Both the position numbers and the translations under genes were made by a program. Shown piece after piece: positions 1 to 33,808 of a DNA stretch of 33,808 nucleotides. Within the stretch, counting starts at the first letter, position 1. Each line of letters starts with the position of its first letter. The stretch lies in the NCBI GenBank assembly GCA_040753555.1, contig JBFMDZ010000006.1, forward strand, positions 1 to 33,808, read 5' to 3'. Under the pieces are notes generated by a model. It saw nothing but the letters and a program-made list of their open reading frames with translations. It ran no database searches and was not told the origin of the DNA. The stretch comes from a bacterium (GTDB lineage: Bacteria; UBA9089; UBA9088).

Positions 1-44
1 ATTGGGATTTCATTTGTCATTGGGATTTGGACATTGGGATTTTT
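1..44. repeat. Three copies of an ATTGGGATTT repeat
   Basis: Three near-identical copies of ATTGGGATTT start at about positions 1, 20 and 35, separated by short T/G-rich spacers. The unit resembles the CATTTGGATTTTG arms of the palindromic element near 26967-27024, so both may be decayed copies of one interspersed repeat family. The window edge cuts the element. The rest of the stretch up to the first start codon at 127 holds a perfect palindrome, CCCTATAGGG (101-110), and no gene. Confidence 0.5.
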
Positions 45-126
45 ATTCTTTGGCTTCATTATTTTCCTTAACATTATCTAAACATATACATTCCTTATTT
101 CCCTATAGGGTGAATAGTTACAAAAA

Positions 127-937
127 ATGATTAAAGAAAAAGGGTTAATTGGGTTTGTTTTAGCGATTGTCCTTGCTACAATTGCATACTATGTTGCAGG
201 CCTACACAAGGCATTTGACAGCCTTGTTTTGGGGATTATCTTTGGGATGATTGTAAGAACAGTTCTGGGAGATAGACCATTGTTTTTGAAGGGGTTTGAG
301 ATTGGGCTGAAATTCTTTTTTATTAGCAGCAGGAACCGGTATCTGTGGTGCGTCTGCCATTGCCATTGCCCAATCAATCTTAAAGACAGAGTCAGAGGAG
401 ACTTCAAACTCCTTAATTACCATTACAATCCTTGGTGTATTTGGTCTTTTGCTCTATCCCTTAACCATTACCTGGCTTTCCTTAAGCAAAGAGGGATATG
501 CCATATTTTGTGCGACAACCCTGCATATGACTGGCATTGTAAAGCTTACAGCAGGGTCTTTGGGAAAGGATGTGCTTGACAATGCAATGCTTATAAAGAT
601 GGCAAGAACATCAATGCTTATCCCCATACTTGGCTTTTTAATCTACTTTGTCCATGAAAAGGGGGATAAAAGGCCGATATTTCTTAAAATCCCCTGGTTT
701 GCCTATGGATTTTTCATTATGGGGCCAATTGCCTCATATACGCCATTAAACAAGCTATTGCCCTTCCTAAAGCCCCTATCAGGCTTTTTATGGACAATTG
801 CCTTAACCAGCATTGGATTGACCTGTGATTTTAGAAAGCTGATTGATGTGGGCGGAATGCCCCTTGTTTTAGGGCTTATCCTCTGGTTATCATCAATCCT
901 TATATTTTTAGGGGCTAATTTAATATTTTGCTACTAA
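127..937 (+). pseudogene. Broken YeiH/UPF0324-type permease (putative sulfate exporter family)
   Basis: Two reading frames together spell a YeiH-family (UPF0324) membrane protein. Frame 1 runs from the ATG at 127 to about 320 and gives the N-terminal helices. The second part lies in the +1 frame from about 320 to the stop at 935-937 and carries the family hallmark G-T-G-I-C-G-A-S-A-I followed by five or six hydrophobic helices. Compared with the E. coli YeiH sequence from memory, about 60 residues, including two helices, are missing exactly at the junction (about 310-325). The lesion is therefore an internal deletion of roughly 180 nt plus a frameshift, not a simple single-base error. The two pieces appear as a 150-residue and a 162-residue ORF, neither of which is a full protein. 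The natural substrate of this family is not well established. The stop overlaps the start of the downstream kinase (TAATG), so the two were once an operon. Confidence 0.75.
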
Positions 938-2673
938 TGGAAAGAAAAAAACCAAGCCTAAAAGATAAAATTACAACCACCGTAGCCCTATCTACCATAT
1001 TTTTTGCCCTGTTTATTCTTATTACGACAAGGTATCTTATTATAGAAATCCTTGAGCCGGTAGTGGTAAATAGGGTATTGGCAATTGTTGCCTTAAGTGC
1101 TATTTTCTCGGTTGTTGTCTCCGTTTTTATTGGGCTTTGGCTATCGGGAATAATTATAAAGCCCATATTAGCCTTACAGGATGCCTGCAAAAAAATGGTT
1201 GGAGGAGATCTTTTGGCAAGGGTTATAACACCCATTCATAAATGCTGGGAGATAATGGGATGTAATAAAAAGGATTGCCCTAGCTATGGAAGTGAATTCG
1301 TAAGGTGTTGGTTTATCTCAGGAACTATGTGTATGGATGGGGTTATAATGGGAGAATATCCAGAGAAGCTTGGTGACTGCCATAAATGCAAGGTCTATCA
1401 ACGCTATTCAGGTAATGAGATAGACTCCCTTTCAGACTCATTCAACCATATGGCATCCCTGCTTAACAGGAATATAAATGAGCTACAGAATGTCTCAATG
1501 GAGATGGCACTTGGTCTTTCTGAATGCTTTGAGGCTTTAAGAAAGATTGGAGAGGGTGAGCTAGGGGTAAAGGTAAAGGAGGTATCCGAAAATGAGCTTT
1601 TAAGAAAACTTGAGCTAGAGGTTAATAAAACCACCTCAAATATAGAGAAGTTGGTTAACGATGCAGAGGAGCTTGCGATTGGCCTTTCTGAGTGCTTTGA
1701 GGTTCTAGCCATGGTATCAAAGGGTGATTTTTCTGTTAAAATGAAGGAGGTATCCGAAAATGAGCTTATTGCAAAGCTTGGCAGGGTTGTAAATCAGACA
1801 ACAGAGGTAATAAAAAGGAATGTGGATGAACTTAAGGCAGCATATTCTGATATAGAGAAAAAGGTTATTGAGAAAACCGAGGAGTTTCAGAATGCACATA
1901 ATGAGCTTGTTGTAAAACATAGTGAGCTTGTAAAACGCGAGCAAGAGTTAGAAGTTCTTAACAAAGAGCTTGATTCGTTTGTCTATACAGCCTCCCATGA
2001 CCTAAAGGAGCCATTAAGGGGCATTGAGACATTTTCAAAGTTTCTCCTGGATGACTATTGGGAAAAGCTAGATGACGAAGGAAAGGATTATTTAAGGAGA
2101 ATATCAAATGGTGCAAATCGGTTAAAGCTATTTATAGATGACCTCCTCTCATTATCAAGAATATCCAGAATAAAAAATCCCTATGAAACATTTAGCTCAA
2201 ATGATATAATAAAGGATGTTTTAAAGAGGCTTGAACTGATGATAAAAGATAAAGATTGTAAGCTAAAGGTAGATGATAACCTTCCATTAGTCTATGGAGA
2301 TAAAATAAAACTAAAAGAGATATTCTATAACCTTATTTCAAATGCGATAAAGCATAATGATAAAAAACCAAATATAGAGGTTTTTGGAGAGGAAAATGAA
2401 AGAGAAACCATATTCTCCATTAAAGACAATGGCATTGGGATAAAAGAGGAGGATTTTATAAGGGTTTTTGAGCCATTTAAGAGGCTTCACAAAAGGGATG
2501 AATATGGAAAAGGGACAGGTATAGGATTAGCAATTGTAAAAAAGGTAATAGATGAGCATAAGGGAAGGATATGGGTTGAGAGCAAAATAAATGAAGGCTC
2601 TACATTTTACTTTAGTCTGCCAAAAAAGATGGTAACTATTCAGTCATTACAGAGAAAAACGGAGGGTGGATGA
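937..2673 (+). CDS. Membrane sensor histidine kinase with Cys-rich two-CW domain and tandem HAMP-like repeats (HK1)
   Basis: About 578 residues from ATG 937, which overlaps the previous stop; an upstream TTG at 928 is possible but has no support. Residues 17-37 and 47-73 are membrane helices and the stretch between them is very short, so there is almost no periplasmic sensor. A Cys-rich module follows (Cys 103, 109, 114, 124, 132, 148 and 151, with C-W-E-I-M-G-C and R-C-W signatures) of the two-CW kind; it probably binds metal or senses redox state on the cytoplasmic side. Two tandem HAMP-like repeats follow (about 189-232 and 246-290; both contain G-L-S-E-C-F-E and K-E-V-S-E-N-E-L), then a coiled coil. 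The HisKA phospho-acceptor is His354 in S-H-D-L-K-E-P-L, and the HATPase domain shows N, G1 (D-N-G-I-G-I) and G2 (G-T-G-I-G-L) boxes. There is no receiver domain or adjacent regulator. The last ~211 core residues are nearly identical to HK2 (24441-25970). Confidence 0.9.
   Translation: MERKKPSLKDKITTTVALSTIFFALFILITTRYLIIEILEPVVVNRVLAIVALSAIFSVVVSVFIGLWLSGIIIKPILALQDACKKMVGGDLLARVITPIHKCWEIMGCNKKDCPSYGSEFVRCWFISGTMCMDGVIMGEYPEKLGDCHKCKVYQRYSGNEIDSLSDSFNHMASLLNRNINELQNVSMEMALGLSECFEALRKIGEGELGVKVKEVSENELLRKLELEVNKTTSNIEKLVNDAEELAIGLSECFEVLAMVSKGDFSVKMKEVSENELIAKLGRVVNQTTEVIKRNVDELKAAYSDIEKKVIEKTEEFQNAHNELVVKHSELVKREQELEVLNKELDSFVYTASHDLKEPLRGIETFSKFLLDDYWEKLDDEGKDYLRRISNGANRLKLFIDDLLSLSRISRIKNPYETFSSNDIIKDVLKRLELMIKDKDCKLKVDDNLPLVYGDKIKLKEIFYNLISNAIKHNDKKPNIEVFGEENERETIFSIKDNGIGIKEEDFIRVFEPFKRLHKRDEYGKGTGIGLAIVKKVIDEHKGRIWVESKINEGSTFYFSLPKKMVTIQSLQRKTEGG
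1995..2628 (+). repeat. HK catalytic-core duplication, copy 1 (inverted relative to 24462-25095)
   Basis: This ~634-bp segment encodes the histidine-kinase core from the H-box His to the closing P-K-K. It aligns without gaps, in opposite orientation, to 24462-25095 in HK2. By eye about 15 amino acids differ over about 211, and stretches of around 100 nt are identical. Outside this block the two kinases are unrelated in sequence. Recent segmental duplication or gene conversion is the likely origin. Confidence 0.85.
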
Positions 2674-2675
2674 AT

Positions 2676-2705
2676 CGGAGAGAGGGAGAAGGGGAGAGAG
2701 GGAGA
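2676..2705 (+). repeat. Purine tandem repeat (GGGAGA-type)
   Basis: A run of GGAGAGA/GGGAGAA-like units directly follows the HK1 stop codon. A partly complementary pyrimidine run (CTCCC, TTTCTC, ATTCTCC) lies at about 2793-2824, so the pair brackets the four-helix-bundle remnant at 2706-2777. The arrangement resembles the heptamer repeats that flank the intact four-helix-bundle gene at 24035-24421. Confidence 0.45.
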
Positions 2706-2777
2706 GTGGGTGAAAAAATACAAAGCTATAAAGACTTAAAAGTTTATCAAAATGCGATGAATACAGCTAATGGTTAA
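2706..2777 (+). pseudogene. Remnant of a four-helix-bundle (23S rRNA intervening-sequence type) protein gene
   Basis: From GTG 2706 to TAA 2777 the frame reads 23 residues containing K-I-Q-S-Y-K-D-L-K-V-Y-Q-N-A-M-N-T-A. That is the characteristic N-terminus of the four-helix-bundle / S23 family (Y-K-D-L/E-L, V-W/Y, A). About 100 residues of the usual ~120 are absent. The intact relative at 24035-24421 begins with N-Y-K-E-L-E-V-W-K-K-A. It sits between HK1 and the TonB receptor, right after a purine tandem repeat. Because only the first helix is left, this is a moderate-confidence assignment from a short motif. Confidence 0.5.
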
Positions 2778-2880
2778 TTAGACAAAGATGATATTCTCCC
2801 TTTCTCTTTTTCTTAAGATTCTCCGTTTCACAAAGAGGGGGTGAATAATTACAAAAGATGGATTATAAGGGAGGTAAAAA

Positions 2881-4938
2881 ATGGACAGAATGTGTAAATG
2901 GTTAATTGTGGGGATGCTGGGATTGGTCCTTGTTGGGCCTGCCTTAGCAGGGGAAAAAGAAGAAATAGCAGGTGAGGAAGAGCTGCTATTTAGAGAGATA
3001 CCATTAGTTGTTACAGCAGCAAAAAAAGAACAACTTGCTACTGAGGCGCCTGCAATCGTTACTGTAATTACAGAAGAAGAGATTAAAAAAATGGGCGCAC
3101 GCAACCTCCTTGATGTGTTAAAAACTGTTCCTGGATTTAACATTATTCAGGATACGAATGAACATCTTGCTGCAATGCGCGGAATCTATGCATCTACTAA
3201 CCAGAAGTTTTTATTGCTTCGCGATGGACACAGGTTGAATGAATGGACATGGAACACAATTCAATACGACTACTCTGTTTCGTTAGCAAATATAGAGCGG
3301 ATAGAGATTATTCGCTCCCCTGGTGCATCGCTCTATGGTTCTGCTGCATTATGTGCTGTAATAAACATCATCACAAAAAAAGGTAAAGATATTGATGGTT
3401 GGGAGGTAAAAACAGGTTATGGTAATTTCAGCCAGATAAAAACCGATGTTGTTTATGGCAGGGCTGATGATGAGCGTGATATTTTAATCTATGGTAGTTT
3501 CGGAAAAACTGATGGCGAAAAAGCAGATATACCCAAAAACCGCGATGGTTCAGGCACACCTACAGATGGTTATGAATATGTTGATAAATACGGGCTATGT
3601 TATGATTTCGGGTTAAAGTTAAAAGAAAACAATTTAACATTTTTAGCCTCGTTTTCTAACTCAAGTTATTTTAATCCGCGTGGTAATTTAGGACAACTTA
3701 TTGAGTATGATAAGGCAAACCTGGCTTATGAACAAATTGTCCGCTTGGGACATTTAGGGCTTACTTATGACCATCCCTTCAATGAAATGCAACTTAAACT
3801 GCGACATTACTTTGATTACAACTACTGGTTTTCCTGGCAGCTTCTGGCACCACAGAGAGAATGGGAATATCAAGGTTTGGGGAAACTTTTCAGATGGGAT
3901 GTTGAAGGTTATAGTTATGGCATAGACTATTCTCTATCTAAACCAATATTTAAGGGTGACCTTCTTCTTGGCAGCCAGATAGAGATGCGCAAGTTACAGA
4001 GATCAAATTCATTCAGAACCTATGCTTCAACAGATACCAATGTTAGTCAGATTGCTGAAGAGCCACTTAAGCCAGGCGGTGAATACTATCTTGCTACCTA
4101 TCTTCAAACCGAACAGAAACTCACCCCAAAGGTTATTACTAATATCGGTGCAAGATACGATTACTATGAAGATGTCGGTGGTTCGTTCAATCCAAGATTA
4201 GCCATAAACTGGAATTTCTTTAATGACTACTGGTGGAAGGTAATCTATAATGAAGCATTTCTGAATCCAAGTTATTTCTATCGTTATGTAACCGGTGTAA
4301 TGGGTTACTATGGTGGACCTGACCTAAAACCAGAAAAGATGAGAAGCTATCAAACCCAACTCATTGGTCAATTTTTAGAAAAAAAGGTTACAGCTAATGT
4401 GAATTATTTCTATAATGAATTAAATGACCTTGTCGCACCTGATACGAGGGTTAAAGGTAGATACACTTACCGCAACTATGGTGAAATAACGCTTCAGGGA
4501 ATAGAGACAGAATTAAAGGCAAGGATAAGGGGAATTGACCTCTTTGCTAACCATACATTTCAAAAACCTATTGAAGATAAAACTGACCCTAGCTTACAAA
4601 AAGATGGTTTAATCCTTGCTATCCCAGAGAACACGATTAACCTGGGGGTAAATTATTCACCTGTAAAAGACCTTGATATAAACTTAAGCGCTAACTATTT
4701 AAGTAAAATGGAGGTGAAACAAAATTTAGGCACAGAGAGTATCTATTATCCAGACTGGGAAATACCATCAGTGTTAACCTTGAATGCCTGTCTAACACTA
4801 AAAGATTTCTGGAAGAATGCTAATGTTTCTTTATCCTGTTACAATATTCTTGATGAAGAATATTATCTTGGTGGCACTTGTGTTCCTTATCGTCAGCAAG
4901 GCAGATGGTTTTTAGCCAGTGTGGGATATAAATTTTAG
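2881..4938 (+). CDS. TonB-dependent outer-membrane receptor
   Basis: A 685-residue protein whose length suits a BtuB/Cir-like receptor. Residues 1-23 are a signal peptide ending A-L-A before G-E-K. A TonB-box-like segment (I-P-L-V-V-T-A-A) is followed by a plug domain (about 40-165) with R-N-L-L-D-V-L-K-T-V-P-G-F and the I-E-R-I-E-I-I-R-S-P-G-A-S-L-Y-G-S core, ending V-I-N-I-I-T-K. The remaining ~500 residues are aromatic-rich beta-barrel strands and the chain ends in F, the usual outer-membrane insertion signal. A strong ribosome-binding site (GGGAGG) precedes the ATG. The ligand cannot be told from the sequence; siderophore, cobalamin, heme and metal chelates are all possible, and no riboswitch was seen upstream. 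No tonB, exbB or exbD is nearby. Arginine codons CGC/CGT/CGG are frequent here, unlike neighbouring genes that use AGA/AGG, suggesting the gene was acquired. Confidence 0.92.
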   Translation: MDRMCKWLIVGMLGLVLVGPALAGEKEEIAGEEELLFREIPLVVTAAKKEQLATEAPAIVTVITEEEIKKMGARNLLDVLKTVPGFNIIQDTNEHLAAMRGIYASTNQKFLLLRDGHRLNEWTWNTIQYDYSVSLANIERIEIIRSPGASLYGSAALCAVINIITKKGKDIDGWEVKTGYGNFSQIKTDVVYGRADDERDILIYGSFGKTDGEKADIPKNRDGSGTPTDGYEYVDKYGLCYDFGLKLKENNLTFLASFSNSSYFNPRGNLGQLIEYDKANLAYEQIVRLGHLGLTYDHPFNEMQLKLRHYFDYNYWFSWQLLAPQREWEYQGLGKLFRWDVEGYSYGIDYSLSKPIFKGDLLLGSQIEMRKLQRSNSFRTYASTDTNVSQIAEEPLKPGGEYYLATYLQTEQKLTPKVITNIGARYDYYEDVGGSFNPRLAINWNFFNDYWWKVIYNEAFLNPSYFYRYVTGVMGYYGGPDLKPEKMRSYQTQLIGQFLEKKVTANVNYFYNELNDLVAPDTRVKGRYTYRNYGEITLQGIETELKARIRGIDLFANHTFQKPIEDKTDPSLQKDGLILAIPENTINLGVNYSPVKDLDINLSANYLSKMEVKQNLGTESIYYPDWEIPSVLTLNACLTLKDFWKNANVSLSCYNILDEEYYLGGTCVPYRQQGRWFLASVGYKF

Positions 4939-4950
4939 GTATGTGTTTAG
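4938..4950 (+). repeat. 13-mer GGTATGTGTTTAG, first copy, after the TonB receptor stop
   Basis: GGTATGTGTTTAG overlaps the end of the receptor stop codon (4936-4938). The same 13-mer recurs at 7766-7778 just after the aroB stop, with related forms at 5434-5450 and 27056-27068. The last of these is at the outer end of an IS481-like remnant, so the motif may be a terminal-repeat relic. Confidence 0.45.
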
Positions 4951-5093
4951 GTAGACAAGAGTAAGATAAATGCAAAACGAAAAATGCAAAACTTATGGTA
5001 AGGATTAATTAAAATGCAATTTTATTTTGAGTTTTGAATTTTTATTGAAATGGAAGTTCACCCCGAAGAACACACCTCGGCATCATTCCTAAC

Positions 5094-5351
5094 TTAAGAT
5101 TTTTCAAGGGTTTTGCGTTGTTTGTTTAACTTTTTTCTGGTGACTACATTTACCTTTCTATGTGGTAAAATAAATGGCAGGTGAATCTTTAATGCCTTCA
5201 ATAGTTCACAAGATGTCTTTCGTGGTCTTGGGATTTTCAGACAAAACCCTTGATCCTTAATTTTCATCTCTATAGAACAAAGGGTTGATAATTGTTTGAT
5301 CCCTTCTTCTATTACATTAAACCCTCTCCAGGCCCTTATCGTTACCCACAT
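5094..5351 (-). pseudogene. C-terminal fragment of a DDE transposase (IS1634-like)
   Basis: An 85-residue open frame on the minus strand resembles the C-terminal tail of IS1634-type transposases: a W-R-G-F-N-V-I-E-E-G-I-K-Q-L-S-T segment, then an L-L-K-A-L-K-I-H-L-P motif, and a basic end with T-R-K-K-L-N-K-Q-R-K. The catalytic DDE core (about 400 residues in the family) is missing upstream, so this is a dead remnant. It occupies most of the 630-bp gap between the TonB receptor and phosphofructokinase. The rest of the gap holds A+T-rich direct repeats (about 4970-5000) and no other gene. The family assignment rests on recalled motifs. Confidence 0.5.
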
Positions 5352-5517
5352 CTTTTAAAAACCACGAAAGTATTATTAAAGGGTTAGATGAAAATGATGG
5401 GGCGAAGATCCGTTTCAACATCAAAAAAGGGTGTGTGTGTTTAGATAAGTTAAGAATAAGGAAAAATAAGTCAAAAGTGAATTTTATTTACTTTGTCTAA
5501 AATTAACCCTAAAAGAC

Positions 5518-5547
5518 TTGCAATAATCCTATTTTATAGAATATAAT
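5518..5547 (+). promoter_or_regulatory. Sigma-70-type promoter for phosphofructokinase-aroB
   Basis: TTGCAA (5518-5523), an 18-nt spacer and a perfect TATAAT (5542-5547) end 22 nt before the ATG at 5570. This predicts a short leader of about 15 nt. Confidence 0.6.
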
Positions 5548-5569
5548 TAAAGTTGTGGTTTAAAAAGGT

Positions 5570-6652
5570 ATGAAAATAGGTGTATCTACGGGTGGTGGTG
5601 ATTGCCCTGGGCTTAATGCTGTTATAAGGGCTGTTGTTAAGGCAGGGTTAAATTTAGGATGGGAAATTATAGGCATTGAGAATGGTCTTGAGGGATTGCT
5701 TGATACAAAAAAGGCAAAGGTTCTTACATCAAAGGATATTGCGGGCATTTTAAGCATTGGTGGAACAATCCTGGGCACAACAAACAGGGGAAATCCATTT
5801 AAGATGGAGGTTAAAGAGAAAGGAAAAACCGTAATAAAGGATGTCTCTGATGATGTTGTGGCTGGTTTTAAAAAGCTCAATCTTGATGCCCTTATTATGA
5901 TTGGCGGTGATGGAACTTTGTCAATTGCAAATTCTCTTTATAAAAAGGGTCTTCCCGTTGTTGGCGTTCCTAAAACAATAGATAATGACCTATCTGGAAC
6001 CGTTATTACATTTGGATTTGATACAGCTGTCTCAATAGTAACAGAGGCTCTGGACAGACTCCATTCCACAGCAGAAAGCCATCAAAGGACAATGGTTGTA
6101 GAGACAATGGGCAGGTATGCAGGATGGATTGCCTTAAACTCAGGGGTTTCTGGTGGAGCTGATGTTATTTTAATTCCCGAGATTCCATTTTCTATAGATT
6201 CTGTTTGCAAAAAGGTAAAGGAAAGATATAGAGGAGGAAAAGGATTTTGCATAGTTGTTGCCGCAGAGGGAGCAAAGCCAAAAGAAGGAGGGCTTTTTAC
6301 AAAGGAGTGTAAGGATAAAGGGAGGCAGGAACCCCTTTTAGGTGGCATTGCAAATTATCTAGCAGGTGAAATAAGAAATAAAACAGGAAAGGAAACAAGG
6401 TCTTTGGTATTAGGTCATTTGCAAAGGGGAGGAACACCAACAACATTTGACAGGCTTATTGCCACAAGGTTTGGTGCGGCTGCTATAAGGCTTATCCAAA
6501 GAGGTGAATTTGGAAGGATGGTTGCCTTAAGACCACCAACAGTAACCTCTGTCTCCTTTGATGAGGCTGTTGGTAAGATGAACCTTGTCTCGCAGGATTC
6601 CGATGTCATCCAAACAGCAAGGGATTTAGGCGTTTCCTTTGGGGATGATTGA
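5570..6652 (+). CDS. pfkA: 6-phosphofructokinase, group III type
   Basis: A 360-residue enzyme that phosphorylates fructose 6-phosphate to the 1,6-bisphosphate in glycolysis. Motifs in order: nucleotide-binding G-G-G-D-C-P-G-L-N (8-16), G-G-D-G-T-L (112-117), P-K-T-I-D-N-D (134-140; Asp138 is the catalytic base), M-G-R-Y-A-G-W, P-E-I-P-F, and G-H-L-Q-R-G-G-T-P. The two positions used to predict the phosphoryl donor (E. coli 104 and 124) are Gly115 and Lys135 here. Pyrophosphate enzymes usually have Asp plus Lys and classical ATP enzymes Gly plus Gly. The Gly-Lys pair is found in group III ATP enzymes of actinomycete type, so ATP is the likelier donor, but this is not certain. The stop overlaps the aroB start, giving a two-gene operon. 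ppdK nearby suggests pyrophosphate-linked glycolysis. Confidence 0.93.
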   Translation: MKIGVSTGGGDCPGLNAVIRAVVKAGLNLGWEIIGIENGLEGLLDTKKAKVLTSKDIAGILSIGGTILGTTNRGNPFKMEVKEKGKTVIKDVSDDVVAGFKKLNLDALIMIGGDGTLSIANSLYKKGLPVVGVPKTIDNDLSGTVITFGFDTAVSIVTEALDRLHSTAESHQRTMVVETMGRYAGWIALNSGVSGGADVILIPEIPFSIDSVCKKVKERYRGGKGFCIVVAAEGAKPKEGGLFTKECKDKGRQEPLLGGIANYLAGEIRNKTGKETRSLVLGHLQRGGTPTTFDRLIATRFGAAAIRLIQRGEFGRMVALRPPTVTSVSFDEAVGKMNLVSQDSDVIQTARDLGVSFGDD

Positions 6653-7760
6653 TAGGAGTCAGAGAGTCAGAGAATCAGGGATTAAGGAAATAATTCAAGT
6701 TAATCTTGGAAAAAAAAGTTATCCTATCTTTATTGGCTTTAATTTATTAGACAAAACAGGAGATTATGCAAAAGAGTTTGGCGATTCTTGCTTTATAATT
6801 AGCCAGCCAAAAATCTTTTCATTATACGGCGAAAGATTAAAAAGCTCACTTGAAAAAAATGGCATTTTTGCAAAAGAATGCTTGATAGGGGAAGGTGAGG
6901 AGCATAAATCCTTTGAAACCCTGAAAAATCTTCTTGAAAGCCTTGTTTTGTTTGATGCTTCCCTTAAGAAGACATTCATTATAAATCTTGGAGGAGGGAT
7001 TGTTAGTGATGTTGGTGGATTTGTTGCAGCAATTTATAAAAGGGGGATAAGCTATGTAAATATTCCAACAACATTATTAGCAAATGTTGATTCTGGTGTA
7101 GGTGGAAAAACAGGCGTGAACCTTTTAGGAATAAAAAATATTATCGGCTCTTTCCACCAGCCATGCCTTGTTATATCTGACCTTTCCTTGCTTAAAAGCC
7201 TTCCAAAAGAGGAGATAATATCTGCTATGGCTGAGGTAGTAAAATATGGTGTGATATGGGACAGCCGATTTTTTACCTACATTGAGAAAAACCTTCACAA
7301 TATTTTATCCTTAAAAAGCCCTTATATTGAACACATTGTTACAAGGTGCTATAAAATAAAGGCAGGAATTGTCCAGAAGGATGAGTTTGATAAAAAGGGA
7401 ATAAGGGTGATATTGAATTATGGACATACAATCGGACACAGCCTTGAAGCTGCTGGTCTTGTCCAAAGGCATGGAGAGGCTATATCCATTGGTATGGTAG
7501 GGATAAATCAGCTTGCTGTCCAATTAGGAATGCTAAAAGAAGATGAGGAGCAAAGGATAAAAGCCCTCCTCTTAAAAATAGGCTTGCCTGTTAATATTAA
7601 AACATCCAATATTGATAAGATAATGTCTAGCCTATTGCACGACAAAAAATTTATGGGGAATGTAAGGCTTGTTATTCCTGAAAGAATAGGAAAGGTAGGG
7701 CTGGTTAGTGAAATAGATGAGAAAGAAATTACCTTTGTTCTCAAAGAGATGATGGATTAA
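6645..7760 (+). CDS. aroB: 3-dehydroquinate synthase
   Basis: Converts DAHP to 3-dehydroquinate, the second step of the shikimate pathway, using NAD and a divalent metal. About 371 residues, normal for the family. The NAD-binding G-G-G-I-V-S-D-V-G-G-F, substrate-site P-T-T-L-L-A-N-V-D-S-G-V-G-G-K-T-G-V-N, and metal ligands in M-A-E-V-V-K-Y-G, N-Y-G-H-T-I-G-H and R-H-G-E-A are all present. The start is ATG 6645, overlapping the phosphofructokinase stop by 8 nt; a TTG at 6639 is a less likely alternative, and no start codon lies between 6645 and the conserved region. The first ~15 residues are encoded by a GAGTCAG-type tandem repeat (6655-6680), so the N-terminus has grown by repeat insertion. 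aroD is at 18283; other shikimate genes are not in the window. Confidence 0.93.
   Translation: MIDRSQRVRESGIKEIIQVNLGKKSYPIFIGFNLLDKTGDYAKEFGDSCFIISQPKIFSLYGERLKSSLEKNGIFAKECLIGEGEEHKSFETLKNLLESLVLFDASLKKTFIINLGGGIVSDVGGFVAAIYKRGISYVNIPTTLLANVDSGVGGKTGVNLLGIKNIIGSFHQPCLVISDLSLLKSLPKEEIISAMAEVVKYGVIWDSRFFTYIEKNLHNILSLKSPYIEHIVTRCYKIKAGIVQKDEFDKKGIRVILNYGHTIGHSLEAAGLVQRHGEAISIGMVGINQLAVQLGMLKEDEEQRIKALLLKIGLPVNIKTSNIDKIMSSLLHDKKFMGNVRLVIPERIGKVGLVSEIDEKEITFVLKEMMD
6655..6680 (+). repeat. GAGTCAG-type heptamer repeat inside the aroB 5' end
   Basis: Consecutive GGAGTCA / GAGAGTCA / GAGAATCA units lie in frame at the start of aroB. The 15-mer GTCAGAGAATCAGGG (6666-6680) is repeated exactly in queA at 20962-20976 and in the same frame (V-R-E-S-G). 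Confidence 0.75.
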
Positions 7761-7765
7761 AGTAT

Positions 7766-7778
7766 GGTATGTGTTTAG
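7766..7778 (+). repeat. 13-mer GGTATGTGTTTAG, second copy, after the aroB stop
   Basis: Exact second copy of the 13-mer found at 4938-4950, starting 5 nt after the aroB stop codon. It continues as GCTAAAAT, close to the GCTAAC at the outer end of the IS481-like remnant (27064-27068). Confidence 0.45.
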
Positions 7779-7843
7779 CTAAAATGATATTGAATAACCA
7801 AGATACAAACATCAAATAAATTCCAATATTCAACAACTAATTT

Positions 7844-7939
7844 TCATTTCCCTTCTTCAACCAATTTTTTATTGTATAACACTTTGGAGTTTGCTAAAAT
7901 CAAAATTCTATAATCTTTAGCCACCTTTACAATCTCCAT
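7844..7939 (-). CDS. Small ORF of 31 residues directly after ppdK
   Basis: The ATG (7939-7937) follows the ppdK stop codon with no gap (TAAATG) and runs 31 codons to TGA at 7846-7844. The peptide is basic and mixed, with V-A-K-D-Y-R-I-L-I-L-A-N-S-K-V-L-Y-N-K-K. The tail faintly resembles the end of minimal nucleotidyltransferases, but the match is too short to trust. It may be a translated appendage, a gene remnant or chance. The remainder of the aroB-ppdK gap is A+T-rich and shows nothing else. Confidence 0.25.
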   Translation of the reverse strand: MEIVKVAKDYRILILANSKVLYNKKLVEEGK

Positions 7940-10582
7940 TTATTTCTTTATCCTTGCTTGTGCTGCCGCTAATCTAGCTATTGGAACCCTATATGGTGAG
8001 CAGGAGACATAGTCAAGACCAGCCTTGTCGCAGAACATAACAGATGATGGCTCTCCGCCATGCTCTCCACATATTCCAACCTTAAGGTTCTGCCTTGCCT
8101 TTCTTCCATTGCTTACACCAAGCTTTATAAGCTCACCAACGCCATCCTGGTCTAATACCTCAAATGGGTTATCCTTCAATATTTTATCTGTCAAATATTT
8201 TGGAAGGAATTTTCTCTCTGCATCATCCCTTGAAAATGCAAATGTCATCTGGGTTAGGTCATTTGTTCCAAATGAGAAAAACTCTGCAGACTCTGCAATT
8301 CTATCTGCAACAATTGCTGCCCTTGGAACCTCAATCATTGTTCCAATGATGTATTTTACCTTAATTCCCTGCTCTTTAAATACCTTCTCCGCTGTCTTGT
8401 CTACCACCATTTTTTGTCCATCAAATTCAGCCTTTTCTGAAACTAAAGGAATCATTATCTCGGGGAAAACCTCAATTCCCTTCTTTGCCAATATACAGGC
8501 TGCCTCTAATATTGCCCTTGTTTGCATCTCTGAAATTTCTGGATAGACAATTCCAAGCCTGCATCCCCTTAAACCAAGCATTGGATTTATCTCAGAGAGA
8601 TTTGAGACCTTATGCAATAACCCTTCAATCTCCTTTTGCCTTTCTTGTTCTTTATCTTCTACCCTTAATTTTATAAGCTCAATCCTTAATTCCTCATGCT
8701 TTGGAAGGAATTCGTGTAAGGGTGGGTCAAGGAGCCTTATTGTTACAGGAAGCCCTTGCATCTCTTTGAATATCCCAATAAAATCTTCCCTCTGGAATTG
8801 CAGGAGCTTGTCCAATGCCTTTCTCCTATCCTTTTCTGTCTCTGCCATAATCATCTCCTGCATAATGGGAAGCCTTTTTTCTCCAAAGAACATATGCTCT
8901 GTCCTGCATAAGCCTATGCCCTCTGCACCAAATTCCCTTGCCTTTTTTGCTCCCTCCGTGTCATCTGCATTTGTTCTAACCTTAAGATGCCTTTTCTCAT
9001 CAGCCCAGGAGAGGAGGGTATTTAGCTCATCTGTTATCCTTGGTGGAATAATGTATGGAATACGGGAAAGATAGACATTTCCTGTTGTTCCATCTATTGT
9101 TATTTCATCTCCCTCCTTTAGCCTCTTTTTCTCTACTATTAGCTCTTTTTTCTTCTCATCAATCTTTATTGCCTCACATCCGCAGACACAGGGCTTTCCC
9201 ATTCCCCTTGCAACAACAGCGGCATGAGATGTCATTCCTCCCCTTGCTGTAAGGATTCCCTCTGATACAGCCATTCCATGAATGTCATCTGGAGATGTCT
9301 CCTCCCTTACTAAAATAACCCTGTCCTTCTCTGAAACCTTTACAGCATCGTCTGGACAAAATACAATCTTTCCTATGGCAACACCAGGGGAGGCAGGAAG
9401 GCCATTGCAATCAGAAGATATATTTGCATTTGGGTCAATCTGTGGGTGAAGAAGGGCTTTTAAACCTGCTGCTTCAACCCTTAACAATGCGGTATCCTTT
9501 ATTATTAGCCTCTCTTTTACCATATCAACAGCAATCTTGACAGAAGATGCAGGCGTTCTTTTTCCCCTCCTTGTCTGAAGAATATAAAGGTTTCCATTCT
9601 CAATGGTAAATTCTATATCCTGCATATCCTTATAATGCTTTTCAAGGATTTTTGTAATCCTTTCAAACTCTTTGTAAATATTAGGCATTTGGTCGTGAAG
9701 ATGGGAAATGTGCTTTGGTGTTCTTATCCCTGCAACAACATCCTCTCCCTGGGCATTGATGAGATATTCGCCATAAAGCTTCTTTTCGCCATTTGATGGA
9801 TTTCTTGTAAATGCAACACCTGTTCCCGATGTATCTCCCATATTTCCAAAGACCATTGCCTGGACATTCACAGCTGTTCCCAATGTATCGGAGATTTTAT
9901 ATATTCTTCTATATTCAATAGCCCTCTTGTTATGCCAGGAGCCAAATACTGTATCTATAGACATCCATAGCTGTTCCCTTGGGTCTTGTGGAAAATCCTT
10001 TTTTTCGTTTATAAGAAGCCTTTTGTAATCCCTTACAACCTCCTTAAGGTCTTCACAGTCAAGCTCAATATCATAGACAACACCCTTTTTTTTCTTTTTT
10101 GCAGAGAGGATTTCTTCAAATTTTTTAATGTCAATTTTTAAGACAATGTCAGAAAACATCTGGATGAATCTTCTGTAGGCATCATAGGCTGTTCTTTCGT
10201 TTCCTGTCTGCTTTATAAAGCCCTTTATTGTTTCATCATTTAAGCCTAGATTAAGAATTGTATCCATCATTCCAGGCATAGATATTGGTGCGCCAGATCT
10301 AACAGAAACAAGCAAAGGATTTTCCTTATCCCCAAATTTCCTCTCCATTGCTTTTTCTAGCTTTTGTAAAGCATTATCAACCTCATCCCTTAAGCCCTCT
10401 GGATATTCGCTATTTTTATAATAATAGCTACAAATATCTGTTGAGATAGTAAACCCTGGTGGCACAGGAATTCCTATATTTGTCATCTCAGCAAGGTCAG
10501 CACCCTTGCCACCCAGGAGGGATTTTAGCTCTGTTCCTCCATCTGCCTTTCCATTTCCAAAGAAATATACATATTTTGCCAT
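7940..10582 (-). CDS. ppdK: Pyruvate, phosphate dikinase
   Basis: An 880-residue enzyme interconverting pyruvate + ATP + Pi and PEP + AMP + PPi, full length for the family. The N-terminal ATP-grasp domain begins with Y-F-F-G-N-G and contains L-L-G-G-K-G-A-D-L-A-E-M and V-R-S-G-A-P-I-S-M-P-G-M-M-D-T. The central swivelling domain has the phospho-histidine in G-G-M-T-S-H-A-A-V-V-A-R. The C-terminal barrel has G-I-G-L-C-R-T-E-H-M-F and the catalytic Cys in I-C-G-E-H-G-G. The ribosome-binding site AAAGGAGG precedes ATG 10582. No PPDK regulatory kinase/phosphatase is adjacent. It is divergent from nuoI and shares the intergenic region carrying an inverted repeat at 10640-10668. In this setting it probably works in glycolysis in the ATP-forming direction, or in gluconeogenesis; direction cannot be read from sequence. 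Confidence 0.97.
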   Translation of the reverse strand: MAKYVYFFGNGKADGGTELKSLLGGKGADLAEMTNIGIPVPPGFTISTDICSYYYKNSEYPEGLRDEVDNALQKLEKAMERKFGDKENPLLVSVRSGAPISMPGMMDTILNLGLNDETIKGFIKQTGNERTAYDAYRRFIQMFSDIVLKIDIKKFEEILSAKKKKKGVVYDIELDCEDLKEVVRDYKRLLINEKKDFPQDPREQLWMSIDTVFGSWHNKRAIEYRRIYKISDTLGTAVNVQAMVFGNMGDTSGTGVAFTRNPSNGEKKLYGEYLINAQGEDVVAGIRTPKHISHLHDQMPNIYKEFERITKILEKHYKDMQDIEFTIENGNLYILQTRRGKRTPASSVKIAVDMVKERLIIKDTALLRVEAAGLKALLHPQIDPNANISSDCNGLPASPGVAIGKIVFCPDDAVKVSEKDRVILVREETSPDDIHGMAVSEGILTARGGMTSHAAVVARGMGKPCVCGCEAIKIDEKKKELIVEKKRLKEGDEITIDGTTGNVYLSRIPYIIPPRITDELNTLLSWADEKRHLKVRTNADDTEGAKKAREFGAEGIGLCRTEHMFFGEKRLPIMQEMIMAETEKDRRKALDKLLQFQREDFIGIFKEMQGLPVTIRLLDPPLHEFLPKHEELRIELIKLRVEDKEQERQKEIEGLLHKVSNLSEINPMLGLRGCRLGIVYPEISEMQTRAILEAACILAKKGIEVFPEIMIPLVSEKAEFDGQKMVVDKTAEKVFKEQGIKVKYIIGTMIEVPRAAIVADRIAESAEFFSFGTNDLTQMTFAFSRDDAERKFLPKYLTDKILKDNPFEVLDQDGVGELIKLGVSNGRKARQNLKVGICGEHGGEPSSVMFCDKAGLDYVSCSPYRVPIARLAAAQARIKK

Positions 10583-10639
10583 TTTTCTTTCCTCCTTTAA
10601 ATTTAATAAGAATTTATTTTAAATTTAAATTTTATTTTT

Positions 10640-10668
10640 GTCTAGTTTTACTTAAAAAAATACTAGAC
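10640..10668. promoter_or_regulatory. Operator-like inverted repeat between ppdK and nuoI
   Basis: A perfect 7-bp inverted repeat, GTCTAGT (10640-10646) and ACTAGAC (10662-10668), has arm centres 22 bp apart, about two helical turns. The right arm overlaps the predicted nuoI -35 region. The dimensions suit a dimeric regulator controlling the nuo cluster and possibly ppdK. The regulator is unknown. Confidence 0.45.
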
Positions 10669-10692
10669 TTTAACCTTTTTTAAAATTATACT
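10664..10692 (+). promoter_or_regulatory. Promoter of the nuoI cluster, predicted leaderless
   Basis: TAGACT (10664-10669), a 17-nt spacer and TATACT (10687-10692). The -10 box ends 6 nt before the GTG start at 10699, so transcription would begin at or next to the start codon. The sequence before GTG is a T-run with no Shine-Dalgarno. Confidence 0.45.
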
Positions 10693-10698
10693 TTTTTT

Positions 10699-11124
10699 GT
10701 GCAAGCAATAGTTGAGCTTATAAGGGGGCTTTGGATTACATTTTGCCATTTATGGACAAGGCATGTTACAATCCAATATCCAAGGGAAAGAAAGCCTGTA
10801 GCACAAAGGTTTAGGGGTCCTACAAGGCTTCTTCTTTCTGACAACGAAATTGAAAAATGTGTTGCCTGTTGCCTTTGTGCCCAATATTGCCCATCTGGGT
10901 GTATAAAAATATCGGCATTTGAAGACGAATCTCATAACAAGAGGCTTTTATCGTATGAGATTGATATAAAAAGGTGCATCTTCTGTGGATTATGTATAGA
11001 AGCCTGTCCAAAGGAGGCAATAAAGCAATCAGAGATTTATGAGCTTGCGTGTTTAGATAAAGATGAGATGGTCTATTCAAAGGAGACCTTGATTAAAGAG
11101 CCTTTTGTTCAAAAATACAAATGA
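10699..11124 (+). CDS. nuoI: NADH-quinone oxidoreductase subunit I (2x 4Fe-4S)
   Basis: A 141-residue ferredoxin-like subunit of the complex I peripheral arm that carries clusters N6a and N6b. Two full 4Fe-4S motifs are visible: Cys54, 57, 60, 64 (C-V-A-C-C-L-C-A-Q-Y-C-P) and Cys93, 96, 99, 103 (C-I-F-C-G-L-C-I-E-A-C-P). The N-terminal amphipathic G-L-W-I-T-F and the Y-P-R-E-R-K-P segment are typical. The start is GTG 10699. It is the first gene of its transcript, separated from nuoH by three small ORFs, although nuoH normally precedes nuoI directly. The stop overlaps the next ORF (ATGA). nuoA-G and nuoL-N are not in the window. Confidence 0.95.
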   Translation: MQAIVELIRGLWITFCHLWTRHVTIQYPRERKPVAQRFRGPTRLLLSDNEIEKCVACCLCAQYCPSGCIKISAFEDESHNKRLLSYEIDIKRCIFCGLCIEACPKEAIKQSEIYELACLDKDEMVYSKETLIKEPFVQKYK

Positions 11125-11453
11125 AAGAGAGAATAATTCAACAAGGATGGGATGTTGAGGATGCCTTTTTTGGGGCATTGCTAGGAGCTGTGTTTGGGAT
11201 TGTTATTCAGGAAAAAGAATGGTACATTTTTCCCATTTTAATAGCATTTTTAGGGGTGGTTGTTTTTTATTTAAAGAAACATTTCACCCTTCCAAAAGGA
11301 TTAAAAAGACAGAGAGCAATTGGTAAGCTTTTGATGGGTATTATACTTACTTCCATTTCCTTATGGATTTCAGGAGTTTTTACTCTACATCATTCTTCTT
11401 GGTTAGGAATTACTATTATTGTCTGGGTCATATTAAAATTTATCAAAAATTAG
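11121..11453 (+). CDS. Hypothetical membrane protein, four predicted helices
   Basis: A 110-residue protein not recognised as any family. Four hydrophobic stretches fit membrane helices: about residues 15-30 (A-F-F-G-A-L-L-G-A-V-F-G), 34-52, 68-86 and 91-108. A basic loop (K-K-H-F-T-L-P-K-G-L-K-R-Q-R) separates helices 2 and 3, so it would lie in the cytoplasm. The ATG overlaps the nuoI stop (ATGA), which implies translational coupling and co-expression with complex I. It is too short for and unlike NuoA, NuoJ or NuoK, so it is not a displaced complex I subunit as far as can be seen. A role in assembly or an accessory antiport helix would be speculation. Confidence 0.75.
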   Translation: MKERIIQQGWDVEDAFFGALLGAVFGIVIQEKEWYIFPILIAFLGVVVFYLKKHFTLPKGLKRQRAIGKLLMGIILTSISLWISGVFTLHHSSWLGITIIVWVILKFIKN

Positions 11454-11630
11454 ATGGAAATCATTGGTTGTTTATGTATTATTATTATAACAATTTATCT
11501 CTATGTAGATATTATCTTTGATTTTAGCTTGGAAGAGGTAATTATCAAGCATATCAAGTATATCTTGTGGCCAAAAAAGGTGATTATGCGGCATTACGAT
11601 ATTCTTAAGGAGGTGGTCTGTGGTATATAA
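11454..11630 (+). CDS. Small membrane-anchored ORF, 58 residues
   Basis: The ATG at 11454 immediately follows the previous stop (TAGATG) and the frame is open for 58 codons to TAA 11630, overlapping the next gene by 11 nt. Residues 4-22 form one hydrophobic segment rich in Ile and Cys; the rest is charged (S-L-E-E-V-I-I-K, W-P-K-K-V-I-M-R-H). Tight head-to-tail spacing in a compact operon supports translation. The AAGGAGG ribosome-binding site of the next gene lies inside this ORF. No family is recognised. Confidence 0.5.
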   Translation: MEIIGCLCIIIITIYLYVDIIFDFSLEEVIIKHIKYILWPKKVIMRHYDILKEVVCGI

Positions 11631-11988
11631 TTACGATAAATCTTTTGGCCCAGTAATAGATATTGTAATTTCTAATCCCTCCACAGGAAAGGAGGCTATT
11701 TGTAGGGGTCTTATTGCTCCAGGATGTCAAATGACCGCTATTCCCAAAAAGATTGTAGACTTATTGGATTTAAAATCTTTTTCTTCAATACCAACAATGG
11801 CTTTGTTTGGAACTGCCAAAACCCCAGTTTATCTAATAAACCTATCTATTGCCAATCTTGCTTTAAACCTTAATGTCCTATCTTTTGAATTACAAGACAT
11901 AGTCCTGGTTGGAAGGGATATTTTGAACAAATTTGTCATTACCCTTGATGGAAAGAGGGGGATTTGTGAAATTAAGGAGGAAGAATGA
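11620..11988 (+). CDS. Retropepsin-like (clan AA) aspartic protease fold protein lacking the catalytic Asp
   Basis: 122 residues from GTG 11620 behind a strong AAGGAGG site. The order of features is that of small bacterial clan AA retropepsin-like proteins: a beta hairpin, then G-L-I-A-P-G-C-Q-M-T-A-I-P-K-K where relatives have L-I-D-T-G-A followed by I-P, then G-T-A-K-T-P-V-Y-L, and V-L-V-G-R-D-I-L-N-K-F near the C-terminus. The D-T-G triad is A-P-G here (residues 33-35), so the essential aspartate is missing while the rest of the fold signature is kept. It is therefore probably inactive as a protease and may act as a binding or scaffold protein. The stop overlaps the nuoH start (ATGA), so it is translationally coupled to complex I. 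Family identification is by motif and fairly secure; function is unknown. Confidence 0.7.
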   Translation: MVYNYDKSFGPVIDIVISNPSTGKEAICRGLIAPGCQMTAIPKKIVDLLDLKSFSSIPTMALFGTAKTPVYLINLSIANLALNLNVLSFELQDIVLVGRDILNKFVITLDGKRGICEIKEEE

Positions 11989-13046
11989 ACCTATTATATG
12001 ACACAGAAAAACTGATTTCAATTATTTACAATTGGATGCAAGGGCTTTGCAAAACTCATAATATCCCAGATATTGCCTTGACGCTTGTCATTATGATAAT
12101 TGTTGGGGTTCTTGTTGCAGGCTTTGTCTCGGTAAATACCCTTTTCCTTGTGCTTGCCGAGAGGAAGGTCTCTGCTTGGATGCAGGACAGGCTTGGCCCA
12201 ATGAGGGTAGGACCCCAGGGGCTCCTTCAGACAGTAGCAGATGCCATTAAGCTCCTTCAAAAGGAGGATATTACACCATCCCCTGCAGATAAAATCCTCC
12301 ATTTTCTAGCACCTTTAATTATGTTTATCCCAGCAATAATGGCTTATGCTGTTATTTCATGGTCTCCTGGTATATATGCTGTTTCCCTTGATTTAGGGCT
12401 TTTGTACATCCTTGCCCTCTCTGCTATAGGAACAATAGGCATTGTTATTGCAGGCTTCTCCTCAGGAAACAAGTGGACGCTCCTTGGTGGAATGAGGTCT
12501 GCAGCTCAAATGATCTCTTACGAGGTTCCCCTTATTTTATCCTTTATTGGTGTAATTATGCTCAATGGCTCTTTAAACCTTAATTCTGTAATTGAATCTC
12601 AAAAAAATATGTGGTTCATTGTCTATCAACCAATTGGATTTTTGCTATTTCTGATAGCTGGTTGTGCAGAGGTAAACAGGGCTCCATTTGACCTTCCAGA
12701 AGCAGAGAGCGAGCTGGTGGCAGGTTTTCATACAGAGTATTCTGGAATGAAATTTGCCTTGTTCTTCCTTGGTGAATATGCAAATATGTTTATCTGTGCT
12801 TGTCTTGCGGCAACCTTGTTCCTTGGTGGATGGAATGGAATTCCTGGTCTTCCCTTTATTCTTCCTCCAATTGTTTGGTTTCTTATAAAGGCATATTTTA
12901 TAATATTTGTTATAATGTGGTTTCGCTGGACATATCCAAGAATAAGGGTTGACCAGCTTATGGGTTTTGGCTGGAAATTTTTAACACCCCTTGGCTTTTT
13001 AAATATAGCAATTACAGGGGTTATGATTTCATTGGGATGGATATGA
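11985..13046 (+). CDS. nuoH: NADH-quinone oxidoreductase subunit H
   Basis: A 353-residue multi-spanning subunit that joins the peripheral and membrane arms of complex I and forms part of the quinone chamber. Diagnostic segments are present: A-E-R-K-V-S-A-W-M-Q-D-R-L-G-P-M-R-V-G-P-Q-G, A-D-A-I-K-L-L-Q-K-E-D, R-S-A-A-Q-M-I-S-Y-E-V, N-R-A-P-F-D-L-P-E-A-E-S-E-L-V-A-G-F-H-T-E-Y-S-G, and the R-W-T-Y-P-R-I-R-V-D-Q-L-M end motif. About eight helices are evident. The start ATG overlaps the retropepsin-like stop, with GGAGGAAG upstream. A GAGTCRG tandem repeat separates it from nuoJ. Confidence 0.97.
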   Translation: MNLLYDTEKLISIIYNWMQGLCKTHNIPDIALTLVIMIIVGVLVAGFVSVNTLFLVLAERKVSAWMQDRLGPMRVGPQGLLQTVADAIKLLQKEDITPSPADKILHFLAPLIMFIPAIMAYAVISWSPGIYAVSLDLGLLYILALSAIGTIGIVIAGFSSGNKWTLLGGMRSAAQMISYEVPLILSFIGVIMLNGSLNLNSVIESQKNMWFIVYQPIGFLLFLIAGCAEVNRAPFDLPEAESELVAGFHTEYSGMKFALFFLGEYANMFICACLAATLFLGGWNGIPGLPFILPPIVWFLIKAYFIIFVIMWFRWTYPRIRVDQLMGFGWKFLTPLGFLNIAITGVMISLGWI

Positions 13047-13052
13047 GAAAAG

Positions 13053-13084
13053 AGTCGGGAGTCGGGAGTCAGGAGTCAGGAGTC
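13053..13084 (+). repeat. GAGTCRG heptamer tandem repeat, about 4.5 copies, between nuoH and nuoJ
   Basis: Two GAGTCGG units, two GAGTCAG units and a partial GAGTC lie in direct tandem and fill nearly the whole 42-nt nuoH-nuoJ gap. The last units contain AGGAG (13078-13082), placed 6 nt before the nuoJ ATG, so the repeat itself supplies the ribosome-binding site. Confidence 0.9.
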
Positions 13085-13088
13085 TAAA

Positions 13089-13559
13089 ATGGAGGTGGGA
13101 TTTTATGTGTTGGGGGCTTTGGCGGTTTTTTCTGCTATGCTTGCCATTTCCTTAAAGAGCCTCATAAGGGCTGTTATGGCTCTCGCCCTATTTTTCATTT
13201 GCATAGGAGGATTGTATATAAATATGTCCTGTGAATTTTTAGGTTTTGTTCAAATCCTTATCTATGTTGGTGGCGTAATTGTTTTATTTCTATTTGTCAT
13301 TATGACATCAGGAAATATAGAGGCAGGGAAGTCAAATTGGATTTTAAGGATATTCGGGCTTTTAAGCTCTTTACTTTTATTTTTAGCCCTTGTTTGGGGA
13401 TTTAAGAAAAAACCATTTATCCTTACAAAACAAGGATTTTCTGGAATAAGGGAAATAGGAGACCTTATTATGACACAATATCTTATTCAATTTGAGGTTG
13501 TATCCCTTCTTTTGCTTGTTGTTTTAATTGGAGCAATTGTGCTTTTGAAAAGGGAATGA
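13089..13559 (+). CDS. nuoJ: NADH-quinone oxidoreductase subunit J
   Basis: A 156-residue membrane subunit with five predicted helices. The family motifs L-K-S-L-I-R-A-V-M-A-L-A, Y-I-N-M-S-C-E-F-L-G-F-V-Q-I-L-I-Y-V-G-G-V-I-V-L-F-L-F-V-I-M and the late V-V-S-L-L-L-L-V-V-L-I-G-A-I-V-L segment are clear. Slightly shorter than E. coli NuoJ, as in many anaerobes. The stop overlaps the nuoK start (GAATGAA). Confidence 0.95.
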   Translation: MEVGFYVLGALAVFSAMLAISLKSLIRAVMALALFFICIGGLYINMSCEFLGFVQILIYVGGVIVLFLFVIMTSGNIEAGKSNWILRIFGLLSSLLLFLALVWGFKKKPFILTKQGFSGIREIGDLIMTQYLIQFEVVSLLLLVVLIGAIVLLKRE

Positions 13560-13843
13560 ATTACATTTTGCTTTCTGCGATTATTTTTTGTATAGGGCTA
13601 TATGGAGCCTTATCAAGAAAGAATGGAATTATGGTTCTTATCTCAATTGAGATAATGCTAAATGCTGCCTGTCTTAACCTTGCTTATTTTTCATCATTTT
13701 ATAATCCAGCTGGTCAAATATTTGCCCTGTTTGCTATTGTTATCTCTGCAGCCTGTGTTGGCTGTGGCCTTGCAATATTCCTCCTTGCCTTTAGAGAAAA
13801 GGAAAAGATAGACCTAGATTCCTTCAATCTCCTCAAGGGATAA
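13556..13843 (+). CDS. nuoK: NADH-quinone oxidoreductase subunit K
   Basis: A 95-residue, three-helix antiporter-like subunit, normal length. The signature G-L-Y-G-A-L-S-R-K-N-G-I-M-V-L-I-S-I-E-I-M-L-N-A-A-C-L-N-L-A is present, with the conserved membrane glutamate in S-I-E, and a second acidic position in L-A-F-R-E-K-E. It overlaps nuoJ by 4 nt. The proton-pumping subunits L, M and N that usually follow are absent; plsX begins 10 nt downstream. Confidence 0.95.
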   Translation: MNYILLSAIIFCIGLYGALSRKNGIMVLISIEIMLNAACLNLAYFSSFYNPAGQIFALFAIVISAACVGCGLAIFLLAFREKEKIDLDSFNLLKG

Positions 13844-13853
13844 ATCCTATAAA

Positions 13854-14831
13854 ATGAAAATTGCTGTTGATGCAATGGGTGGTGATTATGCACCACAAGC
13901 GATAATAGAAGGTGTAATAGATGCCTTTTCTTTGGGATTTGCAAAGGAGATAATCCTTGTTGGGAATCCTGATTTAATAAATAGAGAAATAAAAAAATAT
14001 AAAAAAGACCTTCCTGTGGAAATTTATCCATCTGATAGTGTAATTGGAATGGAGGAATCGCCTGTATCTGCTTTAAGGACAAAACCAGATTCATCCATTG
14101 CTGTTTGTTATTCCTTGGTGAGAAAAAAAATTGCAGGTTCTGTTGTCTCTGCTGGAAATACAGGCGCATCATTTATAGGAGGATTAACAATATTAGGAAG
14201 GCTTAAGGGTATAGATAGACCTGCCATTGCCTCACCTATTCCAACCAAAAATGGCGTCTGTATCTTAATTGATGTAGGAGCAAATGTTGATTCAAAACCA
14301 GAGCATCTCTTTCAATTTGGGGCAATGGGTAAGGTTTATGCAGAAGAGGTTTTGGGAATAGAAAATCCAAAGGTTGGTATTTTAAATATCGGAGAGGAGG
14401 AGGGAAAGGGCAATAGGCTTACAGACAAAGCAGGTTTTTTGTTTTCCAAAGGGAATTTTAATTTTTGTGGAAATATAGAGGGTGGAGATATTTTGAAAGG
14501 GAAGGCAGATGTTGTTGTCTGCGATGGGTTTGTTGGTAATTCTATCCTTAAATTTGGAGAGGGTGTTGCTGAGTTTATTGTTGATTATATAAGGAATGGA
14601 AATTTTATAAATAAGCTCGGTCTTTTATTTGCAAAGGGGCTATTTAAGAGGCTTCTTAAAAAAATAGATTATTCAGAGTATGGAGGAGCACCCCTACTTG
14701 GGATAAGAGGGGTATCCATAATATGCCATGGAAAATCTAAAAGGAGGGCAATTGCTAATGCCATAAGGGTTGCAAGCGAAAGCATATCACATCATATAAA
14801 CGAAAGGATAGAGGAAGAATTAAGGGTTTAA
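13854..14831 (+). CDS. plsX: Phosphate acyltransferase PlsX
   Basis: 325 residues. Transfers acyl groups from acyl-ACP to phosphate, making acyl-phosphate for PlsY in phospholipid synthesis; a peripheral membrane enzyme. The start K-I-A-V-D-A-M-G-G-D-Y-A-P, then S-V-I-G-M-E-E-S-P, S-A-G-N-T-G-A, the I-D-V-G-A-N segment, L-N-I-G-E-E-E-G-K-G, C-D-G-F-V-G-N, and a C-terminal Y-G-G-A-P-L-L-G are all diagnostic. It is usually next to rpmF and fabH; rpmF is missing here and nuoK takes its place. The TAA overlaps the fabH ATG by one base. Confidence 0.96.
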   Translation: MKIAVDAMGGDYAPQAIIEGVIDAFSLGFAKEIILVGNPDLINREIKKYKKDLPVEIYPSDSVIGMEESPVSALRTKPDSSIAVCYSLVRKKIAGSVVSAGNTGASFIGGLTILGRLKGIDRPAIASPIPTKNGVCILIDVGANVDSKPEHLFQFGAMGKVYAEEVLGIENPKVGILNIGEEEGKGNRLTDKAGFLFSKGNFNFCGNIEGGDILKGKADVVVCDGFVGNSILKFGEGVAEFIVDYIRNGNFINKLGLLFAKGLFKRLLKKIDYSEYGGAPLLGIRGVSIICHGKSKRRAIANAIRVASESISHHINERIEEELRV

Positions 14832-15745
14832 TGAAAAAAGCAAGGATTGTTGCAACAGGAAGTTATGTTCCCGAGAAAATCTTAACCAACCTTGACCTTG
14901 AAAAGATAGTTGAAACCTCTGATAGCTGGATTACAGAGAGAACAGGGATAAAGGAAAGAAGGGTTGTTTCTCCTGATATAAGGGCATCTGATATTGCATA
15001 TTTTGCCTCAGTTGATATTGTAGAGCCTGATATTGACCTTTTAATTGTCTCAACATCAACACCGGATATGATATTTCCCTCAACCGCTTGCCTTTTGGCA
15101 GAAAAACTAAATCTTCGTAATATTGCTTGTTTTGATATATCTGCTGCCTGCACAGGTGCTTTATATGCTTTGGAATGTGGAAGGTTTTTTATAGAATCTG
15201 GGCAATACAAAAAGGCGTTGATTGTATCGGCTGAAGCCACATCAACGGTTATTGACTGGAAGGATAGAAATACCTGTGTTCTGTTTGGTGATGGTGCAGG
15301 TGCCTGTCTTCTTAAAGAAAGCAATGAAAAAGGAATAATTGGAAGCTATTTTAATACAAATGGCTCTTTGGCGGATATATTAACCCTTCCTTTGGGAGGA
15401 ACCATTAAGATGGAAGGGAAAGAGGTTTTTAAATATGCTGTTGTTTATATGACAGAGGCAATTGAGCAGATTCTTTTTAAAACAGGCTTTAAGATGGATG
15501 ATATTAGCCTAGTAATCCCACATCAGGCAAATTTAAGAATAATAAGCTTGCTTGCCAAGAGGCTTAAAATACCTGAAGAAAAGATGTTTATAAACCTTTA
15601 CAAATATGGAAATATGGTTTCAGCATCAACGCTTGTGGCTTTAGATGAGGCAAATAAAACAGGAAAAATAAAGGAAAAAGACCTTGTTCTCCTTGTTGGC
15701 ATAGGAGGAGGTCTTACCTGGGGAAGTATGCTTATAAGGTGGTAG
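14831..15745 (+). CDS. fabH: 3-oxoacyl-ACP synthase III (FabH)
   Basis: 304 residues, about 10-20 shorter than usual because a helix between residues 55 and 66 is trimmed. Condenses acetyl-CoA (or branched acyl-CoA) with malonyl-ACP to start fatty acid synthesis. The catalytic triad is Cys107 (S-A-A-C-T-G-A), His231 (I-P-H-Q-A-N) and Asn261 (K-Y-G-N-M). The Asn motif is usually G-N-T-S; here it is G-N-M-V-S, with Asn kept. D-S-W-I-T-E-R-T-G-I and F-G-D-G-A-G-A are also present. It is coupled to plsX and ends 8 nt from the converging glycan ligase gene. Confidence 0.94.
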   Translation: MKKARIVATGSYVPEKILTNLDLEKIVETSDSWITERTGIKERRVVSPDIRASDIAYFASVDIVEPDIDLLIVSTSTPDMIFPSTACLLAEKLNLRNIACFDISAACTGALYALECGRFFIESGQYKKALIVSAEATSTVIDWKDRNTCVLFGDGAGACLLKESNEKGIIGSYFNTNGSLADILTLPLGGTIKMEGKEVFKYAVVYMTEAIEQILFKTGFKMDDISLVIPHQANLRIISLLAKRLKIPEEKMFINLYKYGNMVSASTLVALDEANKTGKIKEKDLVLLVGIGGGLTWGSMLIRW

Positions 15746-15753
15746 GGAAATCA

Positions 15754-17565
15754 TTACGATTTAGATTTAACAAACCTTAAAACATCCTTTGCATAGGAAT
15801 CGTTTGGGTCTAGTGTAAGAACCTTTAAAGCCTTATCCCTTGCCTCCTTTAACCTATTTTCCTTAAGATAAATCCCTGTCTGCTCTTTATAAAGGTTTTT
15901 AAGGTTTTCTTTGTAGTTGGGATTAAGGCTTGATGAGATGAGAAAATATTTTTCTGCTATTTTATAATTCTTGTTTGAAATGTAAATAATGGCAAGGTTA
16001 TTGTAAGGGTCAGCCCAATATGGAAAAATCTCAATTACTTTTTTGTAATAAGCAATAGCTTTCTCAATATTCCTTTCTTCATTTATCCTTGCTAATAGAA
16101 ACCATATCTTTGGCTCATCATATGCAAATTCAAGGGTTTTATTTGCCTTTTCTTCTGCTTCATCTTTTCTTCCTATATCAAAAAGGGTTTCTATGTATCT
16201 TTTTTTGTATTCCCTTTCCCATTTATTAAAGGCTGATGCTTTTTTGTAATAGGCAATAGCTTTATCCTTATATCCGCTTCTTGAAAGCATTTCTCCCTTA
16301 TAAAAATAAATATCGGAAATGTAAAATAAAGCAATATGGAAAAATAAAACAAAAAAGGCAACATAAACAAGGGAAATAATAAGCTTTGGATGTCTCAAGG
16401 GAATTCTCCTTTTCTTCCTTACAAGAGCTATTAAACCCATCATTATCCATAAAAGATGGGTTATTGAAAATAAAGAGAGATTGAATTGTGCTTGAACAAG
16501 ATAGCCAAGAATAGATGAGGCAATAGGGATTGTGTATTGTTTATCCTTATAAGATATGGCTATTTTAAAAACAACACCAAGTATAATTATCCAAAAAATA
16601 AATGCAATTATTCCCCTTGTTGCCAGAATATCCAAAAATTCATTGTGTGATTTGTCAGCCAGAATGTATGCACCCTTGTATTGAGAAATAAATTCATCCG
16701 GAAGCTTCTTTATAAATGCAGGGTGTAGGCATTCAGGACCTGCTCCAAACAATGGGTATTTTAAGAATACATTAAAAGAGCCTTTGTAAAGCCCAATCCT
16801 TGCTTCATCCCCTCCTATCCCTTTTATCCTTTTAATTATTGGGAAAGAAAAGATAAGGCAGGTAATAATAATGCTTACAATTACCAAAAGAGCCTTTTTT
16901 TGTGGCTTTAGAAAGATAAAGAAAAAGGCAATCTCAAAGAAAAGCCCAATGAATGTTGCCCTTGTCTTTGTAAATAAAAGGGATAAGAGGATAATTGCAA
17001 GAAGGATAAGATAGGGGTATTTTTTCTCTTTAAGATAAAAAGCAAGAACAATGGGAATTGACATTAAAAGATATGCTGCAAAGAAATTTGGATTTCCAAA
17101 TGTTGATATTACCCTCTCTTTTCCTGTTACTGATGGGATGATATAGAAACCAAAATGCTGTAAAATTCCATAGATGGCTGAAATCCCTGATGCTATCATA
17201 ACAGCATAAAGAATTGTCTTCGGCTTTTCTATATTTGATGAGAGAAAGAAAAGGAGGATGTAGCAAAGGAGGGTATTTATTCCATCATACCTTCTATAAA
17301 TTCCAAATATAGAAAGAAAGGGAGAAATGGAGAAAATGGTTGAAATGATATTTGTCAAAAGATATAGAAGAATAAAAAATTCAAGCAAACCAAGATTAGC
17401 CAATATAGATTTCTTTCTTACCCAATCCCTTAATAAGAAAACAAATGAGAGGATAGAGAGAAAAAAAAGAAGGCTAATCTTTGGAATGTCATAAATTGCC
17501 TCAAGGTTTGGAGAAAAGGCAAGGGGGACAAGGATTACAAGGGAGGCTAAAAGCCATTTTGCCAT
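15754..17565 (-). CDS. O-antigen ligase / polymerase-family membrane protein with C-terminal TPRs
   Basis: 603 residues. Residues 1-420 hold about ten to twelve hydrophobic helices with the long extracytoplasmic loop of the Wzy_C / WaaL superfamily, including R-R-Y-D-G-I-N near 92, S-T-F-G-N-P-N-F-F-A-A-Y-L near 153 and G-A-G-P-E-C-L-H-P before helix 8 with S-H-N-E-F-L-D just after it; the Arg and His in such loops matter for catalysis in relatives. Residues 430-600 are at least three TPR units (A-I-A-Y-Y-K-K-A, A-I-A-Y-Y-K-K-V-I-E-I-F-P, L-N-P-N-Y). This fusion is common among O-antigen-ligase-like proteins linked to glycosylation of pilins or secreted proteins, so the acceptor (lipid A, pilin or other) is undecided. 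Its start overlaps the end of the upstream HEAT-protein gene. Confidence 0.82.
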   Translation of the reverse strand: MAKWLLASLVILVPLAFSPNLEAIYDIPKISLLFFLSILSFVFLLRDWVRKKSILANLGLLEFFILLYLLTNIISTIFSISPFLSIFGIYRRYDGINTLLCYILLFFLSSNIEKPKTILYAVMIASGISAIYGILQHFGFYIIPSVTGKERVISTFGNPNFFAAYLLMSIPIVLAFYLKEKKYPYLILLAIILLSLLFTKTRATFIGLFFEIAFFFIFLKPQKKALLVIVSIIITCLIFSFPIIKRIKGIGGDEARIGLYKGSFNVFLKYPLFGAGPECLHPAFIKKLPDEFISQYKGAYILADKSHNEFLDILATRGIIAFIFWIIILGVVFKIAISYKDKQYTIPIASSILGYLVQAQFNLSLFSITHLLWIMMGLIALVRKKRRIPLRHPKLIISLVYVAFFVLFFHIALFYISDIYFYKGEMLSRSGYKDKAIAYYKKASAFNKWEREYKKRYIETLFDIGRKDEAEEKANKTLEFAYDEPKIWFLLARINEERNIEKAIAYYKKVIEIFPYWADPYNNLAIIYISNKNYKIAEKYFLISSSLNPNYKENLKNLYKEQTGIYLKENRLKEARDKALKVLTLDPNDSYAKDVLRFVKSKS

Positions 17566-18140
17566 TTTTCTAAATATATCCTAAGACCTTTATCGTTTTT
17601 TATAACATCATCTATCAAATTCTTCTTTCCCATTTTAATAAGCCCTGTTGCAGATGCTACCTTTACAACCATTTCTTTATCAAAGAGGCCCTCTTTTAAT
17701 GGTTGAATTACCCTCTCATCCTTTATCATAGAAAGAGAAATAGCAGATTGCATCCTCAAGAGATAATCAGGCTCATTTTTTAAGATTAAGGCAAAGCAAG
17801 AAATGGCTTCTTTGCTTTCTATTGCAGCTAATACCTGAAGATAGATAACCCTTGCAAACCTGTGTTTTTTCTTATCCAAAGATGATTTTATAAGATAAGA
17901 AGCACCCGGGCTTCCAATGAATGTAAGCTGAAATATAGCCTTTTTTGATTCTTTTATTGCTCTTTCTGGGTTTTCACTATTCTTTGCAATTTTGTCTATT
18001 TCTTCAATTCTTCTTTTAATTTCACAAATAACCTCCTTTTTTACAGGTATTTCCCTTTGTGTCTTTATAACCCTTTGAAACCATACCCAGAAGCCAATAA
18101 TAAAGACAAAGAAAAAAATAACTAAAGGGGCTTTTTTCAA
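17547..18140 (-). CDS. HEAT-repeat protein with N-terminal membrane anchor
   Basis: 197 residues. Residues 4-24 (A-P-L-V-I-F-F-F-V-F-I-I-G-F-W-V-W-F) form a signal anchor, so the rest faces the periplasm or is membrane-tethered. A charged helical linker (about 38-70) is followed by HEAT-like repeats (A-R-V-I-Y-L-Q-V-L-A-A-I, L-R-M-Q-S-A-I-S-L-S-M-I-K-D-E-R-V-I-Q-P-L, V-V-K-V-A-S-A-T-G-L-I-K-M-G). Such repeats bind other proteins, and no enzymatic motif is seen. The stop lies inside the start of the glycan ligase gene, so the two are probably co-translated and may act together. tRNA-Thr lies 9 nt upstream. Confidence 0.75.
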   Translation of the reverse strand: MKKAPLVIFFFVFIIGFWVWFQRVIKTQREIPVKKEVICEIKRRIEEIDKIAKNSENPERAIKESKKAIFQLTFIGSPGASYLIKSSLDKKKHRFARVIYLQVLAAIESKEAISCFALILKNEPDYLLRMQSAISLSMIKDERVIQPLKEGLFDKEMVVKVASATGLIKMGKKNLIDDVIKNDKGLRIYLEKWQNGF

Positions 18141-18148
18141 TATTCAAA

Positions 18149-18220
18149 AGCCCAAGGTGGGATTTGAACCCGCAACCTAAGCATTACGAATGCCTTGCTC
18201 TACCATTGAGCTACTTGGGC
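18149..18220 (-). tRNA. tRNA-Thr (anticodon CGU)
   Basis: A 71-nt cloverleaf plus discriminator reads on the minus strand from 18220. The acceptor stem GCCCAAG/CTTGGGC pairs perfectly over 7 bp. The D arm is GCTC/GAGC, the anticodon stem is AGGCA/TGCTT (one G-U) with loop TTCGTAA giving anticodon CGT, and the T loop is TTCAAAT. The T stem GCGGG/CCCAC has one C-A mismatch at its second pair. CCA is not encoded; the discriminator is U. Confidence 0.93.
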
Positions 18221-18245
18221 GAATATATAAATTGTAAATTTTAAA

Positions 18246-18275
18246 TTGCAAATTGTAAATCTTGTAATTTAAAAT
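18246..18275 (+). promoter_or_regulatory. Promoter of aroD, predicted leaderless
   Basis: TTGCAA (18246-18251), an 18-nt spacer and TAAAAT (18270-18275), ending 7 nt before the ATG at 18283. No Shine-Dalgarno is present. The region also contains short A+T-rich direct repeats (AATTGTAAAT), so a chance match is possible. Confidence 0.35.
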
Positions 18276-18282
18276 TTGTTTT

Positions 18283-18909
18283 ATGATTGCAGCAACAATT
18301 GGTGGAAGAAGAAAAAATATTATAAACCTTGCAGAGAAAGCAAAAAAATCTAAAGCAGATATTATTGAAATAAGGCTTGATAAGATAATAGGAAAAGGAG
18401 ATAATGTATTGCTTATCAAAGAAATAAAGAAAAAAACAAATCTTCCCATTATTGCCACAAAAAGGCTATTCCTACCAGATGATGAAATTAAAGAAATAAT
18501 TCCTTTTGTAGATTATATTGACCTGGAATATGGCGAAAAAAAGCCCTTGATTGATTTTGTAAAAAAGAATAAAAAGACCTTGATAATCTCACATCATAAC
18601 TATAAAGATACGCCCGATATTAAAACCCTTGTTTCTCTTTCTTCTTCTATGGAAAAAGCTGGTGCTGATATACTAAAAATTGCAACATTTATAAACAACA
18701 AGGATGACATTATAAGGCTTCTTAATTTCACCTACAATTACAAAAAGCCAATAATTGCTATTGGAATGGGGCTACTTGGCAAAATCACAAGAATAATTGA
18801 ACCAATATTTGGCTCTTTAATAACCTATGGGTTTATAAATAAACCCTATGCAGATGGTCAACTTTCTGTTTCGTCTTTAAGAAGGGAAATTGAAAGATAT
18901 GGGTTATAA
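18283..18909 (+). CDS. aroD: 3-dehydroquinate dehydratase, type I
   Basis: 208 residues. Dehydrates 3-dehydroquinate to 3-dehydroshikimate by a Schiff-base mechanism (third shikimate step). The TIM-barrel features are I-A-A-T-I-G-G at the first strand, A-D-I-I-E-I-R-L-D, the catalytic His105 in I-I-S-H-H-N-Y, the Schiff-base Lys132 in D-I-L-K-I-A, G-M-G-L-L-G-K-I-T-R and Y-A-D-G-Q-L-S. It is shorter than the E. coli enzyme (252) but typical of compact type I enzymes. The ORF stands alone, not next to aroB. It converges with fliE, 5 nt from its end. Confidence 0.93.
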   Translation: MIAATIGGRRKNIINLAEKAKKSKADIIEIRLDKIIGKGDNVLLIKEIKKKTNLPIIATKRLFLPDDEIKEIIPFVDYIDLEYGEKKPLIDFVKKNKKTLIISHHNYKDTPDIKTLVSLSSSMEKAGADILKIATFINNKDDIIRLLNFTYNYKKPIIAIGMGLLGKITRIIEPIFGSLITYGFINKPYADGQLSVSSLRREIERYGL

Positions 18910-18914
18910 ATCCC

Positions 18915-19253
18915 TTACCTTCCCATTCCCATAATTTCCTGATAAGCTCTTAATGCTTGGTTTCTAATAGCCATTGTGAAATTAAGGGCTATCTCTGCCT
19001 TTTCTGATGCAATCATAAGGTCGTGGATATTTTCAAGCTTTCCAGATACAAGGTCTTGGGTAAGCTTATCTGCATTATTTTCTAGCTTATTTGTCTCCTT
19101 TAAACCAGAAAGGACAAGATTAAAAAGCCCATTCCCCTCTTTTAGAGGGATGTCTGCGTTAGCAGATGGGGTGTTTTTCCCCTTATTCTCGCTTTTACCT
19201 ACATTAGCTTGAACGCTTGATTGGGGTAACAGCGAAAACAAATCAATTTCCAT
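18915..19253 (-). CDS. fliE: Flagellar hook-basal body protein FliE
   Basis: 112 residues. FliE links the MS ring to the proximal rod in the flagellar basal body. The conserved C-terminal half is clear: H-D-L-M-I-A-S-E-K-A-E-I-A-L-N-F-T-M-A-I-R-N-Q-A-L-R-A-Y-Q-E-I-M. The N-terminal half is variable, as in the family. A ribosome-binding site (GGAAGGTAG) precedes the ATG. It is last in flgB-flgC-fliE; fliF and fliG, which commonly follow, are not here. A GAGTCAG-type repeat fills the flgC-fliE gap. Confidence 0.93.
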   Translation of the reverse strand: MEIDLFSLLPQSSVQANVGKSENKGKNTPSANADIPLKEGNGLFNLVLSGLKETNKLENNADKLTQDLVSGKLENIHDLMIASEKAEIALNFTMAIRNQALRAYQEIMGMGR

Positions 19254-19270
19254 TATTTCTACCTTCCTTT

Positions 19271-19305
19271 TTGACTCTCTGGCTCCAGACTCCTGACTCT
19301 TGACT
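19271..19305 (-). repeat. GAGTCAG-type repeat between flgC and fliE
   Basis: On the minus strand, units of AAGAGTCA, GGAGTCT, GGAGCCA and GAGAGTCA lie between the flgC stop and the fliE ribosome-binding site. It is the same family as the repeats at 6655, 13053 and 20953, and occupies most of the 55-nt gap. Confidence 0.8.
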
Positions 19306-19308
19306 TAT

Positions 19309-19755
19309 TCATATTTCCAATGCCTTCATCATTATCTGCTTTGCATTCCTTGCCGCTGTAACATTTGCCTCATATGCCCTAGAGGCGGTTATCAAATTTA
19401 TCATCTCTGTTGCAAGGTTTATATTTGGATATGCAACATAGCCATCTTTGTTTGCATCTGGATGTCCTGGTTCATATTTTAGCTTCGGCTCTACTTTATC
19501 CTCCTCTATCCTTAAAACCCTGACCCCCTGTCCTGACTCAATGGTTATTGGCATCTTGACAAATGGTATATTGAATAATGGTTCTTGCCTTCTTGGTGTA
19601 AATATGGGAAATTTTCTTTTATATGGGCCTCCTTCACTTGTCCTTGTTGTATTAGCATTTGCAATGTTTTCTGAGATAATATCCATCCTTAATTTCTCAG
19701 CAGACATTCCAGATGCCGATGCATCTATTCCCCTAAATAATCCACCTGTTAACAT
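19309..19755 (-). CDS. flgC: Flagellar basal-body rod protein FlgC
   Basis: 148 residues, standard length. Proximal rod subunit. The N-terminal rod motif G-I-D-A-S-A-S-G-M-S-A-E-K-L-R-M-D-I-I-S-E-N-I-A-N-A-N-T-T-R and the C-terminal heptad segment N-L-A-T-E-M-I-N-L-I-T-A-S-R-A-Y-E-A-N-V-T-A are diagnostic. In between, H-P-D-A-N-K-D-G-Y-V-A-Y-P-N-I is the usual FlgC hinge. The ATG overlaps the flgB stop (TAATG), with GGAGGT inside flgB as its ribosome-binding site. Confidence 0.96.
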   Translation of the reverse strand: MLTGGLFRGIDASASGMSAEKLRMDIISENIANANTTRTSEGGPYKRKFPIFTPRRQEPLFNIPFVKMPITIESGQGVRVLRIEEDKVEPKLKYEPGHPDANKDGYVAYPNINLATEMINLITASRAYEANVTAARNAKQIMMKALEI

Positions 19756-20153
19756 TATCTACCTCCTTGTGCAACAAGCTTCAAAAGGCTAAATTTCCTT
19801 GCAAGCCTTGTTGCTATTGAATTATAATAAATTGCATTCTTTGCTAAATCTTCCATCTCTTTGTCCAGGTCAACATTATTTCCATCGTTTCTATATATTG
19901 TATCATTTTCTGTAATAATTCTTCCAGAGTTTTTAGATTTCTCATAAGAAAATGGGATATGCTTTGGATTTAGCCTCTTTGCAGAAATCTTATTTTCCTT
20001 TAAAGCATCTTCAAAGATAACAGATTGCTTCTTAAATCCTGGGGTATTTACATTGGCAACATTGTTTGATATGACATTGTGTCTAAGTGTGGCAGAATCT
20101 AGCCCCTTTTTTGCCATTTCAATTGTTTGTCCTGTTAAAGAATCTATAAACAT
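19755..20153 (-). CDS. flgB: Flagellar basal-body rod protein FlgB
   Basis: 132 residues from ATG 20153; a longer frame starting at 20195 (146 residues) exists. The shorter start is preferred because the family usually begins about here, and because a flagellar-sigma-type -10 box (GCCGATAT, 20172-20165) lies between the two candidate starts, which would exclude the longer one from that transcript. Rod motif: L-D-S-A-T-L-R-H-N-V-I-S-N-N-V-A-N-V-N-T-P-G-F-K-K. The C-terminus D-L-D-K-E-M-E-D-L-A-K-N-A-I-Y-Y-N matches FlgB. First gene of flgB-flgC-fliE, divergent from queA. Confidence 0.92.
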   Translation of the reverse strand: MFIDSLTGQTIEMAKKGLDSATLRHNVISNNVANVNTPGFKKQSVIFEDALKENKISAKRLNPKHIPFSYEKSKNSGRIITENDTIYRNDGNNVDLDKEMEDLAKNAIYYNSIATRLARKFSLLKLVAQGGR

Positions 20154-20164
20154 CTTCACTTTAT

Positions 20165-20191
20165 ATATCGGCAATTTTCCCAGATTACTTG
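20165..20191 (-). promoter_or_regulatory. Sigma-28/sigma-D-type promoter for flgB-flgC-fliE
   Basis: On the minus strand, CAAG (20191-20188), a 15-nt spacer and GCCGATAT (20172-20165). The -10 matches the Bacillus sigma-D consensus at all eight positions; the -35 matches only in part (consensus TAAA). The -10 ends 11 nt before the flgB ATG. Its -35 overlaps the -35 of the divergent queA promoter. Confidence 0.5.
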
Positions 20192-20217
20192 ACATAAATT
20201 TTTTTAGGCTTTAAAAT
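20189..20217 (+). promoter_or_regulatory. Promoter of queA, near-consensus and predicted leaderless
   Basis: A perfect TTGACA (20189-20194), a 17-nt spacer and TAAAAT (20212-20217). The -10 ends 6 nt before the ATG at 20224, so the transcript should begin at the start codon. No Shine-Dalgarno precedes the ATG. Confidence 0.65.
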
Positions 20218-20223
20218 TTGCTT

Positions 20224-21195
20224 ATGAATCTTTGTGATTTTTCTTATTCCCTTCCCAAATCCTTTATTGCCCAGGAGCCAATGAAAGAGAGGCAAAATTG
20301 CAAGATGCTTTTCTTTGATAGGAAAGAGAAAAAAATAGAGCATCTTGTTTTTTCTGATATTATAGACCTTCTTTCTAGCCAAGACTTACTTGTTCTTAAT
20401 AAGACAAAGGTATTTCAGGGACGGCTTATTGTAAATGGGATAGATATTCTTCTGGTAAAGGAGAAAGAAAAGAATATCTGGGAGGTATTGGCAAAGCCAA
20501 AAAGGAAGATAAAAGAGGGGCTTATTCTTGATTTTTCTCTCATTAAAGGAGAGGTTATTTCTTGTTTTCCTATAATGGTCAAATTCAATTGTAATGGGAA
20601 TCTGTTTTCTATCTTAGAAAAAATTGGAAAAACACCCATTCCACCGTATATAAAAAGAGAGCCTAATTATGACGATAAAATTTACTATCAAACCGTATAT
20701 GCGAAGGATTTAGGTTCAATTGCCGCACCAACAGCAGGCTTACATTTTACAGATGAAATTCTTTTAAAATTAAAGGAAAATGGTGTTTCTATATCCTACA
20801 TTACCCTTCATATTGGCATTGGAACATTTAAACCTGTAAGGTGCAATGATGTTAGAGAGCATAGGATGGATGAGGAATATGTAAAGATAGAAGAAGAAAT
20901 TCCACAAGATAAAAGGATAATTGCTTGCGGGACATCGGTTGTTCGGGCATTAGAGTCAGGGGTCAGAGAATCAGGGGGTCAAAAAGTTGGGTTTTGGACA
21001 GATATTTTTATATATCCTGGATTTAAATTTAAATTTGTCTCTGGATTATTAACAAATTTTCACCTTCCAGAAAGCCCACCATTCATTATGACATCCGCAT
21101 TTGTTGGTTTGGATGAATTAAAAATGCTATACAGCGAGGCAAAATCTGAAAATTATAGATTTGGAAGCTATGGGGATTGTATGCTTGTATTATAA
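20224..21195 (+). CDS. queA: S-adenosylmethionine:tRNA ribosyltransferase-isomerase
   Basis: 323 residues from ATG 20224 (an upstream TTG at 20218 adds two residues but would lie upstream of the predicted transcription start). Transfers the ribosyl part of SAM to preQ1 in tRNA, making epoxyqueuosine. Motifs: F-I-A-Q-E-P near the start, V-L-N-K-T-K-V, P-I-P-P-Y-I-K-R, Y-Q-T-V-Y-A, A-A-P-T-A-G-L-H-F-T, T-L-H-I-G-I-G-T-F-K-P-V and T-N-F-H-L-P-E-S. The loop after R-A-L-E contains an in-frame insertion from a GAGTCAG-type repeat (20953-20980), just before the conserved W-T-D-I-F-I-Y-P-G. It overlaps the converging gatA by 6 nt. Confidence 0.95.
   Translation: MNLCDFSYSLPKSFIAQEPMKERQNCKMLFFDRKEKKIEHLVFSDIIDLLSSQDLLVLNKTKVFQGRLIVNGIDILLVKEKEKNIWEVLAKPKRKIKEGLILDFSLIKGEVISCFPIMVKFNCNGNLFSILEKIGKTPIPPYIKREPNYDDKIYYQTVYAKDLGSIAAPTAGLHFTDEILLKLKENGVSISYITLHIGIGTFKPVRCNDVREHRMDEEYVKIEEEIPQDKRIIACGTSVVRALESGVRESGGQKVGFWTDIFIYPGFKFKFVSGLLTNFHLPESPPFIMTSAFVGLDELKMLYSEAKSENYRFGSYGDCMLVL
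20953..20980 (+). repeat. GAGTCAG-type repeat inserted in frame in queA
   Basis: Repeat units encode E-S-G-V-R-E-S-G-G-Q within a surface-loop region of QueA that varies among relatives. The 15-mer GTCAGAGAATCAGGG (20962-20976) is identical to that in aroB (6666-6680) and is read in the same frame. Confidence 0.75.
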
Positions 21196-22632
21196 AAATT
21201 TTTCCAATTTTTCTATATGATAAGCAAGTGATAAAATTTCTCCTTCAGAAAGGTAATGACCTATGATTTGAAGCCCAATAGGTAGACCTTCTTTTGTTTT
21301 TTTGCAGGGAATAGAGATAGCTGGGTATCCTGTAAGATTACTTGAAACAGTAAGGATGTCTGAAAGATACATTGATAAAGGGTCTTCTGTTTTCTCCCCT
21401 ATTTTAAATGGAGGTGTAGGCGAGGTTGGTGTGATAAGCAGGGAAACCTTTGAGAATGCATCATCAAAGTCCTTTCTTATAAGGCTTCTTACCTTTTGTG
21501 CCTTAAGGTAATAGGCATCATAATAGCCAGAGGATAGAGCATATGTTCCAAGTATTATCCTCCTCTTTGCCTCATCACCAAACCCCTTGCTCCTTGTCTT
21601 TCTATACATCCCAAAGAGGCTTTTATCTTCCTCTCTTAACCCATATTGCACACCATCAAACCTTGCTAGATTTGATGATGCCTCAGAGCAAGCAATAATA
21701 TAATAAACAGGGATAGCATATTGGGAATGGGGAAGGGATACCTCAATTATCTCTACATTTAAAGAAGAAAGCCCTTTTAAAACATTCATTATTGCATCCT
21801 TTACCTCACCATCTATTCCTTCAAAGTATTCCTTGGGAATGCCAATTTTCATTTTAGAAATATCATTGTCTAGGCTATTTGTATAGTCAATCTTCGGCTG
21901 TTTAATGGATGTCTCATCATTCTCATCAAATCCAGAAATAGCATTTAATAGAATTGCACAATCCCTTACATCCTTTGTTAAGGGACCAATCTGATCAAGG
22001 CTTGAGGCAAAGGCAATCAGCCCATACCTTGAGACAATGCCATATGTTGGTTTTAGACCAACAACACCACAGAACGAGGCTGGCTGTCTTATTGAACCAC
22101 CTGTATCAGAGCCTAATGAAAGAATTGCTTCACAAGATGCAACAGATGCAGATGAGCCACCAGATGAGCCACCAGGGACATAGTCAAGGTTATGTGGATT
22201 TTTTGTAGTGCCAAAGCAAGAATGCTCACAGGATGAACCAAAGGCAAACTCATCCATATTTGTCTTTCCAATTATTATTGCTCCAGCATCCTTTAGCCTT
22301 TTTACCACTGTTGCATCATAGGGAGGGATAAACCCAGAGAGAATATGGGAGGCGCAGGTTGTCTCAATGCCTTTTGTGCAGATATTGTCCTTTATAGAGA
22401 TAGGAATTCCAGAAAGTGGGCTTATTGGCTCATCTTTTGCAATTTTTTTGTCAATTGCCTTTGCATCAGCCAAAGCAGTATCAAATGTCTTTGTAATAAA
22501 TGCATTTATCTTTGGCTCTTTTTCTTCTATCCTTTTGATACAAGATAAAACAACATCTTCTGCCTTTATCTCTTTTTTCTTAAGAAGGCTATGTATCTTG
22601 TAAGAGGGGAAATTGTATATCTCATTGTTCAT
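21190..22632 (-). CDS. gatA: Glutamyl-tRNA(Gln)/aspartyl-tRNA(Asn) amidotransferase subunit A
   Basis: 480 residues, standard length. The amidase subunit that frees ammonia from glutamine for transamidation of mischarged tRNA. The Ser-cisSer-Lys triad is visible: Lys81 (I-S-I-K-D-N-I), Ser156 (G-G-S-S-G-G-S) and nucleophile Ser180 (D-T-G-G-S-I-R-Q-P-A). F-G-S-S, Y-G-L-I-A-F-A-S-S-L-D-Q-I-G-P and the R-R-I-I-L-G-T-Y-A-L-S block follow. Neither gatC nor gatB is adjacent, unlike many operons. The ATG overlaps the stop of the upstream REC-PAS kinase (TAATG), so it is the last gene of a signalling operon. Confidence 0.95.
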   Translation of the reverse strand: MNNEIYNFPSYKIHSLLKKKEIKAEDVVLSCIKRIEEKEPKINAFITKTFDTALADAKAIDKKIAKDEPISPLSGIPISIKDNICTKGIETTCASHILSGFIPPYDATVVKRLKDAGAIIIGKTNMDEFAFGSSCEHSCFGTTKNPHNLDYVPGGSSGGSSASVASCEAILSLGSDTGGSIRQPASFCGVVGLKPTYGIVSRYGLIAFASSLDQIGPLTKDVRDCAILLNAISGFDENDETSIKQPKIDYTNSLDNDISKMKIGIPKEYFEGIDGEVKDAIMNVLKGLSSLNVEIIEVSLPHSQYAIPVYYIIACSEASSNLARFDGVQYGLREEDKSLFGMYRKTRSKGFGDEAKRRIILGTYALSSGYYDAYYLKAQKVRSLIRKDFDDAFSKVSLLITPTSPTPPFKIGEKTEDPLSMYLSDILTVSSNLTGYPAISIPCKKTKEGLPIGLQIIGHYLSEGEILSLAYHIEKLEKFL

Positions 22633-24032
22633 TATGTAAAGGATTTTTTAAGGAGGATGGTAAAGGTTGTTCCTTTATCTTTCTTGCTTTCTACCCTTAT
22701 CTCTCCCTTGTGGCTATCTATTATTTTCTTTACAATACAAAGCCCAAGTCCTACACCCTTTCCCTTTGTTGTAAAGAATGGAGAAAATATCTTATCAAGG
22801 TGTTCTTCATCTATTCCCCCTCCTACATCAGTAATATCTATTCCTACAAAATCTTTGTTTTGATATGTTTTAATTTTTATTATACCACCCTGTTGCATAG
22901 AATCACAAGCATTCTTTATAAGATTAAACAATACCTGCTTTAGCCTTTCTGGGTCACCTGATATAAAAGGAAGCCCCTCTTCTAATTCCTCTTTTATCTC
23001 TATCCCCTTCAATTCCTTAAAGAATGGGTCATCCAGAAATTCTTTAAGGATAGAATTTATCTCTATATTTCTTAAATTGACAGAAAGTGGAGAGGAAAAA
23101 TGTAATAAATCTTCAATATAAGTGTTCATCCTATGACAAGCCCCCTCTATCTGAGAGATAATCCTCTCTACTTTTTCATCCCCTCCCATAAACCTTCTAA
23201 TCATATAAATACCAGCTACAACTGTTGAAAGGGGGTTTCTAATATCATGGGCAGCCTGGGAGGCAACATAGGATGCACCTGCTAATTTTTGTGCCAAAGA
23301 AAGCATTTCTTCCATTTCTTTAAGCCTTGAAAGGTCTGTTACAACACAAAGAAAGCCATTAAAAACACCATTTTTATCAAACAAAGGAGAAGAAGATATA
23401 AGAACAGGCAAAGAAGAACCATCTTGTAGAGAAAATGAGAATTCAAAGCTAGTTGGCTTGGATTTAGAAGCATTTTTCTTAAAAACCCTGTATTCTCCAT
23501 TATCCATTATAGAAGAAAGGTTTTTTCCCATAAGGCTTTGATTTTGAAACATCTCTTCCATCCTTTTGTTGGTAAAGACAATTACATCCTGTATATCAAG
23601 GGCAAATAATCCCTCATTCATTGAATCAATAAGCTTTTCATAAATTCCTTCTGTTTTTGCTAAAAATTCCTCCTTCTTTTCAGATGTAATGGCATTTAAA
23701 ATAGAGGAAGAAAGAATCTCTGTGTTTATTTCATCCTTTACAAGAAAACCAACCGCGCCCAATCTTGATGTACCTGTTATTAGCCTCTCGTCCTTTATTC
23801 CTGTCAATATAATAACAGGAGAAGAGGAGAATCGCCTTATCTCACTTAATACCTTTAGGGCATTTGTGTCGGGAAGCCTGTAGTCAAGGAGGACACAATC
23901 AAAATCATCTTTTTTAAGCATTTCTATCCCCTCCCTTCCTGTTTGTGCTTCCTCTACTTCAAAGCCCTTTAAGAGCTTTTTGATGATGACAATATCATCG
24001 GGATTGTCTTCAACAAGTAATATTTTATACAT
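22632..24032 (-). CDS. Hybrid response regulator / PAS / histidine kinase
   Basis: 466 residues, no membrane segment. Residues 1-115 are a receiver domain with phospho-acceptor Asp50 (L-L-D-Y-R-L-P-D), the switch Thr77 (L-T-G) and Lys99. Residues 130-240 are a PAS domain (I-D-S-M-N-E-G-L-F-A-L-D, then a V-V-T-D-L-S-R-L-K-E end). HisKA has His262 (A-A-H-D-I-R-N-P-L-S). HATPase has N-L-I-K-N-A-C-D-S-M, D-V-G-G-G-I-D (usually D-N-G-P-G-I), F-S-P-F-F-T-T-K and G-V-G-L-G-L. The receiver-first order suggests it is phosphorylated by another kinase, most simply HK2 just upstream, and relays onward. No DNA-binding output is present. It is coupled to gatA downstream. Confidence 0.92.
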   Translation of the reverse strand: MYKILLVEDNPDDIVIIKKLLKGFEVEEAQTGREGIEMLKKDDFDCVLLDYRLPDTNALKVLSEIRRFSSSPVIILTGIKDERLITGTSRLGAVGFLVKDEINTEILSSSILNAITSEKKEEFLAKTEGIYEKLIDSMNEGLFALDIQDVIVFTNKRMEEMFQNQSLMGKNLSSIMDNGEYRVFKKNASKSKPTSFEFSFSLQDGSSLPVLISSSPLFDKNGVFNGFLCVVTDLSRLKEMEEMLSLAQKLAGASYVASQAAHDIRNPLSTVVAGIYMIRRFMGGDEKVERIISQIEGACHRMNTYIEDLLHFSSPLSVNLRNIEINSILKEFLDDPFFKELKGIEIKEELEEGLPFISGDPERLKQVLFNLIKNACDSMQQGGIIKIKTYQNKDFVGIDITDVGGGIDEEHLDKIFSPFFTTKGKGVGLGLCIVKKIIDSHKGEIRVESKKDKGTTFTILLKKSFT

Positions 24033-24034
24033 CT

Positions 24035-24421
24035 TTAATTTCGGGATTGGGGATTCGGGATTGGGGATTGGTGTTTTAAGCTTTGGATTAAACGATTTAA
24101 CATCCTTCCTATACTTTCTATCTCTCTTTGTATCCCTTCTAAAATTTCTATCTGAATATAATTTAGTTTTTGGGAAATAATTAGGTGTGTATCCAATTCC
24201 ATAAGAGAACCCCTAGCTATTATCAGAAACTGAATATATTCCTTGGTTGAGCTTCTACCCCATCCTTCCGCAATATTTGCTGGAATTGACACAACAGATT
24301 TTTGAATCTGGGAGGTCAACCCATATCTTTCTTCCAAAGGAAAAGATTTGGTTATTTTATATATCTCTATCACCAAATTTATAGCCTTCTTCCATACTTC
24401 CAATTCCTTATAATTCTTCAT
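24035..24421 (-). CDS. Four-helix-bundle protein (S23 / 23S rRNA intervening-sequence family)
   Basis: 128 residues. Begins N-Y-K-E-L-E-V-W-K-K-A-I-N-L-V-I-E-I-Y-K-I-T-K-S-F-P and contains the family core Y-G-L-T-S-Q-I-Q-K-S-V-V-S-I-P-A-N-I-A-E-G and E-Y-I-Q-F-L-I-I-A-R-G-S-L-M-E-L-D-T-H. The family includes ORFs in rRNA intervening sequences and relatives of the Avd accessory protein of diversity-generating retroelements. No template repeat or reverse transcriptase is present here, so an Avd role is not supported. The last nine residues (P-I-P-N-P-Q-S-R-N) are encoded by a GGGATTG-type heptamer repeat, and another repeat in inverted orientation precedes the gene. It interrupts an otherwise tight operon between HK2 and the REC-PAS kinase. 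Confidence 0.88.
   Translation of the reverse strand: MKNYKELEVWKKAINLVIEIYKITKSFPLEERYGLTSQIQKSVVSIPANIAEGWGRSSTKEYIQFLIIARGSLMELDTHLIISQKLNYIQIEILEGIQREIESIGRMLNRLIQSLKHQSPIPNPQSRN
24042..24071 (+). repeat. NGGGATT heptamer tandem repeat (four copies), downstream flank of the four-helix-bundle gene
   Basis: Four tandem heptamers alternating CGGGATT and GGGGATT. They form the 3' end of the four-helix-bundle coding sequence on the minus strand. The same family is present in inverted orientation at 24432-24462. Confidence 0.88.
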
Positions 24422-24431
24422 CTTTTTCCTT

Positions 24432-24462
24432 CCCTAACCCCTAATCCCCAATCCCTAATTCC
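24432..24462 (-). repeat. NGGGATT-type heptamer repeat (four copies), upstream flank of the four-helix-bundle gene
   Basis: On the plus strand the units are CCCTAAC, CCCTAAT, CCCCAAT and CCCTAAT. They encode the last residues of HK2 (E-L-G-I-G-D) and precede the four-helix-bundle start. Homology between HK2 and HK1 stops where this repeat begins. Confidence 0.85.
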
Positions 24463-25970
24463 TTTTTTGGCAGGCTAAAGTAAAATATAGAGCCTTCGTT
24501 TAGCTTACTTTCAACCCATATCCTTCCCTTATGCTCATCTATTACCTTTTTTACAATTGCTAATCCAATACCGGTGCCTCCTTTATCCTCCCTCCTTTTA
24601 TGCAACCTTCTGAATGGCTCAAAAACCCTTATAAAATCCTCCTCTTTTATCCCAATGCCATTGTCTTTAATGGAGAATATGGTTTCTCTTTCATTTTCCT
24701 CTCCAAAAACCTCTATATTCGGTTTTTTATCATTATGCTTTATCGCATTTGAAATAAGGTTATAGAATATCTCTTTTAGTTTTATTTTATCTCCATAGAC
24801 TAATGGAAGGTTATCATCTACCTTTATTTTACAATCCCTTTCCTTTATCATAAGCTCAAGCCTCTTTAAAACATCATTTATTATATCATTTGAGCTAAAT
24901 GTTTCATAGAGATTTTTTATTCTGGATATTCTTGATAATGAGAGGAGGTCATCTATAAATAGCTTTAACCGATTTGCACCGCTTGATATTCTTCTTAAAT
25001 AATCCTTTCCCTCGTCATCCAGCTTGTCCCAATAGTCATCCAAAAGAAACTTTGAAAATGTCTCAATCCCCCTCAGTGGTTCCTTCAGGTCATGAGAGAC
25101 TGTGTAGGTAAAGCCATCCATCTCTTGATTTATTGCCTCAATCTCTTTAAGCTTTTGGGAAAGGGTTTCCCCTGTCTGCTTATGCTTGATTATTTCCTGT
25201 TGTAGCTGTTCATTGACCCTTTCTACCTCATTTGTTCTCTCGCTTACCAATTCCTCAAGGTGAGAGTGATATTTCTCCAATTCTTCCCTTCCTGACTTTA
25301 GCTCCTTTGTCATCTTATTAAAGGCATTCGCTAAATTACCCATCTCATCCTGAGATTTAATGGGTATTTCGTAATCAAGATAACCGGCAGCAATTTTCTC
25401 AGTACCCATAACTAATTGGTGAATGGGTCTATCTAAAACAATCCTTATAAGAAGAGAACCAGCTAAAAATACTATGACTAAAATCACGAATAATGTTATT
25501 ATAATCGCTGCCCTGATCCTATTTAATTTCTGGTTAAGGCTATTAAGAGAAACCGTTAAATGAACCTTGCCGATTTCTTCTTTCCCTATCTTTGCTATGC
25601 CCAGCATTATTTCTTCCTCTGCCTCAATCTTTTTCTGTGTAAAAATAGGTGAGACAAATTTCTTCACACCTCCTTGTTGGTCTTTCCCAGCCTGAAGTAA
25701 AGGATTGCCAGCCATGTCAAGAATCTTGCAAAAAATAATGTCTTTTTGCTTGAGTATTCCACTGCCCAATTTAGCAAGGGATTCTTTGTCTCCCACAAGA
25801 ACTAGATATTCACTATTGAAGGCAAGGTTATCTATAAGTGCTTTTGCCCTTTCCTCAAGCTCAGCATTTAACTCCTTATTTGCCAGATTAACAATATAAA
25901 TTCCCAGAAATAATCCAAAGAAAAGGATTATTAAAAAGAGAATCAGGGTTATTTTAGTAGATATTTTCAT
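24441..25970 (-). CDS. Membrane sensor histidine kinase with periplasmic domain and HAMP (HK2)
   Basis: 509 residues. Helix 1 (7-29), a ~120-residue extracytoplasmic sensor (30-150, dCache/sensor-like, unassigned), helix 2 (154-178), HAMP (about 179-232, with P-I-H-Q-L and D-E-M-G-N-L-A-N-A-F-N-K-M), a coiled coil (230-285), HisKA with His293 (V-S-H-D-L-K-E-P-L), and HATPase with N, G1 and G2 boxes. The chain from His293 to P-K-K is nearly the same as in HK1, whereas the sensing half is unrelated. The final E-L-G-I-G-D is encoded by a tandem repeat. The ATG overlaps the stop of the upstream binding-protein gene (ATGA), so the binding protein probably presents its ligand to this kinase. The REC-PAS kinase downstream is the likely phosphotransfer partner. 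Confidence 0.93.
   Translation of the reverse strand: MKISTKITLILFLIILFFGLFLGIYIVNLANKELNAELEERAKALIDNLAFNSEYLVLVGDKESLAKLGSGILKQKDIIFCKILDMAGNPLLQAGKDQQGGVKKFVSPIFTQKKIEAEEEIMLGIAKIGKEEIGKVHLTVSLNSLNQKLNRIRAAIIITLFVILVIVFLAGSLLIRIVLDRPIHQLVMGTEKIAAGYLDYEIPIKSQDEMGNLANAFNKMTKELKSGREELEKYHSHLEELVSERTNEVERVNEQLQQEIIKHKQTGETLSQKLKEIEAINQEMDGFTYTVSHDLKEPLRGIETFSKFLLDDYWDKLDDEGKDYLRRISSGANRLKLFIDDLLSLSRISRIKNLYETFSSNDIINDVLKRLELMIKERDCKIKVDDNLPLVYGDKIKLKEIFYNLISNAIKHNDKKPNIEVFGEENERETIFSIKDNGIGIKEEDFIRVFEPFRRLHKRREDKGGTGIGLAIVKKVIDEHKGRIWVESKLNEGSIFYFSLPKKELGIGD
24462..25095 (-). repeat. HK catalytic-core duplication, copy 2 (inverted relative to 1995-2628)
   Basis: Second copy of the ~634-bp kinase core, in opposite orientation to the first and aligning with no gaps. 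The left border coincides with the heptamer repeat at 24432-24462. As inverted homologous sequence it could mediate inversion of the ~22 kb between. Confidence 0.85.
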
Positions 25971-26887
25971 TCCTTAATCACCACTAAGGCTTCCTTAATA
26001 ATCTTTTTGGGGATTTTAATGCCCAATCTCTCGGCGACAATGAGGTTTAAGCAAAGGTTTTGCTTTCTTGGATGTAAGAAGGGGATTAAGTCAGCTCTTT
26101 CTCCCATTAAGATTCTTAAGGCTATTTCTGCGGATTGCTTACCTATGTCCTCATAATCGCAGTCAAGGGAAAAAAGCGCGCCTGCTTTTACATAAGATAA
26201 AGAAAGCCCTATAACAGGCAAGCCTGCTGCAAGGCTTGTCTTAAGGAGATATTGCGTAGATGGCATTGAGTAGACAGAAGGATCGGCATGCATCAAGAAA
26301 CAATCTATACGCTTACTTATATTTTTAAGGGCATCAGGAAACTCCATTTCTGATTTTATCTTTTTGCTAATAAGCTTAAGATCCATCTCTTCATATGCCG
26401 TGAATGTTTTGACTATACCCTCGCTTTTCTCTGAATATATTAGCCCAATCCTTTTTGCTTTTGGTAGAATCCTTTTTAAGGTTTTAAGTGTTGCTTCAAC
26501 AGGAATATTCAGGGTAACACCCGTGATATTTGTAGATGTAACTACAGGAGCAAGAACCATACTGAAAACTATAGGAATATCTTTTATATTTTCATAGGCT
26601 AAAATGGTTGCCTTTGAGCCAATAGTAAAAATAAAGTCAGGGGCTTTTTGTTTTATCTGTCTAATAATGGCTTTAGATTCTTCTTCTTTTTCTTCTAAAT
26701 TACATTCCCAAATCTTGGCATCCACCTTCTTTTCTTTTAACAATTTCAAAAACCCCTCCAAAGCCTGGGAGTAAGCACTGCTTTTACCAGATGTAATCAC
26801 GGCAATAGTTATCTGGCTAGAGTCAAGCCAAAGGGGAGGGGTTAAGAATAAGAACACAAGGAGTAAATACTGGCTAATCCTCTTCAT
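25967..26887 (-). CDS. Periplasmic substrate-binding protein, ABC_sub_bind (TrpX-like) family
   Basis: 306 residues with a hydrophobic N-terminal signal (residues 5-18, probably cleaved before D-S-S-Q). Two alpha/beta lobes follow: I-T-I-A-V-I-T-S-G near the start, P-D-F-I-F-T-I-G-S-K-A-T, I-P-I-V-F-S-M-V-L-A-P-V, N-I-T-G-V-T-L-N-I-P, A-K-R-I-G-L-I-Y-S and G-L-P-V-I-G-L-S-L-S-Y-V-K-A-G-A-L-F-S are the usual family strands. Relatives serve ABC importers, but no permease or ATPase gene for import is next to it. Instead it overlaps a sensor kinase by 4 nt, so it more likely acts as the ligand-binding half of a sensory pair. The ligand is unknown. Confidence 0.87.
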   Translation of the reverse strand: MKRISQYLLLVFLFLTPPLWLDSSQITIAVITSGKSSAYSQALEGFLKLLKEKKVDAKIWECNLEEKEEESKAIIRQIKQKAPDFIFTIGSKATILAYENIKDIPIVFSMVLAPVVTSTNITGVTLNIPVEATLKTLKRILPKAKRIGLIYSEKSEGIVKTFTAYEEMDLKLISKKIKSEMEFPDALKNISKRIDCFLMHADPSVYSMPSTQYLLKTSLAAGLPVIGLSLSYVKAGALFSLDCDYEDIGKQSAEIALRILMGERADLIPFLHPRKQNLCLNLIVAERLGIKIPKKIIKEALVVIKE

Positions 26888-26930
26888 TTTATTCGTATCT
26901 ACTCACCTTATGACAAGCGAAAAATAATAA

Positions 26931-27047
26931 AATCCTAAATTCAAAATCCTAAATCCTAAACAATATCAAAATCCAAATGTTCAAAATCCAAAACATCGCC
27001 CATTGTTTTGTCATTTGGATTTTGTGCTTTGAATTTGTTTAGAATTT
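26931..27047. repeat. Imperfect palindromic interspersed repeat
   Basis: Repeated AAATCCTAAA and CAAAATCC units on the left mirror CATTTGGATTTTG and GAATTTGTTTAG on the right. Exact inverted arms are CAAAATCCAAATG (26967-26979) with 27012-27024, and CTAAACAA (26956-26963) with 27035-27042. No ORF is present. It separates the binding-protein gene from the IS481-like remnant and looks like a MITE-type or REP-type element. Confidence 0.7.
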
Positions 27048-27059
27048 CGTGCTTATGTG

Positions 27060-27450
27060 TTAGCTAACGATACGTTGTGTTGTAATATTCTTTTCATCTT
27101 TTAGGTATTGAGATGAAGTTTTATACCCCAAACTCCTAAGCCTTTTATTTTGATTATAGTCATCAATAAAGTCAATAAGTTTATCATTTAATTCAATTAT
27201 ACTTTGGAACCTATATTTTGTCAAGGCTTTATTTTTTATCTTTTGTTGAAATTTTCTACCATCCCATTAGTCCAACCCTGCTTGAATTTAATGGTTCTAT
27301 GTTGGATTTTATTTTTTTGACAAATTTTATCAAAAGGATGAATCTTTTTGGTTTTCTTTCCTTTTGGCAAAGCCTTATAGCTAAATTCAAGACCGTTATC
27401 GGTTAAGATACTCAACAAATAGTTACTAAAACCTTTTGGAAATGGGAAGA
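27060..27450 (-). pseudogene. IS481-like transposase remnant (C-terminal integrase core), frameshifted
   Basis: The minus strand encodes the end of a DDE integrase core: S-I-L-T-D-N-G-L-E-F, H-P-F-D-K-I-C, I-Q-H-R-T-I-K, Q-G-W-T-N-G-M-V-E-N-F-N. Near 27240 the frame breaks in an A-rich stretch and resumes one base over as K-I-K-N-K-A-L-T-K-Y-R-F, then L-I-D-F-I-D-D-Y-N-Q-N-K-R-L-R-S-L-G-Y-K-T, ending at TAA 27062-27060. The catalytic Asp (T-D-N-G) and Glu (V-E-N-F-N) are recognisable; the first half of the transposase, with the first Asp, is missing. A terminal-repeat-like TGTGTTAGCTAACG lies at the outer end (27056-27069). Not mobile. Confidence 0.85.
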
Positions 27451-27464
27451 GACATGGTATCTTC

Positions 27465-27628
27465 CTATTAAGGATAAATCCATGCGATCTTTTAATGAGA
27501 AGAAACCTGGTTGCCATTTATATCCAAACAGAGGATTATGAAAATGCCCTAAAGGAGGCAAAGGATATTCTTGCTATTTTCCTACAGACCCTGAAACACT
27601 TAAGCTTCTTGATTTGATAAAACATTAA
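27465..27628 (+). pseudogene. C-terminal tail of a TPR protein, frameshifted
   Basis: The plus strand reads L-L-R-I-N-P, then N-L-V-A-I-Y-I-Q-T-E-D-Y-E-N-A-L-K-E-A-K-D-I-L-A-I-F, a textbook TPR helix pair. After a T-run at 27577-27580 one base is missing; the other frame continues P-T-D-P-E-T-L-K-L-L-D-L-I-K-H to TAA 27626-27628. Upstream repeats are gone, replaced by the IS481-like remnant, which suggests the insertion destroyed the parent gene. It overlaps the end of the converging permease gene by about 3 nt. Confidence 0.6.
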
Positions 27629-28770
27629 GCCCTCATTGCTTCACAGGGTGAAATTCGCGATGCCAAGGATGATGGCCAATATCCACAAAGAGAAAGAGGG
27701 AAGCAGATAATGCTTGAGTAAAGCAATGCCTTAAAGAAAAGGTCAAGTCTAGCCCCTCCTTTTAAAGCTACATAACAAAGTCCAATAAATCCCCCTAATA
27801 ACAAGCCATATAAAGAAAGCAAAAACCCTTCAATGAGAAAAAGATAGAATATATCATCCCTCTTTGCACCCATTGCCCTCATTATCCCAATCTCCTTGTA
27901 TCTTTGCCTTACAGAGAGCATAATGAGATTGATTATCCCACCCCCTGCCAAGAGCAAGGTAACCAGGCCTATGCCTAAAATTGTCATCCTCCCTATAAAC
28001 TCTTGCTGTTTTACTACCTCCCTTAAGCCTTCTGCCCCGACCACAAAGAACCTTTCTCTTCTCAATCTTTTTGCCTTCTTTTGGGAGGGAAAGCGTTTTT
28101 TAAGCATCTTTTCTATTTGTTTTGAGACAATCTCAGGCTTTCCAAAGGAGGGAATGATCATTGAAGGCATGCCCTTTTTTTCTACTATCTCATTAAATAC
28201 AGATATTGGAATGAGCATTGCCATTTGTTGTTGTCTCCTTGCACTTAATGCCCCTTCCCTAAATATCCCAATTATCCGAAAATTATCATTTTCTATTTTT
28301 ATCCTTCCTCCCATTTTAGCTTTAAGGGAATTTGCTAAATCTTCTGCCAAACAACAGACCCTTCTTTTCTCTTTAAGGTCAGAAGGATAAAGAAACCTTC
28401 CCCTCTCTAGCTTGACTGAGTTGGTAAGCTTATATTCTGGATTTGTTCCTATAATGACCACATCCTTTTCTTTCCTTATGTATTTTATTTTCTTATAGGT
28501 TTCAACATTGTATGAGAGATTGGGAAAATAATTAGAGAGGAAAGAAAGCTTATCTAAGGTAATATTCTCATCCTGCACCCAGATAGAAATAAGATTAGAG
28601 CCCATTTGAGAAAAGGTTTTGATAAGCTCATCTATCCTCTTTGAAACAGAATAAAGGTTTATTGTGCTTGAGAGAATTCCCATTGAAATAACCAGGATTA
28701 TAAGGGAAGACCTTAATTTAAAGCTTCCTAGGTCTTTTCTTGCCAAAAAGAAAAGGTCAGATGCTTTCAT
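27625..28770 (-). CDS. MacB-like ABC transporter permease (second permease of the operon)
   Basis: 381 residues. Helix 1 (about 22-42), a ~220-residue periplasmic MacB-type domain, then three C-terminal FtsX-type helices. The coupling motif after helix 2 (S-V-R-Q-R-Y-K-E-I-G-I-M-R-A-M-G-A-K-R-D-D-I) is the classic MacB/LolC signature. The C-terminus P-C-E-A-M-R-A is also typical. It overlaps the ATPase gene by 14 nt and is last in the operon. With 32003-33454 it makes two unlike permeases for one ATPase, so they may form a heterodimer rather than the usual MacB homodimer. Confidence 0.92.
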   Translation of the reverse strand: MKASDLFFLARKDLGSFKLRSSLIILVISMGILSSTINLYSVSKRIDELIKTFSQMGSNLISIWVQDENITLDKLSFLSNYFPNLSYNVETYKKIKYIRKEKDVVIIGTNPEYKLTNSVKLERGRFLYPSDLKEKRRVCCLAEDLANSLKAKMGGRIKIENDNFRIIGIFREGALSARRQQQMAMLIPISVFNEIVEKKGMPSMIIPSFGKPEIVSKQIEKMLKKRFPSQKKAKRLRRERFFVVGAEGLREVVKQQEFIGRMTILGIGLVTLLLAGGGIINLIMLSVRQRYKEIGIMRAMGAKRDDIFYLFLIEGFLLSLYGLLLGGFIGLCYVALKGGARLDLFFKALLYSSIICFPLSLCGYWPSSLASRISPCEAMRA

Positions 28771-29431
28771 TTACAAAAAACCCATCCTTTAAATGATAGA
28801 CCTTTTTTGTTCTATTGGCAACTGCTATATTATGGGTTACCACAATAATGGTTATTCCCTCTTTCTCATTAAGTCTTGACAAGATAGACATTATCTCCTC
28901 ACTAGAGCTTGAATCAAGATTCCCGGTTGGCTCATCGGCCAAAATAACCTGCGGTGAATTTGCTAATGCCCTGGCAATGGCAACCCTTTGCTGTTCTCCA
29001 CCCGATAATTCAGATGGGTTATGAAATAGCCTATCTCCTAATCCTACCTCTGAAAGGCAGAAATTCGCCCTCTCTTCCCTTTGTTTCTTCGAAACACCTT
29101 TGTAGATTAAGGGAAGCCCCACATTATCTTGTGCATTGAACCTTGGGAGAAGATGGAATGCCTGAAAGACAAAGCCTATTTTTTTATTGCGGATTAAAGA
29201 AAGCTCGTCATCACTTAAGGATGAAACCTCTTTTCCATCAAGGATATAGCTTCCTAAGGTTGGAATATCCAAACAGCCAATAATGGAAAGAAGGGTTGAC
29301 TTTCCCGAGCCAGATGGGCCCATAATCGAGACAAAATCACCCCCTTTTATCTCAAGGGAAATATTTTTTAATGCCTCAACCCTTGAGGCTTTTAGAAAAT
29401 AGGTCTTGCTAATGTTTTTAAGCTCAATCAT
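28757..29431 (-). CDS. MacB/LolD-type ABC transporter ATP-binding protein
   Basis: 224 residues, a lone nucleotide-binding domain. Walker [10 protein letters not shown] (39-47), Q-loop in [10 protein letters not shown], signature [16 protein letters not shown], Walker [13 protein letters not shown] and H-loop V-V-T-H-N are all intact. The G-N-L-D and E-Q-Q-R forms are typical of the MacB/LolD/FtsE clade that drives mechanotransmission across the envelope. Between hlyD-like and permease genes with overlaps, so co-translated. It must power both permeases encoded here. Confidence 0.96.
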
Positions 29432-29434
29432 CGT

Positions 29435-30655
29435 TTATTTTACCTTCACCCTCATCCCCTCCCTTATTTCTTCCTCATATTGGATAACCACCATTTCGCC
29501 TTGCTTTAGCCCTGAGAGAATCTCAATGCTATCTGTGGTTGATTCGCCTACCTCTATTTTCTTTTTCCTTATTTTTCCTTTTTCAACCACTAAGACAGAA
29601 TCCTCCTCATACAATGCCTCAGGTGGGATAACCAGGGATTCCTTTTCCTTTTCTTTTATAATAATATCGCAGGATAATTCCATCCCCTCCCTTAATCCGC
29701 TTGGGTCTTTAATTAAAGATACCATCTCCCATCCCTCTTGTTCTTCCTTTTGCTCTTTTGTAGAAGCAGAGGTAACCTTAAGCACAATGCCTTTAAACCT
29801 TTTTCCCAAGGCCTCTGAATAAAGCTCTGTCTTTTGACCGTATTTTACCAAAAAGAAGTTTGTCTCCTTTAAAGAGCCCCTTGCCACAAGCTCATCGGTT
29901 GAAGCAAGAGATAAGAGTATGCTTCCAATCTCTACTTTACTATTCTTTTCAACATTTATCTTCTTAATAACCCCAGAGATAGGCGAGATAACCCTACAGC
30001 CTTCAAGTTGCTTCTTTAATTCATCTATCTTTAAAAGGCTATCCTTGATATTTACATTTGTCTCTTTCTTTTCATCAATAAGCCTCTTTAAAAGCTCATC
30101 CTTTTCACGGATGGCCTTATTTAGGCTTATTTCCTGCCTCTTTACCTCAAGCTCCTTTGCCTCTTGCTCCCTAAAAGCAACTGCCTTCTTTGAGTATAAG
30201 CTCTTTGCATCCTCAAGTTCATCCTTTGCCCTCTTTTTTTCCCATTCTAGCCTCTTTATCTCCTCATCTTTATCAATTACCTCAGGATGATTGGGGATAT
30301 CCTCTAATTGTGCCTCCCTTTTCCTTTGTTTTTCAAGGTTTAGCTCCTCTTTTCTTAAGCTATTCAAAAGCTCATCTTTTTTTAATTCAATAAGAAGAGA
30401 ACCTTCTTCTATTACATCGGCCTGCTTTACATAGATCTTTTCAACAAATGAATTAGCGAAAGAGGTTAAATTTATTATATCCTTCAAAGAGACCTTGGTT
30501 GAAAGGCTAATCTTTTCCTTAAGCCTTTCTCTCTTTACTGTGATGGTTGTAACCAGGGGAATTTCCTCCTTTTTTTTCATTGTATTGTATAGGCTACAAA
30601 GCATCCAGCCGATAATAATAAATAAAAAGCTAAAAAAGATTCTCTTGATAAGCAT
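29435..30655 (-). CDS. Membrane-fusion (periplasmic adaptor) protein, HlyD/MacA-like
   Basis: 406 residues. An N-terminal membrane anchor (5-23), a split biotinyl-lipoyl domain (around 65-90 and 225-250, with V-I-S-P-I-S-G-V-I-K-K-I), a long alpha-helical hairpin between them (about 90-220, very rich in Lys and Glu), then beta-barrel and membrane-proximal domains (G-Q-K-T-E-L-Y, V-I-P-P-E-A-L, V-V-E-K-G-K-I-R-K-K-K-I-E-V-G). Bridges the inner-membrane permease and outer-membrane channel. Its start overlaps the TolC-like gene end by 26 nt. Unlike MacA it keeps an uncleaved anchor and no lipobox is seen. Confidence 0.92.
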   Translation of the reverse strand: MLIKRIFFSFLFIIIGWMLCSLYNTMKKKEEIPLVTTITVKRERLKEKISLSTKVSLKDIINLTSFANSFVEKIYVKQADVIEEGSLLIELKKDELLNSLRKEELNLEKQRKREAQLEDIPNHPEVIDKDEEIKRLEWEKKRAKDELEDAKSLYSKKAVAFREQEAKELEVKRQEISLNKAIREKDELLKRLIDEKKETNVNIKDSLLKIDELKKQLEGCRVISPISGVIKKINVEKNSKVEIGSILLSLASTDELVARGSLKETNFFLVKYGQKTELYSEALGKRFKGIVLKVTSASTKEQKEEQEGWEMVSLIKDPSGLREGMELSCDIIIKEKEKESLVIPPEALYEEDSVLVVEKGKIRKKKIEVGESTTDSIEILSGLKQGEMVVIQYEEEIREGMRVKVK

Positions 30656-32003
30656 TGTATAACCCTCCCTTTAGCTTTTTTAGCTCTATATAATCAAGGA
30701 ATAGCCCGATCTCTTGGTTTATAAGCTCATTCTTTTGCTTTGTTACATCTTGCTCTGCCTCTAACATCTCTTTGGAAAAAATAAGCCCCCTTTCTTGCTT
30801 TATCTTTGTAATCTCATAGATTTTCTCTGCCAATTGGATGTTCTCTTTAAGAACAAGAATCCTTTTTTCCTTATCCTTTATTCCGTTTTCTCGCTCAGAA
30901 ATCTCTATCTTTATATCTGAAACAAGGCTTTGCAAGGAAATCTCCTCTTGCTTTAATGATGCCTCTTGTATCTTTATCTCTTCCTTCTTTATTCCCTTGT
31001 CATAGAGATAAAATTTAAGGGAAAGCCCAATCTTTTCCTCTTTTCTTTCCTTTTCTTTGATAATTGTCCAGGAAGGGATAAAAATAGGCGAGTTTTTTGA
31101 TTTTGCCTCCTTTAGACCCCTTTTTAACCTTTCTATTTCAATCTCCTTTATCTTAATCTCCAGATTATCTTCCATAATCTTTAGCCCTTTCAATCTTTCT
31201 ATCCTTTTTTCCCAATTTTCCTTCTCAATCCTTTCTCCTAACTCCTTAATTCCTAAAAGCTGAAGGAATCTTATTTCCTTTTCTTCCCTTTCCCTTCTTA
31301 ATCCAGAAAGCTCTATCTCAGAGCTCTTAAGCTGGAGGGAGATTTGGAATAGATCAAGCTCTGGGATTATTCCCTTTTCAAGCTTTGCCTTTGCTATCTC
31401 TAATGTGCCCATTAGGTCATTAAATTCATTTTCTTTTACAATAATAGAGGATGAAAGCCTTTGCAATTCACAATAGGATGAAATGACATTATAGATTGTC
31501 TCCTCTATTTTTTTATTAAGGCTTATTTCAGAAAGTAAAAGATCTTCCTTTTCATCCAATAATGGCTCTTTTATAACCTTTCTTTGATAAAGAGAAATAG
31601 GCTCTTCTGATTCTATGGAAAGTTCCCCCTTTTCCTTGTCTTTCTCGTCTATAACATCCGATAGCTTAAGGTTTAGCTTAAGCTTTCCACCCAAGGGATG
31701 AGGTCTTGATATGCCTGTTATTGCTTCTAATGTAGGCTTTTCCTTTGTTTTTGTTGTCTGCTTGTATTCCTTTCCCTCTTCATCCTTTAGCTCAACAGTT
31801 TCCTTTGATAAAGATGTGGTAAGAGAAAGGGAAATCTCAGGATAAAACTCGGCCTTTTTTGCCTTTTTTAATGAGACCTCTTGCTTATTTAATTGATATT
31901 TTTCTATAATTAGCTCAGGGTTATTTTCCAAGGCAAGGGTTATAAAGGTATTTAATGAATCTGCAAAGAGCAAAGTTGGGAAAAAGAGAAAAATCCATTT
32001 CAT
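30630..32003 (-). CDS. TolC-family outer-membrane efflux protein
   Basis: 457 residues. A short signal peptide (1-14, ending L-L-F-A before D-S-L) then the TolC/OEP pattern: L-A-L-E-N-N-P-E-L near 27-35 and two long alpha-helical repeats separated by beta-strand segments (S-L-S-L-T-T-S-L and K-L-N-L-K-L-S-D for the barrel; G-L-S-L-K-F-Y-L-Y-D in the second half). Helices contain L-E-K-G-I-I-P-E-L-D-L-F-Q-I and its counterpart Q-E-R-G-L-I-F-S-K-E-M-L-E-A-E. Forms the trimeric outer-membrane exit duct. The position between permease 1 and the adaptor, with overlapping ends, shows it belongs to this transporter. Confidence 0.92.
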   Translation of the reverse strand: MKWIFLFFPTLLFADSLNTFITLALENNPELIIEKYQLNKQEVSLKKAKKAEFYPEISLSLTTSLSKETVELKDEEGKEYKQTTKTKEKPTLEAITGISRPHPLGGKLKLNLKLSDVIDEKDKEKGELSIESEEPISLYQRKVIKEPLLDEKEDLLLSEISLNKKIEETIYNVISSYCELQRLSSSIIVKENEFNDLMGTLEIAKAKLEKGIIPELDLFQISLQLKSSEIELSGLRREREEKEIRFLQLLGIKELGERIEKENWEKRIERLKGLKIMEDNLEIKIKEIEIERLKRGLKEAKSKNSPIFIPSWTIIKEKERKEEKIGLSLKFYLYDKGIKKEEIKIQEASLKQEEISLQSLVSDIKIEISERENGIKDKEKRILVLKENIQLAEKIYEITKIKQERGLIFSKEMLEAEQDVTKQKNELINQEIGLFLDYIELKKLKGGLYNAYQENLF

Positions 32004-33454
32004 TATTCATATTTTACAGCCCTTGCTGGAGGAATGCAAGAAGCACGATAAGCAGGGTATGTTCCTCCAATAATGGCAATTATAAAGCTAGAGGCCAGGG
32101 CAAGGACAATGCTATACCAAGGAATTACCATCTCCCAAGAGGCATACCAGCCAATAAGATTTGCCCCAATTATCCCAAAGACAATGCCAATTATTCCACC
32201 CGTTCCTGAGATAACCATTGCCTCTTTTAAGAATTGAAAGAATATATCCTTTTTCCTTGCCCCAAATGCCCTTCGGACACCTATCTCAGATGTTCTATGA
32301 TGAACCGACAAAAGCATCATACTTAAGATGCTGATAATGCTGACAATGAGGCTTATTATACCAATGGTGGCAATGAATGTGTTTGCCTGTTTGGTTTGGG
32401 ATTCTAGTTCATCAAGGAGGCGACCTGCCGATGATATACAAAACTTTTTATCCTTGCCATATCTTTCTTTTAAAACATTTATAATCTCATATGCCTCTTT
32501 TTCCACACTTTTGTGGACATTAAGACCCTCTTTCTCATCATAAACCCATTTACCCCTTTTTATCTTCTCCTGCCATTCCTTAAATTCCTTTTCCGAGGTA
32601 ATTCTCTTATATTTAATCCCCTTTTCCAAAGCCTTATCCTTTTTTATTGCTATTTTAATAAATACCTCTCCTAGAAAACCCTTATATTTAGGGTCTGATG
32701 GCTCTAAAACCTCACTTACTACTGTATAGGGGATAAATATCCCTTGATTATCATCACACCACCACTCCTGGCTAAAAATAGGTAATGCAAAAGGATTCTC
32801 TCTTGCTAATACACCAATAACAGTAAAGGGTTCTTTTGGTAAGGGGAAAGAATCTCTTTTATTTCTTTCATAATACGCCATATCTTCAGGAGAAAGTGCT
32901 ACCTTTATCTTTTTACCAATTATATTCTTTTCCCTTAAAAAGATATAGGTGGTATTTCCCAATACACAAACCCTTCTCTTTAGTTTTAAATCTAGCCTAT
33001 TGATAAATCTTCCTTTAATTACCTTCAAATTCTTTATCTTTTGATAATCAGGCAGGGTTCCAAGAAACATTCCCCCAATTGGTTCTATCCTAGAGTATTT
33101 TTTTCCAAGAACCCCAACCGGCCAACTACTACCACCCAAATCTCCCGAAGAAAGCATTGCAATTGCCTTTATAAACTTGCATCTTCTTTTGATATATAAA
33201 AGGTCTTCATAAGTAAGATTAAAATAGTTGACCGGCTTATCCGGGTCAATTTTATTAGAATCCGTTGGATCTAATCTCAATATATCCGCTCCCATATCTT
33301 CAATATCCTTTAATATCCTGTTACTTATAGTTGATGTAATAGAGAAAAGAAGAATTACACACCCTATTGTTATTGGAATAAAAGAAATAGAAAGAAACAA
33401 GCACCTTTTAGAAAAAGATAGGGATTTTAAAGATTCCTTTATAATCTCAAGCAT
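32003..33454 (-). CDS. MacB-like ABC transporter permease (first permease of the operon)
   Basis: 483 residues. Helix 1 (about 20-42), a large periplasmic MacB_PCD domain (45-355), longer than in the second permease, then three FtsX helices (360-480). The coupling motif H-H-R-T-S-E-I-G-V-R-R-A-F-G-A-R-K-K-D-I and the ending Y-P-A-Y-R-A-S-C-I-P-P-A-R-A-V-K are diagnostic. No ATPase is fused, unlike E. coli MacB. First gene of the efflux operon; the ATG lies directly after a terminator hairpin (33461-33489) with no clear Shine-Dalgarno. Substrate unknown: macrolides, peptides, lipids and siderophores are all handled by this class. Confidence 0.93.
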   Translation of the reverse strand: MLEIIKESLKSLSFSKRCLFLSISFIPITIGCVILLFSITSTISNRILKDIEDMGADILRLDPTDSNKIDPDKPVNYFNLTYEDLLYIKRRCKFIKAIAMLSSGDLGGSSWPVGVLGKKYSRIEPIGGMFLGTLPDYQKIKNLKVIKGRFINRLDLKLKRRVCVLGNTTYIFLREKNIIGKKIKVALSPEDMAYYERNKRDSFPLPKEPFTVIGVLARENPFALPIFSQEWWCDDNQGIFIPYTVVSEVLEPSDPKYKGFLGEVFIKIAIKKDKALEKGIKYKRITSEKEFKEWQEKIKRGKWVYDEKEGLNVHKSVEKEAYEIINVLKERYGKDKKFCISSAGRLLDELESQTKQANTFIATIGIISLIVSIISILSMMLLSVHHRTSEIGVRRAFGARKKDIFFQFLKEAMVISGTGGIIGIVFGIIGANLIGWYASWEMVIPWYSIVLALASSFIIAIIGGTYPAYRASCIPPARAVKYE

Positions 33455-33460
33455 TTTTAT

Positions 33461-33489
33461 AAAAAAGGGAGGAGTTACCCCCTCCCTTT
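33461..33489 (-). terminator. Rho-independent terminator
   Basis: On the minus strand a perfect 9-bp stem AAAGGGAGG / CCTCCCTTT with an 8-nt loop is followed directly by three more Ts and TATAAAAA. It ends the transcript of the fragmentary gene at 33504-33689 and separates it from the efflux operon, whose first ATG is 6 nt further on. Confidence 0.75.
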
Positions 33490-33503
33490 CTCTGTGTTAA
33501 TTC

Positions 33504-33716
33504 TTACCAAGGATAAACATAAAAGGTAACTGTCTGCCATCCACCACTTATATATACTCGTTTTGCATTTGCGTTCCCACAGTTCATCCTTGTAATTGCC
33601 CACTGCCATCCACCATTTACCCATCCCAGGTAGAATTGATAAGGGTTTTGGTATTGCGTAAACCATTTCTCAGCAGTACCTACTGGAACTTACCCATAAG
33701 TTTGTAGAAACAAATC
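33504..33716 (-). pseudogene. C-terminal fragment of a secreted Trp/Gly-rich protein with an in-frame stop
   Basis: On the minus strand the frame from 33689 to TAA 33506-33504 reads about 60 residues without a start codon: P-V-G-T-A-E-K-W-F-T-Q-Y-Q-N-P-Y-Q-F-Y-L-G-W-V-N-G-G, then W-Q-W-A-I-T-R-M-N-C and I-S-G-G-W-Q-T-V-T-F-Y-V-Y-P-W. It contains two G-G-W-Q units and looks like the end of an extracellular beta-rich protein. Immediately upstream in frame is a TAA (33692-33690) preceded by F-L-Q-T-Y-G, which would continue naturally. Either the gene is decayed or one base change created the stop. A terminator follows at 33461-33489. Further upstream (33717-33808) is A+T-rich and shows no coding. 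Confidence 0.5.
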
Positions 33717-33808
33717 CTGCTTAGGTTTTTAACACTTTATTTTATTCAAAAAGAGAAAAACTAAAATTTTATCTTTAAAAAAAAGGAAAAAATGCCGATA
33801 TATTAAAT

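Follow-up and report, generated by a model that had tools for sequence, protein, structure and literature searches.

The retropepsin-like gene and its neighbours

The window analysed here is a 33,808-nt stretch of bacterial DNA that contains a nuo operon on the forward strand. Three small genes lie between the host genes nuoI (positions 10,699–11,124; two 4Fe-4S) and nuoH (11,985–13,046; PF00146, E = 1e-122). The first, m110 (11,121–11,453), encodes a membrane protein of 110 amino acids with about three hydrophobic segments, and the second, tm58 (11,454–11,630), a single-pass membrane protein of 58 amino acids. The third, which we call RP (11,620–11,988), encodes a retropepsin-like protein of 122 amino acids and has a GTG start codon that lies within an 11-nt overlap with tm58. 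Downstream of nuoH follow nuoJ (13,089–13,559), nuoK (13,556–13,843), plsX and fabH. Two features elsewhere in the window were also noted. Two overlapping open reading frames at 127–937, in different frames, look like a single frameshifted membrane protein gene, and a gene at 24,035–24,421 on the reverse strand encodes a 23S rRNA-intervening-sequence four-helix protein (PF05635, E = 2e-41) and is flanked by two histidine-kinase genes.

The original prediction, which was made from the sequence of the window, described RP as a dead retropepsin with a strong ribosome-binding site, coupled to nuoH. These signals were confirmed. An AAGGAGG ribosome-binding site is located at 11,607–11,613, 6 nt before the GTG at 11,620, the reading frame is intact, and the RP stop codon (TGA, 11,986–11,988) overlaps the ATG of nuoH (11,985) by 4 nt (ATGA, 11,985–11,988). 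The ribosome-binding site of nuoH, also AAGGAGG, lies within the last codons of RP (11,974–11,980). The predicted landmarks of the protein are likewise correct to the residue: a degenerate catalytic triad A33-P34-G35 (codons GCT-CCA-GGA, 11,716–11,724), I41-P42 after the active loop, and G98-R99-D100-I101-L102 near the end. The hydropathy profile of RP shows no strongly hydrophobic segment.

The window genome belongs to a bacterial family for which only two other genomes are available, G001 from the same genus and G002 from another genus. The gene order nuoI-m110-tm58-RP-nuoH is common to all three (the window genome, G000, and these two). The G001 orthologue is 54–55% identical to RP and the G002 orthologue 42–43% identical, and each is located between tm58 and nuoH. 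Their alignment shows slight in-frame differences in length around the N-terminus and the flap of RP. Codons 95–122 (11,902–11,985), which span the GRDIL motif and the C-terminal strand (ITLDGKRGICEIK), are near-invariant across the three orthologues. A scan of contigs recovered one orthologue, L009, which is the G002 locus itself. No close RP orthologue was found beyond the family among 386 relatives, and a scan of viral contigs found no relatives of RP. Each of the three family genomes has tm58, and m110 is confined to these RP-carrying genomes and absent from all others among the 386 relatives. In other families of the phylum, nuoI and nuoH are adjacent (10–250 bases apart in L059, L062, L063 and L064) or split by other guest genes. 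Insertion of the cassette is thus a trait of this family.

RP is related to retropepsins

The NCBIfam clan_AA model (TIGR03698) matches RP with an E-value of 4.2e-7 and 30.2 bits, below its curated cut-off of 57.35. The window RP alone has no match in a Pfam search, so its kinship is visible only through its relatives. The sister-species orthologue exceeds the cut-off of the Pfam RVP model (27.7 versus 20.7 bits), and a profile of the three RP orthologues matches a profile of 25 Asp-keeping retropepsins of the phylum over 115 columns with a probability of 99.4 and an E-value of 1.3e-21. Among solved structures, this 25-member profile in turn matches Ddi1, ApRick of Rickettsia, ASPRV1 and HIV proteases at E-values of 1e-9 to 1e-6. 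A direct comparison of the window RP with solved structures was set aside in favour of this profile route, as it gave only matches to leucine-rich-repeat and ribosomal proteins, which we attribute to chance. The hydrophobic-G-R/N-D/N motif that precedes the C-terminal strand of retropepsins is present as VGRDIL at residues 97–102, of which GRDIL is invariant among the orthologues. On this evidence from sequence comparison RP is a true relative of the retropepsins (clan AA), with a kinship beyond chance, in agreement with the identity proposed for it. A retropepsin fold is predicted for RP by homology; an AF2 model of the window RP, built from a two-row alignment only (the window sequence and L009), had a pLDDT of 41.

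Loss of the catalytic motif

Profile searches returned about 180 retropepsin matches in 19 genomes of the phylum, including 22 in the window genome. We fetched 152 distinct retropepsins, and in the 146 with a readable active site the motif was DTG in 98, DSG in 42, DTE in two, DPG in two, DIG in one and APG in one. The APG sequence is the window RP, which has the sole site without an Asp among the 146 readable sites of the 19 genomes. RP thus lacks the D-T/S-G of active retropepsins, and the catalytic Asp is gone, replaced by Ala33 as predicted.

The two orthologues keep the Asp. G001 has D-P-G, and G002 has D-S-G, as does L009. The family thus displays a stepwise loss of the motif, from D-S-G in the other genus through D-P-G in the same genus to A-P-G in the window. 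The Pro of the loop is a trait of the genus, with the Ala so far limited to the window genome. The original prediction asked whether orthologues in nuo operons also lack the Asp; the change of Thr or Ser to Pro is common to the genus, whereas the loss of the Asp is known from the window genome alone. Because these orthologues at the same position keep the Asp, the result comes close to the single-genome mutation that the original prediction had named as evidence against itself.

The Ala could also reflect variation between strains or a mistake in the assembly, in a species that carries D-P-G. At codon 33, Asp (GAT) and Ala (GCT) are one substitution apart, and the Ala was read from this one assembly, a draft genome of 332 contigs. 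Against this, the frame around the Ala is intact and the neighbouring Pro is common to G001, so that the loop was already non-standard. We consider an error or variant of this kind improbable.

Selection acts on the C-terminal part of RP

Codon likelihoods were computed by script over the three orthologues, and with only three RP-carrying genomes the estimates of omega for single branches are rough. For the whole gene omega is 0.35 over the three taxa and a value of 1 is rejected (2ΔlnL = 26). RP is thus a real protein gene, as shown by the purifying selection on it taken as a whole. Residues 95–122 have an omega of 0.11 overall and of 0.14 on the window branch, where 1 is again rejected (2ΔlnL = 14), so that part of the protein is still under purifying selection in the lineage without the Asp, as the prediction of a protein kept in frame implied. 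Residues 1–94 have an omega of 0.57, with 0.91 on the window branch versus 0.47 elsewhere, a difference that is marginal under a shared clock (2ΔlnL = 3.5) and significant with gene-specific branch lengths (2ΔlnL = 7.9). The omega of m110 also rises on the window branch in the shared-clock fit, and part of the effect may therefore belong to the entire inserted cassette. In the flap, omega between the window and G001 is about 0.97, which is neutral, compared with 0.02–0.13 in active retropepsins of the phylum, of which five pairs were diverged enough for measurement.

The main rival to a retained function is plain decay, under which RP would have no job and its frame would owe its survival to the recency of the loss and to the help that translation of RP to its end gives in bringing ribosomes to nuoH. 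The near-neutral evolution of residues 1–94 on the window branch, the stepwise erosion of the motif and the in-frame variation in length around the N-terminus and the flap are all consistent with decay, as is the coupling geometry, with the ATGA overlap and the nuoH ribosome-binding site inside RP. The probability of an intact RP frame by drift alone is about 0.03–0.10. Decay does not account for the low omega of residues 95–122 on that same branch. Conservation of these residues as a by-product of the nuoH ribosome-binding site was ruled out, since 17 of 27 third positions in them differ from G002, and G002 does not keep the internal ribosome-binding site and yet has the same C-terminal residues. 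The constraint on the C-terminus of RP acts on amino acids. It is normal for the fold and by itself no proof that the dead protein has a function. We regard plain decay as possible and on the whole rather unlikely. The new non-enzymatic role that the original prediction suggested is not settled, given that orthologues at the same position have D-P-G and D-S-G and that about three quarters of RP is near-neutral, contrary to what a newly optimised scaffold would show.

RP falls in a clade mostly paired with DUF5678 genes

A tree and two-profile scoring divide the phylum retropepsins between two clades, one with 25 members and one with 127. A DUF5678 gene is directly upstream of 19 of the 25 members of the first clade and of none of the 127 outside it. 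The window group falls in the 25-member clade, with support of 97/91 for its eight-row subset. No DUF5678 gene was found in the 420 nt upstream of RP in G000, G001 or G002. This suggests that RP was orphaned from its DUF5678 partner on or before its entry into the nuo operon. A DUF5678-like gene, as judged by eye, is also upstream of retropepsins in genomes of other phyla (L007, L115 and L117). The function of the DUF5678-retropepsin pair seems to be undescribed in the literature that we searched.

The second D-P-G retropepsin of the phylum (L092:3027–3440, in G016) adjoins a CpaB-like gene and is possibly another inactive enzyme. The idea that both D-P-G retropepsins lack DUF5678 was dropped, since this one carries the partner.

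Housekeeping operons of the phylum host retropepsin genes

Throughout the phylum, housekeeping operons harbour retropepsins and, in addition, MNT-HEPN modules as guest genes. Operons that host retropepsins include those for nuo, CODH, ribosomal proteins, trp and plsX. At nuo loci they are found between nuoD and nuoE (L062 and L063), after nuoK (L058 and L061) and near nuoH in G010 (L067). They flank NuoF-type genes in L083, L094, L102, L126, L158 and L164, and one follows CODH in L103. Eleven retropepsins lie no more than 2.5 kb from a NuoF-type domain, of which there are about 60, against an expected number of about 1.2; this excess is no more than suggestive, since the 11 represent only about five orthologous positions.

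In the window genome, a D-T-G retropepsin (L070:2522–2890, reverse strand; G000:C170) sits between rplX and rplE, abutting rplX and overlapping rplE by about 8 nt. Two retropepsins are fused in frame to other domains, one to an MNT nucleotidyltransferase with a HepT-like gene next to it (L058:12507–13412, in G018), and one to a DUF5618 domain (L085:1671–2516; G000:C39), hinting at a link between retropepsins and toxin-antitoxin-type modules. The nuo operons of L058, L060 and L061, which come from other families, contain MNT-HEPN pairs and HicAB-like and RelBE-like genes between nuoI and nuoH, between nuoJ and nuoK and after nuoK. Tandem retropepsin arrays occur in L186 (G000:C2:23320–25370; three copies, spaced about 849 bases) and L139 (G001:C48:249–2118; at least four copies).

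As retropepsins are guests in so many operons, the nuo location alone does not argue for a complex I role. Nothing else links RP to the function of complex I. The nuo location was also rejected as the cause of the loss of catalysis, since the other retropepsins in nuo-type operons keep a standard Asp motif, with the exception of the D-T-E of L126. A further alternative is that RP is still a protease, acting through another residue on a Nuo subunit or on m110 or tm58. RP does adjoin nuoH, and nuo-type operons of the phylum repeatedly contain retropepsins, but the flap of RP drifts neutrally and we know of no clan AA enzyme that works without its Asp, and we consider this highly improbable.

RP as a proposed non-catalytic remnant constrained at its C-terminus

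From the homology, the stepwise motif loss, the synteny, the absence of DUF5678 and the pattern of constraint, we infer an order of events, translation of RP, dimerisation and a residual binding role as follows. RP would descend from the retropepsin clade whose usual working partner is a DUF5678 protein, the product of the gene directly upstream. In the family ancestor, a partnerless copy and two small membrane-protein genes would have arrived between nuoI and nuoH, with RP initially of the active D-S-G type at this locus. The Ser/Thr of the loop would have been lost first, giving D-P-G in the ancestor of the genus, and the Asp next, giving A-P-G in the window species. The A-P-G form is predicted to be unable to act as an aspartic protease by itself, as it supplies no Asp and has Pro in place of the loop Thr/Ser. 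It would still be translated, in step with nuoH, as a small and probably dimer-forming or binding protein. Its flap and the half with the active site drift, and selection still holds the C-terminal strand, which in retropepsins forms the dimer platform. This reading, an orphaned remnant without catalysis in which selection maintains the C-terminal dimer strand, is the one we favour, at about an even chance of being correct.

In retropepsins, the active site spans the dimer, with each of the two subunits contributing one Asp at the interface, and the termini form the dimer platform (PMC12239564). A dead RP could therefore dimerise with another retropepsin of the cell, which has about 21 besides RP, and block or tune it. 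The 22 retropepsin matches in the window genome provide candidate partners, the constrained part of RP is its dimer-side C-terminus, and a paralogue from the RP clade that has D-T-G is encoded at G000:C5. This paralogue is just 29% identical to RP and its co-regulation with RP is without support, and the family orthologues are of the active type, which would make inhibition a recent role. That RP is such a built-in inhibitor or half-partner of retropepsins in the same cell, acting through the dimer strand under the control of a respiratory operon, strikes us as unlikely.

RP is a bacterial retropepsin caught in the process of losing catalysis, with the intermediates alive at the same locus in sister genomes, so that the sequence of losses, and which features persist once the active site is gone, become testable. 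Perhaps more important is the wider setting: one small phylum yielded 152 distinct retropepsin genes, many of them in housekeeping operons, with two fusions (MNT and DUF5618), and its DUF5678-paired and solo clades separate cleanly. Our literature searches found no account of this.

Comparison with known systems

Aspartic-protease folds without activity are known from the pregnancy-associated glycoproteins, which are catalytically dead relatives within family A1; these belong to the two-lobed pepsin family and are found in animals. The best family model for RP and its orthologues is that of the prokaryotic clan AA aspartic proteases (pSNCAPs; TIGR03698/COG5550), with which they share a length of about 120 amino acids, an N-terminal strand, the active loop and the hydrophobic-G-R-D-I-L motif. 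RP differs from them in scoring below the family cut-off, in lacking both the catalytic Asp and the Thr, and in having no DUF5678 gene upstream. RP resembles the DUF5678 (PF18929)-retropepsin pairs in that most proteins of its clade are encoded by the second gene of such a pair, whereas in the three family genomes m110 and tm58 are located upstream in place of the partner. RloA and RimB of Pseudomonas are, like RP, bacterial relatives of retropepsins (PMC12239564, PMC11957791). The RloA proteins form dimers whose interface holds the active site and a beta-sheet platform (PMC12239564). Unlike RP, with its A-P-G and its lack of a strongly hydrophobic segment, both RimB and the RloA proteins retain DTG, and RloA is a secreted protein.
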